64,000 bases of DNA, taken from Desulfobacterium sp. Lineage in GTDB: Bacteria > Desulfobacterota > Desulfobacteria > Desulfobacterales > Desulfobacteraceae. Both the position numbers and the translations under genes were made by a program. Below are positions 1 through 64,000 of this stretch, piece after piece (position 1 is the stretch's first letter; each line of letters starts with the position of its first letter). The notes beneath the pieces were generated by a model. It was not told where the DNA came from and ran no database searches. It saw only the letters and a list, made by a program, of their open reading frames with translations. Location of the stretch: contig JAQYWC010000053.1 of assembly GCA_030145245.1 (NCBI GenBank), positions 1 to 64,000 on the forward strand, written 5' to 3'.

Positions 1-15
1 AAAAAAGACAATAAA

Positions 16-46
16 AAAGGGTCTTGGAATTTCTTCCAAGACCCTT
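16..46 (-). terminator. Rho-independent terminator of tRNA-Glu copy 1
   Basis: A 13-bp perfect stem (arms 17-29 and 34-46, 4-nt loop) is followed on the minus strand by a T run. It lies directly downstream of the tRNA-Glu gene. The same hairpin recurs after the second tRNA-Glu copy. Confidence 0.85.
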
Positions 47-57
47 GATATCTAAAA

Positions 58-132
58 TGGTGATCCCACCGGGAATCGAACCCGAGCTTCCGGCGTGAGA
101 GGCCGGCGTCCTAACCGCTAGACGATGGGACC
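58..132 (-). tRNA. tRNA-Glu(CTC), copy 1
   Basis: On the minus strand this reads as a complete cloverleaf of 72 nt plus encoded CCA (58-60). The acceptor stem pairs GGTCCCA with TGGGATC, the anticodon loop is CTCTCAC (anticodon CTC, glutamate) and the T-loop is GGTTCGATTCC. An identical copy lies at 2231-2305, on the other side of rsgA. Confidence 0.95.
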
Positions 133-151
133 ACTTGTTGAAAACCAGTAC

Positions 152-180
152 TCTCTACCTTAAAAATATCATCTTGTCAA
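152..180 (-). promoter_or_regulatory. Sigma70-type promoter of tRNA-Glu copy 1
   Basis: On the minus strand there is TTGACA (175-180), a 17-nt spacer and TAGAGA (152-157), about 20 nt before the tRNA 5' end. The same arrangement precedes tRNA-Glu copy 2, tRNA-Val and the second tRNA-Asp. Confidence 0.7.
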
Positions 181-806
181 CTAATAGGATAGATGGGGAT
201 GCCCGTAAAGGACAGATGGGGACCGCCCTTAAAGTTGTAAGTTCCTTTTTTTTCAGGTAAACAAACAGGGATTCCATAAATTTTTAATATTATTTTACCA
301 TGGGGCTTCCCCTAAAATTGTGATCCCTCAAAAGGTTTTCTTGACAGGCTGGCTTTTCTCAATATAATAGCCGGAAAGATAACCTCACAAAGGGCGCCGG
401 GCGCCGGAAAGGAGTTTTTTTGTTCAGGAAATTCATGGAGAATGTGTCAATCGTTGCGGGCCGGAAACGGATGGAACGATTGATGGATCGATAACGGCGG
501 TTCAACCAGAACCGCGATCATAGAATAATCGATATTTAAAAATCGGCATGGCAGACAGGATTGCAGGATCTCTGCGGTCCCTGATACCATGCATGAATAA
601 GCGGGTGCATCTAAGTTGCTCCCCATTGTTTCATTTCATTCCGTTACCATAGCTGTACCTTCCGGTCTTGCAGCGATATCCCATTCCACAAAACAAGAGT
701 TTTTTATTTTTATTACAGGGGATTACAAACCATCCAGACGGATGAGGTTTTATTCTTCCCTGAATTGTTTACGGTGCGGAAAGTAGAACCCTTGGAGGGG
801 ACCACC
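181..806. other. Intergenic region upstream of rsgA, no gene seen
   Basis: No credible coding frame was found on either strand. There is a short imperfect direct repeat around 190-230 (GATGGGGA units followed by CCC.TAAAG) and a small palindromic GC block near 389-403 (GGCGCCGGGCGCCGG). A ribosome binding site for rsgA (GGAGGGG, 794-800) ends the region. Confidence 0.5.
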
Positions 807-2003
807 ATGGATATTATCATTGGAAAGACCATAAAAAAAGACCTGAGCTCTTTAAAGCAGCTCGCCGGCAAACCAACAACCACCGATAGTCATAACCAAA
901 ACCAGGGCATGGGTTCTCTTCCCAACGGGCTTGCCGCCATGGGATTTGATGCAGAATATGAAAACACCTTGCCTCCGGGGCTTGTAACGGAGCAAAAGAT
1001 TGCCCGGGTTACCGGGGTTAGAAAAAACCTTTTTCTTGTGAATGACGGGCATGAAGAGATATCGGCTGCAACCTTGGGGAAACTCCGTCATCAGGCACCT
1101 GGAACCGGTATTTTTCCGGCTACCGGGGACTGGGTGGTGCTGGATAACGGCAGAATCGCCTCTGTCTTGCCCCGGAAGAACGCCCTGTCCAGGGGCGCCT
1201 CCGGACGGCAGGGGAAGAAAGAGACCGCAGCCGTGCAAAACCAGGTGATCGCCGCCAACCTGGACTGGGTGTTTATCGTCTGCGGTCTGGACAGGGATTT
1301 TAACATCCGGCGCATCGAGAGATATCTGACACTGGTGTACAACTGTGGATGCGCTCCGGTGGTGGTCCTGGGTAAATCGGATCTTCATGACTCTCCTGCG
1401 CCTTTTGTCCGGGAGGTGGAAGCCGTCTGCTTTGGCGTACCCGTTCACCCGGTTTCGGCCATTGAAAAAACGGGAACCTGCGCCCTTTCCGCTTATCTTG
1501 CCCCGGGGAAAACCGTCGCGCTCCTGGGGTCTTCGGGGGCGGGTAAGTCCTCCCTGGTCAACTGTCTTGCCGGACAAGAGATTCAAGCCACACGGGAGGT
1601 GAGCGCCCATGTGGGCAAGGGGGTTCACACCACCACCACCCGGGACCTGATTTGTCTTCCCGGGGGCGGACTGTTGATCGATAACCCCGGTATCCGTGAG
1701 ATCGCTTTCTGGGATGTGGCCGAAGCGGCCGACAGTGCTTTTCCCGAGATTGACACCTGGGCCAACTGCTGCAGGTTCTCCGACTGTACCCATACGGGAG
1801 AACCCGGGTGCCGGGTCAGGGAAGCCTGTCTGAAGGGAGAATTGGAACAGGAGCGGCTGGACAGTTACCTGAAGCAGATGCGTGAATTGGATTATCTGGC
1901 CCAGCGCCAACATAAAAGCGCCGACCGGGTGGAAAAGGAACGCTGGAAAGGGGTGACGCAGAAGATAAAACAGATGAAGAGACACGGTAAAATACCCAGG
2001 TAA
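807..2003 (+). CDS. rsgA: Ribosome small subunit-dependent GTPase A
   Basis: 398-aa circularly permuted GTPase of the RsgA/YjeQ family, which helps the 30S subunit mature. An N-terminal OB-fold (about residues 50-120) is followed by the permuted G domain: G4 GKSD, then P-loop GSSGAGKSS near residue 241, then G3 DNPG. A C-terminal zinc motif (CCRFSDCTHTGEPGC, about residue 321) closes the protein. An upstream in-frame TTG at 765 exists, but ATG 807 is preceded by GGAGGGG at 6-nt spacing and is the better start. It is monocistronic and sits between two identical tRNA-Glu genes of the opposite strand. Assignment is firm by motif order. Confidence 0.93.
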   Translation: MDIIIGKTIKKDLSSLKQLAGKPTTTDSHNQNQGMGSLPNGLAAMGFDAEYENTLPPGLVTEQKIARVTGVRKNLFLVNDGHEEISAATLGKLRHQAPGTGIFPATGDWVVLDNGRIASVLPRKNALSRGASGRQGKKETAAVQNQVIAANLDWVFIVCGLDRDFNIRRIERYLTLVYNCGCAPVVVLGKSDLHDSPAPFVREVEAVCFGVPVHPVSAIEKTGTCALSAYLAPGKTVALLGSSGAGKSSLVNCLAGQEIQATREVSAHVGKGVHTTTTRDLICLPGGGLLIDNPGIREIAFWDVAEAADSAFPEIDTWANCCRFSDCTHTGEPGCRVREACLKGELEQERLDSYLKQMRELDYLAQRQHKSADRVEKERWKGVTQKIKQMKRHGKIPR

Positions 2004-2185
2004 ATCCTGATTGCCTGAAGCGCCTTCTTTTGAGTTGGGTCTCCCCACGGATGTACTGTGGGGGGATCCCATAAAATTATGGAATTTTTTCAGGCTGTCT
2101 TCCCCGGTACCCCATGCCAGGTTCCCAGGGTGGTTGAAAAGTGGAACAAGGCGGAAAGTCGTCCCTAGGGCAAAGCTGAAAATAA

Positions 2186-2218
2186 AAAAAGGGTCTTGGA
2201 ATTTCTTCCAAGACCCTT
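2186..2218 (-). terminator. Rho-independent terminator of tRNA-Glu copy 2
   Basis: It has the same 13-bp stem and 4-nt loop as the hairpin at 16-46 (arms 2189-2201 and 2206-2218), with a T run on the minus strand. It ends the second tRNA-Glu transcript and may also face incoming rsgA transcription. Confidence 0.85.
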
Positions 2219-2230
2219 GAAACTTCTAAG

Positions 2231-2305
2231 TGGTGATCCCACCGGGAATCGAACCCGAGCTTCCGGCGTGAGAGGCCGGCGTCCTAACCGCTAGACGATG
2301 GGACC
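2231..2305 (-). tRNA. tRNA-Glu(CTC), copy 2
   Basis: It is identical to the gene at 58-132, including the encoded CCA (2231-2233) and anticodon CTC. The downstream terminator and upstream promoter are also duplicated, so roughly 165 bp recur as a direct repeat about 2.17 kb apart. Confidence 0.95.
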
Positions 2306-2325
2306 ACTTGTTGAAAAGTGGATAC

Positions 2326-2354
2326 TATCTACCTCAGAACGAATATCCTGTCAA
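2326..2354 (-). promoter_or_regulatory. Sigma70-type promoter of tRNA-Glu copy 2
   Basis: On the minus strand TTGACA (2349-2354), a 17-nt spacer and TAGATA (2326-2331) precede tRNA-Glu copy 2. The spacer has diverged from copy 1 while both boxes are kept. Confidence 0.7.
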
Positions 2355-2362
2355 CCATTATT

Positions 2363-2569
2363 TTATGGTTGAGGTGTTTTTTTTGTTCCCTTGCGGTATC
2401 CGAACACAAGGTAGACGAGCCATCCCACAAAGGGGATAAGGGCGGTTAAGCCCCAAATGGCCTTTGTCTTGGTGGAACCGAAATCCTTTAAAAGCACATC
2501 GATGATAGCCAGTATGGTGAGGCCCCAGAAGATGACCCCGATACCGGCAATGACAACAAAAGTATCCAT
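2363..2569 (-). CDS. Small PLDc_N-type membrane protein
   Basis: 68-aa protein with two predicted membrane helices (about residues 5-25 and 37-58). Between them is an acidic/basic linker (LLKDFGSTKTKAIW), and the tail is basic (GYRKGTKKTPQP). The pattern W.L..L...P..G.L.Y..FGYRKG matches the phospholipase D nuclease N-terminal domain family (PLDc_N), which often occurs as a stand-alone membrane protein of unknown role. It lies 12 bp downstream of the lytic transglycosylase gene on the same strand, so the two are probably co-transcribed. No catalytic function can be assigned. Confidence 0.8.
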   Translation of the reverse strand: MDTFVVIAGIGVIFWGLTILAIIDVLLKDFGSTKTKAIWGLTALIPFVGWLVYLVFGYRKGTKKTPQP

Positions 2570-2581
2570 GTTTGTTTGATC

Positions 2582-3475
2582 CTATCCTTTTAATTGGTCG
2601 GATATCTTTAAAAGCGTATCCACATAGTAGTTGCTGTGATTGTATTTATAGAGAATCTTGTGGGCCTTCTGCCGTGTCACCGACGGTTCCCACCCGAAAT
2701 GTTTCAGGTAGTTTGCGATGCTGTGGATGGCATCGGCGTGCTCAAAGAGGTTGACACGGCCGTCCTGGTTGCCGTCCCTGGCAAGGGTGAGGGCGTTGCT
2801 TGGCATGAACTGGCTGATGCCCATGGCGCCTGCATAGGAACCGGTGATGGTGGCGACATCCAGTGATTCCCGTTTCGAGAATTTCAGCAGCGCCTTGAGC
2901 TCGGTGTAGGCCCATTCTGATTTTGAGTCGGCCTTTTTTTCGAACTTCTCCCTGGTCAGTCTCCGGGAGTCGGAAATGGAGTCCCAGAGGTTCTTGCGCT
3001 CCTCCTTGTCCGCAAGGGCGGCCATGGTGGAGAGGGTGTTGATCACCGCCCTGTTGCCCACATAGGTGCCCAGCCGTGTCTCCACAAGGATGATGGCGGT
3101 GATGATGGTCTTGTCTACTCCGTATTCCTCCTGGGCCTTGTCCAGAATGGCTTTGTGCGTTTCCATGTAGGCCCGTGCATTTTTGATGGAGGGCTTTGAC
3201 AGGAACTGGTCGTAGTCAAGGCTTGACTCCGAATGGACAAAAAAGAGGGAGACCCCCTTGGGGTCAAAAAAAACCTTGGGGTTTTCAAAAATCTTTTTCA
3301 TCGCCTCCTCCTGGAACCCGTCGTTTACCAGCCGCTGGATCAGCCGGTTGAATTCCAGTTTTGGGGTTGGGGCTTCTGTCTGTGCCCCACCCGGCAGGGC
3401 TGAAAACATAAGGGCGAGGAGTATTACTATAAAAAGGAAGAATGAAGTATGAGCTTTGACAATGCGAGTTTTCAT
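2582..3475 (-). CDS. mltB: MltB-type lytic murein transglycosylase
   Basis: 297-aa exported enzyme of the lytic transglycosylase MltB family (GH103), which cleaves the MurNAc-GlcNAc bond of peptidoglycan with 1,6-anhydro ring formation. A signal peptide covers about residues 1-32 (basic start, long hydrophobic run, GGAQ). There is no lipobox cysteine, so the protein is probably soluble periplasmic rather than a lipoprotein. The family motif IILVETRLGTYVGNRAVINTLSTM contains the likely catalytic Glu (ETRLG). GAMGISQFMPSN and the EF-like stretch DGNQDGRVNLFEHADAIHSIANYL follow, as in MltB. It is slightly shorter than E. coli MltB. It is divergent from radA and followed by the small membrane protein gene. 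Confidence 0.9.
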   Translation of the reverse strand: MKTRIVKAHTSFFLFIVILLALMFSALPGGAQTEAPTPKLEFNRLIQRLVNDGFQEEAMKKIFENPKVFFDPKGVSLFFVHSESSLDYDQFLSKPSIKNARAYMETHKAILDKAQEEYGVDKTIITAIILVETRLGTYVGNRAVINTLSTMAALADKEERKNLWDSISDSRRLTREKFEKKADSKSEWAYTELKALLKFSKRESLDVATITGSYAGAMGISQFMPSNALTLARDGNQDGRVNLFEHADAIHSIANYLKHFGWEPSVTRQKAHKILYKYNHSNYYVDTLLKISDQLKG

Positions 3476-3658
3476 ATAAAATATATTCTCCTTGGGCCGT
3501 TGTTGGTCTTTGCCGTTTTTTATAGCCTATTTTTTACTGGATTGCATTAAAAAAATTTGGCAGGGCGATCTCAAGCTTGATACTGTAAAAACAACGTGTT
3601 ATAAACGGTTTGGAAATTTAATGCCAACGATCGATCAATAAATGGTGTCATAACAGGC

Positions 3659-5020
3659 GTGAAGAAAAAGGAAAAATCGATATTTAAGTGTCAATCCTGC
3701 GGCTACCAGTGTCCCCAGTGGATGGGGAAGTGCCCGGATTGCGGGGGGTGGGACACCCTGGTGGCGGAACGCCAAAATGCATTGCTTGGTTCCAAAGGGG
3801 CAGGGGGGCAGACCTTTGCAAGGCCGGTGCCCATGGACTCTATCCAGTTTGAGGAGGAGCCCCGGAGCCAGACCCAGATCAAGGAGTTTGACCGGGTGCT
3901 GGGGGGCGGGATCGTTCCCGGAACCCTGGTGCTCATCGGTGGGGATCCGGGGATCGGGAAATCCACCCTCATGCTCCAGGTGCTGGCAAAGCTCTCGGCT
4001 GCGGGAAAGAAAACCCTCTACGTGTCCGGAGAAGAGTCCATCCGCCAGCTGAAGATGAGGGGGAAGCGGCTTGCTGCAGAATCCAACGCCATGCTGGTGG
4101 CTGCCGAAACCGACCTTGACGCCATCCTGGCCATGGCGGAACAGGAGAAGCCCGATGCCATGGTGGTGGACTCTATCCAGACAGTTTACAATCCGGATAT
4201 TGCGTCGACCCCGGGTAGCGTGACCCAGATCCGGGAGGCTTCCATGCGATTGATGTCCATGGCCAAGAAGACCGGTATTCCGGTGTTTCTGGTGGGCCAT
4301 GTGACCAAGGTCGGGGCCATTGCAGGGCCGAGGATCATGGAGCACATGGTGGATACGGTCCTGTACTTTGAAGGGGACCGAAGCCATGTGTTCAGGATCT
4401 TGAGGGCCGTGAAAAACCGGTTTGGATCCACCAACGAGATTGGTGTGTTTGAGATGAAGGAGAAGGGGCTTGCAGAAGTGCCCAACCCCTCTGCCGTGTT
4501 TCTTTCGGAACGACCGGTGAATACGCCCGGGTCCGTGGTCACGGCCAGCATGGAGGGGACCCGGCCGATCCTGGTGGAGATCCAGGGGCTTGCCTCGAGT
4601 TCCGGTTTTGGTACGCCCAGGCGTACGGTCCTGGGGCTGGACCACAACCGGGTGGCCCTGATTGCTGCGGTGATGGAGAAGCGTCTTGGCATGAACCTTT
4701 CGGGGCTTGATATCTTCATGAACGTCGCCGGCGGCGTCAAGGTGACCGAGCCTGCGGCTGATCTTGGCATTGCCATTGCCCTGGCTTCAAGCTTCCTTGA
4801 CCGGCCTGTTCCGGAAGGGACGACCGTGCTTGGGGAGGTGGGGCTCACAGGTGAGATCCGTGCCGTAAGCCATGGGGAGCAGCGGATCAAGGAGGCGGTG
4901 AAGATGGGGTTTACCCGGTGTCTTGTACCGGAAAATTCCCTCAAGCAGGTCCCGGAAATAAAAGGAATACAAATTCAGGGTGTCAGTTCTCTTAAGCAGA
5001 TCATGGCACTTGTTTTTTAA
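3659..5020 (+). CDS. radA: DNA repair protein RadA (Sms)
   Basis: 453-aa RecA-like ATPase involved in recombination intermediate processing and branch migration. Domains in order: C4 zinc finger (CQSC...CPDC, residues 11-28), RecA-like core with Walker A GGDPGIGKST (about 95-104), the RadA-specific KNRFGST motif (about 252), and a C-terminal Lon-protease-like domain without proteolytic function. The start is GTG at 3659; the ribosome binding site is weak and no ATG alternative is near. rlmE follows after 19 bp and yebC after a further 12 bp, so the three probably form one unit ending at the 6427-6468 terminator. Assignment is firm. Confidence 0.95.
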   Translation: MKKKEKSIFKCQSCGYQCPQWMGKCPDCGGWDTLVAERQNALLGSKGAGGQTFARPVPMDSIQFEEEPRSQTQIKEFDRVLGGGIVPGTLVLIGGDPGIGKSTLMLQVLAKLSAAGKKTLYVSGEESIRQLKMRGKRLAAESNAMLVAAETDLDAILAMAEQEKPDAMVVDSIQTVYNPDIASTPGSVTQIREASMRLMSMAKKTGIPVFLVGHVTKVGAIAGPRIMEHMVDTVLYFEGDRSHVFRILRAVKNRFGSTNEIGVFEMKEKGLAEVPNPSAVFLSERPVNTPGSVVTASMEGTRPILVEIQGLASSSGFGTPRRTVLGLDHNRVALIAAVMEKRLGMNLSGLDIFMNVAGGVKVTEPAADLGIAIALASSFLDRPVPEGTTVLGEVGLTGEIRAVSHGEQRIKEAVKMGFTRCLVPENSLKQVPEIKGIQIQGVSSLKQIMALVF

Positions 5021-5039
5021 CGCGGTTTTGGGAAGGTAA

Positions 5040-5651
5040 ATGAAAAACAGAGGCAAGGCAAAAAATAAGAAGACCCAATGGGCTGATCACTTAACCCAAA
5101 AGGCCAAGGCGGAAAACTATCCTGCACGGTCGGTGTACAAGCTGATGGAGATACAGAAACGCTTCCGGGTGATCAAAAAAGGCGGCAGGGTCCTTGACCT
5201 GGGCTGCTCTCCCGGATCCTGGCTCATCTATGCCGCAAAAACAGCCGGCGCATCGGGACGTGCGGTGGGTATCGATCTGAAGCCGGTGGAAACCAATCTG
5301 CCGGACAATGCCGTTGCACACACAGGGGACATCTTTGAGATGGAGCCCACCCTTGGTGAGGCCGTGGGAAATGGGTATGACTCGGTGCTGAGTGACATGG
5401 CGCCGGCCACCACCGGGCGAAAGGATGTGGACAGTGCAAGGTCCTTTGACCTTTGCGAGGCAGCCCTGCGGGTGGCCTGTGATCTGCTCGCCCCCGGTGG
5501 TAATTTTGTGTGCAAGATCTTCCAGGGCGCCGAGTTCAAACAGTTTGAAAAAGATGTGAAATCACGGTTCGCCCAGCACAAGATTTTCAAGCCCGAAAGT
5601 TGCAGAAAACAAAGCAAAGAGATATATATCATAGGAATAGGTAAAAAATAA
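5040..5651 (+). CDS. rlmE: 23S rRNA (uridine-2'-O-)-methyltransferase RlmE
   Basis: 203-aa SAM-dependent 2'-O-methyltransferase of the RrmJ/FtsJ family that methylates U2552 (E. coli numbering) in the A-loop of 23S rRNA. The SAM-binding motif VLDLGCSPGSW lies at about residues 53-63. Further family marks are SDMAP (catalytic Asp region), the conserved Lys in VCKIFQG and KP.SCRKQSKEIY..G at the C-terminus. Together these supply the K-D-K-E tetrad. A GGAAGG-type ribosome binding site precedes ATG 5040. Length is typical for the family. Confidence 0.93.
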   Translation: MKNRGKAKNKKTQWADHLTQKAKAENYPARSVYKLMEIQKRFRVIKKGGRVLDLGCSPGSWLIYAAKTAGASGRAVGIDLKPVETNLPDNAVAHTGDIFEMEPTLGEAVGNGYDSVLSDMAPATTGRKDVDSARSFDLCEAALRVACDLLAPGGNFVCKIFQGAEFKQFEKDVKSRFAQHKIFKPESCRKQSKEIYIIGIGKK

Positions 5652-5663
5652 CAAGGAGGCACA

Positions 5664-6407
5664 ATGTCAGGACATAGTAAATGGTCGACGATTAAACATA
5701 AAAAAGGCGCCGCAGATGCCAAGCGGGGCAAAATATTCACAAAGCTCATCAAAGAGATCACCATTGCAGCCCGGATGGGCGGCGGGGATATCGACAGCAA
5801 CCCACGGCTTCGGTCTGCCGTTTCCGCAGCCAAGAGCCAGAACATGCCCAAGGACAACCTTGAGCGGGCCATCAAAAAAGGCACGGGGGAGCTCGAGGGC
5901 GTTGAGTATGAGGAGATGTCCTACGAGGGGTACGGCCCCGGCGGCGTGGCTGTGCTTGTGGAGTGTCTTACTGACAACAAGAACCGGACCGTTGCCGATG
6001 TCCGGTACATCTTCAGCAAGGCCGGCGGAAACATCGGTACCGACGGATGTGTTTCCTGGATGTTCGATAAAAGAGGGCTTATCTGTGTTGCAAAATCCGA
6101 GTCGGATGAGGATACCCTCATGGAGGTCGGGCTCGATGCCGGTGCCGAGGATGTCAAGGACGAGGGCGACTGCTTTGAGATCATTACCGCACCTGAGGAT
6201 TTTGAGGCCGTGAAAGAGGCCATTGAAAATGCCTCCATCAAGATCGACCTTGCTGAGGTGACCATGATTCCCCAGACCCAGACACGTCTGGAGGGAAAAG
6301 AGGCGGAGCAGATGATACGGTTCATGGAAGCCCTGGACGATTGCGACGATATCCAGAAGTTCTATTCCAACGCCGATATCCCCGACGAAGTCCTCAACGC
6401 CATGTAA
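5664..6407 (+). CDS. YebC/PmpR family protein
   Basis: 247-aa protein of the YebC/PmpR family (TACO1 in mitochondria). Members have been described both as DNA-binding regulators and as translation factors that relieve ribosome stalling. The hallmark N-terminus [20 protein letters not shown] is complete. GYGPGGVA and the Asp/Glu-rich C-terminal domain follow. A strong AAGGAGG ribosome binding site sits 6 nt before ATG 5664. It is the last gene after radA and rlmE, and a strong terminator follows. Length fits the family (about 240-250 aa). Which of the two proposed roles applies cannot be told from sequence. Confidence 0.93.
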
Positions 6408-6426
6408 GAGATCAATTCCTGTTGGA

Positions 6427-6468
6427 CCGCGGTTGAGAAAGCGATTGCTCTCAACCGCGGCTCGCCAT
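6427..6468 (+). terminator. Rho-independent terminator after yebC
   Basis: A 12-bp perfect stem (arms 6427-6438 and 6449-6460, CCGCGGTTGAGA and its complement) is followed by CTCGCCATTTTT. It separates yebC from the convergent lolA gene. Confidence 0.75.
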
Positions 6469-6500
6469 TTTTCCTTCTAAAGGGGAGCTTCCCCCACCCC

Positions 6501-7214
6501 TCACCCGTTCATAAAGAGAAGATCCGTGCCTTTGGGTACAACAAAATCAAACAGGGACGGGTCAAGTTTCCGAAATTCGATATCCATGAACTCGAGTGTG
6601 GTTGTGTCGCCGTAGACATTTGTCGTCTCCACCCGGTCGATCATAAAGGTGTCCTGAAAGATCCGAATCCGGATGGAGCTGATTTCGGGGTTTTTCTGTT
6701 TGGGGATCAGGAGAAGCTCGGCAAAGCCGTTATCGTTCCTTTCAAGGGTGATGGTGTAGTCCGCCCGAACAAGGCGTATGTCCGAGAGAAATGCGCCGCC
6801 GGCACCTGCCTTAAAAAAGGTCCGGGCTTCCCCTTGAACCACCTGGTTGTCTTCCGGCCGAAAGATCCAGAGGGTTGTTCCATTGGTGATGATCTCATGC
6901 TTTTCCGGTTCCAGGTACTCCCACCGCATCTTGCCTGGATGGCTGAAGAAGGCTTTGCCTTGGGCCGTTTCCGTGATATCGATGGCGGCAAGCCGGGAGC
7001 GCTGAAAAAAGGTTGCCGTAAAATCCCTGCCGGAATAGCGATTCTCGATCCCTGTCAGCATTGTCTCAAGGTCAATGGATGAAGATCTCCCCTGGGCAAA
7101 GGCGGTTGGGGAGAGGCAGATGAGTATCAGGAGGATAAGGCCCATGGATCGGTATAGGCTGCACCTGCATCCGGTATGTTCAACCTTTGCCTGGCTATTT
7201 GAGAAGCTTATCAA
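6501..7214 (-). CDS. lolA: Outer-membrane lipoprotein carrier protein LolA
   Basis: 237-aa periplasmic chaperone that moves lipoproteins from the LolCDE transporter to the outer membrane. A signal sequence (hydrophobic run MGLILLILICLSPTAFA) ends near residue 41. The mature part carries LolA-family marks: F.Q.S......T..G...F..PGKMRWEY..P, ..LWIF.PEDNQV and a C-terminal F.VPKGTD. A TTG start at 7214 is preceded by GAGGA 6 nt upstream and overlaps the end of the acyl-CoA ligase gene by 20 bp, which suggests translational coupling. The only alternative start, ATG 7145, would give a signal peptide with no basic residue, so TTG is preferred. Confidence 0.88.
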   Translation of the reverse strand: MISFSNSQAKVEHTGCRCSLYRSMGLILLILICLSPTAFAQGRSSSIDLETMLTGIENRYSGRDFTATFFQRSRLAAIDITETAQGKAFFSHPGKMRWEYLEPEKHEIITNGTTLWIFRPEDNQVVQGEARTFFKAGAGGAFLSDIRLVRADYTITLERNDNGFAELLLIPKQKNPEISSIRIRIFQDTFMIDRVETTNVYGDTTTLEFMDIEFRKLDPSLFDFVVPKGTDLLFMNG

Positions 7215-8784
7215 TGTCTTTCCTCTTGTCCTTGGCGTAGAGCCTTCTCAGTTTGGGTTTCTCTATCTTGCCGGTGGGGTTTCTCGGCACCTCCCCGAAG
7301 ATGATTTTCCTGAGGCGCTTGTACCGGGGAAGCGCTTCTCCAAACTCGACAATCTCCTTTTTGGTGAGTTCGCACCCGGCCTTGGCCGCAAAGATACCCG
7401 CCGGGATCTCGCCCAGGCGTTCGTCCGGAATGCCGATCACGGCCACATCCTGTATCTTCTTGTGCTGCATGTAGAAGTGCTCGATCTCCACCGGGAAGAT
7501 GTTCTCGCCACCGCAGATGATCACGTCCTTTTTCCGGTCAACCAGCCAGATGAAACCTGACATGTCGTAACGGGCGATGTCGCCGGTGTGGAGCCAGCCG
7601 TCTATGATGGTCTTGGCCGTGGCGTCCGGGTTTTTGTAGTACTCCTTCATCATCCCGGGACCCCTGACGATGAGCTCTCCGCTCTCGCAGCCGGGCAGCT
7701 CGTCACCGCTTGCATCCACGATCTTGCACTCCCAGTCAAAGCCGGGAACCCCGATGGCACCCACATGGTCCGGGTTTTCCACACCCAGGTGGACGCAGCC
7801 AGGCCCCGTGGTCTCGGTGAGGCCGTAGTTGGTGTCGTAGTCATGGCCTGGGAAATACTGTTTCCATTCGTTGATCAGGCTTGGGGGTACGGGCTGGGCA
7901 CCGATGTGCATCAAGCGCCACTGGTCGAGCAGGTATTTCGAGGTATCCAGGCTGCCGTTCTCGATGGCGATGAGGATGTCATGGGCCCAGGGCACCAGGA
8001 GCCAGACAATGGTTGCCAGCTCCTCGGACACGGCTTCCAATATCCATTTCGGCTTGACTCCCTTGAGGATGATGCACTTGCCTCCCACCATAAAACTGCC
8101 CAGCCAGTGCATTTTTGCGCCGGTGTGATAGAGGGGGGGGATGCACAGAAAGGTGTCTTCGTGGGTCTGGCTGTGGTGGCGGTTTTCCACATAGCAGGCG
8201 TGCTCGAGGTTCCTGTGGGTCAGGAGTACGGCCTTTGGAGTGCCTGTGGTGCCTGAAGTGAAGTAGAGGGCAGCGTCTTCTTCGATGGCAAGTTTCACAT
8301 CCGGAGGGGTTTCCCCGCTTTCGGACCGGATGAACTCCCTGTAGGGGATAGCCCAGTCAGGACAGTTTTCCGGGTTGCCCGTGAAGATCCAGAGGCTCAC
8401 AAAGGAGTCGAGAAATACCTTGCCTGTTTCGATCCTGTCGATGAACTCATCGCCGAAGATAAACACCTTTGCCTCGGCAACCTCGGTGCAGAGCCGGATC
8501 TTGTCAAATTCAAACCTGAAGTTCAGGGGGACGGCCCAGGCACCGGTGCTCAGGATGCCGAAATAGACGGGGAGCCACTCAAGGCAGTTGGTCATCAGCT
8601 GGATCACCCGGTCCCCTTTTGTGATGCCCCGGCGTGCAAGGGCATTGGCCAGGCGGTTGGACTCCTGGTAAAATTCCATCCAGGTGATCTCCTGCCGAAG
8701 ATCCTCGGCCGGAGCCCGTTCGATCAGGGCGATCTCGTTCCCGTATCTGCGGCTGTTTCTTGCTAAAATCTCTGTTATTATCAT
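7195..8784 (-). CDS. AMP-dependent acyl-CoA synthetase (fatty acid-CoA ligase)
   Basis: 529-aa class I adenylate-forming enzyme that activates a carboxylic acid to its acyl-CoA via an acyl-adenylate. The phosphate-binding motif is AALYFTSGTTGTPKAVLLTH (about residues 170-190). NYGLTETTGPG, the adenylate-binding DGWLHTGDIARYD and the hinge region DRKKDVIICGGENIFPVEIE follow. The C-terminal PTGKIEKPKLR supplies the catalytic Lys. The nearest families are medium/long-chain fatty acid-CoA ligases; the exact substrate cannot be read from the sequence. It lies immediately upstream of lolA and overlaps it, an unusual functional pairing. Confidence 0.88.
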   Translation of the reverse strand: MIITEILARNSRRYGNEIALIERAPAEDLRQEITWMEFYQESNRLANALARRGITKGDRVIQLMTNCLEWLPVYFGILSTGAWAVPLNFRFEFDKIRLCTEVAEAKVFIFGDEFIDRIETGKVFLDSFVSLWIFTGNPENCPDWAIPYREFIRSESGETPPDVKLAIEEDAALYFTSGTTGTPKAVLLTHRNLEHACYVENRHHSQTHEDTFLCIPPLYHTGAKMHWLGSFMVGGKCIILKGVKPKWILEAVSEELATIVWLLVPWAHDILIAIENGSLDTSKYLLDQWRLMHIGAQPVPPSLINEWKQYFPGHDYDTNYGLTETTGPGCVHLGVENPDHVGAIGVPGFDWECKIVDASGDELPGCESGELIVRGPGMMKEYYKNPDATAKTIIDGWLHTGDIARYDMSGFIWLVDRKKDVIICGGENIFPVEIEHFYMQHKKIQDVAVIGIPDERLGEIPAGIFAAKAGCELTKKEIVEFGEALPRYKRLRKIIFGEVPRNPTGKIEKPKLRRLYAKDKRKDIDKLLK

Positions 8785-8862
8785 CCTCTACATCCAGCCC
8801 CCAAGCGGTTGTGCGCTTATTTTTTTAGGTTAACGGTCGGCCATGGGCCCTGCCCGATATAA

Positions 8863-8905
8863 AAAATCCCACTGGGCAGTATAGTGCACAGTGGGATTTT
8901 TTTTC
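8863..8905 (-). terminator. Rho-independent terminator of grpE-dnaK
   Basis: A 12-bp stem (arms 8863-8874 and 8889-8900) has A/T runs on both sides, so it can act in both directions. On the minus strand it lies 22 bp after the dnaK stop codon. Confidence 0.85.
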
Positions 8906-8921
8906 AAGGCTGTTTTATTAT

Positions 8922-10838
8922 TTATTTCTTGGTCTCATTGACCTCTTCAAAGTCGGCATCGACCACATCGTCATCCTGGCCGGCTGCACCTGCCTGGCCC
9001 TGGGGATCAGCTCCGGGCTCTCCGCCCTCCTGGGCTGCCTGCTGGTACATGGCCTCTGCAAGTTTGTGTGACGCCTGGGTCAGCTCCTCGCTCTTCTGCT
9101 TGATGGCTTCTGCATCATCGCCGTCTTTGACCTGTTTCAGGGCCTCGCAAGCGGCTTCGATGGCTTTCTTGGTGTCATCGTCAACCTTGTCTCCATGCTC
9201 TTTCAGGGTCTTTTCCGTCTGGTCGATGAGGGATTCGGCAGAGTTCTTTGCATCCACAAGCTCTCGTTTCTTCTTGTCCTCGTCGGCATGCATCTCTGCA
9301 TCCTTGACCATCCGGTCGATCTCATCCTCGGAAAGGCCGCTTGCCGCTGTGATGCGGATGGACTGTTCCTTGGCTGTGGCCTTGTCCTTGGCTTTAACAT
9401 GGACGATACCGTTGGCATCGATGTCAAAGGTGACCTCGATCTGGGGCACGCCCCTGGGTGCCGCTGGGATGTCGGCGAGCTCGAACTGGCCGAGGGTCTT
9501 GTTGCCGGCTGCCATCTCCCGCTCTCCCTGGAGAACGTGGATGGATACGGCGGGCTGGCTGTCAGCAGCCGTTGAGAAGACCTGGCTCTTCTTGGTGGGG
9601 ATGGTGGTGTTCTTTTCGATCAGCCGTGTCATGACTCCGCCCAGGGTTTCGATGCCCAGGGAGAGGGGGGTAACGTCAAGGAGGAGAACATCGTTGACAT
9701 CGCCCTGGAGAACGCCTGCCTGGATGGCGGCACCCATGGCAACCACTTCGTCCGGGTTCACGCCCTTGTGGGGCTTTTTGCCGAAGATCTTTTCCACGCG
9801 CTCCTGCACGGCCGGCATACGTGTCATGCCGCCAACAAGAACCACCTCGTTGATCTCGCCTGCAGAGAGTCCTGCATCTTTCATGGCGGTTTTACAGGGC
9901 TTCACCAGGTTGTCCAGGAGATCGGCCACAAGGGATTCCAGCTTTGCCCGGGTGAGCTTGACGTCAAGATGCTTGGGGCCGCTTGCGTCTGCCGTGATGA
10001 ACGGAAGATTGATGTCGGTCTCAACAGCTGTGGAGAGCTCCATCTTCGCTTTTTCAGCCGCCTCTTTCAGGCGCTGGAGGGCCATTTTGTCGTCCCGGAT
10101 ATTGATCCCCTGGTCTTTCTTGAACTCATCGGCAATGTAGTCGATGATTCTCAGGTCAAAGTCCTCGCCGCCCAGGTGGGTGTCGCCGTTGGTTGATTTT
10201 ACCTCGAACACACCGTCGCCGATCTCAAGAACCGAGACGTCAAAGGTTCCTCCACCCAGATCGAACACGGCGATCTTCTCTTCGCCTTTTTTGTCCAGAC
10301 CATAGGCAAGGGAGGCAGCCGTGGGCTCGTTGATGATTCGTTTTACCTCAAGGCCTGCAATCTTTCCTGCATCCTTGGTGGCCTGTCTCTGGCTGTCGTT
10401 AAAGTAGGCCGGTACAGTGATGACAGCTTCCTTGACCTCTTCGCCAAGATAATCTTCCGCAGTCTTCTTGATATTGGCCAGGATAAAGGATGAGATCTCT
10501 GCCGGGCTGTGCTGTTTGCCCCGGAGGTTGATCCGGGTGTCGCCGTTGGATGCCGCCTCGATTTTGTAGGGGAGAACCTTAATGTCGGCCTGGATCTCGG
10601 CGGAATTGAATTTGCGTCCAACAAGTCTTTTTACGCCAAATACGGTATTCTCAGGGTTTGTGATCGCCTGTCGTTTCGCGGTCTGGCCCACGAGACGGTC
10701 TTGGCCTTCAGTGAGGGCCACAACAGAGGGGGTTGTTCTGTTTCCCTCGGAATTGGTGATGACCTTTGCCTCTCCAGCCTCCATTACCGCAACGCATGAG
10801 TTGGTTGTTCCAAGGTCTATTCCTATTATCTTAGCCAT
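8922..10838 (-). CDS. dnaK: Chaperone protein DnaK (Hsp70)
   Basis: 638-aa Hsp70 chaperone. The nucleotide-binding domain begins [18 protein letters not shown] and has the phosphate-2 motif [24 protein letters not shown]. The linker [15 protein letters not shown] leads to the substrate-binding domain, and the C-terminal tail is Gly/Gln-rich and ends in [12 protein letters not shown]. Length and motifs are fully typical. It follows grpE by 23 bp on the minus strand. No dnaJ gene is adjacent, and no CIRCE-like inverted repeat was seen upstream of the operon. Confidence 0.97.
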
Positions 10839-10861
10839 GTTCTTTCCTCCGATATATATAT

Positions 10862-11473
10862 CTATTTATTTTCTGTTTCTTTTTCTGTTATAGCCTTTGA
10901 AACCACAACCATGGACGGCCTGATCAGTCTGTCATGGAAGAGGTAGCCTTTCTGGAGCTCGGCCACCACTGTGTTTTCCGGATGATCTCCTGATTCCTGC
11001 TGGGTCACGGCCTGATGAAACGCAGGGTCAAACGCCTTGCCCTGTGCCTCCACAGGCTTGACATTGAAGGTCGTGAGGATTTTCAGGATCTCCTTGTGGG
11101 TCATCTCTACCCCTGCAACAAGGGTGGTGACCTCTGGTTCTCCGTCTTTGGCTGAACTGATAGCCCGTTCAATATTGTCCACCACGGTCAGAAGCTGCCG
11201 GAAGAGAGATTCATTGGCAAACTTTTTAAAGTCGTTCATCTCCTTGGACGAACGCCTCTTATAATTCTCAAACTCCGCCGAAAGTCTTAAGACGCGATCC
11301 TTTTCTGCTGCAAGTTCCTCTTTGAGCGCATCAAGTTCAGATTTTTCCTTTTTGCAGGTATCTTTTTCTGAGCTGTTTTCTTTCTTGTCTTTTGGGGTTT
11401 GCTGGGTCTCTTTCTTCTCTTTGGGCGGCTCTTCAGATTTCATCTTGTTTATAGGTTCGTCTTTGTCAGCCAA
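10862..11473 (-). CDS. grpE: Nucleotide exchange factor GrpE
   Basis: 203-aa cochaperone that exchanges ADP on DnaK. A charged Lys/Glu-rich N-terminal stretch and a long coiled coil (about residues 40-110, [25 protein letters not shown]) lead to the C-terminal beta-wing domain with FDP.FHQAV...E....NTVV.ELQKGY..HDRL.RPSMV.V. A longer reading from ATG 11509 is possible, but TTG 11473 has AGGAG at 6-nt spacing and gives the usual length. It is the first gene of the grpE-dnaK operon. Confidence 0.93.
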
Positions 11474-11553
11474 TGTTGTCTCCTGATAAAAAAATATCTT
11501 TCCATCCATAAGTGTTTAATAATTTAACTAAACAGATGACTAATTTCAGAGGA

Positions 11554-11581
11554 AAAATAAGACCGTTTGATCCCATGTCAA
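11554..11581 (-). promoter_or_regulatory. Putative promoter of grpE-dnaK
   Basis: On the minus strand TTGACA (11576-11581), a 16-nt spacer and TATTTT (11554-11559) lie about 80 nt before the grpE start. It looks sigma70-like; a sigma32-type consensus was not evident. Confidence 0.4.
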
Positions 11582-11662
11582 GATATAAAACTTAAGGGGA
11601 GGGGAAAATAAAATTGAAGGGGGAGGGGAAAAGAGACCCGGCTGACCGTGGAGGTGTCAGAC

Positions 11663-11773
11663 ATTGCATGATCGGGATCGATCCACGACACAGATGATAT
11701 CACTTATCGCTGCTTCCTTCCGGATCTGACGAGGTTCATGACCTTCTGTTACGCGGCGACCGATCAGAATGCC
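11663..11773 (-). ncRNA. ffs: Signal recognition particle RNA (4.5S type)
   Basis: The minus strand carries the universally conserved SRP domain IV motif (CCGGAAGGAAGCAGC, 11709-11723), preceded by GTCAGAT. Flanking sequence folds into one long hairpin: GATCGG (11760-11765) pairs with CCGATC (11670-11675), with inner pairings such as ACAGA with TCTGT. This is the short, Alu-less bacterial form of about 100 nt. It binds Ffh for co-translational membrane targeting. The ends are approximate. No protein gene overlaps. Confidence 0.85.
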
Positions 11774-11947
11774 ATTCAAGGACACTCTCCACAGCACAGC
11801 CGGGAACTTAGGTTTATACTCGAACTCGGTATGGTTTTCAAGTAAAAAAAAAAATACAGCTGAATTGGTGGTGTGTCGCCTGTGCCGCTTGTTGACGGGT
11901 GCAGCCATGGTGATGTATATGCTACCTTATAATAAAGGAGGATGGGT

Positions 11948-12235
11948 ATGGTCTGGAAGGTCTATTTATTGAGGTGTTGTGACGGTTCCCTCTACTGTGG
12001 GGTTACAAAGGACGTTGAGGCCCGGGTCTCGACCCACAATGCGGGGAAGGGGGCTAAGTATACGAGGTCGAGGCTGCCTGTCGAGCTGGTTGCCGTGAGT
12101 CCCGATCTTGGAAAACGCCGGGCGTTTCAATTTGAGTACCATGTAAAGCAACTTCCTGCCGGTCAGAAGCGTGCCGCGGTTTTACAGGCCAGGGGAGTGG
12201 GTGGGGTTGAACGCAAATCCTCGGCCAATGAATAA
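11948..12235 (+). CDS. GIY-YIG nuclease family protein (YhbQ/UPF0213 type)
   Basis: 95-aa single-domain protein with the GIY-YIG fold: [27 protein letters not shown] contains the modified YIG-like core (LYCGVT) and catalytic Arg, and [14 protein letters not shown] follows, as in the UPF0213/YhbQ family. Cellular role in this family is unclear (a structure-specific nuclease activity has been suggested). ATG 11948 is preferred because AAAGGAGG lies 6 nt upstream; the ATG at 11942 abuts that ribosome binding site. Confidence 0.88.
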
Positions 12236-12371
12236 AATCCTTGCAGGAACTTGATAAGTGCTGGCGTAGGTGGTACCTTTTAACTCTCAGGGCGTTTCTT
12301 ACGAATTGTTATTTCAGATCGTATGTGGTAGAAAAAAATCAAATTTAACACTGTTTTCACGGGAGATCATT

Positions 12372-12680
12372 ATGAGTGAGATTGTCAGGCAGGGAGATGC
12401 CACGGTGATAAGGCCGGGTATGGACATTGTCGCCTCCATGGCAGAGGATTTTAAGAAAGAACTTATTTCTGCAATAAACGATTATGCTGGCGATTTTGTA
12501 GTCGATCTTGTCGGTGTCGAGATGGTTGATTCCGTAGGTATCGGTGTGATTATCGCCACTCACAATACCTTGAGCCAGGCTGGCCGGAAACTTAAGGTTG
12601 TCAATGTCTCAAAGGATGTTTTCGGACTTTTCAGTACCATGAGGCTCAACAGGCGGTTTACCGTTGAGGAGGCGGTGTAG
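12372..12680 (+). CDS. STAS-domain protein (anti-sigma factor antagonist family)
   Basis: 102-aa single STAS domain protein. It has the fold pattern of SpoIIAA-type anti-anti-sigma factors: a first beta strand (DATVIRPG), VVDLVGVEMVDSVGIGVIIATHNTL with the phosphorylatable Ser in the DSVGIG loop, then KLKVVNVSKDVFGLFSTMRLNRRF. Such proteins are partner-switching regulators controlled by a serine kinase. No kinase or sigma factor lies next to it. ATG 12372 has GGGAGA upstream. A lipoprotein gene follows after 27 bp on the same strand, so the two may be co-expressed. Confidence 0.85.
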   Translation: MSEIVRQGDATVIRPGMDIVASMAEDFKKELISAINDYAGDFVVDLVGVEMVDSVGIGVIIATHNTLSQAGRKLKVVNVSKDVFGLFSTMRLNRRFTVEEAV

Positions 12681-12707
12681 CGGGTGTTGTCCCCTGGGGG
12701 TGGTAGT

Positions 12708-13052
12708 ATGCGGTTGAAAAAAATCTTTTTGTCTACGTTTCTTGTTCTGGTCCTGTCTTTTATGGGGCTTGCAGGGTGTGGCAATGACGATGGGGCTGAT
12801 TATGAAGGTGTCGGGAAGCTGGTGGCGGAACGTAACCGCGCCAGGATGGCAAAACATGCTCAAAAACAAGGGTCGGCCGATCCTGGGACGTCGGCTTCTG
12901 ATGCTGTAAAGGGGAGAAAACGACCTGTTGGGTCTCTGTCCGGGGAGGAGGTCGAGGTTGTGAGCCTGTCTTCGGGTAAGATCCTTGCAACGGGGACGGC
13001 CTATTTTGATGGGGATGGGAATATTGTAACCATCCGGATCAGAGAGGAATGA
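12708..13052 (+). CDS. Hypothetical lipoprotein
   Basis: 114-aa protein that I do not recognise. The N-terminus MRLKKIFLSTFLVLVLSFMGLAGCGNDD is a lipoprotein signal peptide with lipobox LAGC, so the mature protein should be acylated at Cys and membrane-anchored. The mature part is short and polar. It ends in a small repeat-like stretch EEVEVVSLSSGKILATGTAYFDGDGNIVTIRIREE that could form a beta hairpin pair. A start at TTG 12684 is possible but would add a Gly-rich leader; ATG 12708 is more natural. It follows the STAS gene closely. Confidence 0.7.
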   Translation: MRLKKIFLSTFLVLVLSFMGLAGCGNDDGADYEGVGKLVAERNRARMAKHAQKQGSADPGTSASDAVKGRKRPVGSLSGEEVEVVSLSSGKILATGTAYFDGDGNIVTIRIREE

Positions 13053-13342
13053 TTGGGGTGGTTGATAACCTTGGGTACGGACTGTTTCTACGGTAAGTCC
13101 CAGAAGGATTGTTTACAGCTCAGGCATGCTTGGGGTTGTCACCGGCTTTAAACCGCCTGCCGGGATGCCCTGTAGGGGGAGTGTCTTCTGGGATTTGGCG
13201 GTGGGACATCAGTTGTCAGGTTCGAAAGGGTGGTCGGCCTGTTATGAACGCCCAGCCGCACCTGGATGGTTGTTGTCCGGTTCGCTAATGCTTTATTTGT
13301 TGGTTCTGCCGGTTTCTTTTAGGTGTGGGGTCTTCTGAAACT
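13053..13342. other. Intergenic region left of the island, no gene seen
   Basis: The open frames here are short and lack homology cues or ribosome binding sites. Base composition resembles the host, and this was probably the sequence just downstream of tRNA-Pro before the island inserted. Confidence 0.4.
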
Positions 13343-13377
13343 AAAAAAGGTCTTAGCTCTCTAAAGTCTAAGACCTT
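13343..13377 (-). terminator. Stranded original terminator of tRNA-Pro
   Basis: A 10-bp stem (arms 13347-13356 and 13368-13377) with a six-T run on the minus strand lies 12 bp beyond the left copy of the tRNA-Pro end. No gene now reads into it from nearby. The spacing fits a terminator for tRNA-Pro before the 9.6-kb island separated them. Confidence 0.7.
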
Positions 13378-13389
13378 CCAGGTTGTATT

Positions 13390-13437
<48 letters not shown>

Positions 13438-13858
13438 ATCACCACGGTCTTTGGTTGTTGTTTCAACGGGCTGATATCGTTTGAAAATAATCGGTTATCA
13501 ATTTGGACGGTTTCGGTTGGTGGCAGGTTTTTATGGGATTCTCACACCGTTTCATCTACCAATCGTCTACCGTCAAGCATATCCGTATTTGTTTTTTAAA
13601 TGTTTCATATAGATATATGTATGTAGGGTGTAGGTTGGAGTGTTGGTCACCCGAGGAGGGGGGGGGCAGAAGAGAAGAGAGAGGTCCATCGTTGTGTGTA
13701 ACAATTTTGTAAGATTGTTTTTCAACAAATGTTTTTACAGCCTCTTAAATATTCTTCAAACATAGTGTCTTTTGTGTTATTTGCCTATTGTAAAGGAGGT
13801 TATATGCCACAAATATACAACACCCCATTAACTTCTTCATTGACATGATGTAAGTTGA
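13438..13858. other. Left end of island, no gene seen
   Basis: AT-rich sequence with a purine-rich block near 13650-13685 (GAGGAGGGGGGGGGC). No open frame with a plausible start and ribosome binding site was found. It may hold integrase arm-binding sites, but none could be defined. Confidence 0.4.
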
Positions 13859-14017
13859 TCATTTGGTGTGCTCAATGATCAGTTTTTCCATTAAATCCTT
13901 CATGTGAATCCCTTCCATAGCAGCTTTGACCTTCAATTTGCGGTGTACATCTTCAGAAATTTTAACTGTAATGTGTTTTAAAACCTTTTTATTCTTGTTA
14001 TCTTTTTCAGTACCCAT
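13859..14017 (-). CDS. Small ribbon-helix-helix DNA-binding protein
   Basis: 52-aa protein read directly from the minus strand: a Lys-rich start MGTEKDNKNKKVLKH, a beta strand ITVKIS, then EDVHRKLKVKAAMEGIHMKDLMEKLIIEHTK. That is the pattern of a ribbon-helix-helix fold (strand, helix, turn G.H/S, helix) seen in CopG/Arc/ParG-type regulators and antitoxins. A strong AAGGAG ribosome binding site precedes ATG 14017. No toxin-like partner gene is adjacent. It may instead regulate or partition the island. The family call rests on the pattern only. Confidence 0.65.
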   Translation of the reverse strand: MGTEKDNKNKKVLKHITVKISEDVHRKLKVKAAMEGIHMKDLMEKLIIEHTK

Positions 14018-14175
14018 GTTCCATCTCCTTTTAAGGTTATAATGTTGTTTAAACCTTTATTCTTAAATGGATTATCACCTGCTTTTACAATAACAGCACG
14101 GCCTTTTCTGCAATTACATAATTGTTTTTTATGTAAAATCTCGATCTCATTCCCTTCCGCTATCGCCTTCGTCAA

Positions 14176-14663
14176 CTTTTGTCTTTTTTACAGTGAAAGA
14201 TTCTTCAAAACAGGTTATACTCTATTATAATTTTTATATGTTTGTAAAATTATCAAGGCATACTGGGTGCAGGAAGGCGTGTTGGGTTTCTAATGACAGT
14301 AAGGGAGTTAGAGGAGAATGGCGTTAACTGTTTTTGTCAAGATCTATTTCATATAAAGAAATTTGGTCTTGATCATACCTTTGGCCTATTTGTGGCGAGT
14401 TTTTTAAGAAGGTAATGATAATTACTGTCGTAATTACAGACCATGAGGGGTGTGACAGAATGAGCGCCCCGTATAAGTGCCCCCACCTTATGATCAATCC
14501 CGAAAATTTCAATCTAACTTGGGTATAGTTTCCCGCTGGTTGAAATGAAAAAATGTTTTTTTAAAGTTAGATACCCCGTAGCTTGCTGGCGGATAGTTTA
14601 TTTAAAATAAATATCAAATGCTATGGCCCAAGAATTTTATCGTTTTTAAGTAGGTTTTTTTTA
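14176..14663. other. AT-rich intergenic region upstream of the methyltransferase
   Basis: No convincing gene. The region separates the minus-strand RHH gene from the plus-strand methyltransferase gene and should hold their promoters. No clear controller-protein box (tandem inverted repeats) of the kind found upstream of some restriction-modification operons was recognised. Confidence 0.4.
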
Positions 14664-17006
14664 ATGAAGAATATTGATAATGAGTGCAAGTTGTTCCTTA
14701 ACCAACGAATATCCGAATTCGAGGGTATCCTAAATGTTACCACGAAGTTTAGTGATAATTTTTTACTTGAAGTCAAGGAATTGTGCAAATACCTTATCTT
14801 ACAACAGTTGAGGCCAATAGAGGATAGAACAAACTTACTATTCGCGAGTGTTAATTGGAAATTTAGAACTAACTCAAATAGCATGAAGAAATTTTATGGT
14901 TATGCAGTAAAGCTTGGAGTTAGTTTTAATTACCACCAAAAAAAGAATATTCAATTTTCCTTTGACTGCAACTCACTGTCAACATTCAAGAAGACATTAT
15001 CCGAATTCAACTTGAAAGAAGATATTAATAAAAAATTGATTGGTTATTTTACACCGATATCTCATGACAAAACCATTGAAATAATAAACACTGAAATAAA
15101 TGCCCCAACCAGATTGAGAAAACCCAAGGGGAATAGGGATATCTCACTTGAAATATACGAATCTGTTTTTGCTGCATTCTTGTATAGCTCGGTACCAGAA
15201 AAAGTGATGCATAGATTTTTTGATCCACTATTTAATGAAAAAAGCTATTGTTCGAGTTACTGGGATGAATTACACATGAGGTCCCCATCCCTGTTTAGTC
15301 GTGATGCTGCACTCTATATTCTAACGATTAATAATGAGATCGTTAGTAAATGTAAAACATATATACAATTCAGAAATAACTTGAACAGATGTATTTCTGA
15401 ATACTATAAAAAAATAAACAATTATGGTTATCTTTCTATACTTATAGAACCTGTAAAGATCGAAAACCGTTGGATTCAATGGGAATTGGCGGCTGATATA
15501 ATTTTATATGCAGAAAAACACATTGAGTCCAGGCTAAAAAAGGCGTACTTCAGATCAAAGGATATTGCAGAAAAAACAAGTGATTATATTAAAAATGTAG
15601 AATTGAACGACACTTCTTTTCATATCGCAAATGAAGGTTTTACCTATAAAGACTGCTTTGTGACCTCTCCATCTGCAGGGGATTCATCTATTAACGAAAC
15701 GATACCACTATTAATATTTCAAAAAAATCATAGGGATGAATCGGAAATATTTTGCCCTAAATGTCGTAGTAATAAAGTTAGAGGCAACTCCTATCCGAGT
15801 TTTGGGGTAAAAAGTTGGGAATGTAAAAATTTATTATGTCCAGATAAAAGTAAATACAATAGAGGTAAGAGATATTCATTTAAAGGATTAGTTTCCCAAC
15901 AAGCGATAGATGATGAACTCAACCTAATTCCCAAGAGATTAGTCAAAACGTGGGTGAGAGATGTTCAGCAAAATAAAAGCACAAAAGAAATATTTGAAAT
16001 GTTGTTTCGATTTTATTCACTTTTTGGCGACAATGTAACTTTAATTAATTGTCCAGATTTACCAGAAGAAAATTATGGAAGAAAAATTATTAACAGTTCG
16101 TTTCCATTCAATGATTTAGAACGACAAGAACCGCTATTGAATAAGTCTTTCTTTAATAGGTACCTTGTCTCTGATGACCGTAAAAACAGCATATTGCCTA
16201 TTAATTTAGGGGATGATGATTTTCAAGTCTTTGAAGGTGATTCTTTTGAAGTCCTCCAATGCTTCGAAGATGATTATTTCGATGGGGTTGTGACTTCTCC
16301 GCCTTATTATAATGCGAGAGAATACTCTCAATGGGACAATATTTATTGCTATCTTTACGATATGTATAATGTTAATAGAGAAGTGTACCGTTGTCTTAAA
16401 CCTGGAGCTCTCTATTTATACAACATTTTTGACTATTTCGATAACGAGAGAAGTGTTACTTTTTCAGCTATGGGACAAAATCGAATGATTTTAAGTGCTT
16501 ATACGGTGAATATGTTCAAAACAATCGGTTTTAGGTGTTTAGGTAACACAGCTTGGGATAAAGGAGATATTGAAGGTAAGCGTGGATTTAATGCGGGAAA
16601 CTTTTCACCGTATTATCAAGCTCCTTTCAATTGTTGGGAACACGTTTTGATCTTTGTCAAACCATGTAGTTCAACCAAGGGACAGAATCCCGATTTGCCA
16701 GGAATATTAAAGACAAAACCTGTATTTAAAATGGTTAACGGAAAAAATACTTATGGCCATTCTGCGCCTTATCCGCCTGCTATACCTGAATTATTGATCA
16801 AGCTTCTCCCTAAGGGTTCAATAGTGTTAGATCCTTTTGGAGGCAGTTTAACAACTGGTAGAGTGGCTGAAAAAAATAATATCTCGTCAGTTTGTATTGA
16901 AAAAAGTATCGATTATTGCAACATAGGTTTATCGTTAAGGGAAAAGGAAAAAAATAAAGCCCATTTTTCTAAAAGGCAACAAGACTTACCACTGATATTT
17001 AAATGA
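14664..17006 (+). CDS. Beta-class DNA methyltransferase with long N-terminal region
   Basis: 780-aa protein. The C-terminal third is an amino-methyltransferase with motif order IV then I (beta class): TSPPYYNARE at about residue 543 and DPFGGSLTTG at about residue 722. SPPY with a Thr/Ser before it is typical of N4-cytosine enzymes, though N6-adenine is not excluded. The first ~540 residues match nothing I can name; a four-Cys zinc ribbon (CPKC...CKNLLC) lies at about 363-390. Such an extension may hold target recognition or another activity. ATG 14664 is chosen over an upstream TTG (14583); the ribosome binding site is weak. It is AT-rich relative to the host, and an HNH endonuclease gene converges on it. 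Probable modification subunit of a restriction-modification system. Confidence 0.82.
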   Translation: MKNIDNECKLFLNQRISEFEGILNVTTKFSDNFLLEVKELCKYLILQQLRPIEDRTNLLFASVNWKFRTNSNSMKKFYGYAVKLGVSFNYHQKKNIQFSFDCNSLSTFKKTLSEFNLKEDINKKLIGYFTPISHDKTIEIINTEINAPTRLRKPKGNRDISLEIYESVFAAFLYSSVPEKVMHRFFDPLFNEKSYCSSYWDELHMRSPSLFSRDAALYILTINNEIVSKCKTYIQFRNNLNRCISEYYKKINNYGYLSILIEPVKIENRWIQWELAADIILYAEKHIESRLKKAYFRSKDIAEKTSDYIKNVELNDTSFHIANEGFTYKDCFVTSPSAGDSSINETIPLLIFQKNHRDESEIFCPKCRSNKVRGNSYPSFGVKSWECKNLLCPDKSKYNRGKRYSFKGLVSQQAIDDELNLIPKRLVKTWVRDVQQNKSTKEIFEMLFRFYSLFGDNVTLINCPDLPEENYGRKIINSSFPFNDLERQEPLLNKSFFNRYLVSDDRKNSILPINLGDDDFQVFEGDSFEVLQCFEDDYFDGVVTSPPYYNAREYSQWDNIYCYLYDMYNVNREVYRCLKPGALYLYNIFDYFDNERSVTFSAMGQNRMILSAYTVNMFKTIGFRCLGNTAWDKGDIEGKRGFNAGNFSPYYQAPFNCWEHVLIFVKPCSSTKGQNPDLPGILKTKPVFKMVNGKNTYGHSAPYPPAIPELLIKLLPKGSIVLDPFGGSLTTGRVAEKNNISSVCIEKSIDYCNIGLSLREKEKNKAHFSKRQQDLPLIFK

Positions 17007-17065
17007 TGTTTTGGCATACATAAGGTGTATATTGGTATGTCAGATTGTTTGTGGTAGGCTTATTT

Positions 17066-17112
17066 GTTACTCCTTGATCGTTAGGTTTGGGGCAGCTTGA
17101 TCATGGAGTAAC
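17066..17112. repeat. 14-bp inverted repeat between methyltransferase and endonuclease genes
   Basis: Arms 17066-17079 (GTTACTCCTTGATC) and 17099-17112 are complementary except for one position, with a 19-nt loop. It lies between two convergent genes, so a bidirectional terminator is likely, although no T run follows. A protein-binding site is the alternative. Confidence 0.5.
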
Positions 17113-17324
17113 AATATTGGGTCGTATATATGGCAAAGTCTCTGCACTCTGGCTATGCTCGAGGTCAAGGAATTTCATATTCGACTAAAAAGTTACCTGA
17201 TTACCACGTATTCACAGCCATGCTTACGGGAAGAGCATAAATCGGCCCTTTCAGCATACAGTATGGCCAAGAAAAAAAAACAATTTCAAAACGGCATGAG
17301 GTTCTGGCTATGAATTACAAAGCC

Positions 17325-18473
17325 TTATGCCTCGGTTGGCCGCTGTATCCGTTCGAACAAGACTCCCGTTGGCAGACCGTCTTTAACTTTGGTTGAGAAA
17401 GAGTGGTAATCAGAAAAAGTTATACGTAGTTTTTGAACATCCCCTTGAAAATCCATCATTTTTTTTCGTTTAACCTTTTCTGGAATAGTTACATCTTTAC
17501 CATTGATAGTAACATTGACTATTCCATTTTCTGAAATGATTTTGTGAGAATGCAAAGTTAATCCTCCAGGTGCCATCCAATTGATTGTAGCTGGTTCGAC
17601 TGTGTCCTTTGTCTTTTTAGGGGACGAATATACTATTGACAAAGAATAAGGGGGTTGATCAATGTTATTAAAATAATGGGAAAATGGAAAAGAAAATACG
17701 GGAGTTTTAAAAAAAGTTACCCGCGAAGCACCATTGCCGTTCTCTTCGCTTCCTACAAAACACAGAAATGACTTAGGTGAAATGTTTTCATAAAGAGTTG
17801 TAAAATCGCCTACAATCTCATCCTCAGTCCAAGCTCTAGTTATAACACCATTTGGCCATAGCAATAAATTGCATTTTTTATCGTTTGAATCAAGTACATA
17901 TTCAAAATCTGCATGAGCTTGAAGCCACATAGCCATGGCCCATCCTTCTTGCATGCGAACATCGGCCATTGTCATTCCATAAAGCCTACACATCCGATTA
18001 AAATCCTGAAGGATACGAGGTTTGAAATTAAATAATATCCACATTAAAGCTGATTCCGCAGTTAAATGTGTGCCACCTCCGAACTTATGAGATGGTCGTT
18101 TAATAACATTACAGCGTCGACACCGTAACACCATGTTTTCGATAAAATCAGCATCTATTGGATCTTTATAACTTTCTTTTGGAGTGCTGTGATCAGCTTG
18201 TAATTCAAGCCTAGATCCACAATCAGCACATTTTCCATCCTGTTCATAAAACCACTTCATAACGATACTCATAGTGTTGCCCTTACCGTACCGTTTTTTA
18301 AATCCCTCTGAAGAGGCCAGGCTAGTTCCAACCTGTGATGGGTTCATGTTCCCAAGTACAAGTGTTGCAATATCCTTCCAAGATAAAAGTTTGTAGTTAA
18401 CTAAGGTTTTAAGCAGCGCATTCCAATTCTCTTCATTCCAATTCTCATCATCGTATTCGAAACCAGTCCCCAT
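17325..18473 (-). CDS. HNH endonuclease, probable restriction enzyme
   Basis: 382-aa protein with a central HNH nuclease domain at about residues 95-150: CADC, then ADHSTP (catalytic His), then ENMVLRCRRCNVIKR, the Cys pairs forming the structural zinc site. Next comes GGGTHLTAESALMWILF...RMCRLYGMTM..VRMQEGWAMAMWL, and the C-terminal ~180 residues are of unknown fold. It is encoded convergently with the DNA methyltransferase, 318 bp apart, and both are AT-rich. I infer a type II-like restriction endonuclease. The recognition sequence cannot be predicted. An anti-phage HNH nuclease without restriction specificity is the alternative. Confidence 0.78.
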   Translation of the reverse strand: MGTGFEYDDENWNEENWNALLKTLVNYKLLSWKDIATLVLGNMNPSQVGTSLASSEGFKKRYGKGNTMSIVMKWFYEQDGKCADCGSRLELQADHSTPKESYKDPIDADFIENMVLRCRRCNVIKRPSHKFGGGTHLTAESALMWILFNFKPRILQDFNRMCRLYGMTMADVRMQEGWAMAMWLQAHADFEYVLDSNDKKCNLLLWPNGVITRAWTEDEIVGDFTTLYENISPKSFLCFVGSEENGNGASRVTFFKTPVFSFPFSHYFNNIDQPPYSLSIVYSSPKKTKDTVEPATINWMAPGGLTLHSHKIISENGIVNVTINGKDVTIPEKVKRKKMMDFQGDVQKLRITFSDYHSFSTKVKDGLPTGVLFERIQRPTEA

Positions 18474-18625
18474 TATTTACACCTTTCTTAGAGTAGCTAC
18501 ATTAACAAGTAGGGCTGCATAACATTTATGAAGGGATTTGAGAATGTAAATTACAGATTGATCAAAATAACGAACGTTTTTTTCTTTAAAAAATGAACAC
18601 ATAACGGCGTGACCTTTTTGTTCAA

Positions 18626-18673
18626 CTACATGATACTAAAAGCATAAATACGAGTTTAATGATCATCATGTAG
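18626..18673. promoter_or_regulatory. Inverted repeat upstream of serine recombinase gene
   Basis: A 9-bp perfect inverted repeat, CTACATGAT (18626-18634) and ATCATGTAG (18665-18673), has arms about 39 bp apart. It lies in the divergent promoter region between the endonuclease and recombinase genes and ends 14 bp before the recombinase ATG. It could be an operator or a recombinase-binding (res-like) site. Confidence 0.45.
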
Positions 18674-18687
18674 AAGGAAGGGCCGTA

Positions 18688-19296
18688 ATGAAAAAAACAA
18701 TCGCATATTTAAGGGTCAGCACGGATGGGCAGGATTTAAAAAATCAAAAGCTTGAAATTCTCGAATATGCCCATGTGAATAATTTCACTGTTGATACGTG
18801 GGTTGAAATCAAGGTGTCAAGCCGTAAGGGGACCAAGGAGAGGTTGATAGATCAGTTGTTGTCTGATTTAAATGAGGAGGACTGTCTGATCGTTGCAGAA
18901 CTTTCCCGACTTGGCCGTTCAGTTGGGCAAATAATAGGGATTGTAGATGAATTAATAAAAAAGAGGGTGAAGGTCATTATCATCAAGCAGAATATGATCA
19001 TCAACGGTAAGAACGATATCGCAACAAAGACCATGATAACCATGTTTTCCCTTTTTGCTGAGATAGAGAGGGACCTGATCTCCGAACGTACTAAGAGCGG
19101 TCTCGCTCGTGCAAGGGCTGAAGGGAAGTTGATAGGAAGGCCCAAGGGTAATGGTAAATCCAAGCTGGATGGTAAAGAAAGGGAAATTCAAGATATGCTT
19201 TCCAAGGAGGTTAGCCGGGCATCTATCGCCAAATTAATGGGGGTCACTTGGCCTACCCTCAACCATTTTATCAAGACTCGTAGTTTGGCAGCATGA
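18688..19296 (+). CDS. Serine recombinase (resolvase/invertase family)
   Basis: 202-aa small serine recombinase. The catalytic domain starts YLRVSTDGQDLKNQ with nucleophile Ser11 and nearby Arg9, and continues with AELSRLGRS. The dimer helix region ...MFSLFAEIERDLISERTKSGLARARAEGK and GRPKG lead to a C-terminal helix-turn-helix (SRASIAKLMGVTWPTLNHFIKTR). Length fits Tn3 resolvase/Hin-type enzymes. The ribosome binding site AAGGAAGGG is close to ATG 18688. The target is unknown; the 18626-18673 inverted repeat or the repeats at 19421-20090 downstream are candidates. It is divergent from the HNH endonuclease gene. Confidence 0.9.
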   Translation: MKKTIAYLRVSTDGQDLKNQKLEILEYAHVNNFTVDTWVEIKVSSRKGTKERLIDQLLSDLNEEDCLIVAELSRLGRSVGQIIGIVDELIKKRVKVIIIKQNMIINGKNDIATKTMITMFSLFAEIERDLISERTKSGLARARAEGKLIGRPKGNGKSKLDGKEREIQDMLSKEVSRASIAKLMGVTWPTLNHFIKTRSLAA

Positions 19297-19580
19297 TATA
19301 TTATATAACGGCAATTTTTTGCATAGTCTTTTGCAGATCCTTCGATATAAATACTTAAATATACTGAAATAGTAAGAAAAAATACAGATATAATGGTATC
19401 AACATAATACCATCGGCAGAAAGCCTGTCAGGAGATCCTACCCCCCCCTCCTTCCCTGGACGGCTGAAAACCAATGTATTCCCTTTGATATATAGGCTGA
19501 TGGGGTAGGGTTGCCATATAACTGATCAAGCCCCTGCCACCGACATGTCAAGCGGGTGATGTTGCAGGACACTTTTTTTG

Positions 19581-19604
19581 TGGTCGGGGGTGGGGTTCGA
19601 ACCT
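19581..19604 (-). pseudogene. Degenerate tRNA 3'-end remnant (attachment-site scar)
   Basis: TGGTCGGGGG followed by GGGGTTCGAACCT matches, on the minus strand, a tRNA T-arm, acceptor arm and CCA end. The match to the tRNA-Pro end at 22984 is clear in TGGTCGGGG and TTCGAACCT, with substitutions between. No anticodon arm follows, so it is not a tRNA gene. Confidence 0.6.
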
Positions 19605-19901
19605 AAAAACATGATGAAGCATGGTATGTTTCACCAGAAGGAGGTTCCTTCTATTGGTTCCACTCCCTACGACCACCTATATGAAGGCGATCATAATAGC
19701 GGCGGGATTACATCTATTACAGTTTTGGATTCGTTGCTGTCAGGAGGCTCCTATTGGTCTCCCAGACATAAGGTCTGTCAGGAGATACTACCCCCCCCTT
19801 ACTTCCCCGGACGACTGAAAACTAATGTAGTACCGTTGAGAGATAGGCTGATGGGGTAGGGTTGCCATATAGCTGATCAAGCCCCAGCACTCCCCTTTTT
19901 T

Positions 19902-19923
19902 TGGTCGGGGCGGGTTTGAACTG
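19902..19923 (-). pseudogene. Second degenerate tRNA 3'-end remnant
   Basis: TGGTCGGGGCGGGTTTGAAC keeps the acceptor/CCA part of tRNA-Pro (TGGTCGGGGCG) with a decayed T-loop. It lies 321 bp from the first remnant at the equivalent place in the repeat unit. Confidence 0.55.
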
Positions 19924-20139
19924 AAACCATTATGAAGCATGGTATGTTTCATCAGAAGGAGGTTCCTTCTATTGTTTTCACTTTTCGCAACCCTCTACAC
20001 GAAAGAGACCAGAACTGCGGCGGGATCACATCCATTATGGGTATGGATCTCCTATTGACCTCCCAGACAGAAAGCCTGTGAAGCCAATAGGGAACACCGG
20101 AAACCGACTGTTAATCTGTAAAACCTGAAAATCTGCCGT

Positions 20140-21291
20140 TCAAAAAATCCTTGAAAAGAATATTTGGGGGTTAATCTGGATTATATTGCCTGTCAAGAAG
20201 GACTTCCCTTGTAGCTTCCTGACAAAATCCTGATTAAATGGGTGGGGTTTAAGTAATTGATATTTATTTATATTGTTTTCCTTTAGATACTTCATTGTTT
20301 CCTTAATATTTTTCTTTAGAATATCAATATGAATCCCCATTGTTTCTTTAAGTATGTTACTGTCCGTTTTTCCACAGTGTCTTCGCATATTTGTAAACTT
20401 CATATAATCTATTTGTTTGTATTCTAAGGGTTTAATAACATTGATTATATCAATCTTATACAAATCGTCTATTGTATCAATTCCAAGGTTGTTGGGCTTT
20501 CCGTTGGCTTTCTTCAATTTGTTTCGTTTGTAGGTTAGTTCCTGTCGGGCTACTGTTTTAGGTACACGGCCTCCGTCTTCCAAACTGAATAAAAGTAAAT
20601 CATGTATTTCAAGGTCTTTAATGTAGATCTTCCCTCCTTTTGTCTTTGTAAAACGTATGTTATTGGAATATTTGGTCGTGTTATATTGTGGAACGGGCCT
20701 TGATCTTGATGAATACTTCAAATGTGATATTTTCGTTAACTGTTTATATATTTCATCATGTTTCCCTTTTAAATAGAAATCAAAAGTGAATTCTATCTCT
20801 TGTATATGATAGTACGGGAAGAGATTTAATACCTGTTTGATCTGTTCCAATATGTATATATCTGGGTATGTTATCTTGATCGAGTCTGGATAACCATTAG
20901 TCCCTGTTATATGTTCAACTATATAAGATCTTGCAATTGTTTTTAATCTAAATGTATTACGAAATCTACCGTACTTAATTTTCTGTGAAGAGACTTCAAC
21001 ACCATAATGCATTGATTTAAAATGGTTTTGTAACATGTCGAAAATTATTTGAGATGTAAATGGAGTGCTGGTTGAGTTCCCGGAATGAACTGAATGGGAC
21101 GGATTTACATCAGAACTGTTAAAATTATTGTATATATAACCCTTTTTATTAAAAGAATTAACTGTATCAATATTAATCAAAACATAATTGCAAGACAAAT
21201 ATATTTTGATTAAATTATTTTGGGCCATATAATTATTGTAGCTGGGTGGAGAATTGTTGGCGTGATCTGTTTGTCGTTTCTTCATGGTCAC
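20140..21291 (-). CDS. Unrecognised 383-aa island protein, possibly replication-initiator-like
   Basis: 383-aa, very AT-rich coding sequence with Asn/Lys/Ile-rich composition. I do not recognise a defined family. Features seen are an Asn/Ser-rich N-terminus (residues 1-85), a central part with alternating strands (IQEIEFTFDFYLKG, GGKIYIKDLEIHDLLLF) and an acid/basic segment VARQELTYKRNKLKK. Motifs like D/EFTFDFY and R.EL...R..L occur in some phage or plasmid replication proteins, so a Rep-like role is possible but weakly supported. It lies between the tRNA-like repeat region and the HTH-integrase pair and is transcribed towards the repeats. The start is ATG 21291; GTCACC upstream offers only a weak ribosome binding site. 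Confidence 0.6.
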   Translation of the reverse strand: MTMKKRQTDHANNSPPSYNNYMAQNNLIKIYLSCNYVLINIDTVNSFNKKGYIYNNFNSSDVNPSHSVHSGNSTSTPFTSQIIFDMLQNHFKSMHYGVEVSSQKIKYGRFRNTFRLKTIARSYIVEHITGTNGYPDSIKITYPDIYILEQIKQVLNLFPYYHIQEIEFTFDFYLKGKHDEIYKQLTKISHLKYSSRSRPVPQYNTTKYSNNIRFTKTKGGKIYIKDLEIHDLLLFSLEDGGRVPKTVARQELTYKRNKLKKANGKPNNLGIDTIDDLYKIDIINVIKPLEYKQIDYMKFTNMRRHCGKTDSNILKETMGIHIDILKKNIKETMKYLKENNINKYQLLKPHPFNQDFVRKLQGKSFLTGNIIQINPQIFFSRIF

Positions 21292-21630
21292 CTTCTTTAA
21301 TCCTTTAAATAATGGGTTGTTTTTTAAAAACCTCTTGTCACGTGTCGTATGACAAAGGGGGGTGTCAGGGATTTTTATATATTTACACCTCCTTTCAAAA
21401 AAAAATCCATCTTCCGTTGCTTCTTATATATCTGCATACATCCTAGTGCCGTCTATATACACTCCTCATACATGTTGTTTTGTGGTCTAAGGGCTTGATA
21501 ATATAAAGTGTTTGACAGCTTTGAGATGCTCATCTAAGGTGTTTTTCAAGGTCGAATATGTCAAGCTTTATATTGAAAAAACATAAGATTTTTTTTGGGT
21601 GAATATGTGGAGTGAAAAAGGCGTGATGTT
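21292..21630. other. Divergent regulatory region of the island
   Basis: A non-coding stretch lies between the minus-strand 383-aa gene and the plus-strand HTH-integrase genes. It has an inverted repeat TTGTCA (21335-21340) and TGACAA (21350-21355) next to a GGGGGG run, and further down short AT-rich stretches. A regulator or integrase arm-site role is plausible but untested. Confidence 0.45.
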
Positions 21631-21993
21631 ATGATGAAAATGGAGTTAAATAAGGGGGATATCCTAACTCCTGCGGATGTTCTTCGGCTTATGCCACCGA
21701 ACATAAAAAGCAGTTGGATATACCAAAATTGGGAGAAACTGGGCGGAGTAAAGATTGGAGGTAAGAAATTTATTTTGAAAAAGGTGTTTTATGCCAATTT
21801 ATTGCAAGAAGGGCTGGTATTATGTAAACGTCATGGTCAAAGGGAAGAGATGGTTTCCAAGCGATGTCGGAATGACGGTAAAGCGATGGAAAACCAAACG
21901 AGAAGCGAAATCCGCAGAGGTGGAACTGAGAAAGCGGATAACGATGCTGTCTGTCGAAGCCGTGACAGACACGGTCTTGCTGACTATATGTAA
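21631..21993 (+). CDS. Helix-turn-helix protein (AlpA/excisionase-like)
   Basis: 120-aa open frame. Residues 10-55 (GDILTPADVLRLMPPNIKSSWIYQNWEKLGGVKIGGKKFILKKVFYANLL) match the MerR/AlpA-type winged HTH used by excisionases and integrase regulators: tP.dVl.l.....sWiY..w..lgGvkiGgk. The last ~66 residues overlap the integrase gene in another frame (203 nt) and look less protein-like, so the functional part may be only the first ~60 residues. The position directly upstream of int fits a directionality or expression factor. Confidence 0.68.
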   Translation: MMKMELNKGDILTPADVLRLMPPNIKSSWIYQNWEKLGGVKIGGKKFILKKVFYANLLQEGLVLCKRHGQREEMVSKRCRNDGKAMENQTRSEIRRGGTEKADNDAVCRSRDRHGLADYM

Positions 21994-22888
21994 CAAATAT
22001 CTGGATGATCAAGAGAAGCGGCATATCGGACATGACACTTACAAGACCAAGCAGAGGTTTTGTAAAGATATGCTGGGGTCGTTTGGAAATATTCCCATGA
22101 CAAGCCTGAAAGCCCATGATGTCCAGGCGTTTCTGAATGGTAAGTTGGAGAAGGTGAGTGCCAACACCTACAATGTTTGCAGAAAGGAAGGTTTGCGGTT
22201 GTTCCGTTGGGCTGTTAATCAGCAACTTGTCCCGGCTGATACTGTTAATCCTTTTGAAAGGGTTGAAAAAATGCCATATCGGCCTCAAAAAACCGGGCCA
22301 GCACCCTTGCAAGATGTATTGAAGGTCTTTGAGGTAGCTAGTCCAGAACAACGGGATATTCTTGAAGGATATGTGTTGACAGGGGCACGGAAAAATGAGC
22401 TACTATCGTTAACCCATGATGACCTTGATTTTTCAAATAGAGTCTATACATTGAGAACAAGAAAGACGAAGGGTGGGGTGGAAAAGGTTACCGCTTATCC
22501 CATGTCAAAAGCTCTCCGCAAGCTGTTTAAACGAAAGATGGACAACAGGCACCGGGATCTTCCGTATGTCTTTTGGCATAAGTATTGGGATCGGGCCGAA
22601 AAGGATTGGACGGTTGACCGTTATAAAAGCCTGAACAGATTTACCGAAAGGTTGTGTAAAAAGGCTGGAGTTCCAATATTTGGCCTTCATCAGCTTAGGC
22701 ACCTGGCCGCTACGATATTAAAAGAAGAAGCTGGTATGGGAATTTCGAAATTGCAAAAGTTCCTTCGGCATGAAGACCAGAAAACAACAGAGATTTATGC
22801 GGGGTTTCTTGATACGGATACGGGTGAACAGGTAGACTTTTTAAGTGAGTTTTGGGATGGGAAACTATCAACATTGGAACTGAAATAG
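21791..22888 (+). CDS. int: Tyrosine integrase of the island
   Basis: 365-aa phage-type tyrosine recombinase. A short N-terminal arm-binding strand region (MPIYCKKGWYYVNVMVKGKRW) and a SAM-like core-binding domain precede the catalytic domain. Active-site residues are visible: Arg200 (GARKNELLSL), His300 and Arg303 (HQLRH), His327 (LRHED) and nucleophile Tyr336 (TEIYAGF). The start ATG 21791 has AAGGTG 5 nt upstream, inside the HTH gene. The stop codon lies about 95 bp from tRNA-Pro. It probably recombines the 48-bp att sequence in the tRNA. Confidence 0.93.
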   Translation: MPIYCKKGWYYVNVMVKGKRWFPSDVGMTVKRWKTKREAKSAEVELRKRITMLSVEAVTDTVLLTICNKYLDDQEKRHIGHDTYKTKQRFCKDMLGSFGNIPMTSLKAHDVQAFLNGKLEKVSANTYNVCRKEGLRLFRWAVNQQLVPADTVNPFERVEKMPYRPQKTGPAPLQDVLKVFEVASPEQRDILEGYVLTGARKNELLSLTHDDLDFSNRVYTLRTRKTKGGVEKVTAYPMSKALRKLFKRKMDNRHRDLPYVFWHKYWDRAEKDWTVDRYKSLNRFTERLCKKAGVPIFGLHQLRHLAATILKEEAGMGISKLQKFLRHEDQKTTEIYAGFLDTDTGEQVDFLSEFWDGKLSTLELK

Positions 22889-22930
22889 AAAAATGTCTAC
22901 CAAAACGTCTACCAAGGGCTGTTTCATAAC

Positions 22931-22963
22931 AAAAGGGGTTACCATTATGAACGGTAACCCCTT
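22931..22963 (-). terminator. Island-borne terminator for tRNA-Pro
   Basis: An 11-bp perfect stem (arms 22933-22943 and 22953-22963) is followed by TTTTGTTAT on the minus strand, 20 bp downstream of the tRNA-Pro CCA end. It lies inside the island and replaces the original terminator now at 13343-13377. It may also stop int transcription coming the other way. Confidence 0.75.
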
Positions 22964-22983
22964 GTCTTATACCGGTTTTTGTA

Positions 22984-23060
<77 letters not shown>

Positions 23061-23408
23061 AAAAATACAGGACAAACTTTTATCATCGTTTTTTGGAAAA
23101 AGCAAGCTCAATAATGGTGGAGTTTGTAAAAAAATGTCATTTTGCGTGGGAGAACAGGCTCCTATGGGATACAAAGTATTGAAATGCATTCTTTTTTTGC
23201 AATTTTCTTGACACCTGTACATATAAAGATTAACTTAGTACATTTTATTTGGGGCATGCGATTTTACGACATTAGGCATGTGAACGATTTATTAGAATGA
23301 TTGTACATAGTAATAACAACCACACTACTTTAAAGACGGCTTGAAGAGTTGGCAGCTCCCGATGGGACTTGTGGTTTCAAGAGCCTTTTTTGTACAGGAA
23401 GGGAAATA
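23061..23408. other. Intergenic region between tRNA-Pro and tig
   Basis: No gene seen. A TTGACA box (23208-23213) with a weak TAACTT 17 nt later could be the tig promoter. On the minus strand TTGCTT-N17-TAAAAG lies before tRNA-Pro and could drive it. The tig ribosome binding site GGAAGGG lies at 23399-23405. Confidence 0.4.
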
Positions 23409-24758
23409 ATGCAATTAAAGATTGAAGAGAAAAGCACGGTAAAAAAGGTCCTCCACGTTGAGATTCCAAAAGAGGATGTGGCAAAGGAGCTGAACAAGGC
23501 CTACAATGAGCTGAAAAAGACAGCCAGCATCAAAGGCTTTAGAAAGGGTAAAGCTCCCCGCAAGGTGTTGGAGAATAGATTTTCCAAGGATGTTCATGCA
23601 GATGTGGCTCCCCGCCTGATTCAGGAAGCATTTTCAGAGGCTCTGGAAGAGCACAAGTTCAACATCGTAGGCGGCCCCCAGGTGGATCCGCCGGAACTCA
23701 ACCCGGAAGCGGACTACTGCTTTGATATCGGCATTGAGGTAAGGCCTGAGCTTGAGGATGTCGATTTTAAGGGCGTTGAGCTGACACAGACCATGTATGA
23801 GGCTTCGGATGAAGAGGTGGATGCCCAGCTCGAGATGATCCGGAAAACCATGGCAACAAAGCAGCCTGTCACCGAGGAACGTCCTGTAAAGGCCGACGAC
23901 TTTGTGCGGATTGATTATCAGGGATTTTTGGACGGAAAGCCCTTTGACAGCACCCCCATGGTCGAGAACTATGTCATGGCAATTGGCGGCGACACCCAGC
24001 CCGAGGAATTTTCAGCCAAGCTGACCGGGGTTATTCCCGAAAAAGAGCTGGACATCGATGTGGTCTACGCTGAAGACCATGAAGATAAAGCCCTTGCCGG
24101 TAAAACCATCACTTACAAGGTGCTTCTGAAGGAGATCCAGGAGGAGATTCTGCCTCCGGTGGATGATGCCCTGGTGGAGAACCTGGGCCAGTACGAAAAT
24201 CTCGACGCCTTAAAGGTAGCGATCCTCGATAACCTTAAAAAAGGGTACGAGCAGAGGACCCAGCACGAGTTGAGCGAGCAGGTCTTTACAGCGCTTCTTG
24301 AGAAAAATGAGTTTGAGGTTCCGGACGCAATGGTGGAGATGGAGCTTGAAGGGATCATTGCTGAAGCTGAGCAGGCATATGCACAGAATAATATCAACCT
24401 TGAAGATGTGGGGCTGAGCAAGGATTTTCTGAAGACACAATACCGCGATGTGGCCGAGAAACAGGCCCGGCGTCATGTGCTCCTTGGCAAGATCATTGAG
24501 CAGGAGACGCTTGAGCTCACCGACGAGGAGCTGGAAAAGGGCTTTGAGGAGATGGCTGTAGGGATGAACGCTTCCGTGGATGCCGTCAAGAATCTCTTTA
24601 AGATGAATGAACGGCAGCTCGACTACTATAAGCACACCCAGCTTGAAAAAAAGGCTGTCCGTCTTATAATAGAGCAAGGAGCTGTCACCGAGGTGGCTCC
24701 TGCGGATGAGGATGATGAATCCAAAGAGGAAGCAGGTCAGGAAAAGACAGACCAATAG
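23409..24758 (+). CDS. tig: Trigger factor (ribosome-associated chaperone)
   Basis: 449-aa chaperone and peptidyl-prolyl isomerase that binds nascent chains at the ribosome exit. The N-terminal ribosome-binding domain has the signature GFRKGKAPRKVLENRF (about residues 43-58). An FKBP-type PPIase domain follows (DDFVRIDYQGFLDGKPFDSTP...V.AIGGD), then a long helical C-terminal domain ending in an acidic tail. ATG 23409 with GGAAGGG upstream is preferred to the in-frame TTG at 23349. It is the first gene of the tig-clpP-clpX-lon cluster, a common arrangement for protein quality control. Confidence 0.96.
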   Translation: MQLKIEEKSTVKKVLHVEIPKEDVAKELNKAYNELKKTASIKGFRKGKAPRKVLENRFSKDVHADVAPRLIQEAFSEALEEHKFNIVGGPQVDPPELNPEADYCFDIGIEVRPELEDVDFKGVELTQTMYEASDEEVDAQLEMIRKTMATKQPVTEERPVKADDFVRIDYQGFLDGKPFDSTPMVENYVMAIGGDTQPEEFSAKLTGVIPEKELDIDVVYAEDHEDKALAGKTITYKVLLKEIQEEILPPVDDALVENLGQYENLDALKVAILDNLKKGYEQRTQHELSEQVFTALLEKNEFEVPDAMVEMELEGIIAEAEQAYAQNNINLEDVGLSKDFLKTQYRDVAEKQARRHVLLGKIIEQETLELTDEELEKGFEEMAVGMNASVDAVKNLFKMNERQLDYYKHTQLEKKAVRLIIEQGAVTEVAPADEDDESKEEAGQEKTDQ

Positions 24759-24808
24759 TATCTGTCCCGGTTAAGATATGGAAAATAGAATAATTAAAGG
24801 AGAGAATC

Positions 24809-25426
24809 GTGCCCTTAATTCCCATGGTCGTTGAACAGAGTAACAGGGGCGAGCGCGCCTACGACATCTATTCGCGGCTGTTAAAGGACAGAATCATATT
24901 TCTGGGGTCTGCCATGGATGATGAAGTTGCCAACCTCATCGTGGCTCAGTTGCTGTTCCTCGAATCCGAGGATCCTGAAAAGGATATTAACTTTTACATC
25001 AACTCCCCGGGCGGCGTTGTTACTGCTGGAATGGCGGTTTACGACACCATGCAGTACATCAAGCCCGATGTGGCCACCGTTTGCATTGGCCAGGCCGCGA
25101 GCATGGGCGCACTGCTCCTTGCCGCTGGAACAGAGGGGAAGCGATACTCTCTTCCCAACTCCAGGATAATGATTCACCAGCCCCTGGGCGGTGCCCAGGG
25201 CCAGGCTTCGGATATCAAGATCCAGGCCAACGAGATATTGCGCATGAAGGATTCTTTGAGCGAGATTCTGGCCCATCATACGGGTCAGGACCTGGCCAAA
25301 ATTTCCGAGGACACTGACAGGGATTTCTTCATGTCGGGCGCCCAGGCAATGGAGTATGGTCTTGTGGACCACGTCGTTACCAGCAGGGAAGAGTTGGAAA
25401 AGGCAGAGGTCTCAAAGGAGAAGTAG
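24809..25426 (+). CDS. clpP: ATP-dependent Clp protease proteolytic subunit
   Basis: 205-aa serine protease that forms the tetradecameric ClpP chamber. The N-terminus [29 protein letters not shown] is typical. The catalytic Ser is in [14 protein letters not shown], the His in MIHQPLGG and the Asp in the DTDRDFFMS region. GTG start with AAAGGAGAG 6 nt upstream. It lies 50 bp after tig and 1 bp before clpX, so it is co-expressed with its ATPase partner. Confidence 0.97.
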
Positions 25427-25427
25427 T

Positions 25428-26684
25428 ATGACCAGGAAAGATGATGAGAGTGATCAGTTCTTCTGCTCATTTTGCGGTAAGAACCAGAAAGAGGTCAAAA
25501 AGCTCATTGCAGGACCCAGCGTCTACATCTGCAACGAGTGTGTGAGGCTCTGCGATGAGATCATTGAAGATGAGGAAAAGGAGAGCCTTGAGCCGTCCCA
25601 GAAGAGTGAGAGGAAACTCACTCCAAAGGAGATCAAGGATGTCCTTGACACCTATGTGATCGAACAGGACAGGGCTAAAAAGGTTTTGTCCGTGGCGGTT
25701 TATAACCACTACAAGCGCCTGGATGCAGAGGTGAAAAACGACGATGATGTGGAGATCCAGAAGAGCAATATCCTGCTCATCGGACCCACTGGCTGCGGAA
25801 AGACGCTGCTTGCCCAGACCCTGGCAAGATTCCTGGATGTTCCGTTTGCCCTGGCTGACGCCACCACCCTCACCGAGGCCGGATATGTCGGGGAGGATGT
25901 GGAGAATATCATCCTCTCTTTGGTCCAGAATGCCGACTATGATATTGAAAAGGCCCAGCGGGGCATTATCTATATCGATGAGGTGGACAAGATCTCCCAG
26001 CGGGGGGACAATCCCTCCATCACCCGGGATGTCTCGGGTGAAGGCGTGCAGCAGGCCCTGCTGAAGATCATTGAGGGAACCACGGCAAGTATTCCTCCCA
26101 AGGGGGGGCGAAAGCATCCCCAGCAGGATTTTGTCAAGGTGGACACCTCCAATATCCTCTTCATTTGCGGAGGAACCTTTACGGGTCTTGAAAAGGTGAT
26201 TGAACGACGTATCAGCAACAAATCCATGGGATTTGGTGCCGAGGTCGCAAGCAGGAAGGAGAAAAACGTGGGCGAGCTTCTGGAGAAGCTCAAGCCGGAG
26301 GATCTCATCAGGTTCGGCCTGATTCCCGAGTTCCTCGGTCGACTGCCCGTGGTTACCTCGCTTTCTGAGCTCAATGAGTCCTCCTTGATCAAGATTCTCA
26401 CGGAGCCTAAAAATGCCCTGGTTAAGCAGTACCAGCGGCTGTTCGGGTTCGAGGATGTCAAGCTCACCTTTACCGAGGAGGCCCTGGCCGCCATGGCAAA
26501 GGAGGCGGTTACCCGTAAGTCCGGAGCCAGGGGGCTTCGGGCAATCATGGAGGAGACCATGCTGGATATCATGTATGAGCTTCCTTCTGCGGAAAATGTC
26601 AGGGAGTGTATCGTGGGGGACGAGGTGGTTCTGAAGAACGAAGAACCCATCCTCCTGTTCGAGCAGACAAAGAAGCAGGCATAA
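25428..26684 (+). CDS. clpX: ClpX, ATPase subunit of ClpXP
   Basis: 418-aa AAA+ unfoldase that feeds substrates to ClpP. An N-terminal C4 zinc-binding domain ([18 protein letters not shown]...CNECVRLC) precedes the AAA+ core with Walker A GPTGCGKT and Walker [11 protein letters not shown]. The ClpP-contacting IGF-type loop is replaced here by a nearby LFG/GF stretch that I cannot align with certainty. The sensor region EFLGRLPVV is present. ATG 25428 directly follows the clpP stop codon, with AAGGAG inside the end of clpP, suggesting translational coupling. Confidence 0.97.
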
Positions 26685-26708
26685 CCAAACCAGAGAAATG
26701 ATGACCCG

Positions 26709-29075
26709 ATGATCAGTATTTCAAAACTCTTCAATCCCGATGGATCTGATTCTGAAAAAAGAGAGCTGCCCCTGGTTCCACTGAGGGATATTGTTCTCTT
26801 TCCCCACATGATTACACCCGTATTTGTGGGGAGAAGCAGATCCATCAAGGCTCTGTCAAATGCAATGGCAAAGGATAAGAAGATCTTCCTTGCCACCCAG
26901 AATGACCCGGAAATCCTCAAACCCACCATGAACGATATCTGTCAGATGGGAACCCAGGCTAGGATTACCCAGCTGTTGCGGCTTCCTGACGGTACGGTCA
27001 AGGTTCTGGTGGAGGGTGAGTGCCGGGGCAGGATCTCACGGCTCAGGGAGGTGGAGGGCTTTGTCACGGCCGAGTTTGTCACCGCACCTGAAACGCCCAT
27101 GGAGGGGGTCCAGGCCGAGGCCGCTGTTAGGACGGTGATTGAAGCCTTTGAAAGCTATGCAAAGCTTTCGGGCGTTGTTTCAAAGGGGTTGCTCCAGACC
27201 CTGGGCGGGATTGTGGACGATCCTTCCAAACTGGCCGATACCATGGCCTCCCAGATGCCCTTTAAGATCAGTGATAAGAAGCAGCTCCTCGATTGCGTTG
27301 TCGTCGAGGAGCGGCTGTTTCTGCTGCTGAAGTTGATCCGGGAGGAGACCGAGGTTTTTACCATGTCCCAGAAGATTAAGGGCAGGGTGAAGGAGCAGAT
27401 GGAGAAGCTCCAGAAAAAGCACTATCTCACCGAACAGATGGCGGCTATCAAGCGTGAGATGGGTGAAGATGGGGAACCGGCCAATGAGTTCCAGGAGCTT
27501 GAGAACAAGATCAAGCGCAAGCGGATGCCCAAGGAGGCGGCCGGAGCGGTCCGCCGGGAGTTTGACAAGCTTGTGCAGATGGCGCCCATGTCTTCGGAGG
27601 CCACGGTGGTTCGCAATTACATCGAGTGGCTCATCTCCCTTCCCTGGTACAGAAAGAGCCGGGTCAAGATGGATCTTGCCGATGCCCAGGCCATACTGGA
27701 TGAGGATCATTACGGCCTTGAAAAGCCCAAGGAACGGATCCTGGAGTACCTGGCGGTTCAGGTGCTGGTCAAGAAGATCCGGGGGCCCATTCTTTGTCTG
27801 GTGGGGCCGCCCGGTGTGGGAAAGACGTCCCTTGCACGGTCTGTTGCCAGGGCCACGGGTCGGGGGTTTGCCCGGATATCCCTTGGCGGGGTTCGGGACG
27901 AGGCCGAGATCCGGGGGCACAGGCGAACCTACATTGGTGCCATGCCCGGAAAGATTATCCAGACCCTGAAAAAGACGGGTTACAGCAATCCGGTCTTCTG
28001 CCTGGATGAGGTGGACAAGATGAGCACCGACTTCAGGGGTGATCCGTCGTCAGCCCTTCTGGAGGTGCTGGATCCGGAGCAGAACCAAACTTTTAATGAC
28101 CACTACCTTGATGTGGACTATGATCTGTCCGACATCCTCTTTGTTACCACGGCCAATACCCTCCACGATATTCCCGCTCCTTTGCAGGACCGGATGGAGA
28201 TCATTCAGATCCCCGGATACACCGAGTATGAAAAGGAGCAGATCGCCCATGGGTACCTTGTACCCAAGCAGCTGGAGCAGAATGGCCTCGACCTTAATGA
28301 TGCGCTGTTTTCCAAGCCTGCGGTTCTCACGATCATCCGGCACTATACCCGGGAAGCAGGGGTGCGGAGTCTGGAGCGGGAGATCTCTTCCGTGTGCCGG
28401 AAGATTGCCAAGGCCATTGTTCAGACCGGGGAGAGAAAGCTGCACACCCTCTCTGTCCGCTCGATTCACAAGCATTTGGGGCCGCCCCGATTCCGTGACT
28501 CCATGCTGGAGGCCAAGGACCGGGTCGGCATTGTTAATGGGCTTGCCTGGACCCAGGCCGGCGGAGAGCTGCTCACCATCGAGACGGTGACCATGCCGGG
28601 CAAGGGGAACGTGTCGGTTACAGGAAAGCTCGGGGAGGTGATGAAGGAGTCTGCTTCGGCCGCCGTGAGCTATGTCCGCTCCCGGAGTCAACAACTCCAT
28701 ATCCGGGAGGATTTCTATAAGGACCTGGATATCCATATCCATGTGCCCGAGGGTGCCATCCCAAAGGATGGCCCGTCAGCCGGCATCTCCATGTGCACGG
28801 CCGTTGTTTCGGCCCTCACCGGTCGACCCGTGGACAGGAAGACGGCCATGACCGGAGAGATTACCCTCCGGGGGCGTGTGCTTCCAGTGGGGGGGCTCAA
28901 GGAGAAACTCATTGCGGCCCATGCCTGCGGCATCACCCGGGTGATCATCTCCAGGGAGAACAAGAAGGATATTCGGGATATTCCGGCCTCCATCCAGAAA
29001 CGGCTGGAGATTTGTCTGGTCGAGGAGATGGAAGAGGTCCTTGAAATTGCCCTGGTTGAAGAAAAAAATGAATAA
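26709..29075 (+). CDS. lon: ATP-dependent Lon protease
   Basis: 788-aa LonA-type protease. The N-terminal substrate-recognition domain begins LPLVPLRDIVLFPHM. The AAA+ module has Walker A GPPGVGKTS and Walker B region CLDEVDKM. The C-terminal protease domain carries the Ser-Lys dyad: Ser in PKDGPSAGISM and Lys in GGLKEKLIAAHACG. Length is typical. It follows clpX by 24 bp and closes the cluster; a tRNA promoter begins just after its stop codon. Confidence 0.96.
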   Translation: MISISKLFNPDGSDSEKRELPLVPLRDIVLFPHMITPVFVGRSRSIKALSNAMAKDKKIFLATQNDPEILKPTMNDICQMGTQARITQLLRLPDGTVKVLVEGECRGRISRLREVEGFVTAEFVTAPETPMEGVQAEAAVRTVIEAFESYAKLSGVVSKGLLQTLGGIVDDPSKLADTMASQMPFKISDKKQLLDCVVVEERLFLLLKLIREETEVFTMSQKIKGRVKEQMEKLQKKHYLTEQMAAIKREMGEDGEPANEFQELENKIKRKRMPKEAAGAVRREFDKLVQMAPMSSEATVVRNYIEWLISLPWYRKSRVKMDLADAQAILDEDHYGLEKPKERILEYLAVQVLVKKIRGPILCLVGPPGVGKTSLARSVARATGRGFARISLGGVRDEAEIRGHRRTYIGAMPGKIIQTLKKTGYSNPVFCLDEVDKMSTDFRGDPSSALLEVLDPEQNQTFNDHYLDVDYDLSDILFVTTANTLHDIPAPLQDRMEIIQIPGYTEYEKEQIAHGYLVPKQLEQNGLDLNDALFSKPAVLTIIRHYTREAGVRSLEREISSVCRKIAKAIVQTGERKLHTLSVRSIHKHLGPPRFRDSMLEAKDRVGIVNGLAWTQAGGELLTIETVTMPGKGNVSVTGKLGEVMKESASAAVSYVRSRSQQLHIREDFYKDLDIHIHVPEGAIPKDGPSAGISMCTAVVSALTGRPVDRKTAMTGEITLRGRVLPVGGLKEKLIAAHACGITRVIISRENKKDIRDIPASIQKRLEICLVEEMEEVLEIALVEEKNE

Positions 29076-29089
29076 AGCGTTTTTTCTGC

Positions 29090-29118
29090 TTGACACACTT
29101 CAAGTATGTTGATAGATA
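29090..29118 (+). promoter_or_regulatory. Promoter of tRNA-Val/tRNA-Asp
   Basis: TTGACA (29090-29095), a 17-nt spacer and TAGATA (29113-29118) lie 16 nt before tRNA-Val. The same boxes and spacing recur at 29431-29459 before the second tRNA-Asp. Confidence 0.75.
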
Positions 29119-29134
29119 TTATCTCGTTTTCGGG

Positions 29135-29210
29135 GGGCGAATAACTCAGTTGGTAGAGTGCAACCCTTACAAGGTTGAAGTCACAGGTTCGAGCCCTGTT
29201 TCGCCCACCA
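29135..29210 (+). tRNA. tRNA-Val(TAC)
   Basis: A 76-nt tRNA with encoded CCA (29208-29210). The acceptor is GGGCGAA with TTCGCCC, the anticodon loop is CTTACAA (anticodon TAC, valine) and the T-arm is CAGGTTCGAGCCCTG. It is co-transcribed with the tRNA-Asp that follows after 20 bp. Confidence 0.95.
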
Positions 29211-29230
29211 CCTCGAAAGCGCTAAATTGC

Positions 29231-29308
29231 GGGGGCGTAGTTCAGTTTGGTTAGAACGCCTGCCTGTCACGCAGGAGGTCGCCGGTTCGAGCCCGGTCGC
29301 TCCCGCCA
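29231..29308 (+). tRNA. tRNA-Asp(GTC), copy 1
   Basis: A 78-nt tRNA including CCA. The acceptor is GGGGGCG with CGCTCCC (one G-T pair), and the anticodon loop CTGTCAC gives anticodon GTC (aspartate). It is identical to the gene at 29504-29581. Confidence 0.95.
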
Positions 29309-29311
29309 TTT

Positions 29312-29355
29312 AAAAAGGGGCGTTAATCTGAAATTCAGATTAACGCCCCTTTTTA
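29312..29355 (+). terminator. Terminator of tRNA-Val/tRNA-Asp
   Basis: A near-perfect stem of about 20 bp (AAAAGGGGCGTTAATCTGAA with its complement) ends in a T run. A slightly diverged copy follows the second tRNA-Asp. Confidence 0.9.
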
Positions 29356-29430
29356 TTTGTGTTTAGCATTTTTCTATCAAAGCCATGGCAATGGGGTATG
29401 GCAAAAATCATACCAGTACTCTTTTTCTTC

Positions 29431-29459
29431 TTGACACGCGCCATGGTTCCTGGTAGATA
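29431..29459 (+). promoter_or_regulatory. Promoter of second tRNA-Asp
   Basis: TTGACA (29431-29436), a 17-nt spacer and TAGATA (29454-29459). The boxes match the first promoter while the spacer differs, as expected after an old duplication under selection. Confidence 0.75.
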
Positions 29460-29475
29460 CTATCTCATTCTTGAA

Positions 29476-29493
29476 GGGGGCAACCCCAACAAG
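29476..29493 (+). pseudogene. Eroded tRNA-Val remnant
   Basis: Between the duplicated promoter and tRNA-Asp copy 2, only GGGGG and CAACCCCAACAAG remain where copy 1 has the whole tRNA-Val. They resemble its 5' end and anticodon stem-loop (CAACCCTTACAAG), which suggests deletion of most of a second tRNA-Val. Confidence 0.5.
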
Positions 29494-29503
29494 TTTAAAT
29501 CGC

Positions 29504-29581
29504 GGGGGCGTAGTTCAGTTTGGTTAGAACGCCTGCCTGTCACGCAGGAGGTCGCCGGTTCGAGCCCGGTCGCTCCCGCCA
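29504..29581 (+). tRNA. tRNA-Asp(GTC), copy 2
   Basis: Identical in all 78 nt to 29231-29308, with anticodon GTC and encoded CCA. It has its own promoter and terminator. Confidence 0.95.
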
Positions 29582-29584
29582 TTT

Positions 29585-29628
29585 AAAAAGGGGCGTTAAT
29601 CTGAATCCAGATTAACGCCCCTTTTTAT
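29585..29628 (+). terminator. Terminator of tRNA-Asp copy 2
   Basis: A strong stem (GGGGCGTTAATCTG with its complement, 4-nt loop AATC) sits between A and T runs. It also faces the convergent leuB gene, which ends 21 bp away, and can act in both directions. Confidence 0.9.
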
Positions 29629-29648
29629 TTTTGTGCTCTCAATTTTTT

Positions 29649-30761
<1,113 letters not shown>

Positions 30762-32891
30762 TTACTTTAAAATGATCCTGGCATCGACAATGTCCAGTCC
30801 CTCGTGGTGAAGGATCACAGGGTTCAGATCCATCTCTTCGATTTCAGGGTAGGATTCGATGAGTTCGGAGCAGAGCAGAAGCAGCCGTTTTAAGGCCTTT
30901 TTATCATAGCTCTTTTGTCCCCTCACCCCGTCCAGGATCACCGACGACCGGGTGTCTTGGAGCATCTTTTTGGCCGATGTGGGCGATATGGGCAGCACCC
31001 AGAAGGTCACATCCTTCATGATCTCCACCATGATGCCACCCAGTCCGTACATGATCACAGGTCCGAACTGGTCGTCGATCTTGGTTCCCACGATCACCTC
31101 AAGGCCGCCGTTGGCCATGGAGCTGACCAGGACGCCCCGGATGTCTGCGTCGGGTTTATAGTTTTTTGCATTGAGGCGGATCTCGTTGTAGGCGATCCTG
31201 ATCTGGCTCTCGGATTTCAGGTTCACCTTGACCCCCCCGGCATCGCTTTTGTGCAGGATGTCCGGGGAGACGATCTTCAGGACAACCGGTCCGTCGATCT
31301 CTTTTGCCATCTCCAGTGCCTGGTCCTCGGTGGTGGCGACCTTGTCCACGGAGGTGGATACCCCATGCATCTTTAGCAGAATTTTGGCCTCATGTTCAAG
31401 AAGAACTTTTCTTCCCTCGGCTTTTGCCTCCTTAATGATGCTCTGTCCCCGTTTCTTTGCCTTGGCGCCCCAGTTGAAGACAAAGTTGGTCTTGGCCTGG
31501 TAGGAGGTCAGGTACTCGCCGTACTGGCACAGGGAGGCGATGCATTTGCAGGTGATGTCAAGGGAGTCGTGGACAGGAATGTTGTAGTGGCGCAACAGCT
31601 CGATGGGGTGGGAATCGTAGGAGCTGTAGAGGCTGTGCACCACAATGGGTTTGTTCTTTTTTTGAACCATTTTTCCAAGCCTGTGGGCCGCATCCTCCTC
31701 GGGGATGGCCAGGCTCTCGGTGAACCGGATACCGTAGCCGCCGAACAGGCCGACAATGAGGAGGCCCCCCACGTTGTGATCCTTGAGGATGATCTCGGCG
31801 CAATCGGCAAATATGGCGGGGTTGGAGTCGGTGCCACCGGCGACATCCACGGGGTTCACCACGGATGCGGCCTGGGGCAGGATCGCCCTGAGCTTTGCTT
31901 TGGTCTTTTCGTTGAGTTCCGGAAGGCTGATGCCGTAATCGGACAACAGGTCGGCACCAATGGTGGCATGGCCGCCGCCGTCCGCAAGTATGGCCACCCG
32001 TTTGTTTTTGATGGGCGGCTGGCTTGAGAGGGTTTGGGCCACGGGAAAGAGTTCGTCGGAATTTTCGATCACCGTGATGCCCGCCCGTGCGTAGGCCGCC
32101 TTGGCCACTTCGCTGATGCCGGCAAGGGAGCCGGTGTGGGAGCCGGCCGACCGTTTCCCGGAGATAGACCGGCCGCTCTTCAGCAGGACGATGGGTTTTT
32201 GTTTGGTGGTGTTATAGGCCTGCTGGAGAAATTCTCTCCCTTGGCTCATCCCCTCCACATACATGAGAATGGACTTTGTGTCGGGATCGTTTCTAAAGAA
32301 CTCCAGGTATTCGTGGAATTTGATGTCCGCCTCGTTGCCCACCCCTATATAATAGGTGAACCCTTCGTGTTTTCGGATCATGGCCTCGGTGATCAGGGTC
32401 AGCGCCATGTTGCCGCTCTGGCAGATCAGCGCGATGCCTCCCTTGGGGGCGTTTTTGATGCCCACAAGGTTCATGTTGGTTTTCATGTTGATCATGCCCG
32501 AGGTGTTGGGGCCGATGAGCCTCACCCCCGAACGCTTGGCCGCTTCAACCGTCTGGACCTCGAGCCGTTGCCCCTCCTTGCCAAGTTCCCTGAACCCGCC
32601 TGCTACGATGATTGCGCCGGCGATTTTTTTCTTTCCGCACTCCTCCAAAATCGGGGGGATGGTACGTGCCGGGGTGGTGATGAGGGCAAGGTCTACCTCC
32701 TGGTCGATGTCGGTCACGCTCTTGTAACAGGGAAGCCCCAGAATGGTCTCTTCCCTTGGGTTGACCGGGAAGATCTCCCCCTCATATTTTTCTTCCAGGA
32801 GGATCTTGATGGCCTGGTACCCGCGTTTGGTGACGTTCTTTGATGCCCCGATCACGGCAACCGACTGTGCATTCAATACCTTTTCAAGCAT
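30762..32891 (-). CDS. ADP-forming acetyl/acyl-CoA synthetase, fused subunits
   Basis: 709-aa NDP-forming acyl-CoA synthetase of the ACD family, with alpha and beta parts in one chain. The N-terminal CoA-binding domain starts SVAVIGASKNVTKRGYQAIKIL. Succinyl-CoA-synthetase-like domains follow (LICQSGNMALTLI; phosphohistidine region SHTGSLAG). The C-terminal ATP-grasp part contains PVVLKIVSPDILHKSDAGGVKVNL and MYGLGGIMVEIMKD. It makes acyl-CoA and ADP, or reversibly ATP from acyl-CoA. The start codon overlaps the stop of the enoyl-CoA hydratase gene (TAATG), so the two are coupled. The substrate is unknown. Confidence 0.9.
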   Translation of the reverse strand: MLEKVLNAQSVAVIGASKNVTKRGYQAIKILLEEKYEGEIFPVNPREETILGLPCYKSVTDIDQEVDLALITTPARTIPPILEECGKKKIAGAIIVAGGFRELGKEGQRLEVQTVEAAKRSGVRLIGPNTSGMINMKTNMNLVGIKNAPKGGIALICQSGNMALTLITEAMIRKHEGFTYYIGVGNEADIKFHEYLEFFRNDPDTKSILMYVEGMSQGREFLQQAYNTTKQKPIVLLKSGRSISGKRSAGSHTGSLAGISEVAKAAYARAGITVIENSDELFPVAQTLSSQPPIKNKRVAILADGGGHATIGADLLSDYGISLPELNEKTKAKLRAILPQAASVVNPVDVAGGTDSNPAIFADCAEIILKDHNVGGLLIVGLFGGYGIRFTESLAIPEEDAAHRLGKMVQKKNKPIVVHSLYSSYDSHPIELLRHYNIPVHDSLDITCKCIASLCQYGEYLTSYQAKTNFVFNWGAKAKKRGQSIIKEAKAEGRKVLLEHEAKILLKMHGVSTSVDKVATTEDQALEMAKEIDGPVVLKIVSPDILHKSDAGGVKVNLKSESQIRIAYNEIRLNAKNYKPDADIRGVLVSSMANGGLEVIVGTKIDDQFGPVIMYGLGGIMVEIMKDVTFWVLPISPTSAKKMLQDTRSSVILDGVRGQKSYDKKALKRLLLLCSELIESYPEIEEMDLNPVILHHEGLDIVDARIILK

Positions 32892-33673
32892 TATTCAGCC
32901 TCCTTGGTTGGTCGTTTCCGGTTGTCGAAGCTGTCTAACGACTGTTCCCTCTCCTTGGTTGAAACGCAGGCAAGGCAGGCTTCGATTTCGTAAGTCATCA
33001 ATGTCTCAAGGCTTGCCTCTCCCCGGGCCATGATCAGTCCGTTCTTGATCCTGGCCATGGAGAAGGCGGAATTTTTGGCGATGGTTTCAGACATGGCCAT
33101 GGCCTGGTCCATGAGGGTGTCCAAAGGGACCGCGTGGTTGACAAGGCCGATTCGTGCCGCCTCTTCCCCGGTGATGTTTTCCGCAGTAAAGAGAAGTTCG
33201 CTCGCCTTGCCAGGGCCCACCAGATCCTGGATAAGCCGGAAGGCGCCGCCGGTGACCGAGGAGGTTACCCGGGCCTCCGGGGAGCCGATGGGGGCCTCCA
33301 GGGCCGCGATTCTGATATCGCAGGCAAGGGCTAGTTCATAGCCCGAGCCCAGGGCATATCCGTTGATGGCTGCGATGGTGGGTTTTTCAAACCTCAGCAG
33401 GGTTCTTGTCGCCTCCTGGAGGGATTCAAGGTAGCGTCGGTAATCGTCAAGGGTTCTGTTCCGGGACTCCTTGAGGTCGGCCCCGGTGGAGAAGGCCCTT
33501 CCCTCGCCCGTGATGATCAGAACTTTGATCCCAGGATCGTTTCGTATCTCCTCCAGGGCATGGAGCATGTCCAGCCAGAGTTGTTGGTTCATGGCATTGA
33601 GAACCCTTGGTCGGTTGAGCTTGATAAGGGCGGTGGCGTTAATTTTCTCAAAAATAATAGCATCATAGTCCAT
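32891..33673 (-). CDS. Enoyl-CoA hydratase/isomerase family protein
   Basis: 260-aa crotonase-fold protein. Motifs seen are LIKLNRPRVLNAMN, the oxyanion-hole segment GEGRAFSTGADLKE, and AINGYALGSGYELALACDIRIA with the second backbone oxyanion site. GSPEA, where the catalytic Glu region sits, is also present. It likely hydrates enoyl-CoA in beta-oxidation, though crotonase family members vary in chemistry. ATG 33673 is favoured by AAGGTGG just upstream; a GTG at 33682 lies inside that ribosome binding site. It is the first gene of a three-gene unit with the ADP-forming synthetase and leuB. Confidence 0.88.
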   Translation of the reverse strand: MDYDAIIFEKINATALIKLNRPRVLNAMNQQLWLDMLHALEEIRNDPGIKVLIITGEGRAFSTGADLKESRNRTLDDYRRYLESLQEATRTLLRFEKPTIAAINGYALGSGYELALACDIRIAALEAPIGSPEARVTSSVTGGAFRLIQDLVGPGKASELLFTAENITGEEAARIGLVNHAVPLDTLMDQAMAMSETIAKNSAFSMARIKNGLIMARGEASLETLMTYEIEACLACVSTKEREQSLDSFDNRKRPTKEAE

Positions 33674-33959
33674 GGAATCCACCTTTTGAATGTTCCGTCA
33701 ACGGTTAAAAGAAAAACGGTTGTTTTTGGGCTTGTCAGCGTCTGATATTCTTGATAAAAAGATCGTCTCTATTACTAACAGGTTATAGAGCCATTTGAAC
33801 GAATGTCAATAAAGAAGTTTTGGGCCTCCGGGATTTAGCCGCCTTTATGCGGCGATTTTCACGAAAGGGGCTTGACACAGGACAGGTCATGGCTTAAGTA
33901 CGTCTATAAATTTGACCCCAAGCGCCTTAACATCTACCCAAAGCAGCAGGACGAACCGC

Positions 33960-34277
33960 GTGAACATCTATTGTATCCGGAACAGCAAACGCTTTTCGAA
34001 TGAAGCCGAATGCCGACGCTGCAACCATCGAAAGCGCTGCCGGGCGTTTCAGCTCTGGCTTCAGCCCGAGCTTCCCTTTGTGTTCAAGCCCAATGGTAGT
34101 CCTGATTCCGTTTTTGATGCCCAGAACGGGATAAAGAACGCCCTGGACGCCCTTTTTCCCAAAGAGTATGTTTTGTTAAAGAAGCGGGCGCTCGCGCTGT
34201 TGCCCGGAACCGTGGATAGGGCCAGCGCCATTGTCAGGCTGAAAATGTACGAACTTCTCCATGTCGATGGAGAGTAA
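33960..34277 (+). CDS. Hypothetical protein with Cys-rich N-terminus
   Basis: 105-aa protein that I do not recognise. The N-terminal part has CIRNSKRFSNEAECRRCNHRKRCRAFQLW, four cysteines that could bind zinc. A Pro-rich linker (QPELPFVFKPNGSPD) and a C-terminal helical half (DALFPKEYVLLKKRALALLPGTVDRASAIVRLKMYELLHVDGE) follow. GTG 33960 with AGGA upstream is preferred to TTG 33912. It stands alone between a divergent metabolic unit and the cold-shock gene. Confidence 0.6.
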   Translation: MNIYCIRNSKRFSNEAECRRCNHRKRCRAFQLWLQPELPFVFKPNGSPDSVFDAQNGIKNALDALFPKEYVLLKKRALALLPGTVDRASAIVRLKMYELLHVDGE

Positions 34278-34406
34278 GAAGGGACCAATGGAAACAGGAT
34301 CTGTGCATCTCTGCACCGGAAAAGGCAGGGGACGGATCGAGCGTTAGGAGGGGGGGATTGCTCAGAATGGATGTTGGTTTTGCCTGTGCGGGGAGTTCTA
34401 ACAGAG

Positions 34407-34440
34407 AAAGGCAGAAGATGGGTTCCCCTGCCTTTAAGAC
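34407..34440 (-). terminator. Possible terminator of the cold-shock gene
   Basis: An 8-bp stem AAAGGCAG/CTGCCTTT (34407-34414 and 34428-34435) lies 27 bp downstream of the csp stop codon on the minus strand, followed by a mixed TCTCTGTT stretch. It is a moderate candidate. Confidence 0.45.
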
Positions 34441-34461
34441 TGTTCTCCGATATGAATAGGA

Positions 34462-34662
34462 CTACTGCTTTAAAACATTCTTGGCAGCAGGTCCTCGTTC
34501 GTTCTCTTCGATGTCAAAGGTGACCCTTTCGCCTTCTGAGAGGGTCTTGAACCCGGGCATGTCAATGGCCGTATGGTGTACAAACACATCACTTCCCTCG
34601 TCCTGCTCGATGAAACCAAATCCCTTCTTGTCGCTAAACCATTTTACTGTTCCTTTTGCCAA
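34462..34662 (-). CDS. Cold-shock domain protein (CspA family)
   Basis: 66-aa single cold-shock domain. RNA-binding motifs RNP1 KGFGFIEQ and RNP2 VFVHHTAI are intact, as is the start [13 protein letters not shown]. It acts as an RNA chaperone or single-stranded nucleic-acid binder. A GGAGGG-type ribosome binding site precedes the start codon. The leader is about 100 nt with no other gene; a cold-inducible 5' UTR is possible but not demonstrated. Confidence 0.95.
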
Positions 34663-34789
34663 AACCTTTCCCTCCTTAAGTGTGAATATTTGGCTCTTAT
34701 AGAAAGTCGTTCTGAAAGAATGACGAACAGAACAACCATTACGGCAAGTAATAATTGACTATAGCCTGTGAATCAAAAAATGCAAGCAA

Positions 34790-34826
34790 AAAAAAAGGGG
34801 GTTACGAAAAAAAAATCGTAACCCCC
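34790..34826 (-). terminator. Rho-independent terminator of qmoABC
   Basis: An 11-bp stem (GGGGGTTACGA, arms 34797-34807 and 34816-34826) is followed by a long T run on the minus strand, 22 bp after the qmoC stop codon. Confidence 0.9.
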
Positions 34827-34848
34827 AGAAAAATAACAGTGTTATATA

Positions 34849-36021
34849 TTATTTTCTATTGCCATACTCAGCATAGGCCATTGCAGTGGTCCGGTAGACC
34901 AGATGGGCCATCTTGGAGAAGGGCAGGAACGCGAACAGGTTGAAGATCGCGATCAGGTGAAGCCAGTAGAGAAAATAGGTGACTTCGGCATAACCAGCCA
35001 GCCGTGTCATCTCTGTCAAGAGGCCTGTGAGGCCCAGGGATAGTACAACGCCGAGGATGTACCAGTCCTTGTAAGCCGAGACCTGATCTTTCTTGGCAAG
35101 GCGGTTCTTGATCATGAGAAGCGAGCCGATCACCAGGGCCGCACCTGAGATGTTGCCCAGCCACTTCACCGGATTGAGCTGTGAATAGGGTCCGGGGATG
35201 TGGAAGACATAGAGAACCACACAGAAGATTCCCGTTACCACGGCAAGTCCGATGAAGGAGTAGAGAACCATCATGTGGGCGGTTGCCCTGTCCTGGTTTG
35301 CCTCGCACTCGTTGAACTTGTCGTGTTTCAGGACAACGGGAATGATGCTGACCAGGGCCTGGAGCAGCGCCTTGATGTCAATGGTTTTCTTGTCTGTTTT
35401 TCCTTCGGCAACGGCATTTTCATGGATGTCGATGACGAATCGCTTAAGGCTCAGACCAAACACGACGGCCACGCAAATGGACAGCGGAATGAAGGTCAGA
35501 TCCACAAACCAGGTGGAGAAGAAGTTTGCCTGGGCGATGCCATGGCCGCCATGGGACCACTCAATGCCAATGGTATGGAATATCTTGGTCATGGTCTCTC
35601 CCGCCGTCATGGTGATGAAGGCGAGAAGGGCGAACCAGAGTCCCGGGATGGCAATGAGAAGCGGAAGCTTTTTCGGATCCTCCACTGCATTGGCAAGGAA
35701 TTTCGGCTGGGAATACTCTTTGATGGCAGAGTACCTGATCGCCGAAAGAACATCTCCGGGCCGAGCCCCCCTGGGGCAGAGGTCGGAACAATCTCCGCAC
35801 TCGTGACAGAGCCAGATGTCGCCGCTGCACTGGAGTTTGTCCTTCAGTCCCCAGGATGCAGCGATCATCTCTTTTCTCGGAAACGGGCTGTCTTCCGGTG
35901 CTATTGGACAGGCAACCGAGCAGGTTGCACACTGAAAGCATTTCTTCAGTGTATCTGCGCCAAGGCCTTCCAGCTCATCGATATAGGCCAGATCCGGTTG
36001 CACAAGGTATTTCTCACTCAT
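34849..36021 (-). CDS. qmoC: Quinone-interacting oxidoreductase subunit QmoC
   Basis: 390-aa membrane subunit of the Qmo complex, which passes electrons from menaquinol towards adenylylsulfate reductase. The N-terminal half has two 4Fe-4S motifs (CFQCATCSVACP and CHECGDCSDLCPRG), related to HdrC. The C-terminal half has about six hydrophobic segments of the NarI-type cytochrome b family with several His residues available for heme. It is the last gene of qmoABC, 42 bp after qmoB, and is followed by a strong terminator. Confidence 0.95.
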   Translation of the reverse strand: MSEKYLVQPDLAYIDELEGLGADTLKKCFQCATCSVACPIAPEDSPFPRKEMIAASWGLKDKLQCSGDIWLCHECGDCSDLCPRGARPGDVLSAIRYSAIKEYSQPKFLANAVEDPKKLPLLIAIPGLWFALLAFITMTAGETMTKIFHTIGIEWSHGGHGIAQANFFSTWFVDLTFIPLSICVAVVFGLSLKRFVIDIHENAVAEGKTDKKTIDIKALLQALVSIIPVVLKHDKFNECEANQDRATAHMMVLYSFIGLAVVTGIFCVVLYVFHIPGPYSQLNPVKWLGNISGAALVIGSLLMIKNRLAKKDQVSAYKDWYILGVVLSLGLTGLLTEMTRLAGYAEVTYFLYWLHLIAIFNLFAFLPFSKMAHLVYRTTAMAYAEYGNRK

Positions 36022-36063
36022 ACTGCGATACCTCCTAAGTTCGGTATAAAAGTTAAATTAGAA

Positions 36064-38400
36064 TCAGAAACCCTTGAAGGGGTTCGGGCCAAGGCCTTCG
36101 ATCTCTTCCACAAAATCGCTCAACAGTCCGGGAAGCTTGTCATACTCGTCGATGGCGATCTCCTCGAACCGTACCCGCTCCTCTTCAAGCGCCAGGCTGG
36201 CAAGGGCGTCGCCCATCTTGTTGGCCCTGACTTCGGCAAGCTCGCTGCCCTTCATGAAGTGGCACTGGTAATCATCGCCGTGCTTGCAGCCGATGAGGAT
36301 AACACCGTCCATTCCCTGGGCCAGGGCGTCCTTGATCCAGATGGAGTTGACGGAACCGAGGCATCGTACCGGAATGAGACGAACGTCAGGAGAGTAATCG
36401 ATCCTGTTCATTCCCACCATGTCAAGGGCGGGGTAGGCGTCGTTTTCACAAACCAGGGCAAGGATCCTGTACGGCGGCTCATCATAGTCGTCCTCGGAGG
36501 GAACGCCGATGGCCTTGATCTGGGATCCGATGCTGTCAATGCTGTAGTCGGCAAAGCTGATGATACGCTCGGGACAGGCACCCATGCAGGTTCCGCAACG
36601 GCGGCAGCGGGTGGGATTGATCTTGGGCGTACCCTTTTCATCGTCATCCAGGGCGCCAAAGGGACACTCTACCGTACAACGCTTGCACTGGGTGCAGCGC
36701 TGGAAGAAGAAGTCCGGGTAGGTCATGTCGCCGGATCTCGGATGAACGGCAACGCCCCTGTCGGCAGACTCGATGCACTGGATCGCCTTGAGGGCGGCAC
36801 CGGTCGCGTCTTCCATGCTCTCTTCGATGGTCATGGCGCGGCGGATGGCACCTGCGGCATATACACCGGTACGCTGGGTCTCGTAGGGAAAGCAGATGTA
36901 GTTGGAGTCTGCATACCCGCCGAAGATGTCATTATCCCTGAATCCGGGACCCTGACGGTAGGCCAGGTTGATGATGGGATCATCAACGGTGACCGGTACC
37001 ATTCCGGCTGAAACCACAACCAGGTCGGCTTTGATGTCGATGGCATCGCCAAGCAGGGTGTTGGAAGCTTCCACCGTGAGGTCGTCCCCGTTCTTGGAAA
37101 CCTGGGTAACCGCACCCTTGGTCATGAAGATGCCGTTGTCCTGCTGCATGCTCTTGTAGAAGTTCTCCTGGAGACCTGGAGTCCGCATGTGCTGGTAGAT
37201 GATGTAGGCCTTGCCGTCAGCATAGTCGTTGCGGACATATTTGGCCTGTTTCAGTGCCACCTGGCTTGTGACGGAACCGCAGTAGGGGAAGTCGGCGTCA
37301 TCCTCGTCCTTGCCCGGACTCTGGATAAACACAACTGATTTTGCCTCTTTGCCGTCCGAGGGCCTCAGGATCTTGCCCTTTGCTGCGATCTTCTCAAACT
37401 CGTCGTTGGTGATCACATCGGGAAGGTCGAGGCCGAGATGTGTATAGGCGTCGCCTTCGAGTGTGTCAGTCCTCCAGCCGGCGGCCAGGATAACGGCGCC
37501 GTATAGTTCGCCTTCGGGATCAAGCTGAAGGATGTCGTTCTTGCCTTCGTTGAACTCGAGGTATTTGGCGTGGAGGGTTTCGGCATCCAGCTCATCGCCC
37601 TTCTCATCCATTGTCATCTCTTCGGGAAGCGGGAAGGGGACGTCAAAGGGGATCTTCTGGCCGGGTGTCTTAAAGGTGACGGTGAACTCGCCGGGCTGGC
37701 CGGCAATACGGGCCACCTCGGTGGCGGTCTTCACCTGGATGTTGGGGTACTGGGCGATCTCGGCCAGTTTCTCATCGATCACCGTGGGGATGAGCTCCTC
37801 AAAGGGCTCAACCACGGGCATCTGGCTTCTCATGTTGGCTGCATAGCCGCCCAGTTTTGCCTGTTTCTCGACAATGGTGACCTCAAAGCCGATCTTGGCA
37901 GCATCCAGTGCCGCTGAGATGCCGGTGATGCCGCCACCCAGAACAAGGATCTTCTTTGAAAAGGTCTCGGTCTTGAAGGGCACGGGCAGTTCAACCTTTT
38001 CAACCCGGATCATACCCATCTTGAGGTAATCCTCGGCCTTCATCTGGATCTGGTCAAAATGCTCCTCATCATCCTTCTGATCTTCGGTGAGGGCAGGGTA
38101 TTTCTCCCTGGAGTGGGGCCATACAACGCCCTCCCTGAGGTTGACCCTTTCCACGATGCAGTTGTCGTACTTGAACACGTCAAAGTTGACCCGGCGGGAA
38201 CAGGCCCCGATTACCAGGGCATTGACCTTGCCGTCATCCACGTCCTTCTGGATCAGGGCCGCGCCTTCCTTGCCGCAGAGGCAGGCGTGGGTGGTGCAGT
38301 TGATACCCTCTTCGTCGGGGACGTCAACCAGGTCTTCCATGTCCAGGACATCACCGATGCCACAGCCTGTGCAGATATAAACTCCGTATTTTTTATCCAT
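36064..38400 (-). CDS. qmoB: Quinone-interacting oxidoreductase subunit QmoB (HdrA/MvhD-like)
   Basis: 778-aa cytoplasmic flavin and iron-sulfur subunit. The N-terminal segment (YGVYICTGCGIGDVL) precedes an HdrA-like FAD domain (KILVLGGGITGISAALDAAKIGFEVTIVEK). Two 4Fe-4S motifs follow near residues 557-605 (CTQCKRCTVECPFGAL and CRRCGTCMGACPERI). The C-terminal ~150 residues resemble MvhD, with VRCLGSVNSIWIKDALAQGMDGVILIGC.HGDDYQC. It lies between qmoA (7-bp gap) and qmoC. Domain order is the standard one for QmoB. Confidence 0.96.
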   Translation of the reverse strand: MDKKYGVYICTGCGIGDVLDMEDLVDVPDEEGINCTTHACLCGKEGAALIQKDVDDGKVNALVIGACSRRVNFDVFKYDNCIVERVNLREGVVWPHSREKYPALTEDQKDDEEHFDQIQMKAEDYLKMGMIRVEKVELPVPFKTETFSKKILVLGGGITGISAALDAAKIGFEVTIVEKQAKLGGYAANMRSQMPVVEPFEELIPTVIDEKLAEIAQYPNIQVKTATEVARIAGQPGEFTVTFKTPGQKIPFDVPFPLPEEMTMDEKGDELDAETLHAKYLEFNEGKNDILQLDPEGELYGAVILAAGWRTDTLEGDAYTHLGLDLPDVITNDEFEKIAAKGKILRPSDGKEAKSVVFIQSPGKDEDDADFPYCGSVTSQVALKQAKYVRNDYADGKAYIIYQHMRTPGLQENFYKSMQQDNGIFMTKGAVTQVSKNGDDLTVEASNTLLGDAIDIKADLVVVSAGMVPVTVDDPIINLAYRQGPGFRDNDIFGGYADSNYICFPYETQRTGVYAAGAIRRAMTIEESMEDATGAALKAIQCIESADRGVAVHPRSGDMTYPDFFFQRCTQCKRCTVECPFGALDDDEKGTPKINPTRCRRCGTCMGACPERIISFADYSIDSIGSQIKAIGVPSEDDYDEPPYRILALVCENDAYPALDMVGMNRIDYSPDVRLIPVRCLGSVNSIWIKDALAQGMDGVILIGCKHGDDYQCHFMKGSELAEVRANKMGDALASLALEEERVRFEEIAIDEYDKLPGLLSDFVEEIEGLGPNPFKGF

Positions 38401-38407
38401 GGTTGGT

Positions 38408-39682
38408 CTACCTCCTCACCAGCGTTTGAATAGCTTTCAGGGCCATGCCGGTTGCATTCTGGTTGGATGTTACAACATCTGCAGGCTTGTTGGCGCAGCC
38501 GGCCCCAAACATGCCGCCCTTTTTGAAGTCATTCACGATAAAGCCGTCTTCGGTGTACTGAAGATCTGCGTTGGGTTTGTCAACGGAAGCGTTGGGCTGC
38601 ATTCCTGTTGCAAGCACGAGCATGTCCACGGTCTGCCGGACCTTCTCGCCGGAGATGGTGTCCTCGGCAACGAGCTTGATGTTACCGGTACCTTCCTCTT
38701 CGCCAACCTCTGCAACCTTGCCCTTGACAAAGAAGACATTCTCATCGGCCTTGAGGTTTTTGTAGAAGTTCTCGTACTTTCTGCCCGGGGTACGAAGATC
38801 GATGTAGTAGATATAGATCTTTGCATCCGGGTACTGGGCCCGAAGATAGGTGGCGTGCTTGAGGGAGGCCATGCAGCAGATGTAGGAGCAGTAGGGAAGG
38901 TGGTTCTCATCCCTTGATCCGGCACACTGGACAAAGCCGATGGTCGCAGGAGCTTTGTCGTCGGAGGGCCTGACGATCTTGCCCTGGGTGGGGCCGTTGG
39001 CTGATGCAAGACGCTCGAGCATCATGTTGGTGATGATGTTCTGGTAACGACCGAATCCCAGGTTGTCGATCCGTGCGGCATCGTAGGGTTTCCAGCCGGT
39101 GGCCCAAACAACGGCGCCGACTTTGAGATCGAGGGTCTTCTCCTCCATGTCGAAATCCACGGCGTCATATTTACAGGCTTCCTTGCATTTTTCCCGGTCT
39201 TCTGCGCCCATGGACGGTGCCATGACATAGCGCTGGGGAAAGGCCATGTTGTGGGGGAGATAGGCGGCTTTCTTCCGGTCCATGCCAAAGTTAAACTCGT
39301 TGGAGATCTCAGATTCGCAAACCGCTGCACAGTCGCCGCAGGCGGTGCAGTTTTCGTTGACGTATCTGGGGCTGATCTTGAGCTTGACGGTGTAGTCACC
39401 GGGCTTGCCGTCGACACTGTCGACCTCTGCCATGGTGATAACCTTGATTTTAGGATTGTCTTTGATTCTCTTGAAGTTGATCTCAAGTCCGCATGTGGGC
39501 GGGCAGAGTTTGGGGAAGTACTGCTTTAGCTGTGAAACCCTTCCGCCAAGGGAAGGTTCCTTTTCAACAATAAAGACCTCGTACCCCACTTCGGCAGCTT
39601 CCAGAGCAGTGGTCAGGCCGCTGATACCGCCGCCGACTACCATGATGCTTCCACTGGTCGGGGCTGAATTATCTGTTGTCAT
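38408..39682 (-). CDS. qmoA: Quinone-interacting oxidoreductase subunit QmoA
   Basis: 424-aa HdrA-like flavoprotein. The N-terminal FAD site is SIMVVGGGISGLTTALEAAEVGYEVFIVEKE. A Cys-containing stretch follows (LCPPTCGLEINF and CTACGDCAAVCESE). PYCSYICCMASLKHATYLR and a C-terminal ATGMQPNASVD close the nucleotide-binding fold. With QmoB and QmoC it links the quinone pool to AprAB. It is the first gene of its unit, 380 bp downstream of aprA, with an apparent promoter region carrying a TGTACACT element. Confidence 0.96.
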   Translation of the reverse strand: MTTDNSAPTSGSIMVVGGGISGLTTALEAAEVGYEVFIVEKEPSLGGRVSQLKQYFPKLCPPTCGLEINFKRIKDNPKIKVITMAEVDSVDGKPGDYTVKLKISPRYVNENCTACGDCAAVCESEISNEFNFGMDRKKAAYLPHNMAFPQRYVMAPSMGAEDREKCKEACKYDAVDFDMEEKTLDLKVGAVVWATGWKPYDAARIDNLGFGRYQNIITNMMLERLASANGPTQGKIVRPSDDKAPATIGFVQCAGSRDENHLPYCSYICCMASLKHATYLRAQYPDAKIYIYYIDLRTPGRKYENFYKNLKADENVFFVKGKVAEVGEEEGTGNIKLVAEDTISGEKVRQTVDMLVLATGMQPNASVDKPNADLQYTEDGFIVNDFKKGGMFGAGCANKPADVVTSNQNATGMALKAIQTLVRR

Positions 39683-39699
39683 GCTGTCCCTCCGTGCAT

Positions 39700-39708
39700 T
39701 TGTACACT
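39700..39708. promoter_or_regulatory. TGTACACT element upstream of qmoA
   Basis: TTGTACACT (AGTGTACAA on the minus strand) lies 18 nt upstream of the qmoA start. The same 8-mer AGTGTACA occurs twice upstream of aprB (42671 and 42688). A shared regulator site is possible. Confidence 0.35.
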
Positions 39709-39766
39709 ACTTGTAATTAAACGGTTTAGGATGCCAGGAATCTGAACAACCGGCACCCTGCCTCCT

Positions 39767-39894
39767 CGAAACTTGAAACTCGAAACCTGAAACTCGAAGT
39801 TTGCTTTTGTTTCAAACCTGAAACAAAGATGTTTGCTTTTGTTTCAAACCTGAAACAAAGACGTTTGCTTTGGTTTCAAACCTGAAACAAAAGC
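39767..39894. repeat. Tandem repeats between apr terminator and qmoA
   Basis: Four 7-bp units of type GAAACTC (39767-39794) are followed by three consecutive 32-bp units (39799-39830, 39831-39862, 39863-39894) that differ at only a few positions. Each 32-bp unit contains GTTTCAAACCTGAAAC and can fold into a hairpin of 10-12 bp around AACC. No coding potential. Confidence 0.9.
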
Positions 39895-39984
39895 AAAGTG
39901 TCCTTCCAGTTTTACGTTTCCAGTCTCTTTTCCTTTTAAAGAAGGAGACAGGAGGTGAAAAAAATTCCCGAGCACCAGAATCTG

Positions 39985-40020
39985 AAAAAACCCCCAGGCA
40001 CAGAATCGCACCTGGAGGTT
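39985..40020 (-). terminator. Rho-independent terminator of aprBA
   Basis: A 10-bp stem with one G-T pair (arms 39989-39998 and 40011-40020) is followed on the minus strand by TTTTTT, 43 bp after the aprA stop codon. It separates apr from qmo transcription. Confidence 0.85.
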
Positions 40021-40062
40021 AATTTTTCAGAGTAACATACCTGAAACGATCAGTTCCTGATA

Positions 40063-42024
40063 CTAGTCAGCGATGATCTTGTGGTACGGAACTTTTTTCA
40101 GAGACCACTCGTTGGTCTCTTTGTTGTATGTAGAGTTGACAAAGCAGAACCACTCTTCGTCATTCTGACCCATGAAGTCGCCTCTGTAGTAGAAGCCAGG
40201 ATACCTTGATTCCTCACGGAACTGGATATGACGGGTATGGGCCTGAACGGTGTAGAGACGATGGTTGATCTCCCAAGCTCTGAGGAGCTCATGGAGGTCA
40301 CCGGCTGCGATCTTCTCAAGATCTTCGCGGAAGTACTCGAAGTTCTCCATGAGGATCTCAAGGCTCTTGCCACCAGTCATGTAGTAAGTGGCTGTTCCTC
40401 CACCGTACTCATTGGTCATCTTCATGAGACGCATGGCCATGCCGGCAGGTTTGCAGTAGTTGGGGTTAACATCTTCTGCAGTTGAGTAGTCACAGTTGTC
40501 CAGGTAGTTGTAGACAGGCTTGTAAACCATGTCAACGAGCTCCTGATCGGTCTCTTTGAAACCTACTACCTTGTCGCCTTCGGCTTTAAGGTACTGGAGC
40601 ATGGACTTTGCGAGGATACGACCCTCAGCATGGGATCCGGAGGAGAACTTATGACCGGAGCAGCCAACGCCGTCACCTGCGGTGAACAGACCTCTTGCAG
40701 TGGTCATCCTGTTGTAGCCCCATTTGTAATCTTCAGGGACCCAGTCTTCATCAGGACCTGAACACCAGATGCCGCAGCATCCTGAGTGGGATCCGAGGAG
40801 GTACGGCTCGGTGGGCATGATCTCAGAGTCTTTTTTCTCAGGCTCTGTGTTTGTTGCGCACCAGAGACCAGCCTGACCAACTGACATGTCAAGGAAATCT
40901 TCCCAAGCTTCTGACTCAAGATGCTTGAGCTCTTTCTTGCTCATGGTCTCGCCGAGTTTCTTAAGGGCGTCGGAGGTCTTCATGATGATGGGACCGCGTC
41001 CCTCTTTGTACTCTTTCATCATGAGATGGTTACGCAGGCAGGTAGGTGTGATGGCTGCTGTTCCGTAAGGAGCATATTTTGCGAGCTCAGCTTTTGCATC
41101 GTCGCTTGCAGCATAGTTCTCACCAAGGCCGTTAACTGTCTGAGCCTTGAAAAGGAGGAACCAAGCACCAACAGGTCCGTATCCATCCTTGAAACGTGCA
41201 GGGGTGAAACGATTCTCCATCATGGAGAGCTCAGCACCGGCACGAAGAGCCATGGTGTATGTGGAACCTGCGTTCCATACGGGATACCATGCACGACCTT
41301 TACCCTCACCGACTGAACGGGGCTGGTAAACGTTTACAGCACCACCGCAGGCACACATGATAACCTTGGCGTTGATGATGAAAACCTTGTTCTCACGGAG
41401 GGAGAAACCAACAGCACCAGAAACCCTTGTGGGATCGTCTTTGTCGTTGAGGATCTCAACGATGAAGCATCTTTCAAGGATGTTCTCCTCGCCAAGGGCG
41501 AGTTTAGCAGTCTCGGCAACGATTCTCTTGTAAGACTCACCATTGATCATGATCTGCCATTTACCTGTACGAACAGGAGTGGCGCCAGATTTGAGTGTAC
41601 CAGCCTTCTGACCTTTTTTACCGTCGAGGTTCTTACCATCGTCGGTTTTTTTCCAGACGGGGAGTCCCCACTCTTCGAAAAGGTGAACAGAATCATCAAC
41701 ATGACGACCCAGATCGTAGATAAGATCCTCACGGACGATACCCATAAGGTCGTTTCTGACCATGCGGACATAGTCTTCGATCTTGTTGTCACCGATATAT
41801 GTATTGATGGCGGAAAGACCCTGGGCTACAGCACCGGATCTCTCAAGGGCTGCCTTGTCGCAAAGAAGAATCTTTGTGTCGTCATCAGCCCATTTTTTAA
41901 TCTCAAATGCGGTTCCGCAGGCAGCCATACCGCCGCCGATGATCAGAACGTCGACGTCTCTTTTCTCAACTTCGGGTTCCCTTACTGCCTTTAGTTCTCC
42001 AACAGGCTTGTTAGGTAATGCCAT
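40063..42024 (-). CDS. aprA: Adenylylsulfate reductase subunit alpha
   Basis: 653-aa FAD-containing catalytic subunit that reduces adenylylsulfate (APS) to sulfite and AMP in the cytoplasm. FAD-binding motif VDVLIIGGGMAACGTAFEIKKW lies at about residues 24-45. Conserved substrate-site stretches include RSGAVAQGLSAINTY, GCCGIWCSGPDEDW and GDGVGCSGHKFSSGSHAEGR. The length is typical. It follows aprB by 58 bp, has its own terminator, and precedes qmoABC, its likely electron donor. Codon use looks like that of a highly expressed gene. Confidence 0.98.
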   Translation of the reverse strand: MALPNKPVGELKAVREPEVEKRDVDVLIIGGGMAACGTAFEIKKWADDDTKILLCDKAALERSGAVAQGLSAINTYIGDNKIEDYVRMVRNDLMGIVREDLIYDLGRHVDDSVHLFEEWGLPVWKKTDDGKNLDGKKGQKAGTLKSGATPVRTGKWQIMINGESYKRIVAETAKLALGEENILERCFIVEILNDKDDPTRVSGAVGFSLRENKVFIINAKVIMCACGGAVNVYQPRSVGEGKGRAWYPVWNAGSTYTMALRAGAELSMMENRFTPARFKDGYGPVGAWFLLFKAQTVNGLGENYAASDDAKAELAKYAPYGTAAITPTCLRNHLMMKEYKEGRGPIIMKTSDALKKLGETMSKKELKHLESEAWEDFLDMSVGQAGLWCATNTEPEKKDSEIMPTEPYLLGSHSGCCGIWCSGPDEDWVPEDYKWGYNRMTTARGLFTAGDGVGCSGHKFSSGSHAEGRILAKSMLQYLKAEGDKVVGFKETDQELVDMVYKPVYNYLDNCDYSTAEDVNPNYCKPAGMAMRLMKMTNEYGGGTATYYMTGGKSLEILMENFEYFREDLEKIAAGDLHELLRAWEINHRLYTVQAHTRHIQFREESRYPGFYYRGDFMGQNDEEWFCFVNSTYNKETNEWSLKKVPYHKIIAD

Positions 42025-42082
42025 TATATACCTCCAAAGTAATTGTAATTTTATCTATTTCAAAAACAAATAACAGCGTTAA

Positions 42083-42520
42083 CTATGCCAGCTCCTGGGG
42101 AGTGGGAAGTGTTGTGCCGTCTGCTTCCTCTGTACAGAGAAGCTCAGATCCAAGTTCTTTACCCTTGAGGTCCAGATAGGCATTAGCCTGGCCTTCTGCG
42201 GTAGTTCTGATGGGGAACTTGAAACGTTTTACGACGCCGTTCCTGAACTTACAGGTCCACATGATATCCTCGGTGCCCATCATGGGTACAACGTTGGCTC
42301 CCATGGGTACGAAGTCATTGTAGCCCCTGACCTCGATGGCCTGGGAAGGACAGATTTTTACACAGGAATAGCATTCCCAGCACTGATCGGGCTCCTGGTT
42401 GTATGCTTTCATTGCGTTGGGATCAAGGACCATCAGGTCGTTGGGACAGATGTACATACATGCAGTCTTGTCCCCACCCTTGCAGCCGTCGCACTTTTCT
42501 GCGATTACAAAAGATGGCAT
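42083..42520 (-). CDS. aprB: Adenylylsulfate reductase subunit beta
   Basis: 145-aa iron-sulfur subunit of APS reductase. Two 4Fe-4S clusters are bound by CDGCKGGDKTACMYICP and CWECYSCVKICP, the first with the longer spacing usual for AprB. The C-terminal tail wraps AprA in known structures (GVVKRFKFPIRTTAEGQA). It is the first gene of aprBA. A TACCTCC-complement ribosome binding site (GGAGGTA on the minus strand) sits just upstream. Confidence 0.98.
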   Translation of the reverse strand: MPSFVIAEKCDGCKGGDKTACMYICPNDLMVLDPNAMKAYNQEPDQCWECYSCVKICPSQAIEVRGYNDFVPMGANVVPMMGTEDIMWTCKFRNGVVKRFKFPIRTTAEGQANAYLDLKGKELGSELLCTEEADGTTLPTPQELA

Positions 42521-42955
42521 TTAAAATACCTCCCTACATTTGTGCCGAAATCATCATTAATTTCAGCAACTGGTGTTATAGATACCGCGACATCGTTTAC
42601 TGTGTCGCCCTTAATATAAAAAATAGGTCGCTATACTTCGACCTCGTTCATCCGAAATTCCATGCTTGGAAGTGTACAAGGATAAAAAGTGTACACGCAT
42701 AAATATGAAAGCCTGACCCAAGTCTTGAGTAAACGTTTGGAACGTAGCACCCGTTAATGTACCTTGTCAAGAGTTTTTGCCACTGGATTTTTCTCGGCTA
42801 ATTTACTGTCTATAAAAGGGATGGAATTGTCAATATGTGCCATGGGTGATTGCAGTTCTCTACAATATATAGTAATGTTGTTGATTGTGTTGAAAATGGC
42901 TGTTTGCCGAATTTCGGCATGAAATTAGGAAATATAAATTTAAGGACGATTATCA
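42521..42955. other. Divergent regulatory region upstream of aprB
   Basis: A 435-bp non-coding stretch lies between aprB (minus) and a YkgJ-type gene (plus). Two direct copies of AGTGTACA (42671-42678 and 42688-42695) are 17 bp apart centre to centre; the second extends to palindromic GTGTACAC. An AT-rich stretch follows towards the plus-strand gene. Strong promoters for apr are expected here, but no unambiguous -35/-10 pair was fixed. Confidence 0.5.
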
Positions 42956-43699
42956 ATGAGCGAAGAAATGATTCCAGTAAACCTGGATGACAAAATGACC
43001 TTTGAGTGCTCCCCCGGAGTTCCATGTTTTAATGAATGCTGCAGGGATCTTAACCAGTATTTGACTCCCTATGATATCCTTCGGTTGAAAAAGAACCTCG
43101 GCCTGACCTCGGATCTCTTTTTGCGAAAGTATACTTCGGTTCACGTGGGGCCCGAGTCCGGCCTTCCCGTGATCTCCTTCAAGCTGGATCCCGCCACCCA
43201 TCATGCCTGTCCCTTTGTGCGGAAGACCGGCTGTTCCGTGTATGCGGACCGGCCCACCTCCTGCAGGATCTATCCCCTTGCCCGGGCCATCTCGAGATCC
43301 CGGGAGACCGGCGAGATTCGGGAATACTTTGCCCTGATCGAGGAGCCCCACTGTAATGGGTTTGGCCGCAACAGCGGCCAGACCGTCCGTGAATGGCTCG
43401 ACGGCCAGGACGTTGCCCTTCACAACGCCATGAACGACAAGCTCATGGAGGTGATCAGCCTCAAGAACCGGATCGTGCCGGGTAAGCTGGATCCGGTGGA
43501 GTCTGACAAGTTCTATCTCGCCCTTTACGATCTTGATACGTTCCGAAAGCAGATATTTGAGGGAAACCTGCTGGAGGGGCTTGATCTTCCCCAGGCGGTG
43601 CTGGCAAAGATAAAGGACGATGACCTTGCCCTGCTCGATTTCGGTCTTGCCTGGGTTAAGTATGCCCTGTTCGGCGTTGACATGGCGTTCGGAGTGTAG
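42956..43699 (+). CDS. YkgJ-type cysteine-cluster protein (1)
   Basis: 247-aa protein of the YkgJ/UPF0153 cysteine-cluster family, which may bind zinc or an iron-sulfur centre through conserved cysteines. Motifs are CSPGVPCFNECC near the N-terminus and ACPFVRKTGCSVYADRPTSCRIYPLARAI in the middle, with HCNGFG after it. Function is unknown for the family. ATG 42956 is preceded by AAGGACG. An SDR gene follows 4 bp after its stop codon, so the two share a transcript. It is divergent from aprB. Confidence 0.85.
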   Translation: MSEEMIPVNLDDKMTFECSPGVPCFNECCRDLNQYLTPYDILRLKKNLGLTSDLFLRKYTSVHVGPESGLPVISFKLDPATHHACPFVRKTGCSVYADRPTSCRIYPLARAISRSRETGEIREYFALIEEPHCNGFGRNSGQTVREWLDGQDVALHNAMNDKLMEVISLKNRIVPGKLDPVESDKFYLALYDLDTFRKQIFEGNLLEGLDLPQAVLAKIKDDDLALLDFGLAWVKYALFGVDMAFGV

Positions 43700-43703
43700 C
43701 GCC

Positions 43704-44522
43704 ATGGAGATGAAGGGAAAGGTGGCACTTGTGCTTGGGGCGGTAAAAGGTATTGGCAAGGCCCTGGGGCTCGCCCTGGCAGAGCAGGGGGTATCCCTTG
43801 TGCTGACCCGCAATGACTGGGCGGACAGCTTTGAAGCCATGGCGGAAGATTTCCAGGCGTCCGGGGTGGATCACATGATCGTGGATGTTGATCTTCTTGA
43901 TCAGGTCCAGATTGCGGATCTCGCCCTTGCCATTGACGAGCGCTACGGGCGTCTGGACATTCTTGTCAACAATATCGAGCGGGGCGGATGGCCGGTTGTC
44001 CACGGCGCCTATGTTCAGGAGCAATGGGATCTTGAGATGGCAACCACCCTCAGGGCCAAGCGCTGGGTGTTTGACGCCATGTTTCCGTTGTTGAAGCGAT
44101 CCCGGGAAGGGGTTGTGGTCAACTTCTCTTCCATTGCCGGTGTGGTTGGTCGCACCGGGGCTGCAGCCCTGGTGTTCAATGACGGGTATGCGGCCGCAAA
44201 CCGGGGTGTGTCTCTTTTGACCGAGACCTGGGCCCGCATGGGTGCTCCCCATGTCCGGGTTAACGAGATCATGCTTGGGATCTTTGAAACCCGGCATGCC
44301 CAGGGAACACGGGGGTGGGAAGAGGTGTTGACCGGTGAAGAGAAGCAGGCCATTATCGATCACACCCTGGTGGGCAGGACAGGTCAACTGGCTGATGTTG
44401 TCAAGGCCCTCCTCTTTGTCGTCCGCGACGCCCCCTATATGACGGGGTCCGTGATTCGTCTGGACGGCGGTTTTCTCCTGGGGGGTGCTGATGTGCCGCC
44501 CATGCCCAAGGGCGTTGTTTAA
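43704..44522 (+). CDS. Short-chain dehydrogenase/reductase (SDR)
   Basis: 272-aa Rossmann-fold oxidoreductase. The N-terminal cofactor motif is VALVLGAVKGIGKALGLALAEQG (GxxxGIG type), with DILVNNIERGG as the NNAG-like segment. The catalytic region reads VVNFSSIAGVVGRTGAAALVFNDGYAAANRGV, keeping Ser and the Y..(A)N pattern, but the usual YxxxK lysine is replaced by Asn (YAAAN), which is odd for an active SDR. A C-terminal MTGSVIRLDGGFLLGG is typical. ATG 43704 is used. The substrate is unknown. Confidence 0.85.
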   Translation: MEMKGKVALVLGAVKGIGKALGLALAEQGVSLVLTRNDWADSFEAMAEDFQASGVDHMIVDVDLLDQVQIADLALAIDERYGRLDILVNNIERGGWPVVHGAYVQEQWDLEMATTLRAKRWVFDAMFPLLKRSREGVVVNFSSIAGVVGRTGAAALVFNDGYAAANRGVSLLTETWARMGAPHVRVNEIMLGIFETRHAQGTRGWEEVLTGEEKQAIIDHTLVGRTGQLADVVKALLFVVRDAPYMTGSVIRLDGGFLLGGADVPPMPKGVV

Positions 44523-44527
44523 ATAAC

Positions 44528-44562
44528 AAAAAGGGCAGGACGCCGTGTTCTGCCCTTTTTTG
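44528..44562. terminator. Bidirectional terminator between SDR and YkgJ-type gene 2
   Basis: A 13- to 14-bp stem (AAAAAGGGCAGGAC with its complement, one G-T pair) carries A and T runs on its two sides. It serves the plus-strand SDR gene and the convergent minus-strand YkgJ-type gene. Confidence 0.85.
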
Positions 44563-44601
44563 TGATCTGTTTTGGGCCACCCTGTGAATCAGCCGTTCGG
44601 G

Positions 44602-45171
44602 TCAATTCATCAGCATCTCTGCGATGGTCTCTCTAATTTTACCCGGGTTTTTAATGGCGGTTCGATACTCCATTTCAATGCTGGCCATGTCGGCATAGAA
44701 CGGGGTTCTGTCAAATTTATGGTAGCTTGCGGCCGAAAAAAGAGGGTCTCCGGTTTCGCATCCCGGTCCTTGGATGGCGGGTGATCCCGGGCGCTGAAGC
44801 TCGTGGGGGATCCCGTGGAGCCGGCAGATCATCGGTCTGAAGTCGTAGAGCTGGCAGAGGCCCTGGCTGTTGAGGGGGCACATCACCCTTACGGTTTCTC
44901 CGGTTTTTTTTGCGTGGGTCCTTTGTTTGCAGACCATTGCGGCCCGGGTTTGGATCTTTTCAGCCGTTCCCGGGTCCAGGGTCTTCAACCCTGCGAGCAG
45001 GTAGTGCTTTTCCATGTGGGTGTGGTGGTAGAATTCGGTTTCGCAGCAGTTGTCGACACAGCCCTGGCAGTGGAATCCGTAGTGGTCTGCAGCAGCGGTC
45101 CAGGCCGTGTCCATATGGGCGTAGAGGGTTGAGAGGCGCTTGAAAAAAGGGGTGTGGATGGTCTCGGTCAT
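44602..45171 (-). CDS. YkgJ-type cysteine-cluster protein (2)
   Basis: 189-aa protein with the YkgJ-type cysteine pattern: CQGCVDNCCE near residue 35, CPLNSQGLCQLYDFRPMICRLHGIP around residues 100-125, and a later GCETG. It is unlike the first YkgJ-type protein apart from the Cys framework. A longer reading from 45285 is possible, but ATG 45171 (start MTETIHTPFF, AGGA upstream) is more natural. It lies 32 bp after the dGTPase gene on the same strand. Confidence 0.82.
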   Translation of the reverse strand: MTETIHTPFFKRLSTLYAHMDTAWTAAADHYGFHCQGCVDNCCETEFYHHTHMEKHYLLAGLKTLDPGTAEKIQTRAAMVCKQRTHAKKTGETVRVMCPLNSQGLCQLYDFRPMICRLHGIPHELQRPGSPAIQGPGCETGDPLFSAASYHKFDRTPFYADMASIEMEYRTAIKNPGKIRETIAEMLMN

Positions 45172-45203
45172 TGTGGATCCTGTGCTCTGTCTATTTTTGG
45201 GGG

Positions 45204-46328
45204 TTAAAAAAGGGGTCTGGGGAAGAACAACTTTGAGTAGAGGTTCAGGGCGTACCTGTCTGTCATGCTTGCAATCAGGTCGCACACCGAACGTTCCAGG
45301 GGGGTCTCATGGGGGTCCCAGTGCGCCATCTCCATCTTAGCCAGCTCCTGCTGCAGCTTGTCTGTGTTGTTCATGAAGTAGTGGTAGAGCTCCATGAGCA
45401 CCTTTTTTGCCTTGATGAACTCCTTGTGGACCGACGGGGAGCGGTAGACCTGATCGTAGAGAAACCGCCGCAGCACTGTCATGGCCGAAAAGATCTCCTC
45501 CCCCATGGACAGCTTGAACTTTCCCTCCTCAGGTCCGCTGTTGTAAACGAGCTCCTCGATCATGGTTTTTGCCCGCTTTGAGTGGGTGGCTCCCAGTTTC
45601 TCCACACAGATGACCGGGACTTCGTCCCGGGTGATGACACGGCTCCTGAGGGCATCATCCAGGTCGTGGTTGAGGTAGGCGATGATGTCGGCAATTCTGA
45701 CGATTTTGCCCTCCACAGTGGAGGCTGCCTCCCCCGGGGTGGTGGGCATGATATCTCCAAATCCCTTGGAGTGCTTCAGGATGCCGTCCCTCACCTCATG
45801 GGTCAGGTTCAGGCCCAGCCCCTTGTTGTCCAGGATGTCCACCACCCTGAGGCTCTGCTCCTTGTGGGAGAAGTCCGGGGAGAAGATCTCCTTGAGCGCT
45901 GTCTCTCCGCCATGGCCAAAGGGGGTGTGGCCAAGGTCGTGGCCGAGGGCAATGGCTTCGGTAAGGTCTTCGTTGAGCCGCATGGCCCTGGCGATGTTCC
46001 GGGCGATCTCCGAAACCTCAAGGGTGTGGGTGAGCCGGGTTCTGTAGTGGTCGCCAAGGGGGGATAGGAAGACCTGGGTTTTGTGTTTCAGCCGTCGAAA
46101 GGCATTTGAGTATACGATCCTGTCCCGGTCGAGCTGAAATGGGGTTCTGATACTGCAGGGCTCTTCCTGTCGCAGACGGCCGGCCGATTTTGAGCTTGGG
46201 CAGGCAAATTCAGAAAGAAATCCCTGTTCCCTTGTCTGGAATATTTCTCGTATGGAAGGGGGGGGGATTTTTGTTGAAAGTTCCCCCCTCTCCTGGCCTT
46301 CTGTCAGAGTGGTTCTTGAAAATGTCAT
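45204..46328 (-). CDS. dGTPase-like HD-domain phosphohydrolase
   Basis: 374-aa member of the deoxyguanosinetriphosphate triphosphohydrolase-like family, which hydrolyses dNTPs to deoxynucleosides and triphosphate. HD-domain metal ligands are in RLTHTLEVSEIARNIARAM, AIALGHDLGHTPFGHGGE and RIADIIAYLNHDLDDAL. The preceding DRDRIVYSNAFRRLKHKTQVF is the family nucleotide-site signature. A start upstream at 46463 is possible but adds an odd hydrophobic leader; ATG 46328 gives the usual length. The ribosome binding site is weak. Confidence 0.88.
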   Translation of the reverse strand: MTFSRTTLTEGQERGELSTKIPPPSIREIFQTREQGFLSEFACPSSKSAGRLRQEEPCSIRTPFQLDRDRIVYSNAFRRLKHKTQVFLSPLGDHYRTRLTHTLEVSEIARNIARAMRLNEDLTEAIALGHDLGHTPFGHGGETALKEIFSPDFSHKEQSLRVVDILDNKGLGLNLTHEVRDGILKHSKGFGDIMPTTPGEAASTVEGKIVRIADIIAYLNHDLDDALRSRVITRDEVPVICVEKLGATHSKRAKTMIEELVYNSGPEEGKFKLSMGEEIFSAMTVLRRFLYDQVYRSPSVHKEFIKAKKVLMELYHYFMNNTDKLQQELAKMEMAHWDPHETPLERSVCDLIASMTDRYALNLYSKLFFPRPLF

Positions 46329-46461
46329 GTATCCGTCGCAAATAATTAGTATAAAACAGCTTATTGATTCAAGAAAACAATTGTGCATATTGTCAAAATT
46401 TTGTAAAGGTATTTTTCTATGATAATCATCTGAGTTCATTGTTACAAGCAGAGGTGAAACC

Positions 46462-46980
46462 ATCGAGTCATCAGAATATGAGCAGTATATGGCCCTGGCT
46501 CTGGGGTCTGCGGAAAAGGCTTTTTTTCAAGGGGAGTTTCCCGTGGGGGCAGTTATTGTCTCCAGGGGCAGGGTGGTGGCCGAAGGGTCCAGAATCGGTA
46601 CGACCCGGGCCATGGAGCGGCCCAGTGAGATCGACCATGCTGAGATACGGGCGTTGAGGCAGCTGGAACGGCTGGGTCAGGAATTTGATCCGGCAGAAGC
46701 GACGATCTTTTCTACTATGGAGCCTTGCCTTATGTGTTTTTCCGCCATTATTCTTTCCGGGATAAAGGAGGTCGTTTACGCCTATGAAGATCCCATGGGT
46801 GGCGGGACCTGCTGCGATCTTGGCAGGTTGACTCCCCTCTACAGGTCGTCGGGGGTTAAGGTCGTTTCCGGGGTGTGTCGAAAAAAAAGTCTTGATCTTT
46901 TTAAAAGTTTTTTTCAAAAAGATGATAATATCTACTGGAAGGATAGCTTGCTCGAGCAGTACACCCTTGGGCAAGCATAG
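46462..46980 (+). CDS. TadA-like nucleoside/tRNA adenosine deaminase
   Basis: About 172-aa zinc deaminase of the CDA/TadA fold. The active site is HAE (DHAEIRAL) with PCLMC (MEPCLMCFSAI), and GGGTCCDL follows. Family candidates are tRNA-A34 deaminase TadA or another nucleoside or guanine deaminase. The only ATG start, 46489, would cut the conserved first helix and has no good ribosome binding site. In-frame codons upstream read ESSEYEQYMALALGSAEKAF, as in TadA proteins. A GAGGTG ribosome binding site (46451-46456) is spaced 5 nt from ATC 46462. I therefore propose an AUC start; ATG 46489 (163 aa) is the conservative alternative. Confidence 0.75.
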   Translation: MESSEYEQYMALALGSAEKAFFQGEFPVGAVIVSRGRVVAEGSRIGTTRAMERPSEIDHAEIRALRQLERLGQEFDPAEATIFSTMEPCLMCFSAIILSGIKEVVYAYEDPMGGGTCCDLGRLTPLYRSSGVKVVSGVCRKKSLDLFKSFFQKDDNIYWKDSLLEQYTLGQA

Positions 46981-47092
46981 GGGTCTTGTAAATAAAGCTT
47001 GCAATTTATAAATTGTGTTAGTATAATGATAAGTTGCTATATGGTTTTAGCAGGACTGAGCAAAAGGCAAATAAAATCGCAGGAGGTGCGGG

Positions 47093-47614
47093 ATAGCTAG
47101 ACAGAGAAAACAGGACAGGACAAATGTGAACAGGGATATCAGGGCCCCCGAGGTCAGGGTTGTGGGTGCTGATGGCGAACAGATAGGTGTTATGGCCATA
47201 GACGAGGCTCTCCAGAAGGCTTCTGGGCTGCATATGGACCTTGTGGAGGTGTCACCCAACGCACAACCGCCTGTCTGCAAAATAATGGACTATGGTCGAT
47301 ACAAGTACGAAGAGACCAAGAAGCATCAGGAAGCCAGAAAGAAACAAAAGGGCTTCCAGGTGAAGGAGATCAAGGTCAGACCGGCTACCGATATCCATGA
47401 CCTTCAGACAAAGGTCAAGCATATTCGGAAGTTTATCGGCAATAGGGACAAGGTCAAAGTGACACTGGTGTTCAGGGGCAGAGAGATCACCCTTTCCCAG
47501 CAGGCAAGGGAAGTTCTTGAGCGGGTGGCTGAGATGACAGACGAGTTTGCCCAGGTCGAGCAGTATCCCAAGTTTGAAGGCCGGACCATGACCATGGTGC
47601 TGTCGCCCAAATAA
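47093..47614 (+). CDS. infC: Translation initiation factor IF-3
   Basis: 173-aa IF-3, which binds the 30S subunit and checks start-codon pairing. The N-terminal domain has VNRDIRAPEVRVVGADGEQIGVM and DLVEVSPNAQPPVCKIMDYGRYKYE (family signature), and the C-terminal domain has VKEIKVRP...HD...K......F...GDKVKVTLVFRGREI. GTG 47126 would cut off the usual basic leader. An ATA at 47093 starts ARQRKQDRTNVNRDIR and has AGGAGGTG (47081-47088) just upstream, so initiation at AUA is likely, in line with the AUU start of E. coli infC used for autoregulation. First gene of infC-rpmI-rplT-pheST. Confidence 0.93.
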   Translation: MARQRKQDRTNVNRDIRAPEVRVVGADGEQIGVMAIDEALQKASGLHMDLVEVSPNAQPPVCKIMDYGRYKYEETKKHQEARKKQKGFQVKEIKVRPATDIHDLQTKVKHIRKFIGNRDKVKVTLVFRGREITLSQQAREVLERVAEMTDEFAQVEQYPKFEGRTMTMVLSPK

Positions 47615-47762
47615 ATTGGGGCTGATTAATGGCCTTGATTTAGATCTTGTGATGTCTCTGTGAAGTGCTGCTATAAAGATATGACAGGTGGTGCATTTGC
47701 CCTCTATGGGGCTGGATGTACCATTGTGTTTTTTGGAGTAATACGAACCCAGGAGAGGGAAA

Positions 47763-47960
47763 ATGCCTAAAATAAAGACAAATAGAGCCGCTGCAAAGCG
47801 TTTCAAAAAGACAGGGTCTGGAAAGTACAAGTTCAGAAAAGCGAATTCGAGTCACATTCTGACCAAAAAAACGACAAAGAGAAAACGGTCTCTCAGGCTG
47901 GATCAGATCGTTAGTTCCAGTGATGTGAAATCAGTTAAACGTCTGTTGCCCAACGGATAG
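47763..47960 (+). CDS. rpmI: Large ribosomal subunit protein bL35
   Basis: 65-aa basic ribosomal protein. Typical sequence [45 protein letters not shown] is followed by VKRLLP. GAGAGGGAAA precedes ATG 47763. It lies 148 bp after infC and 27 bp before rplT in the usual order; the gap could hold an L20-responsive leader, but no such structure was identified. Confidence 0.97.
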
Positions 47961-47987
47961 ACCAAGGATTCAAGGAGCGTATAGAAG

Positions 47988-48338
47988 ATGAGAATAAAAA
48001 GAGGATACAAGGCAAGAAGGCGCAGAAATAAGGTCCTGAAACTGGCCAAGGGTTTCAGGGGCGGTCGCAGCAAGCTTTACCGTACTGCTGCAGATGCGGT
48101 TGATAAGGCACTCGGTTACGCATACCGTGACCGCAGGGTTCGCAAACGGGAATTCCGCAAGCTCTGGATTACAAGGATCAATGCGGCATCCAAGATGAAC
48201 GATCTCTCCTACAGCAAGCTCATCCATGGCCTGAAGCTGGCCAATATCGAGCTTGATAGAAAGGTTCTTGCCGAGCTGGCTGTTTCTGATCCTGCGGGCT
48301 TCTCTCAGATCGCCTCAAAGGCTGCGGCTCAGCTTTAG
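47988..48338 (+). CDS. rplT: Large ribosomal subunit protein bL20
   Basis: 116-aa basic ribosomal protein that binds 23S rRNA early in assembly and represses its own operon in several bacteria. The start [34 protein letters not shown] is diagnostic, and [16 protein letters not shown] and [24 protein letters not shown] complete it. Length is typical. It precedes pheS by 29 bp. Confidence 0.97.
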
Positions 48339-48367
48339 TCTGTTGAAGAAAAAGGGTGGAGATTGTT

Positions 48368-49372
48368 GTGGGAAAAACGATACAAGAAATTGAAAAGAAA
48401 GCCTTTGCAGATATAGAAAAGGCTTCTGGGGTAGCGGAGGTGGAGACCCTCTCCACCCGCTATCTGGGTCGAAAGGGTGAGCTTACCACTTTTTTGAGGA
48501 ACATCTCAAAAATGGATGTAAGCGAACGACCGGCGGCCGGACAGGATGCAAACCAGCTTAAGCTTAAGCTTGATGGGGCGTTCAAGGCCGCAATGGACCG
48601 ATTGTCCGAGGCGGACGGGGACGATGCGTTTATCGACGTAACCCTGCCTGGAAGGCCTGTGGCAAAGGGGACCCTGCACCCTGTTACCCAAGTCACCAAG
48701 GAGATCTCAGATGTCTTCTTGCGGCTGGGATTCGATATTGTCGAGGGGCCGGAGGTTGAAACCGATTACTACAATTTCGAGGCCCTCAACATTCCAAAGT
48801 ATCATCCAGCCCGGGATATGCAGGACACCTTTTATGTGTCCGACTCCATCCTTCTTCGGACCCACACCTCTCCGAATCAGCCACGGGTGATGGAACGGGT
48901 TGAACCGCCGGTGCGAATGATCGCGCCCGGTAAGGTCTACCGGTGTGATTCCGATCTTACCCACACCCCCATGTTTCATCAGGTCGAGGGGTTGATGGTG
49001 GATAAAAACATCTCCTTTGGAGATCTGAAGGGGACACTCACCACCTTTATTCATCAGATTTTTGATGCAGACACCTCCCTTCGGTTCAGGCCCAGTTTCT
49101 TCCCCTTTACCGAACCCAGCGCCGAAGTCGATATCCGCTGTGTTATGTGTAAGGGCAAGGGGTGCCGCATCTGTTCCAGGACTGGTTGGCTCGAGGTGCT
49201 TGGGGCCGGCATGGTCCATCCAGCGGTCTTTGAAAACGTGGGGTATGATACCGACGTTTACACAGGGTTTGCTTTTGGTATGGGTATTGAGCGGATTGCA
49301 ATGCTCAAGTACGGGATCGACGATCTCAGAAAATTTTTCGAAAACGATATGCGCTTTTTGGGGCAGTTTTGA
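48368..49372 (+). CDS. pheS: Phenylalanyl-tRNA synthetase alpha subunit
   Basis: 334-aa class II aminoacyl-tRNA synthetase subunit. An N-terminal coiled coil (about residues 1-85) is followed by the catalytic core: motif 1 region [31 protein letters not shown], motif 2 [30 protein letters not shown] and motif 3 [23 protein letters not shown] CxxC-type element ([20 protein letters not shown]) lies near the end. GTG 48368 has GGTGGAG 6-7 nt upstream; GTG 48356 overlaps that site. pheT begins 1 bp after its stop codon. Confidence 0.96.
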
Positions 49373-49373
49373 T

Positions 49374-51806
49374 ATGAAAGTCAGTTTAAGCTGGTTAAAT
49401 GAATATGCGTCAATCAATTCCGATCCCGAAGAGATGGCGGCAAAGCTTACCATGGCAGGTCTTGAAGTCGAGGCTTTCAACAGCAGGTTCGATTATCTTG
49501 ACAGGGTGGTCGTTGCCCGGGTTGAAGAGGTTGTAAAGCATCCCAAAGCGGATCGGTTGAATTGCTGTAGGGTCAATGTGGGTGAGGAGATGCTGAGCAT
49601 TGTCTGTGGTGCGCCCAATGTCAAGGAGGGCATGCTTGTTCCCTGTGCCCGGATCGGAGCAGTGTTGCCCGGGGATTTCAAAATCAAGAAGGGTAAGCTC
49701 CGGGGTGAAGTTTCCGAGGGGATGCTCTGCAGCGCATCCGAGCTCAAGCTTGACGCCGATACTTCAGGCCTGATGCCCCTTGATTCCTCACTTGTACCCG
49801 GTACCCCCCTGGTCGAGGCGCTTAATCTTTCAGACACCGTGTTTGAGATAGACCTTACGCCCAACAGGCCCGACTGTCTCAGCATGATTGGTGTGGCCCG
49901 GGAGGCTGCGGTCTTCCAGGAGCCTTCGGTTGAGTTAACGCTTCCTGAGACTGTGCTTCCCCAGGAACGGGCGGCTGTTTCCATTAACGATCTTGCAAGG
50001 GTCGACATTAGAGACCCTGAGCTCTGCCCCAGGTATTGCGCTTCCCTTCTGGTTGACGTGACCGTCGGGCCTTCCCCTTTCTGGCTTCAGCAACGCCTGG
50101 AGGCTGTGGGGCTTACCCCCATCAACAACGTGGTCGATGTGACGAACTACGTGATGATGGAGACCGGGCAACCCCTTCACGCATTTGATTTCGATCTTCT
50201 TGCCCAGAACAGGATCGAGGTGAAGACTGCCGGTGCCGTGACCCGTTTCACCACCCTGGATGGCAAGGAGCACCCGCTTGAGCCCGAGATGCTGATGATC
50301 TGCGACGGGGAGAAACCCGTAGCTATTGCAGGGGTCATGGGTGGAGAAAATTCCGAAATTTCAGCGGGTACCACCCGGGTACTCATAGAAAGTGCTTACT
50401 TTAATCCTGTCTCTGTCCGAAAGACGGCTAAGCGGACGGGTATTGGCACAGACGCCTCCCATCGTTTCGAGCGGGGTGTTGATCCAGCTGCCACAAAGCG
50501 GGTGCTGGAGCGAGCGACTGCTCTCATGGCAGATTTTTCAGGGGCGTCCATTGCAGGGGGGATCATTGATGAGCATCCCCAGCCGTGCCCCGGTGTTGAG
50601 ATTCGCCTGAACACCGACCATCTCAACCGTCGACTTGGGACGGACCTTTCGGCGGGTGAAATTAAGGCCCTGCTCGAATCGGTCTCCTTTGGGGTTACCC
50701 AGGAATCGGAAACTTTTCTCAATGTATCTGTGCCGACCTTCAGGGTCGACGTGACCCGGCCTGAGGACCTCTCCGAAGAGGTGGCAAGGCTGTGGGGGTA
50801 CAACAATATCAAGACAAGTTTTCCAGCGGTCTCTCCCTCAAGGGCGAGTCTCTCGCCACGGCTTGCGTTCAGGGACACGGTCCGGGAGTGCATGACCGGT
50901 TTCGGATTCAGTGAAGCGGTCAACTACAGTTTTTCCAGCGCCGACTCATGTGACCGTCTTAATCTTGGCGCGGACGATCTCCGGCGTTCGGTGGAGCGAT
51001 TGCTCAACCCCATCTCCGAGGATATGTCGGTGATGCGCAGTTCCCTTCTTCCCGGTCTTTTGGAGACCATGAAGCGCAACAATGCTCAGCAGGTGGATAC
51101 CCTGCGGCTGTTTGAGGTGGGGAATACATTTATTGCAACCGAGAAAGGGATCCAGCCAAATGAGCGGGAGAAGCTGTCCGCCCTCTGGACCGGTTCAAGG
51201 GTTGCTCCCTCCTGGCACACCAAGGCAGAGGCGTGTGATTTCTTTGATATCAAGGGCGCAATCGAGGGCCTTTTGAGTCACCTTGGTGTGGCTGATGTGG
51301 TTTTCTCCCGGGCCTCCAAGGATGATCATCCCTATTTTAAGCAAGGGGTGGCTGCGGCTGTAGAGGCTGGCGGAAAAACGCTGGGTGTCTTTGGACAGGT
51401 GGATTCCACTGTGCTGAAAAATTTTGGCCTCAAGCAAGAAGCTTTTGTTTTTGAGCTGGATATGGCGGATCTTCTGGCTGCGGCTCCCCAGTCCGTGACT
51501 TCGACACCGCTTCCCAAGTTTCCGGCAATTTCCCGGGATATTACCCTGGTGGTGGATCGGGATGTTGCGGCAGGCGCCATCATGGCACAGGTCGATTCTT
51601 TTGTAAAAAAAGAGACCCTTGTTGAGGATGCGTTCCTCTTTGATGTCTATGAGGGCAAACCCCTTGCCGAGGAAAAAAAGTCGATCTCCCTGAGGATTAT
51701 CTATCGATCCTGGGAGAAAACCTTGAAAGAGAAGAAAATCAAAGGATTGCACGACAGGATCTCAAAGAGCCTGATCGAGGGGTTTGGGGCGGATCTTCCC
51801 GCCTGA
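49374..51806 (+). CDS. pheT: Phenylalanyl-tRNA synthetase beta subunit
   Basis: 810-aa beta subunit of the heterotetramer. Domains in order: start MKVSLSWLNEYA (B1), EMAP/OB-fold tRNA-binding domain (about 39-150, GVEEV..HPKADRL..C.V..G), B3/B4 editing domain (PVAIAGVMGGENSEI), B5 DNA-binding-like domain, the catalytic-like core and a C-terminal ferredoxin-fold anticodon-binding domain (PAISRDITLVVDRDV...SISLRIIYRS...TLKEKKI). ATG 49374 follows the pheS stop codon by 1 bp, indicating coupling. Length is typical. Confidence 0.96.
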   Translation: MKVSLSWLNEYASINSDPEEMAAKLTMAGLEVEAFNSRFDYLDRVVVARVEEVVKHPKADRLNCCRVNVGEEMLSIVCGAPNVKEGMLVPCARIGAVLPGDFKIKKGKLRGEVSEGMLCSASELKLDADTSGLMPLDSSLVPGTPLVEALNLSDTVFEIDLTPNRPDCLSMIGVAREAAVFQEPSVELTLPETVLPQERAAVSINDLARVDIRDPELCPRYCASLLVDVTVGPSPFWLQQRLEAVGLTPINNVVDVTNYVMMETGQPLHAFDFDLLAQNRIEVKTAGAVTRFTTLDGKEHPLEPEMLMICDGEKPVAIAGVMGGENSEISAGTTRVLIESAYFNPVSVRKTAKRTGIGTDASHRFERGVDPAATKRVLERATALMADFSGASIAGGIIDEHPQPCPGVEIRLNTDHLNRRLGTDLSAGEIKALLESVSFGVTQESETFLNVSVPTFRVDVTRPEDLSEEVARLWGYNNIKTSFPAVSPSRASLSPRLAFRDTVRECMTGFGFSEAVNYSFSSADSCDRLNLGADDLRRSVERLLNPISEDMSVMRSSLLPGLLETMKRNNAQQVDTLRLFEVGNTFIATEKGIQPNEREKLSALWTGSRVAPSWHTKAEACDFFDIKGAIEGLLSHLGVADVVFSRASKDDHPYFKQGVAAAVEAGGKTLGVFGQVDSTVLKNFGLKQEAFVFELDMADLLAAAPQSVTSTPLPKFPAISRDITLVVDRDVAAGAIMAQVDSFVKKETLVEDAFLFDVYEGKPLAEEKKSISLRIIYRSWEKTLKEKKIKGLHDRISKSLIEGFGADLPA

Positions 51807-51864
51807 TCCGGTTGGGTTTGAGACGGTCCTTTTCGGTGTCTTCAAACAAGGAGAAACTTCCTTG

Positions 51865-51893
51865 TTGACACCGTAAACGTTTTGTGGTACTCT
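51865..51893 (+). promoter_or_regulatory. Promoter of tRNA-Gly
   Basis: TTGACA (51865-51870), a 17-nt spacer and TACTCT (51888-51893) lie 13 nt before tRNA-Gly. The same stretch can pair with upstream GGTGTC and CAAGG to make a hairpin after pheT, so it may overlap a pheT terminator. Confidence 0.6.
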
Positions 51894-51906
51894 TTTGAAT
51901 TAAGGT

Positions 51907-51982
51907 GCGGGTATAGCTCAGTTGGTAGAGTACAAGCTTCCCAAGCTTGGGGTCGCGAGTTCGAACCTCGTTGCCCGCTCCA
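51907..51982 (+). tRNA. tRNA-Gly(CCC)
   Basis: A 76-nt tRNA with encoded CCA. The acceptor is GCGGGTA with TGCCCGC, the anticodon loop TTCCCAA gives anticodon CCC (glycine, codon GGG) and the T-arm is GCGAGTTCGAACCTCGT. It stands alone with its own promoter. Confidence 0.95.
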
Positions 51983-52092
51983 TTAATACCTTTTGTAAAG
52001 ACAGGTATTTGTTCCATAGTGTTTGATTGATATTTGATCTAAGCCTTCAGTAGTATTTTTGGTGAGGACTTAATAGTTGTTTTGCATCAGGG

Positions 52093-52114
52093 AACGGGCA
52101 TCTGCCCGTTTTTC
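52093..52114 (+). terminator. Rho-independent terminator before rimP
   Basis: An 8-bp stem AACGGGCA/TGCCCGTT with a two-base loop is followed by TTTCTATTTTTT. It ends transcription from tRNA-Gly or attenuates entry into rimP-nusA. Confidence 0.75.
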
Positions 52115-52171
52115 TATTTTTTGGAGATCCGTTAACACGAACCTGTATAGGGGGTCACCGGTGAGGGCTTC

Positions 52172-52639
52172 ATGAAGATACAACAGAGAAATCAGGATCC
52201 CATCATTGTCGGGATCGAAGAGGTGGCAGAGCCCCTGTGTCTTGCAGAGGGGTTTGAACTTGTGCACGTGGAACGCCTCTCAGACCAGGGCGGCATGCTC
52301 GTCCGGGTTTACCTTGACAAGCCAAACGGCATTACAATCGACGACTGCGTCCACATGACAAGGCAGCTGGGTGATCTGATCGATGTCCATTTGGAGGATA
52401 TCGATTCCTACCGGCTCGAGATCTCCTCCCCTGGCTCGAAACGACCGTTGAAAAAAGCGGCCGATTTTGAGCGGTTTAAGGGAAGAAAAGTGAAGATCGA
52501 GACCTTTGAGCCCATTGAAGAGCGTCAAAAGTTTACCGGAATTTTGAACGGAATTCAAAACGGTCGTGTTGAAGTTGTTGTTAATAAAAAGACGATTGCT
52601 TTTCAAATTGAACAGATCAGCAAATCAAGACTTGCTTAG
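52172..52639 (+). CDS. rimP: Ribosome maturation factor RimP
   Basis: 155-aa protein required for 30S maturation. The N-terminal half has VEPLCLAEGFELVHVE and LVRVYLDKPNGITIDDCVHMTRQL, then LEISSPGSKRPLKK (family signature), and a C-terminal SH3-like domain. Length is typical. First gene of the rimP-nusA-infB-rbfA-truB-rpsO-pnp region; its start is preceded by GGGCTTC rather than a clear Shine-Dalgarno. nusA follows after 17 bp. Confidence 0.94.
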   Translation: MKIQQRNQDPIIVGIEEVAEPLCLAEGFELVHVERLSDQGGMLVRVYLDKPNGITIDDCVHMTRQLGDLIDVHLEDIDSYRLEISSPGSKRPLKKAADFERFKGRKVKIETFEPIEERQKFTGILNGIQNGRVEVVVNKKTIAFQIEQISKSRLA

Positions 52640-52656
52640 CCACATGGAGAGTAGTG

Positions 52657-54150
52657 ATGCTTATTACAGATATTAAACGGGTTATTGAGCAGGTAAGCCG
52701 GGAAAAGGGCATAAACATTGAAGTGCTCATAACCACTCTTAAGGAGGCTGTTGAATCGGCTGCCAAGAAAAAACTTGGAACCAGGGCCGATGTAGAAGTT
52801 CACTATGACGAGAAGAGTGGTGAGGTCGAAGTCTTTCAGTTTAAGGAGATCGTTGCCGATGTGGACGATCCCAAAATCGAACTGACCCTTGAAGAGGGAC
52901 AGAAGTACGATCCTGCCTGTGAGGTGGGTGACAGTCTTGGGATTAAGATCGAAACAGCTGAGTTCGGCAGGATAGCGGCCCAGAGCGCTAAACAGGTGAT
53001 CATCCAGAAGATGAAGGAAGCCGAGCGGAACGCTGTGTACGAGAACTTCATTCATAAAAAAGGCGAGATCATCAACGGAATCGTCCAGCGGATTGACCGG
53101 GGCAACATCATTGTGAACCTGGGGCAGGCCGAGGCCGTGCTCACCTCCAGGGAGCAGATGCCAAGGGAAAGCTACCGCCGGGGGGACCGCATCCGGGCCT
53201 ACATCCTTGATGTCCTGGAAGAGGCAAGGGGTGCACAGATTATCCTTTCCAGAACCCACCCTGAATTTATAGCAAAACTTTTTGCCACCGAGGTCCCGGA
53301 AATTGCCGAGGGAATCGTGAGCATCCGGGGAACCGCCCGGGAGTCCGGCGTCCGTTCCAAGATTGCCGTGAGTTCCACGGATTCCGATGTGGATCCGGTA
53401 GGCGCTTGCGTCGGCATGCGGGGGAATCGGGTCCAGAGTATCGTTCAGGAACTCCGGGGCGAGAAGATCGATATCGTTCCCTGGAACCCGGATGTGGCCA
53501 AATTTGTCTGCAACGCCCTGGCTCCTGCGGAAATTGCAAGGGTCATTATCGATGAGGATAACCGAAGCATGGAGGTGATCGTTCCGGATGACTTCCTCTC
53601 CATTGCCATCGGAAAGAACGGACAGAACGTCCGTCTGGCCTGTAGACTCACCGGCTGGCACCTGGAAGTGATGAGCGAGGATGAGTACAGCAGTGAACTC
53701 AAGCAGGGGTATGACTCTTTGATGTCGATCCCCGGAGTTTCCCTTGCCCTGGCAGAAAAACTGTTCAAGGGCGGTTTCAGTTCGTTCAAGGATGTGTCCG
53801 CAGCCAATCCCGGTGATCTATCATCGGTGACAGATCTTGAAGAGACAGCGGTCGAGAAGTTGATTGAGAATTCAAAAAAAATGGCCGGGGTGGGACAGGG
53901 AATTGAAGAATCCACGCCCGTTGAGGATGTCTCGATAACTGAAGAAGAAGCATCCGAAGAGCTGGAAGAAGCATCCGAAGAGCCGGAAGAAGCATCCGAA
54001 GAGCCGGACGAAGCATCCGAAGAGCCGGACGAAGCACCTGAAGAGCCGGACGAAGCACCTGAAGAGCTGGAAGAAGCACCTGAAGAGCTGGACGAAGCAC
54101 CTGAAGAGCTGGACGAAGCGCCTGACACAGAACCGGAACCGGGCGAGTAG
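52657..54150 (+). CDS. nusA: Transcription termination/antitermination factor NusA
   Basis: 497-aa factor that binds RNA polymerase and RNA. The N-terminal domain (about 1-130) is followed by S1 (GEIINGIVQRIDRGNIIVNLGQAEAVL), KH1 (GACVGMRGNRVQSIVQELRGEKIDIVPW) and KH2 (DDFLSIAIGKNGQNVRLACRLTGW). After that a single helix-hairpin-helix-like stretch (SIPGVSLALAEKLFKGGF) leads into about 65 residues of acidic 7-residue repeats (EEASEEP, DEAPEEL) instead of the second acidic-repeat domain found in E. coli. ATG 52657 is preferred to GTG 52654. Confidence 0.96.
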   Translation: MLITDIKRVIEQVSREKGINIEVLITTLKEAVESAAKKKLGTRADVEVHYDEKSGEVEVFQFKEIVADVDDPKIELTLEEGQKYDPACEVGDSLGIKIETAEFGRIAAQSAKQVIIQKMKEAERNAVYENFIHKKGEIINGIVQRIDRGNIIVNLGQAEAVLTSREQMPRESYRRGDRIRAYILDVLEEARGAQIILSRTHPEFIAKLFATEVPEIAEGIVSIRGTARESGVRSKIAVSSTDSDVDPVGACVGMRGNRVQSIVQELRGEKIDIVPWNPDVAKFVCNALAPAEIARVIIDEDNRSMEVIVPDDFLSIAIGKNGQNVRLACRLTGWHLEVMSEDEYSSELKQGYDSLMSIPGVSLALAEKLFKGGFSSFKDVSAANPGDLSSVTDLEETAVEKLIENSKKMAGVGQGIEESTPVEDVSITEEEASEELEEASEEPEEASEEPDEASEEPDEAPEEPDEAPEELEEAPEELDEAPEELDEAPDTEPEPGE

Positions 54151-54277
54151 GTATGCCAAAGCAACAATAGGTTGGCGTGGACGGAATTTACTGCAGAGCA
54201 CGAAGCCTGGCAGTAGCTGTTTCGTGGAAATCAGGCTTCTAACAAACAGAATATGAGATCAACATTTGGGGGGACCA

Positions 54278-57200
54278 ATGGCAAAAATCAGGGTATATGA
54301 GCTGGCCAAAAAGCTGAATATGACGAATAAAGCGCTGCTTACAAAGCTTAAGGCTATGAACATAGAAGTGAAAAGCCATATGAGCTCTCTGGAGGGTGAA
54401 ACGGAGAGTCAGGTCCGGAAAAGCCTGTTTGGCCAGAAAACTAAACAGGCGGATACACGGGTGAAACCAGCCGTGATCCGAAGACGTAAGCCCCAAAAGA
54501 TCAAAGCGCCGGAAGAAGCGGAAGAGCAAGAAGAATCTGTCCAGGACACGGCAACTTCTGTTGCCAAGGAGGAAGAACCCATCGTTTTCGAGAATGTCCC
54601 CGAAGCTCCCAAGGAAGAAAAGGCTGCTCCAGAGGTTAAAGAGCCCACTGTTGTAGAGCCCCCCGAGCCCGAGCAGGAGCAAACGCCTGAACCAACGGCA
54701 GCTGCTCCGGAGAAGCGGACCAAACCCAGGTCCCATGCGGCTAAAATTATCCAAAGGCCGGTCGATGAACCAGAGCAGACTCCGGAGGTGGTGGAAACGC
54801 CGATCAAGCCCACGAAAGAGTCAGAGCCTGTGGTTGATACAGAACCTGTTGAGGCGGTCGGAAAAGACCTGAAGCCCGAGCAGCCTGTGAAAGAGCCCGA
54901 GCCCGTGGTTGAGACAGAACAGGTTGAAGCTGCCCAGAAAGAGCAGGTGCCAGAGACGCCGGCGAAAGAGTCCGAGCCGGTCAAGGTTGCCGAAGAGAAT
55001 CAGAAACCAGAGGAAAAGGCTTTAGAAAAAGAGCCTGAACCCGAACAAAAGGAAACCGTTTCGGAGGTAAAGGAGGCATCCAAGGATACCCCAGAATCTG
55101 AAACCGAGGTTGCCGGAAAAAGCATGGATACAGCTGACGATAAAGATAAGAAACGGAAGAAGAAAAAGGTTCAGAAACGCTCAACACCTGCAAAGATAAT
55201 CAAGATGGCCGTGCCCATCCCGGTTTCTTCCAGAACCAAGACCCGAGAGGCGGGCCAGCGAACAAACGGCAGGCCCAGGCCGGCCGGGGCCGCTCCTGGT
55301 GGACGTCCCGCTCCTGGTGGACGTCCTGCTCCTGGTGGACGTCCCGCTCCTGGTGGACGTCCTGCTCCTGGTGGACGACCCGCTCCTGGTGGGCGTCCTG
55401 CTCCCGGTGGTCGACCTGCTCCTGGTGGGCCTTCCGCTGGAATGCCTCCTGCCAACGATGCTGATGCAGCAAAACGCAGCAAGAAGAAAGAGTGGAAGAA
55501 GAAACGGGAAGGAGCTCCGGCTACCGCTGGTGACGCCTTTTCCAAGGGCGCTCCCAGGAAGAGAAAATCCGTTGTCGAGGGCAAGGATCTCTACGAGCGT
55601 AGGCCAGGTGGCAAAAAAGGTCGCAGAAAAGATACACGGTACAAGAAGACCAAGACCCAGAAGACTCAGATCACTGTTCCAAAGGCCATCAAGCGGCGTG
55701 TCAAGGTTGACGAGACCATTGAGCTTGCTGAGCTTGCAAAGCGAATGGGAATCAAGGCCAACGAGATGATCGTGAAGCTCATGGGCCTGGGTGTCATGGC
55801 AACGGTTAACCAGACCATTGATTTTGATACGGCAACCCTTGTGGCGGCAGAATTCGACTATGAGATCGAGAAGGCTTCCATGGAAGAGGATATTGTCCTC
55901 CAGGTACAGGAGGCAGAGGTTGATCTGGGTAAGCAGGTGCCAAGATCCCCTGTCGTCACCATCATGGGCCATGTCGACCACGGTAAGACTTCGCTTCTGG
56001 ACATGATCCGAAAGTCCAAGATTGCCACTGGTGAGGCCGGCGGAATTACCCAGCATATCGGTGCCTATAGTGTGGATACCCCGAGCGGGACCATCACCTT
56101 CCTCGATACCCCGGGCCATGCTGCCTTTACATCCATGCGATCCAGGGGCGCCCAGGTGACTGACCTGGTTGTCCTGGTAGTTGCTGCGGACGATGGGGTC
56201 ATGCCCCAGACCATTGAGGCCATCAACCATTCAAAGGCGGCCGGCGTTCCCGTTGTCGTTGCCGTAAATAAGATGGACAAGCCCGGAGCCGATCCAGACA
56301 GGGTTACCCGTGAGCTCTCTGAGCAGGGCCTTTTGTCAGAGGAGTGGGGCGGCGACGTCATCTTTGGCAAAGTGTCTGCAAAGACCGGCGAGGGCATCGA
56401 CGCGCTGCTTGAGATGATTCTTCTCCAGGCAGAGGTGCTGGAGCTGAAGGCCAACCCGGACAGGCTTGCCACCGGTAATGTCATTGAGGCGAGGCTTGAT
56501 GCCGGCCGGGGACCTGTTGCTACCATCCTGGTGAATCAGGGTACCCTTAAGGCGGGTCAGCCCGTTGTATGTGGTCTTCACTCCGGAAAGATCCGGGTGA
56601 TGATCGGTGACACAGGAAAAGAGGTAAAGGAAGCCGGACCCAGCACACCTGTGGAGATCGTAGGCTTGAGCGGCGTGCCCGAAGCAGGGGACGAGTTTGT
56701 TGCCCTTGAGTCGGAAAAGGATGCCAAACACGTGAGTGACTCAAGAATGCAGAAGCAGCGGGCCAAGATCCTTGCCAAGCGAAGCCGTGCAAATCTTGAA
56801 AAGCTGTTCGACAGCATGGGTGCCGACGAGGTCAAGGAGCTGAAGCTTATTGTTAAAGCTGATGTTCACGGTAGTATCGAAGCCTTGAACGAGTCCATCA
56901 TGAAGCTTGAACAGGATGAGGTCAGTATCGCCATCGTTCACTCCGGAACCGGCGCCATCAACGAGTCCGATGTCTCCCTTGCCGCTGTTTCCGATGCCAT
57001 CATCATTGGATTCAACGTTCGGCCCACACCCAAGGTTCGGACCATGGCCAAGGATGAGAACGTGGACATGCGCTTCTACGATATCATCTACAATGTTATC
57101 AATGATATTAAGGCCGCCATTACAGGGCTGATGCCATCTACCTTCCACGAGAACGTCCTCGGCCGGGCCGAGGTGAGGGACACTTTTGTTATCCCCCACA

Positions 57201-57463
57201 AGGGTCTGACCATTGGCGGATCCTTTGTTCTGGACGGTAAGATTACAAGGGGTCAGAAGATTCGACTCCTCAGGGATGGCGTGGTCAAGTGCGATTCCAC
57301 CGTGTCTTCCCTCAGGCGCTTCAAGGATGACGTCAAGGAAGTTTCCCAGGGGTATGAGTGTGGTATCGGCATTGAGCGCTACAACGACATCAAGATAGGC
57401 GATATCTTCGAAAGCTATGAGATCGAAGAGAGAAAGGCCCAAATGGAGCAGATAAAGGAATGA
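54278..57463 (+). CDS. infB: Translation initiation factor IF-2
   Basis: 1061-aa GTPase that brings fMet-tRNA to the ribosome. The N-terminal IF2_N domain ([27 protein letters not shown]) is followed by a long Glu/Pro-rich linker and seven GGRPAP repeats at about residues 342-385. A second IF2_N-type domain follows ([25 protein letters not shown]). The G domain has [24 protein letters not shown] and NKMDKPGAD, then domains II-IV. ATG 54278 has a G-rich ribosome binding site (GGGGGG). A GAAGCCTG/CAGGCTTC hairpin (54202-54239) lies in its leader. The stop codon overlaps the rbfA start. Confidence 0.96.
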
Positions 57464-57822
57464 AGCCATATCCAAGGTCTGAAAGAGTTGGCATAAAGAT
57501 CCAGGCACTTCTTTCGGAGCTGATCCAGAAGAAGATCCAGGATCCAAGGGTTGAGCTTGCCACCATCAGCAGCGTACAGGTTACCTCGGATTTGAGGATT
57601 GCCTATGTCTACTTCTCGGTTTTCGGAGGCGAGGAGCGGATCAAGGAAGCTGCTGAAGGGCTCAGGAGTTCCCACGGGTTTATCAAGCGCCATGTGGCAT
57701 CACAACTTGGGCTTCGGTATATGCCGGAGCTGAAGTTCCTCCATGATAAATCCTTTGACCAGGGCACCCGGATCGACCAGTTGCTTCGGTCTGTTTCAAA
57801 GGAGAGCGATCCGGAAGAATGA
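57460..57822 (+). CDS. rbfA: Ribosome-binding factor A
   Basis: 120-aa KH-fold protein that binds immature 30S subunits. Motifs [26 protein letters not shown] and [12 protein letters not shown] fit the family, as does the C-terminal [15 protein letters not shown]...G.RID.LL. Its ATG overlaps the infB stop codon (ATGA) and its own stop overlaps truB the same way, so translation is coupled across all three genes. Confidence 0.95.
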
Positions 57823-58727
57823 ATCATGGAATCGTTGCCATTGACAAACCCGAAGGCATCTCCTCGGCCAAGGTCGTTGCCCGGGTAAAGAGGCACCTCA
57901 ATGTCAAGAAGGTCGGGCATACCGGCACCCTGGATCCCTTTGCCACAGGGCTCATGCTCTGTGGTATCAACAAGGGGACCAGGATATCCCGGTTTTTACT
58001 CGGTGGCCCCAAGCAATACAGGGCCACCCTTTGTCTTGGCATTGAGACAGATACCCTGGACTGTACAGGCCAGGTGGAAAACACCGCCGACCCATCTGTC
58101 CTTGCCCAAATCACGGAACAGCAGGTCGAGGCGGCGGTCAACTCCTTTATTGGCCGTCAGCTCCAGCACCCTCCTATTTATTCAGCCCTGAAGCACAATG
58201 GCCAGCCCCTCTACAAGCTGGCACGCCAGGGCAAGGCCGTACAAAAGCCCCCCAGGGAGATAGAGATTTTCTCCATCTCCATGGTTAACATTGAGATGCC
58301 CCATGTGACCATTGATGTGCACTCTTCGGCCGGCACCTACATTCGCAGCCTTGCCCAGGATATCGGAGCCAAACTTGGCTGCGGGGCCCATCTGACCGCA
58401 CTTCGGAGAACCCACTCCTGTGGATTTTCCGTTGACAGGGCCGTTCCCCTTGCTTCCTTTGAATCCATGGACCTTGATGGCGCCAAACAGAGAGTCGTGC
58501 CCATGGCCGAAGTGCTCTCGTTCATGCCCGGGTTTGAAGCGGACAGGGAGCTTGTAAAGAAAATTGGCTTTGGTCAGGATCTCTTCCTTGAAAACCGGCT
58601 TGAGCCCCCGGCTGATCCGGACAAACCCTTTGTGAAAATCATAGATCCGGATGGCGGTCTTGCGGCCGTGGTCGAGTACGACTTTGACGCTGATAAATAT
58701 AATTATTGTTGCGTTTTTGTCGATTAG
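57819..58727 (+). CDS. truB: tRNA pseudouridine(55) synthase
   Basis: 302-aa pseudouridine synthase that modifies U55 in the tRNA T-loop. The N-terminal [17 protein letters not shown] and [25 protein letters not shown] contain the catalytic Asp (TLDP). [24 protein letters not shown] and [35 protein letters not shown] follow. The C-terminal part is a PUA-like region. Length is typical. A terminator lies between it and rpsO. Confidence 0.95.
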
Positions 58728-58820
58728 CATTTAGCATATAGCGTTTGGAAAAACAGGTCACCGTTTTTTTCGAACTGTTTTTGGTCGTCTGAATGGAATA
58801 TTGGATGGCCGTTTTTAGCG

Positions 58821-58844
58821 ATCCCTATTGATAGGGATTTTTCA
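58821..58844 (+). terminator. Terminator after truB
   Basis: A 7-bp stem ATCCCTA/TAGGGAT with loop TTGA is followed by TTTTCATATTTAT, 93 bp after truB and 32 bp before rpsO. The stem is short, so readthrough is likely. Confidence 0.55.
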
Positions 58845-58875
58845 TATTTATCTATTCCAAATAAAGGAGTGCAAC

Positions 58876-59145
58876 GTGGTTTTACTGGCAGAAAATAAAG
58901 ATGAGATGATCGAACAGTTCAAACTTCATGAATCTGACACAGGATCACCGGAAGTACAGGTGGCTCTTTTGACCCACCGTATCAGTTACCTTACTGATCA
59001 TGTTAAAATCCACACAAAAGATCACCATTCAAGAAGGGGTCTTCTTATTCTTGTCGGAAGGCGTCGCAGTCTTCTTGATTACCTCAAGAACAAGGATATC
59101 TCAAGATATCGTACTTTGATCGAAAGACTCGGTCTGAGACGATAG
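58876..59145 (+). CDS. rpsO: Small ribosomal subunit protein uS15
   Basis: 89-aa ribosomal protein. [56 protein letters not shown] and [10 protein letters not shown] match the family over the full length. GTG 58876 has AAAGGAG 6 nt upstream and gives the standard size; the longer reading from 58828 is not supported. It precedes pnp, the conserved pairing known from many bacteria. Confidence 0.96.
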
Positions 59146-59154
59146 AGTGAACGG

Positions 59155-59267
59155 AACCGGCACCGCCCCTGGTGCCGGTTCGATTAAACAAACAGGCGGC
59201 AGCTCTTTGGCAGATACCTGAATAAGTTCGCATATGCAGCATAAAAACCGTCGTGATTTTTATGCTG
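59155..59267 (+). promoter_or_regulatory. Two strong hairpins in the rpsO-pnp leader
   Basis: Hairpin 1 is a 10-bp perfect stem (59155-59164 with 59171-59180). Hairpin 2 is an 11-bp perfect stem, CAGCATAAAAA (59237-59247) with TTTTTATGCTG (59257-59267), 59 nt before the pnp start. Neither has a T run typical of terminators. The layout resembles the E. coli pnp leader, where RNase III cleavage of such a hairpin allows PNPase autoregulation. Confidence 0.55.
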
Positions 59268-59326
59268 GAGGTGCGGGTTTATTCTGTATGAAGATGCTTT
59301 TGAGCCGTCTCTTTACAGGAGAAATT

Positions 59327-61417
59327 ATGGAAAAAATATTCACCACCCAACTTAACGGCAAGGATTTCACCATCACTGCCGGTAAAATCGCGAAACAGGC
59401 TTCAGGATCGGTTATCGTCCAGCACGGCGAGACCATTGTGCTTGTGACCGCCGTTGCGGCAAAGAGCCCCAGGGATAGCGTCTCTTTCCTTCCCCTTACC
59501 GTGGAGTACCAGGAGAAGATCTATGCTGCCGGCAGAATCCCGGGCAACTATTTCAGACGGGAGATCGGCAGGCCCAGCGAAAGGGAGACCCTGACAGCCC
59601 GGCTCATCGATCGTCCCATCCGCCCTCTGTTTGAGAAGGGTTGGGCCTACGAGACCCAGGTGATTGCCACAGTCATCTCAACGGACAAGAAAAACGAGCC
59701 GGATGTCCTTGCCCTGGTGGGCGCCTCTGCCGCACTTCAGATGTCTGACATTCCCTTTGCAGGTCCCATTGCCGGCGTAAGGGTCGGTCGCATCGACGGC
59801 GAATTTGTTGCCAACCCCACCATTGAGCAGATGGAAAACAGCGATATCGAGCTTGTGGTTGCAGGATCCAAGACCGGTGTGGTCATGGTGGAGGGCGGTG
59901 CCAACATCGTTTCCGAAGCCGATATGCTCGATGCGATCTTCTTTGGTCATGAGAGCATGCAGCCCATCATCGCACTCCAGGAAGAGCTTAAGGCGGCTTT
60001 GGGTAAAGAGAAACGGGCTTACACTCCACCCGAAGTGGACCAGGACCTGCTTAACAAGGTTGCTGAGCTTTCCGAAGAGAAGATTCATACAGCTGTTCAG
60101 ACCCAGGGAAAGATGGAACGCACCAAGGCCCTTGATGATGTTCGAGCCGAGATGATCGAGTCCCTTGGGGAGGAGCTTTCCGACCGGGTGGGCGAGGTAA
60201 AGTCCATTTTCGGAGATCTCATTAAGAAGGTTTCACGGAAGATCGTCCTGACCGAGAACAAGCGAATCGACGGCCGGCCCTTTGACAAGGTCAGGGATAT
60301 TGCCTGCGAGGTCGGTACCCTGCCAAGGCCCCACGGCAGCGCGCTCTTCACCCGTGGCGAGACCCAGGTGCTGGGCATTCTCACCCTGGGATCGGGACCT
60401 GACGAGCAGCGGATCGAGACCCTGAACGGAAACGAGACCCGGAACTTCATGCTCCACTACAACTTTCCTCCCTTTTCTGTTGGTGAGTGCCGGCGAGCTG
60501 GTGGACCGAGCCGAAGGGATATCGGCCACGGCAACCTTGCCCACCGTGCCCTTGCGCGGGTTCTGCCCGACCCTGAGGATTTTGAATACACCATCCGCCT
60601 TGTTGGCGAGGTGATGGAGTCCAACGGCAGCTCCTCCATGGGCACTGTATGCTCCGGCACCCTTGCTCTCATGGACGGCGGCGTGCCCATCAAGGCGCCT
60701 GTATCCGGTATTGCCATGGGACTTGTCTCGGATGAGGAGAACACTGTTGTCCTTACCGATATCCTCGGGGATGAGGATCATTTCGGAGACATGGACTTTA
60801 AGGTGGCTGGAACCGAAGAGGGAATCACAGCGCTTCAGATGGATATCAAGATCCGGGAGCTCTCCAAGGATGTCCTTATCAAGGCCCTCAACCAGGCACG
60901 TGAGGGACGGCTTCATATCCTCAAGAGGATGCTTGCCACCCTGGATAACTCCAGGGATAACATGTCTCCCTATGCACCCAAGATCATCAGCGTGAAGATC
61001 AATCCCGATAAGATCCGGGAGATCATCGGCCCTGGAGGTAAGATGATCCGCTCCATCCAGGCGGACACCAACACCAACATCGAGGTGGACGACTCAGGAC
61101 TTGTGAAGATCGCAGCGGAGAACCAGGAGGATGGTGAGGCTGCAGCAAAGATCGTCACTGACATCGGACTCGATCCTGAGATCGGCGCGATCTACGAGGG
61201 CGAGGTGGTGAAAATCACCGATTTTGGTGCCTTTGTAAGGATCAAGACCGGCACTGACGGCCTTGTTCACATTTCCGAGCTTGCCAACCAGCGGGTGAAG
61301 AAGGTGACCGATGTAGTTAAAGAGGGTGAGGTCATCCGGGTCAAGGTACTTGAGATCACCCGGGATGGAAAGATCCGTCTTAGCCTCAAGGCTGTAGAGA
61401 ACGACGAGAAGAAATAG
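59327..61417 (+). CDS. pnp: Polyribonucleotide nucleotidyltransferase (PNPase)
   Basis: 696-aa 3'-5' phosphorolytic exoribonuclease. Two RNase PH-like domains flank a helical domain; the second carries [37 protein letters not shown] and the catalytic metal site [21 protein letters not shown] domain ([25 protein letters not shown]) and an S1 domain ([20 protein letters not shown]) complete it. ATG 59327 with AGGAGA is preferred to the in-frame ATG at 59234, which lies within leader hairpin sequence. Its stop codon overlaps the next start by 1 bp. Confidence 0.96.
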
Positions 61418-62196
61418 TGAATAGCCCCTGCTTATCCATCTGCCCCCTGGCAAGTGGCAGCAGGGGCAACTCCGTTTTTGTGTCGGGCGGAACCACCTCC
61501 ATTCTTGTTGATGCCGGGCTTTCCGGTGTGGAACTTGAGCGGAGGATGCGTGCAAAATCGCTTTCGCCCGATGGTCTTTCCGCCCTGGTGGTGACCCACG
61601 AGCACACGGACCACATCCAGGCCGCAGGCATCTTGAGCCGGCGCTACAACATCCCCCTTTACATCAATTCAAAGACCCACCAGGCGGCAGCAAGCAAGCT
61701 TGGCCGGGTTGATCTTGTCAATGTTTTCGCCTGTGGCACCAGGTTTGAGATCGGGGATCTGACCATCAACCCGTTCTCCATCTCCCACGATGCCGCAGAC
61801 CCTTTGGGGATGACGGTTGAGCACGGTAAGGCAAAGCTTGGCATTGCAACGGATCTTGGCATTGCCACCAATCTGGTGCGCCAACACCTTCAAGGCTGCA
61901 ATCTTCTCTATCTGGAAGCCAACCACGATCCCCATCTGCTCAATACTGGCCCCTATCCCTGGTACCTGAAACAGCGGGTAAAGAGCCGAAAGGGCCACCT
62001 CTCCAACCAGGAGGCGGCAGCCCTTGTCTCTGACGTGGGAACGGAAGCCCTGGCCCATGTGATCCTGGCCCATTTAAGCGAACAGAACAACTGCCCTGAA
62101 AAGGCTCTCCAGGCAATGACCGAAGCCCTGGACTCACCCCATGTCAGGGTTGAGGTCGCAAGGCCCGATCTGCCGGGTTCCCTTATTGCGCTTTAA
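61417..62196 (+). CDS. Metallo-beta-lactamase-fold hydrolase (YycJ/WalJ-like)
   Basis: 259-aa MBL-fold protein. The metal-binding motif is THEHTDHIQ; SGSRGNSVFV and ILVDAGLSGVELERRM at the N-terminus and SHDAADPLGMTVEH, LYLEANHD and HLSEQNN further on match the YycJ/WalJ-type subfamily. Members are proposed to act as DNA or RNA nucleases in repair or cell-wall regulation, so the exact function is open. GTG 61417 overlaps the last base of the pnp stop codon, so it is probably translated with pnp. Confidence 0.88.
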   Translation: MNSPCLSICPLASGSRGNSVFVSGGTTSILVDAGLSGVELERRMRAKSLSPDGLSALVVTHEHTDHIQAAGILSRRYNIPLYINSKTHQAAASKLGRVDLVNVFACGTRFEIGDLTINPFSISHDAADPLGMTVEHGKAKLGIATDLGIATNLVRQHLQGCNLLYLEANHDPHLLNTGPYPWYLKQRVKSRKGHLSNQEAAALVSDVGTEALAHVILAHLSEQNNCPEKALQAMTEALDSPHVRVEVARPDLPGSLIAL

Positions 62197-62209
62197 GCGC
62201 GTTTATACC

Positions 62210-64000
62210 CTATTCCAAAGTTTTTTTGTCGTCCAGCATGGTTCTTATCTTGTTCAGAAACTTGGTTGCATCCCCTGTGTCAATCGTGTCAGTCTCATTC
62301 AGGGCTTCAAGCATCTGAATGGCTGTTAGGCGGTTCTCCGCGCCCCGTACCAGCTTGGGGATGGCTGCGATGGCAAGTTTTTCGTTATACTGCAGAAGTT
62401 TCACCTGGTCGAGCATCCGCTGTTTCAGGTCGGCTTCGCTGGTGTTGGTCATGATGTTGTGGATGGTGACAAGCTTGCGTATGAATTTCAGTTCCTCCTG
62501 TTCGATGGTGTGATCCACCCCAATCAATGCCGCCATCAGCCGGAAGAGCCCGTCGACAAATCCGCCCTTCTCCATGTCGGCACGCATTTTTCTCTGCTCC
62601 TGCTGTTTCTTTTTCTTGCCCTGTTTCTCCATCTCGTTTTTCAGTTTATCCTCTTTTGCCGTGATCTCATTGATACGCTCTTCAAACGAATCCCGGACAA
62701 GGGGGTTGCCGTAGATGGTCTTGAAGCAGAACTCCTGGGCGTCGTCCCGGATATCCCGAAAGCAGTCCCAAAGGCCGGCCCAGGCCTTGGCGTTGCTCTT
62801 TTCCAGGGATGTGAACAGGTTGTCCTGGGACACCTGCCGGCGGTTATCCTTTACCATGGGGGCCCAGGCCTTGAACGGGGCCATCCAGGGATTCTTGTCT
62901 GAAAAGGCATACCGGGACCAGCGAAGGGGGTTGGCCTGTCTCAGCCATTCGGCCGAATGCTCCGTTGTCCACCATTTGACCCAGGGGCTCAGAAAAGTCT
63001 GGTAGAATTCATCGTTGAAGTCCGATACCGCAGATACCGCCCGGAAATCCTCTTCGTCGAGATTCCCGTCATCTAAGGCCAGGATATGGTCCATGGTGCG
63101 TTCATCAAACTTGACCTTGTAGTCGCCTGTTTTCTCAAAATCCTCGCCTTCTTCAATGACCATTTCGTAGAGGCCCGGGTTCAGGTATTCCATCAGGTCG
63201 ATGCTGCCGATGATCCCCTTGTGCTCTTTTTTGGACACCTTGGTTGACACAAAGATACCCAGGTGGCCGATGGTCTTGTGGACAAGGTAGACCACAACCT
63301 GTCCCTGGTTCTCCAGCTCCTCCACCGATCCCCACACCTTGACGATCCAGTTGAGGGCCTGCTGGGGCGGGGTGATGTTGTCTCCGCTGGAGGCAAACAC
63401 AAGAACCGGGTCATTAATGTTCTTCAGGTTTATCCGGGTATCCTCATCCAGTTCAAGCAGCCCCTGCTCCAGCCGGTTGCCCACAAAGAGGTTAGCCACG
63501 ATGAAGCGGATCTCCTCTGCCGTCATGTAGTAGTAGCCGTTCCACCATCGCTCAAACTCCAGGTAGCGTTTCTCCTCGGTATCCACCTTGGAGTAGACGT
63601 TGTATTGCTTGGTCCAGAAGGTGTTTGACGGGTTCAGGTCTTCAAAGCCTGACACAAGGTTTGCCCCGTCGAATTTTCCCCCGCCAAGATCGCTCCACAA
63701 AGAGGCCATCCAGGTGCCGCCGGTGAGGCCGCCCTTGTAGCGCATGGGGTTTTTACCGTCCACCCCGGCCCAGTAGGAGAGGGGGGAGCCGTTGAATACC
63801 AGGGGACCTGTGATGTCGGGCCGGTCGGCGCCGATCAGGGCCGAGGCCCACCCTCCCTGGCAGTTGCCGATGAGGGCTGGTTTATCTGCATCCGGGTGAA
63901 GACGGCTGATCTCTTCGATGAATTTCACCTGGCTTCGCTGGACGTCGGTCAGGGTCTGGTCCGGCTCCGGGTTGGGGAAAAAAAGAATGAAATAGACGGG
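62210..64000 (-). CDS. DUF3141 / PHA-synthase-like alpha/beta hydrolase (5' end beyond window)
   Basis: At least 596 residues are visible; the reading frame is still open at the window edge (VYFILFFPNPEPDQTL before the first in-window start-like GTG at 63928). The alpha/beta hydrolase nucleophile motif is GNCQGGWA, where Cys replaces Ser as in PHA synthase-type proteins. GDNITPPQQALNW supplies the Asp region and HKTIGHLGIF the His. The C-terminal part is helical and Lys/Gln-rich (KLKNEMEKQGKKKKQQEQRK). It fits the DUF3141 family, of unknown function, found near PHA or fatty-acid genes. It converges with the MBL-fold gene, 13 bp apart. Confidence 0.85.
   Translation of the reverse strand, partial: PVYFILFFPNPEPDQTLTDVQRSQVKFIEEISRLHPDADKPALIGNCQGGWASALIGADRPDITGPLVFNGSPLSYWAGVDGKNPMRYKGGLTGGTWMASLWSDLGGGKFDGANLVSGFEDLNPSNTFWTKQYNVYSKVDTEEKRYLEFERWWNGYYYMTAEEIRFIVANLFVGNRLEQGLLELDEDTRINLKNINDPVLVFASSGDNITPPQQALNWIVKVWGSVEELENQGQVVVYLVHKTIGHLGIFVSTKVSKKEHKGIIGSIDLMEYLNPGLYEMVIEEGEDFEKTGDYKVKFDERTMDHILALDDGNLDEEDFRAVSAVSDFNDEFYQTFLSPWVKWWTTEHSAEWLRQANPLRWSRYAFSDKNPWMAPFKAWAPMVKDNRRQVSQDNLFTSLEKSNAKAWAGLWDCFRDIRDDAQEFCFKTIYGNPLVRDSFEERINEITAKEDKLKNEMEKQGKKKKQQEQRKMRADMEKGGFVDGLFRLMAALIGVDHTIEQEELKFIRKLVTIHNIMTNTSEADLKQRMLDQVKLLQYNEKLAIAAIPKLVRGAENRLTAIQMLEALNETDTIDTGDATKFLNKIRTMLDDKKTLE

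What the first reader, a model, noticed from the sequence alone, without database searches (positions are those of the whole stretch)
14664..18473. Probable restriction-modification pair: long SPPY methyltransferase and HNH endonuclease
A beta-class methyltransferase has a ~540-aa unassigned N-terminal region with a zinc ribbon before motif IV, far longer than a normal type II methyltransferase. It converges with a 382-aa HNH nuclease. The N-terminal part might be a target-recognition or second nuclease domain, so the architecture could be a new arrangement.
Basis: partly seen in the sequence, partly recalled or inferred. Interest (0 to 1): 0.75.

Follow-up and report, generated by a model that had tools for sequence, protein, structure and literature searches.

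The report
Split-role methyltransferase paired with HNH nuclease

Summary
In detail: a 780-aa SPPY methyltransferase (MTase; 14664-17006, +) converges with a 382-aa HNH protein (17325-18473, -). Both sit on a 9.6-kb low-GC island in tRNA-Pro (48-bp att repeats, tyrosine integrase); a congener has the empty site.

The pairing is real. Of 19 full-length MTase relatives from several bacterial phyla and one archaeon, 18 have the HNH gene beside them, always head-to-head, 17 with a C-type regulator; no other neighbour recurs in more than 2 loci. The window is a convergent version without the C gene; a viral contig carries a convergent sister pair.

No sign of a second nuclease. Residues about 232-459 match, co-linearly, a zinc-ribbon beta-class MTase of phages: the zinc ribbon is those enzymes' target-recognition insert (E 5e-35), and both flanks match MTase regions above shuffled controls. 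This half lacks both catalytic motifs in 23 of 23 aligned sequences; the C-terminal half keeps both, but has 30-35 aa where the phage enzymes have 97-101.

Best reading: a Type II restriction-modification system whose MTase is a one-chain pseudo-dimer, dead recognition half plus active reader-less half: EcoP15I's division of labour hard-wired. Activity and target site are untested.

The parts
13390..23031 (.). integrative island, about 9.6 kb, inserted at the 3' end of tRNA-Pro(TGG)
   Evidence: 48-bp perfect direct repeat at both ends; GC mostly 32-45% against mostly 50-59% around it; empty site with the same flanking genes in a congener
13390..13437 (.). left att repeat (partial tRNA-Pro 3' end)
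   Evidence: 48 of 48 identical to 22984-23031
22984..23031 (.). right att repeat, inside the intact tRNA-Pro gene 22984-23060 (-)
14664..17006 (+). long beta-class DNA methyltransferase, 780 aa
   Evidence: AlphaFold2 model pLDDT 85, pTM 0.86
14664..15302 (+). MTase residues 1-213: helical N-terminal part, role unknown
   Evidence: weakly conserved (mean 21% identity); comparison with MTase profile at shuffle level; helical in the model
15303..16118 (+). MTase residues 214-485: degenerate MTase half (no motif IV, no motif I); borders approximate, homology covers about 232-459
   Evidence: flanks match MTase profiles in register; catalytic motifs absent in 23 of 23 rows
15699..15983 (+). MTase residues 346-440: zinc-ribbon target-recognition module
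   Evidence: profile match to the insert of short viral MTases, E 5.3e-35, 86 columns; invariant cysteines
16209..16961 (+). MTase residues 516-766: active-looking beta-class catalytic half, recognition insert absent
   Evidence: Z 24.4, rmsd 2.6, 208 aligned to M.BceJIV; SPPY and DP[FY]xGSxT[TS] in 23 of 23; 30-35 aa where short relatives have 97-101
17325..18473 (-). HNH nuclease, 382 aa, presumed restriction endonuclease
18096..18230 (-). HNH core, residues 82-126
   Evidence: PF01844; invariant residues
17409..17891 (-). HNH protein residues 195-355: extra beta-rich domain, faintly like GyrA C-terminal domain
   Evidence: Z 7.6, rmsd 3.8, 124 aligned; within the middling range; of the 20 paired HNH proteins compared, present in the window, L018, L023, L031 and L038
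18688..19296 (+). serine recombinase (invertase/resolvase type) where relatives have the C gene; link to the pair not shown
   Evidence: PF00239; Mpi-type model below its cut-off; phrog_125
21791..22888 (+). tyrosine integrase of the island
   Evidence: PF00589, phrog_1

Best explanation
A Type II restriction-modification system on a tRNA-Pro island. The HNH protein cuts unmodified foreign DNA; the MTase marks the same site in the host. The MTase is a one-chain pseudo-dimer. Its first half (about 214-485) descends from a zinc-ribbon beta-class MTase, has lost the motifs for SAM binding and catalysis, and keeps the target-recognition domain (TRD). Its second half (516-766) keeps catalysis and lacks a TRD of its own. 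The first half reads the site and the second methylates it, the division of labour seen between the two Mod subunits of EcoP15I. Shown here: conserved pairing, motif loss and retention, placement of the TRD, co-linear homology of both flanks. Inferred: DNA reading by the zinc-ribbon half, methylation, cleavage, a shared site, phage defence.
For: Pairing: HNH relative in 18 of 19 full-length MTase loci; of 196 neighbouring ORFs only MTase (19 loci), HNH (18) and the C gene (14 by BLAST) recur in more than 2 loci; the C profile, built from those 14, adds 3 more, 17 of 18. Distances of the two proteins correlate over 20 pairs, r 0.74, 0 of 5000 permutations as high. Pseudo-dimer: of 99 viral ORFs with both core motifs 9 carry the zinc-ribbon module; it lies between motifs IV and I in 8 (7 distinct) and before motif IV only in the long one; module match E 5.3e-35. 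Flank 214-346 scores 31.9 against shuffles 12.0+-2.8 (max 21.7), flank 425-500 scores 35.0 against 9.4+-1.9 (max 16.5), 0 of 100 each as high; residues 1-213 are at shuffle level, 19 of 100 as high. Profiles of viral MTase ORFs without the zinc ribbon hit the same positions: flank 425-500 26.8, 0 of 100; flank 214-346 20.7, 1 of 100. Motifs IV and I absent in the first half 23 of 23, present in the second 23 of 23. Recognition slot 30-35 aa in 23 long enzymes against 97-101 aa in the short ones, same end points. Predicted secondary structure runs broadly in parallel.
Against: Neither flank matches the enzyme's own catalytic half (probability under 1%). With only the three BstXI-type rows, the second flank gives nothing (E 0.34) and the first 28%. 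The flank matches are short (42 and 20 columns), the first reaches only 59% probability (5% with the second profile), and the E-values are for single comparisons. One MTase relative (L019) has no HNH partner, only one weak HNH hit elsewhere in its genome (E 1.2e-4), and one viral HNH (L039) no MTase in 64.8 kb. Mirror-tree correlation can also come from shared descent. No activity or recognition site is known.
Confidence: 0.7

Rival explanations
1. R-M pair as above, but the zinc-ribbon TRD was simply moved in front of the MTase domain as an independent module; the flanking N-terminal regions are unrelated scaffold, not a dead second MTase.
For: The module match alone is overwhelming, the flank matches are short, and the flanks do not match the enzyme's own catalytic half.
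Against: Both flanks match MTase profiles above shuffles, in the right order and register on either side of the module, with two different profile sets; the predicted strand-helix order runs broadly in parallel.
Confidence: 0.2
2. The N-terminal region is a second nuclease or a type IIG-like fusion.
Against: Residues 1-345 hold only one acidic residue invariant in the 20 full-length sequences (D330) and no conserved PD-(D/E)xK, GIY-YIG or HNH signature; loose patterns hit 4 of 23 rows at unrelated places in residues 1-515; no family hit lies within residues 1-318 among the rows shown.
Confidence: 0.03
3. The MTase is solitary and epigenetic, and the HNH gene is an unrelated neighbour, such as a homing-type nuclease.
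For: L019 has the MTase without a close HNH relative; L039 is an HNH relative amid phage genes without MTase in its contig; the window lacks the C gene.
Against: 18 of 19 linkage across phyla with a C-type regulator between, and no other neighbour recurring in more than 2 loci; convergent sister pair in a virus.
Confidence: 0.05
4. The HNH protein is modification-dependent (Type IV-like) and attacks DNA carrying foreign marks, with the MTase regulating or antagonising it.
For: Methylation-dependent HNH enzymes such as VcaM4I and TagI exist (PMC8989522, passages); 6yex (VcaM4I) appears weakly, Z 3.0.
Against: The M / C-R layout is that of classical Type II systems (recalled), and the nuclease sits beside its MTase in 18 of 19 loci.
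Confidence: 0.05

Closest known systems
EcoP15I Mod2 (Type III MTase; PMC4490356, passages read)
   Same: beta-class MTase in which one unit's TRD reads the DNA while the other unit's active site methylates; TRD inserted between motifs IV-VIII and X, I-III
   Different: EcoP15I uses two copies of one gene product, each with TRD and active site, plus a Res helicase; here the two roles would be fixed in two unequal halves of one chain, with an HNH partner
METTL3-METTL14 (compared in a passage of PMC4490356; other papers seen only in listings)
   Same: recalled: an active and a degenerate MTase unit work together, the degenerate one helping substrate binding
   Different: two eukaryotic proteins acting mainly on RNA; not fused
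Fused double MTases, e.g. M12.MhoVII (PMC12898733, abstract and outline read)
   Same: two MTase units in one Type II R-M polypeptide
   Different: both MhoVII units are active, on complementary motifs GATG and CATC; here one half lacks the catalytic motifs
PADLOC MTase_II model PDLC03236
   Same: matches residues 319-754, E 8.7e-93, so the zinc ribbon plus catalytic half is a catalogued Type II MTase type
   Different: residues 1-318 are not in the match; the model's label says nothing of a dead half
BstXI restriction system (PMC4335341, whole text read)
   Same: BstXI-family REases (PF09552) sit beside related MTases in L009 and L037
   Different: BstXI itself uses a Type I-like M plus S; the window nuclease is not PF09552
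C-protein-controlled Type II systems (e.g. PvuII; recalled)
   Same: in 17 of 18 head-to-head relatives an HTH_3 C-type gene precedes the nuclease gene, divergent from the MTase
   Different: the window and its viral sister are convergent; the window has no C gene

Membership tests
Type II restriction-modification system | separate MTase and nuclease genes, linked across genomes | tested here: met
   18 of 19 full-length loci, plus window and viral sister
Type II restriction-modification system | intact catalytic motifs in both enzymes | tested here: met
   SPPY and DPFGGSLTT in the MTase; C82, C85, H95, N113, C118, C121 in the HNH protein
Type II restriction-modification system | nuclease cuts the site that the MTase protects | not testable with these tools
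   needs protein or methylome
C-protein-controlled R-M system | C gene upstream of the nuclease gene (family level) | tested here: met
   profile hit in 17 of 18 head-to-head loci, 14 of them the profile's own members; L034 has an ArsR-type HTH gene there instead
C-protein-controlled R-M system | C gene upstream of the nuclease gene (in the window) | tested here: not met
   no profile hit up to E 10 in the island, frames of 30 codons or more
beta-class amino MTase | motif order IV, then X and I, with the beta-class fold | tested here: met
beta-class amino MTase | TRD in the slot between motifs VIII and X | tested here: not met
   slot 30-35 aa against 97-101 aa; the zinc-ribbon TRD lies before motif IV
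EcoP15I-type (Type III) MTase | Res helicase-nuclease partner | tested here: not met
   no helicase among the six larger island proteins scanned; the partner is HNH
fused double MTase with two active units | catalytic motifs in both units | tested here: not met
   first half lacks motifs IV and I in 23 of 23 rows
BstXI family REase | RE_BstXI domain PF09552 | tested here: not met
   window protein gives only HNH PF01844 up to E 1; no BLAST relation to the L009 enzyme

The most novel reading that the evidence does not exclude
A family of DNA MTases, spread over several phyla, in which the two jobs of a beta-class dimer have been split for good between two halves of one chain: a catalytically dead half that kept the DNA-reading zinc-ribbon domain and an active half without one. 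It would be a natural experiment showing that beta-class MTases read DNA with one unit and methylate with the other, as proposed from EcoP15I. It is paired with an HNH nuclease type that matches no REase_II model in PADLOC.
Probability: 0.65. Interest if true: 0.75.

Novelty: new variant of a known kind. Interest (0 to 1): 0.62.

Why it matters
The EcoP15I paper suggested that the whole beta-class may work as recognition unit plus methylating unit (PMC4490356, passages). In dimers of one gene product, both units carry every mutation, so the idea is hard to test by genetics. Here the two roles would lie in different halves of one gene and could be mutated, swapped or deleted separately. The module also offers a way to change specificity by exchanging one zinc-ribbon half. 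The nuclease type could supply a new cutting specificity.

Tried and rejected
Second nuclease in residues 1-540: rejected. BstXI-type REase: rejected for the window.

Viral scan with the window MTase alone found no relative; an alignment was needed. The genome scan used two short patterns of the catalytic half (70 stretches matched, 22 confirmed), so it is not a census. PDB sequence search with the HNH profile gave nothing up to E 0.1, with the protein alone three weak rows, best E 0.16. Foldseek with the HNH model gave no match under E 0.001; its first rows were also ParC/GyrA C-terminal domains, at E 0.06 and above, and the HNH rows are from the second-look aligner (best 4h9d, Z 5.6). The HNH model is modest (pLDDT 70). 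No PDB match to MTase residues 1-489 was among the rows shown; a separate model of that part could not be made (two jobs used). The viral-structure search gave MTase-type matches and settled nothing for that part.

Profile test one search was invalid: the template file was empty and the numbers printed are stale; it was repeated properly. The slot lengths used different end points for long and short enzymes; one search repeats them with the same ones (30-35 against 97-101) and those are the figures given. The flanks do not match the enzyme's own catalytic half.

Rows dropped: L035-L037 (partial MTases, match 214-754) are left out of the 18 of 19 count; none of the three has an HNH relative at the locus or elsewhere in its genome. 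L044 and L045 give identical proteins and count once in '7 distinct'. In one search, ORFs carrying the zinc ribbon and rows covering under 60% of the profile were dropped and identical rows merged; those rows were found with profiles of the first seven enzymes, so the two tests are not fully independent. The C profile was built from 14 of the 17 proteins it finds; it also gives a weak hit to the HTH gene of L038 (E 4.4e-4). Neighbour ORFs come from my own simple ORF caller, 80 aa or more within 5 kb.

Genome surveys: HNH profile in 1 of 389 genomes of the same order, the window's own; in 0 of 391 genomes of the class of G300, without a positive control. MTase protein: 7 of 198 at E 1e-15, but only the window's own beyond the catalytic half. 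PDLC03236: 1 of 297 at E 1e-30, plus Thermotoga maritima among 14 controls. HNH protein: none in plasmids; in phages one 25.8% match to an annotated recombinase, none with L028's protein. Literature: searches listed no title or abstract describing this pair or a dead-plus-active beta-class DNA MTase; they cover open-licence PMC papers only and, for most, the listing alone was seen. Passages of PMC4081073, PMC8989522 and PMC11473606 were read; the last has a 408-bp HNH gene beside a cytosine-5 MTase, another layout. REBASE was not available. Recognition-site prediction from site avoidance was not tried.
Full report
OBSERVATION. The window holds an 807-aa frame (14583-17006, +), best started at ATG 14664 (780 aa), and a 382-aa frame on the other strand (17325-18473). 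Pfam sees the N6_N4_Mtase domain at 540-754 (E 3.6e-20) and HNH at 82-125, marginally. The stop codons face each other across 318 bp.

SURROUNDINGS. The pair lies on an island from 13390 to 23031. A 48-bp perfect repeat marks both ends; the right copy is the 3' part of tRNA-Pro(TGG) 22984-23060. GC inside is mostly 32-45%, outside mostly 50-59%. It carries a tyrosine integrase (21791-22888), a serine recombinase (18688-19296), a 383-aa protein without a significant hit (20140-21291) and an Arc-like 52-aa protein (13859-14017). In a congener (G693) the same left-flank genes are followed by a single tRNA-Pro and the next gene, with no island; the other congener's contig ends at the tRNA and says nothing. 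The HNH gene is absent from both congeners and was found in 1 of 389 genomes of the order, the window's own. A recent acquisition is the likely reading.

THE PAIR IS CONSERVED. A scan of genome contigs with a two-row alignment gave 22 MTase relatives, 19 of them full length at 37-42% identity, from Bacteroidota, Proteobacteria, cyanobacteria, Bacillota, other groups and a Woesearchaeote. Eighteen of the 19 have an HNH relative (46-57% identity over 156-196 aa of the N-terminal part, over more than 300 aa in three) directly beside the MTase, and in all 18 the two genes are head to head. In 17 of these 18 a small HTH_3 gene of the C-protein kind lies just upstream of the nuclease gene (14 of them built the profile, 3 were found by it); L034 has an ArsR-type HTH gene there. 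Among 196 ORFs around the 19 MTases no other family occurs in more than two loci. The exception is L019, whose genome has only one weak HNH hit, on another contig (E 1.2e-4). Distances of MTase and HNH correlate (20 pairs, r 0.74, 0 of 5000 permutations as high). The reverse test is thin: of two viral HNH relatives, one (L038) has the MTase beside it and one (L039) has none in 64.8 kb of a possibly incomplete contig.

THE WINDOW IS A VARIANT. The window pair is tail to tail and has no C gene (no profile hit up to E 10). A viral contig (L038/L040) holds its nearest relative (HNH 56%, MTase 51% identity), also tail to tail, with the genes overlapping by 17 bp and an HTH gene divergent from the nuclease gene that matches the C profile only weakly (E 4.4e-4). 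The two form a supported clade in both trees (1.00 and 0.96). Since 18 of 18 others are head to head, I take the convergent order as derived. Their HNH proteins, with L018, L023 and L031, have an extra C-terminal beta-rich domain; its best structural rows are GyrA C-terminal domains, Z 7.6, rmsd 3.8, 124 aligned, within the range where a match may mean only a common arrangement.

WHAT THE LONG N-TERMINUS IS. AlphaFold2 with 23 sequences gave a good model (pLDDT 85, pTM 0.86). Residues 516-762 match beta-class MTases (M.BceJIV Z 24.4, rmsd 2.6, 208 aligned; rotifer N4C-MTase Z 24.0). In short viral MTases the same zinc-ribbon module (CPxC...WECKNxxC...RGKR) sits between motif IV and motif I, the normal place of the TRD in this class: 99 viral ORFs had both core motifs, 9 the module, 8 of these (7 distinct) between the motifs; the ninth is the long sister enzyme, where it precedes motif IV. 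Between fixed end points the 23 long enzymes have 30-35 aa in that slot, the short ones 97-101 aa. The module of the long enzymes aligns over all 86 columns of that insert, E 5.3e-35.

The flanks of the module tell more. Residues 214-346 align with the MTase stretch just after motif IV (42 columns, score 31.9; 100 column shuffles 12.0+-2.8, maximum 21.7). Residues 425-500 align with the stretch leading into motif I (20 columns, score 35.0; shuffles 9.4+-1.9, maximum 16.5). Residues 1-213 do no better than shuffles (19 of 100 as high). A repeat with profiles of viral MTase ORFs that lack the zinc ribbon (80 rows before, 117 after the slot, found with profiles of the first seven) hit the same positions: 20.7 (1 of 100 shuffles as high) and 26.8 (0 of 100). 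The predicted order of main elements is broadly parallel: strand 217-222, helix 233-250, strand 256-261, helix 272-285, strands 326-335 and 347-354, module, helix 440-451, strand 457-461, against 539-544, 560-577, 578-588, 610-621, 624-632, 658-665, empty slot, 706-712, 720-723 (the pairing is my reading and leaves out some shorter or unmatched elements). Motif IV and motif I are missing from the first half in 23 of 23 rows and present in the second in 23 of 23.

Against this: the flanks do not match the enzyme's own catalytic half; the flank matches are short and the first one is modest (59%, and 5% with the second profile); and the three BstXI-type rows alone show only the first flank, weakly. 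The first half seems related to the viral zinc-ribbon type rather than a recent copy of the second half, so fusion of two different MTases is as likely as duplication.

MECHANISM. In EcoP15I one Mod subunit reads the site with its TRD while the other flips and methylates the base; the authors say a single Mod cannot do both and that it is conceivable that the whole subfamily works this way (PMC4490356, passages). The long enzyme looks like that pair frozen into one chain. The HNH protein would then be the nuclease of a Type II system, cutting unmarked DNA. Shown: pairing, motif loss and retention, module placement, flank homology. Inferred: DNA reading, methylation, cutting, common site, defence. 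SPPY favours m4C (recalled); structural neighbours include both m4C and m6A enzymes, so this stays open.

KNOWN RELATIVES. PADLOC model PDLC03236 already covers the zinc ribbon and catalytic half. BstXI-family nucleases accompany related MTases in a staphylococcal plasmid and in Jeotgalicoccus, but BstXI itself uses a Type I-like MTase (PMC4335341, whole text). The HNH protein has no REase_II hit in PADLOC up to E 0.1 and no PDB relative by profile up to E 0.1. Hence: new variant of a known kind.

Noticed in passing
19417-20079: Two diverged tandem units of roughly 350 bp (parts 78-88% identical) inside the island, each with a fragment resembling the tRNA/att edge (TGGTCGGGG...); perhaps remnants of earlier integrations.
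   Followed up: no
20140-21291 (-): 383-aa protein without a significant family hit; by eye replication-initiator-like (inference only).
   Followed up: partly
18688-19296 (+): Serine recombinase of the Mpi invertase kind in the position where relatives have the C gene; I recognised no convincing inverted-repeat recombination sites in the repeat list.
   Followed up: partly
L039:7965-8537: HNH relative (about 190 aa) alone among phage genes, without MTase in 64.8 kb.
   Followed up: partly
L019:7785-10283: Full-length MTase without HNH partner in a Thiodictyon genome, a possible orphan.
   Followed up: partly
L037:7500-13332 and L036:6411-9653: Long MTases of a second branch next to a BstXI-family REase (L037) or next to a 391-aa protein with only a sub-threshold BstXI hit (L036).
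   Followed up: partly
L041 and L042, about 8001-9635: Viral MTase match (37%) on a contig where the simple ORF listing shows no long frame over the match (L041); perhaps a recoded stop codon.
   Followed up: no
L009: 2.3-kb record declared a complete circular plasmid of S. saprophyticus that holds a partial MTase frame running off its end and a BstXI-family REase; possibly an assembly fragment.
   Followed up: no
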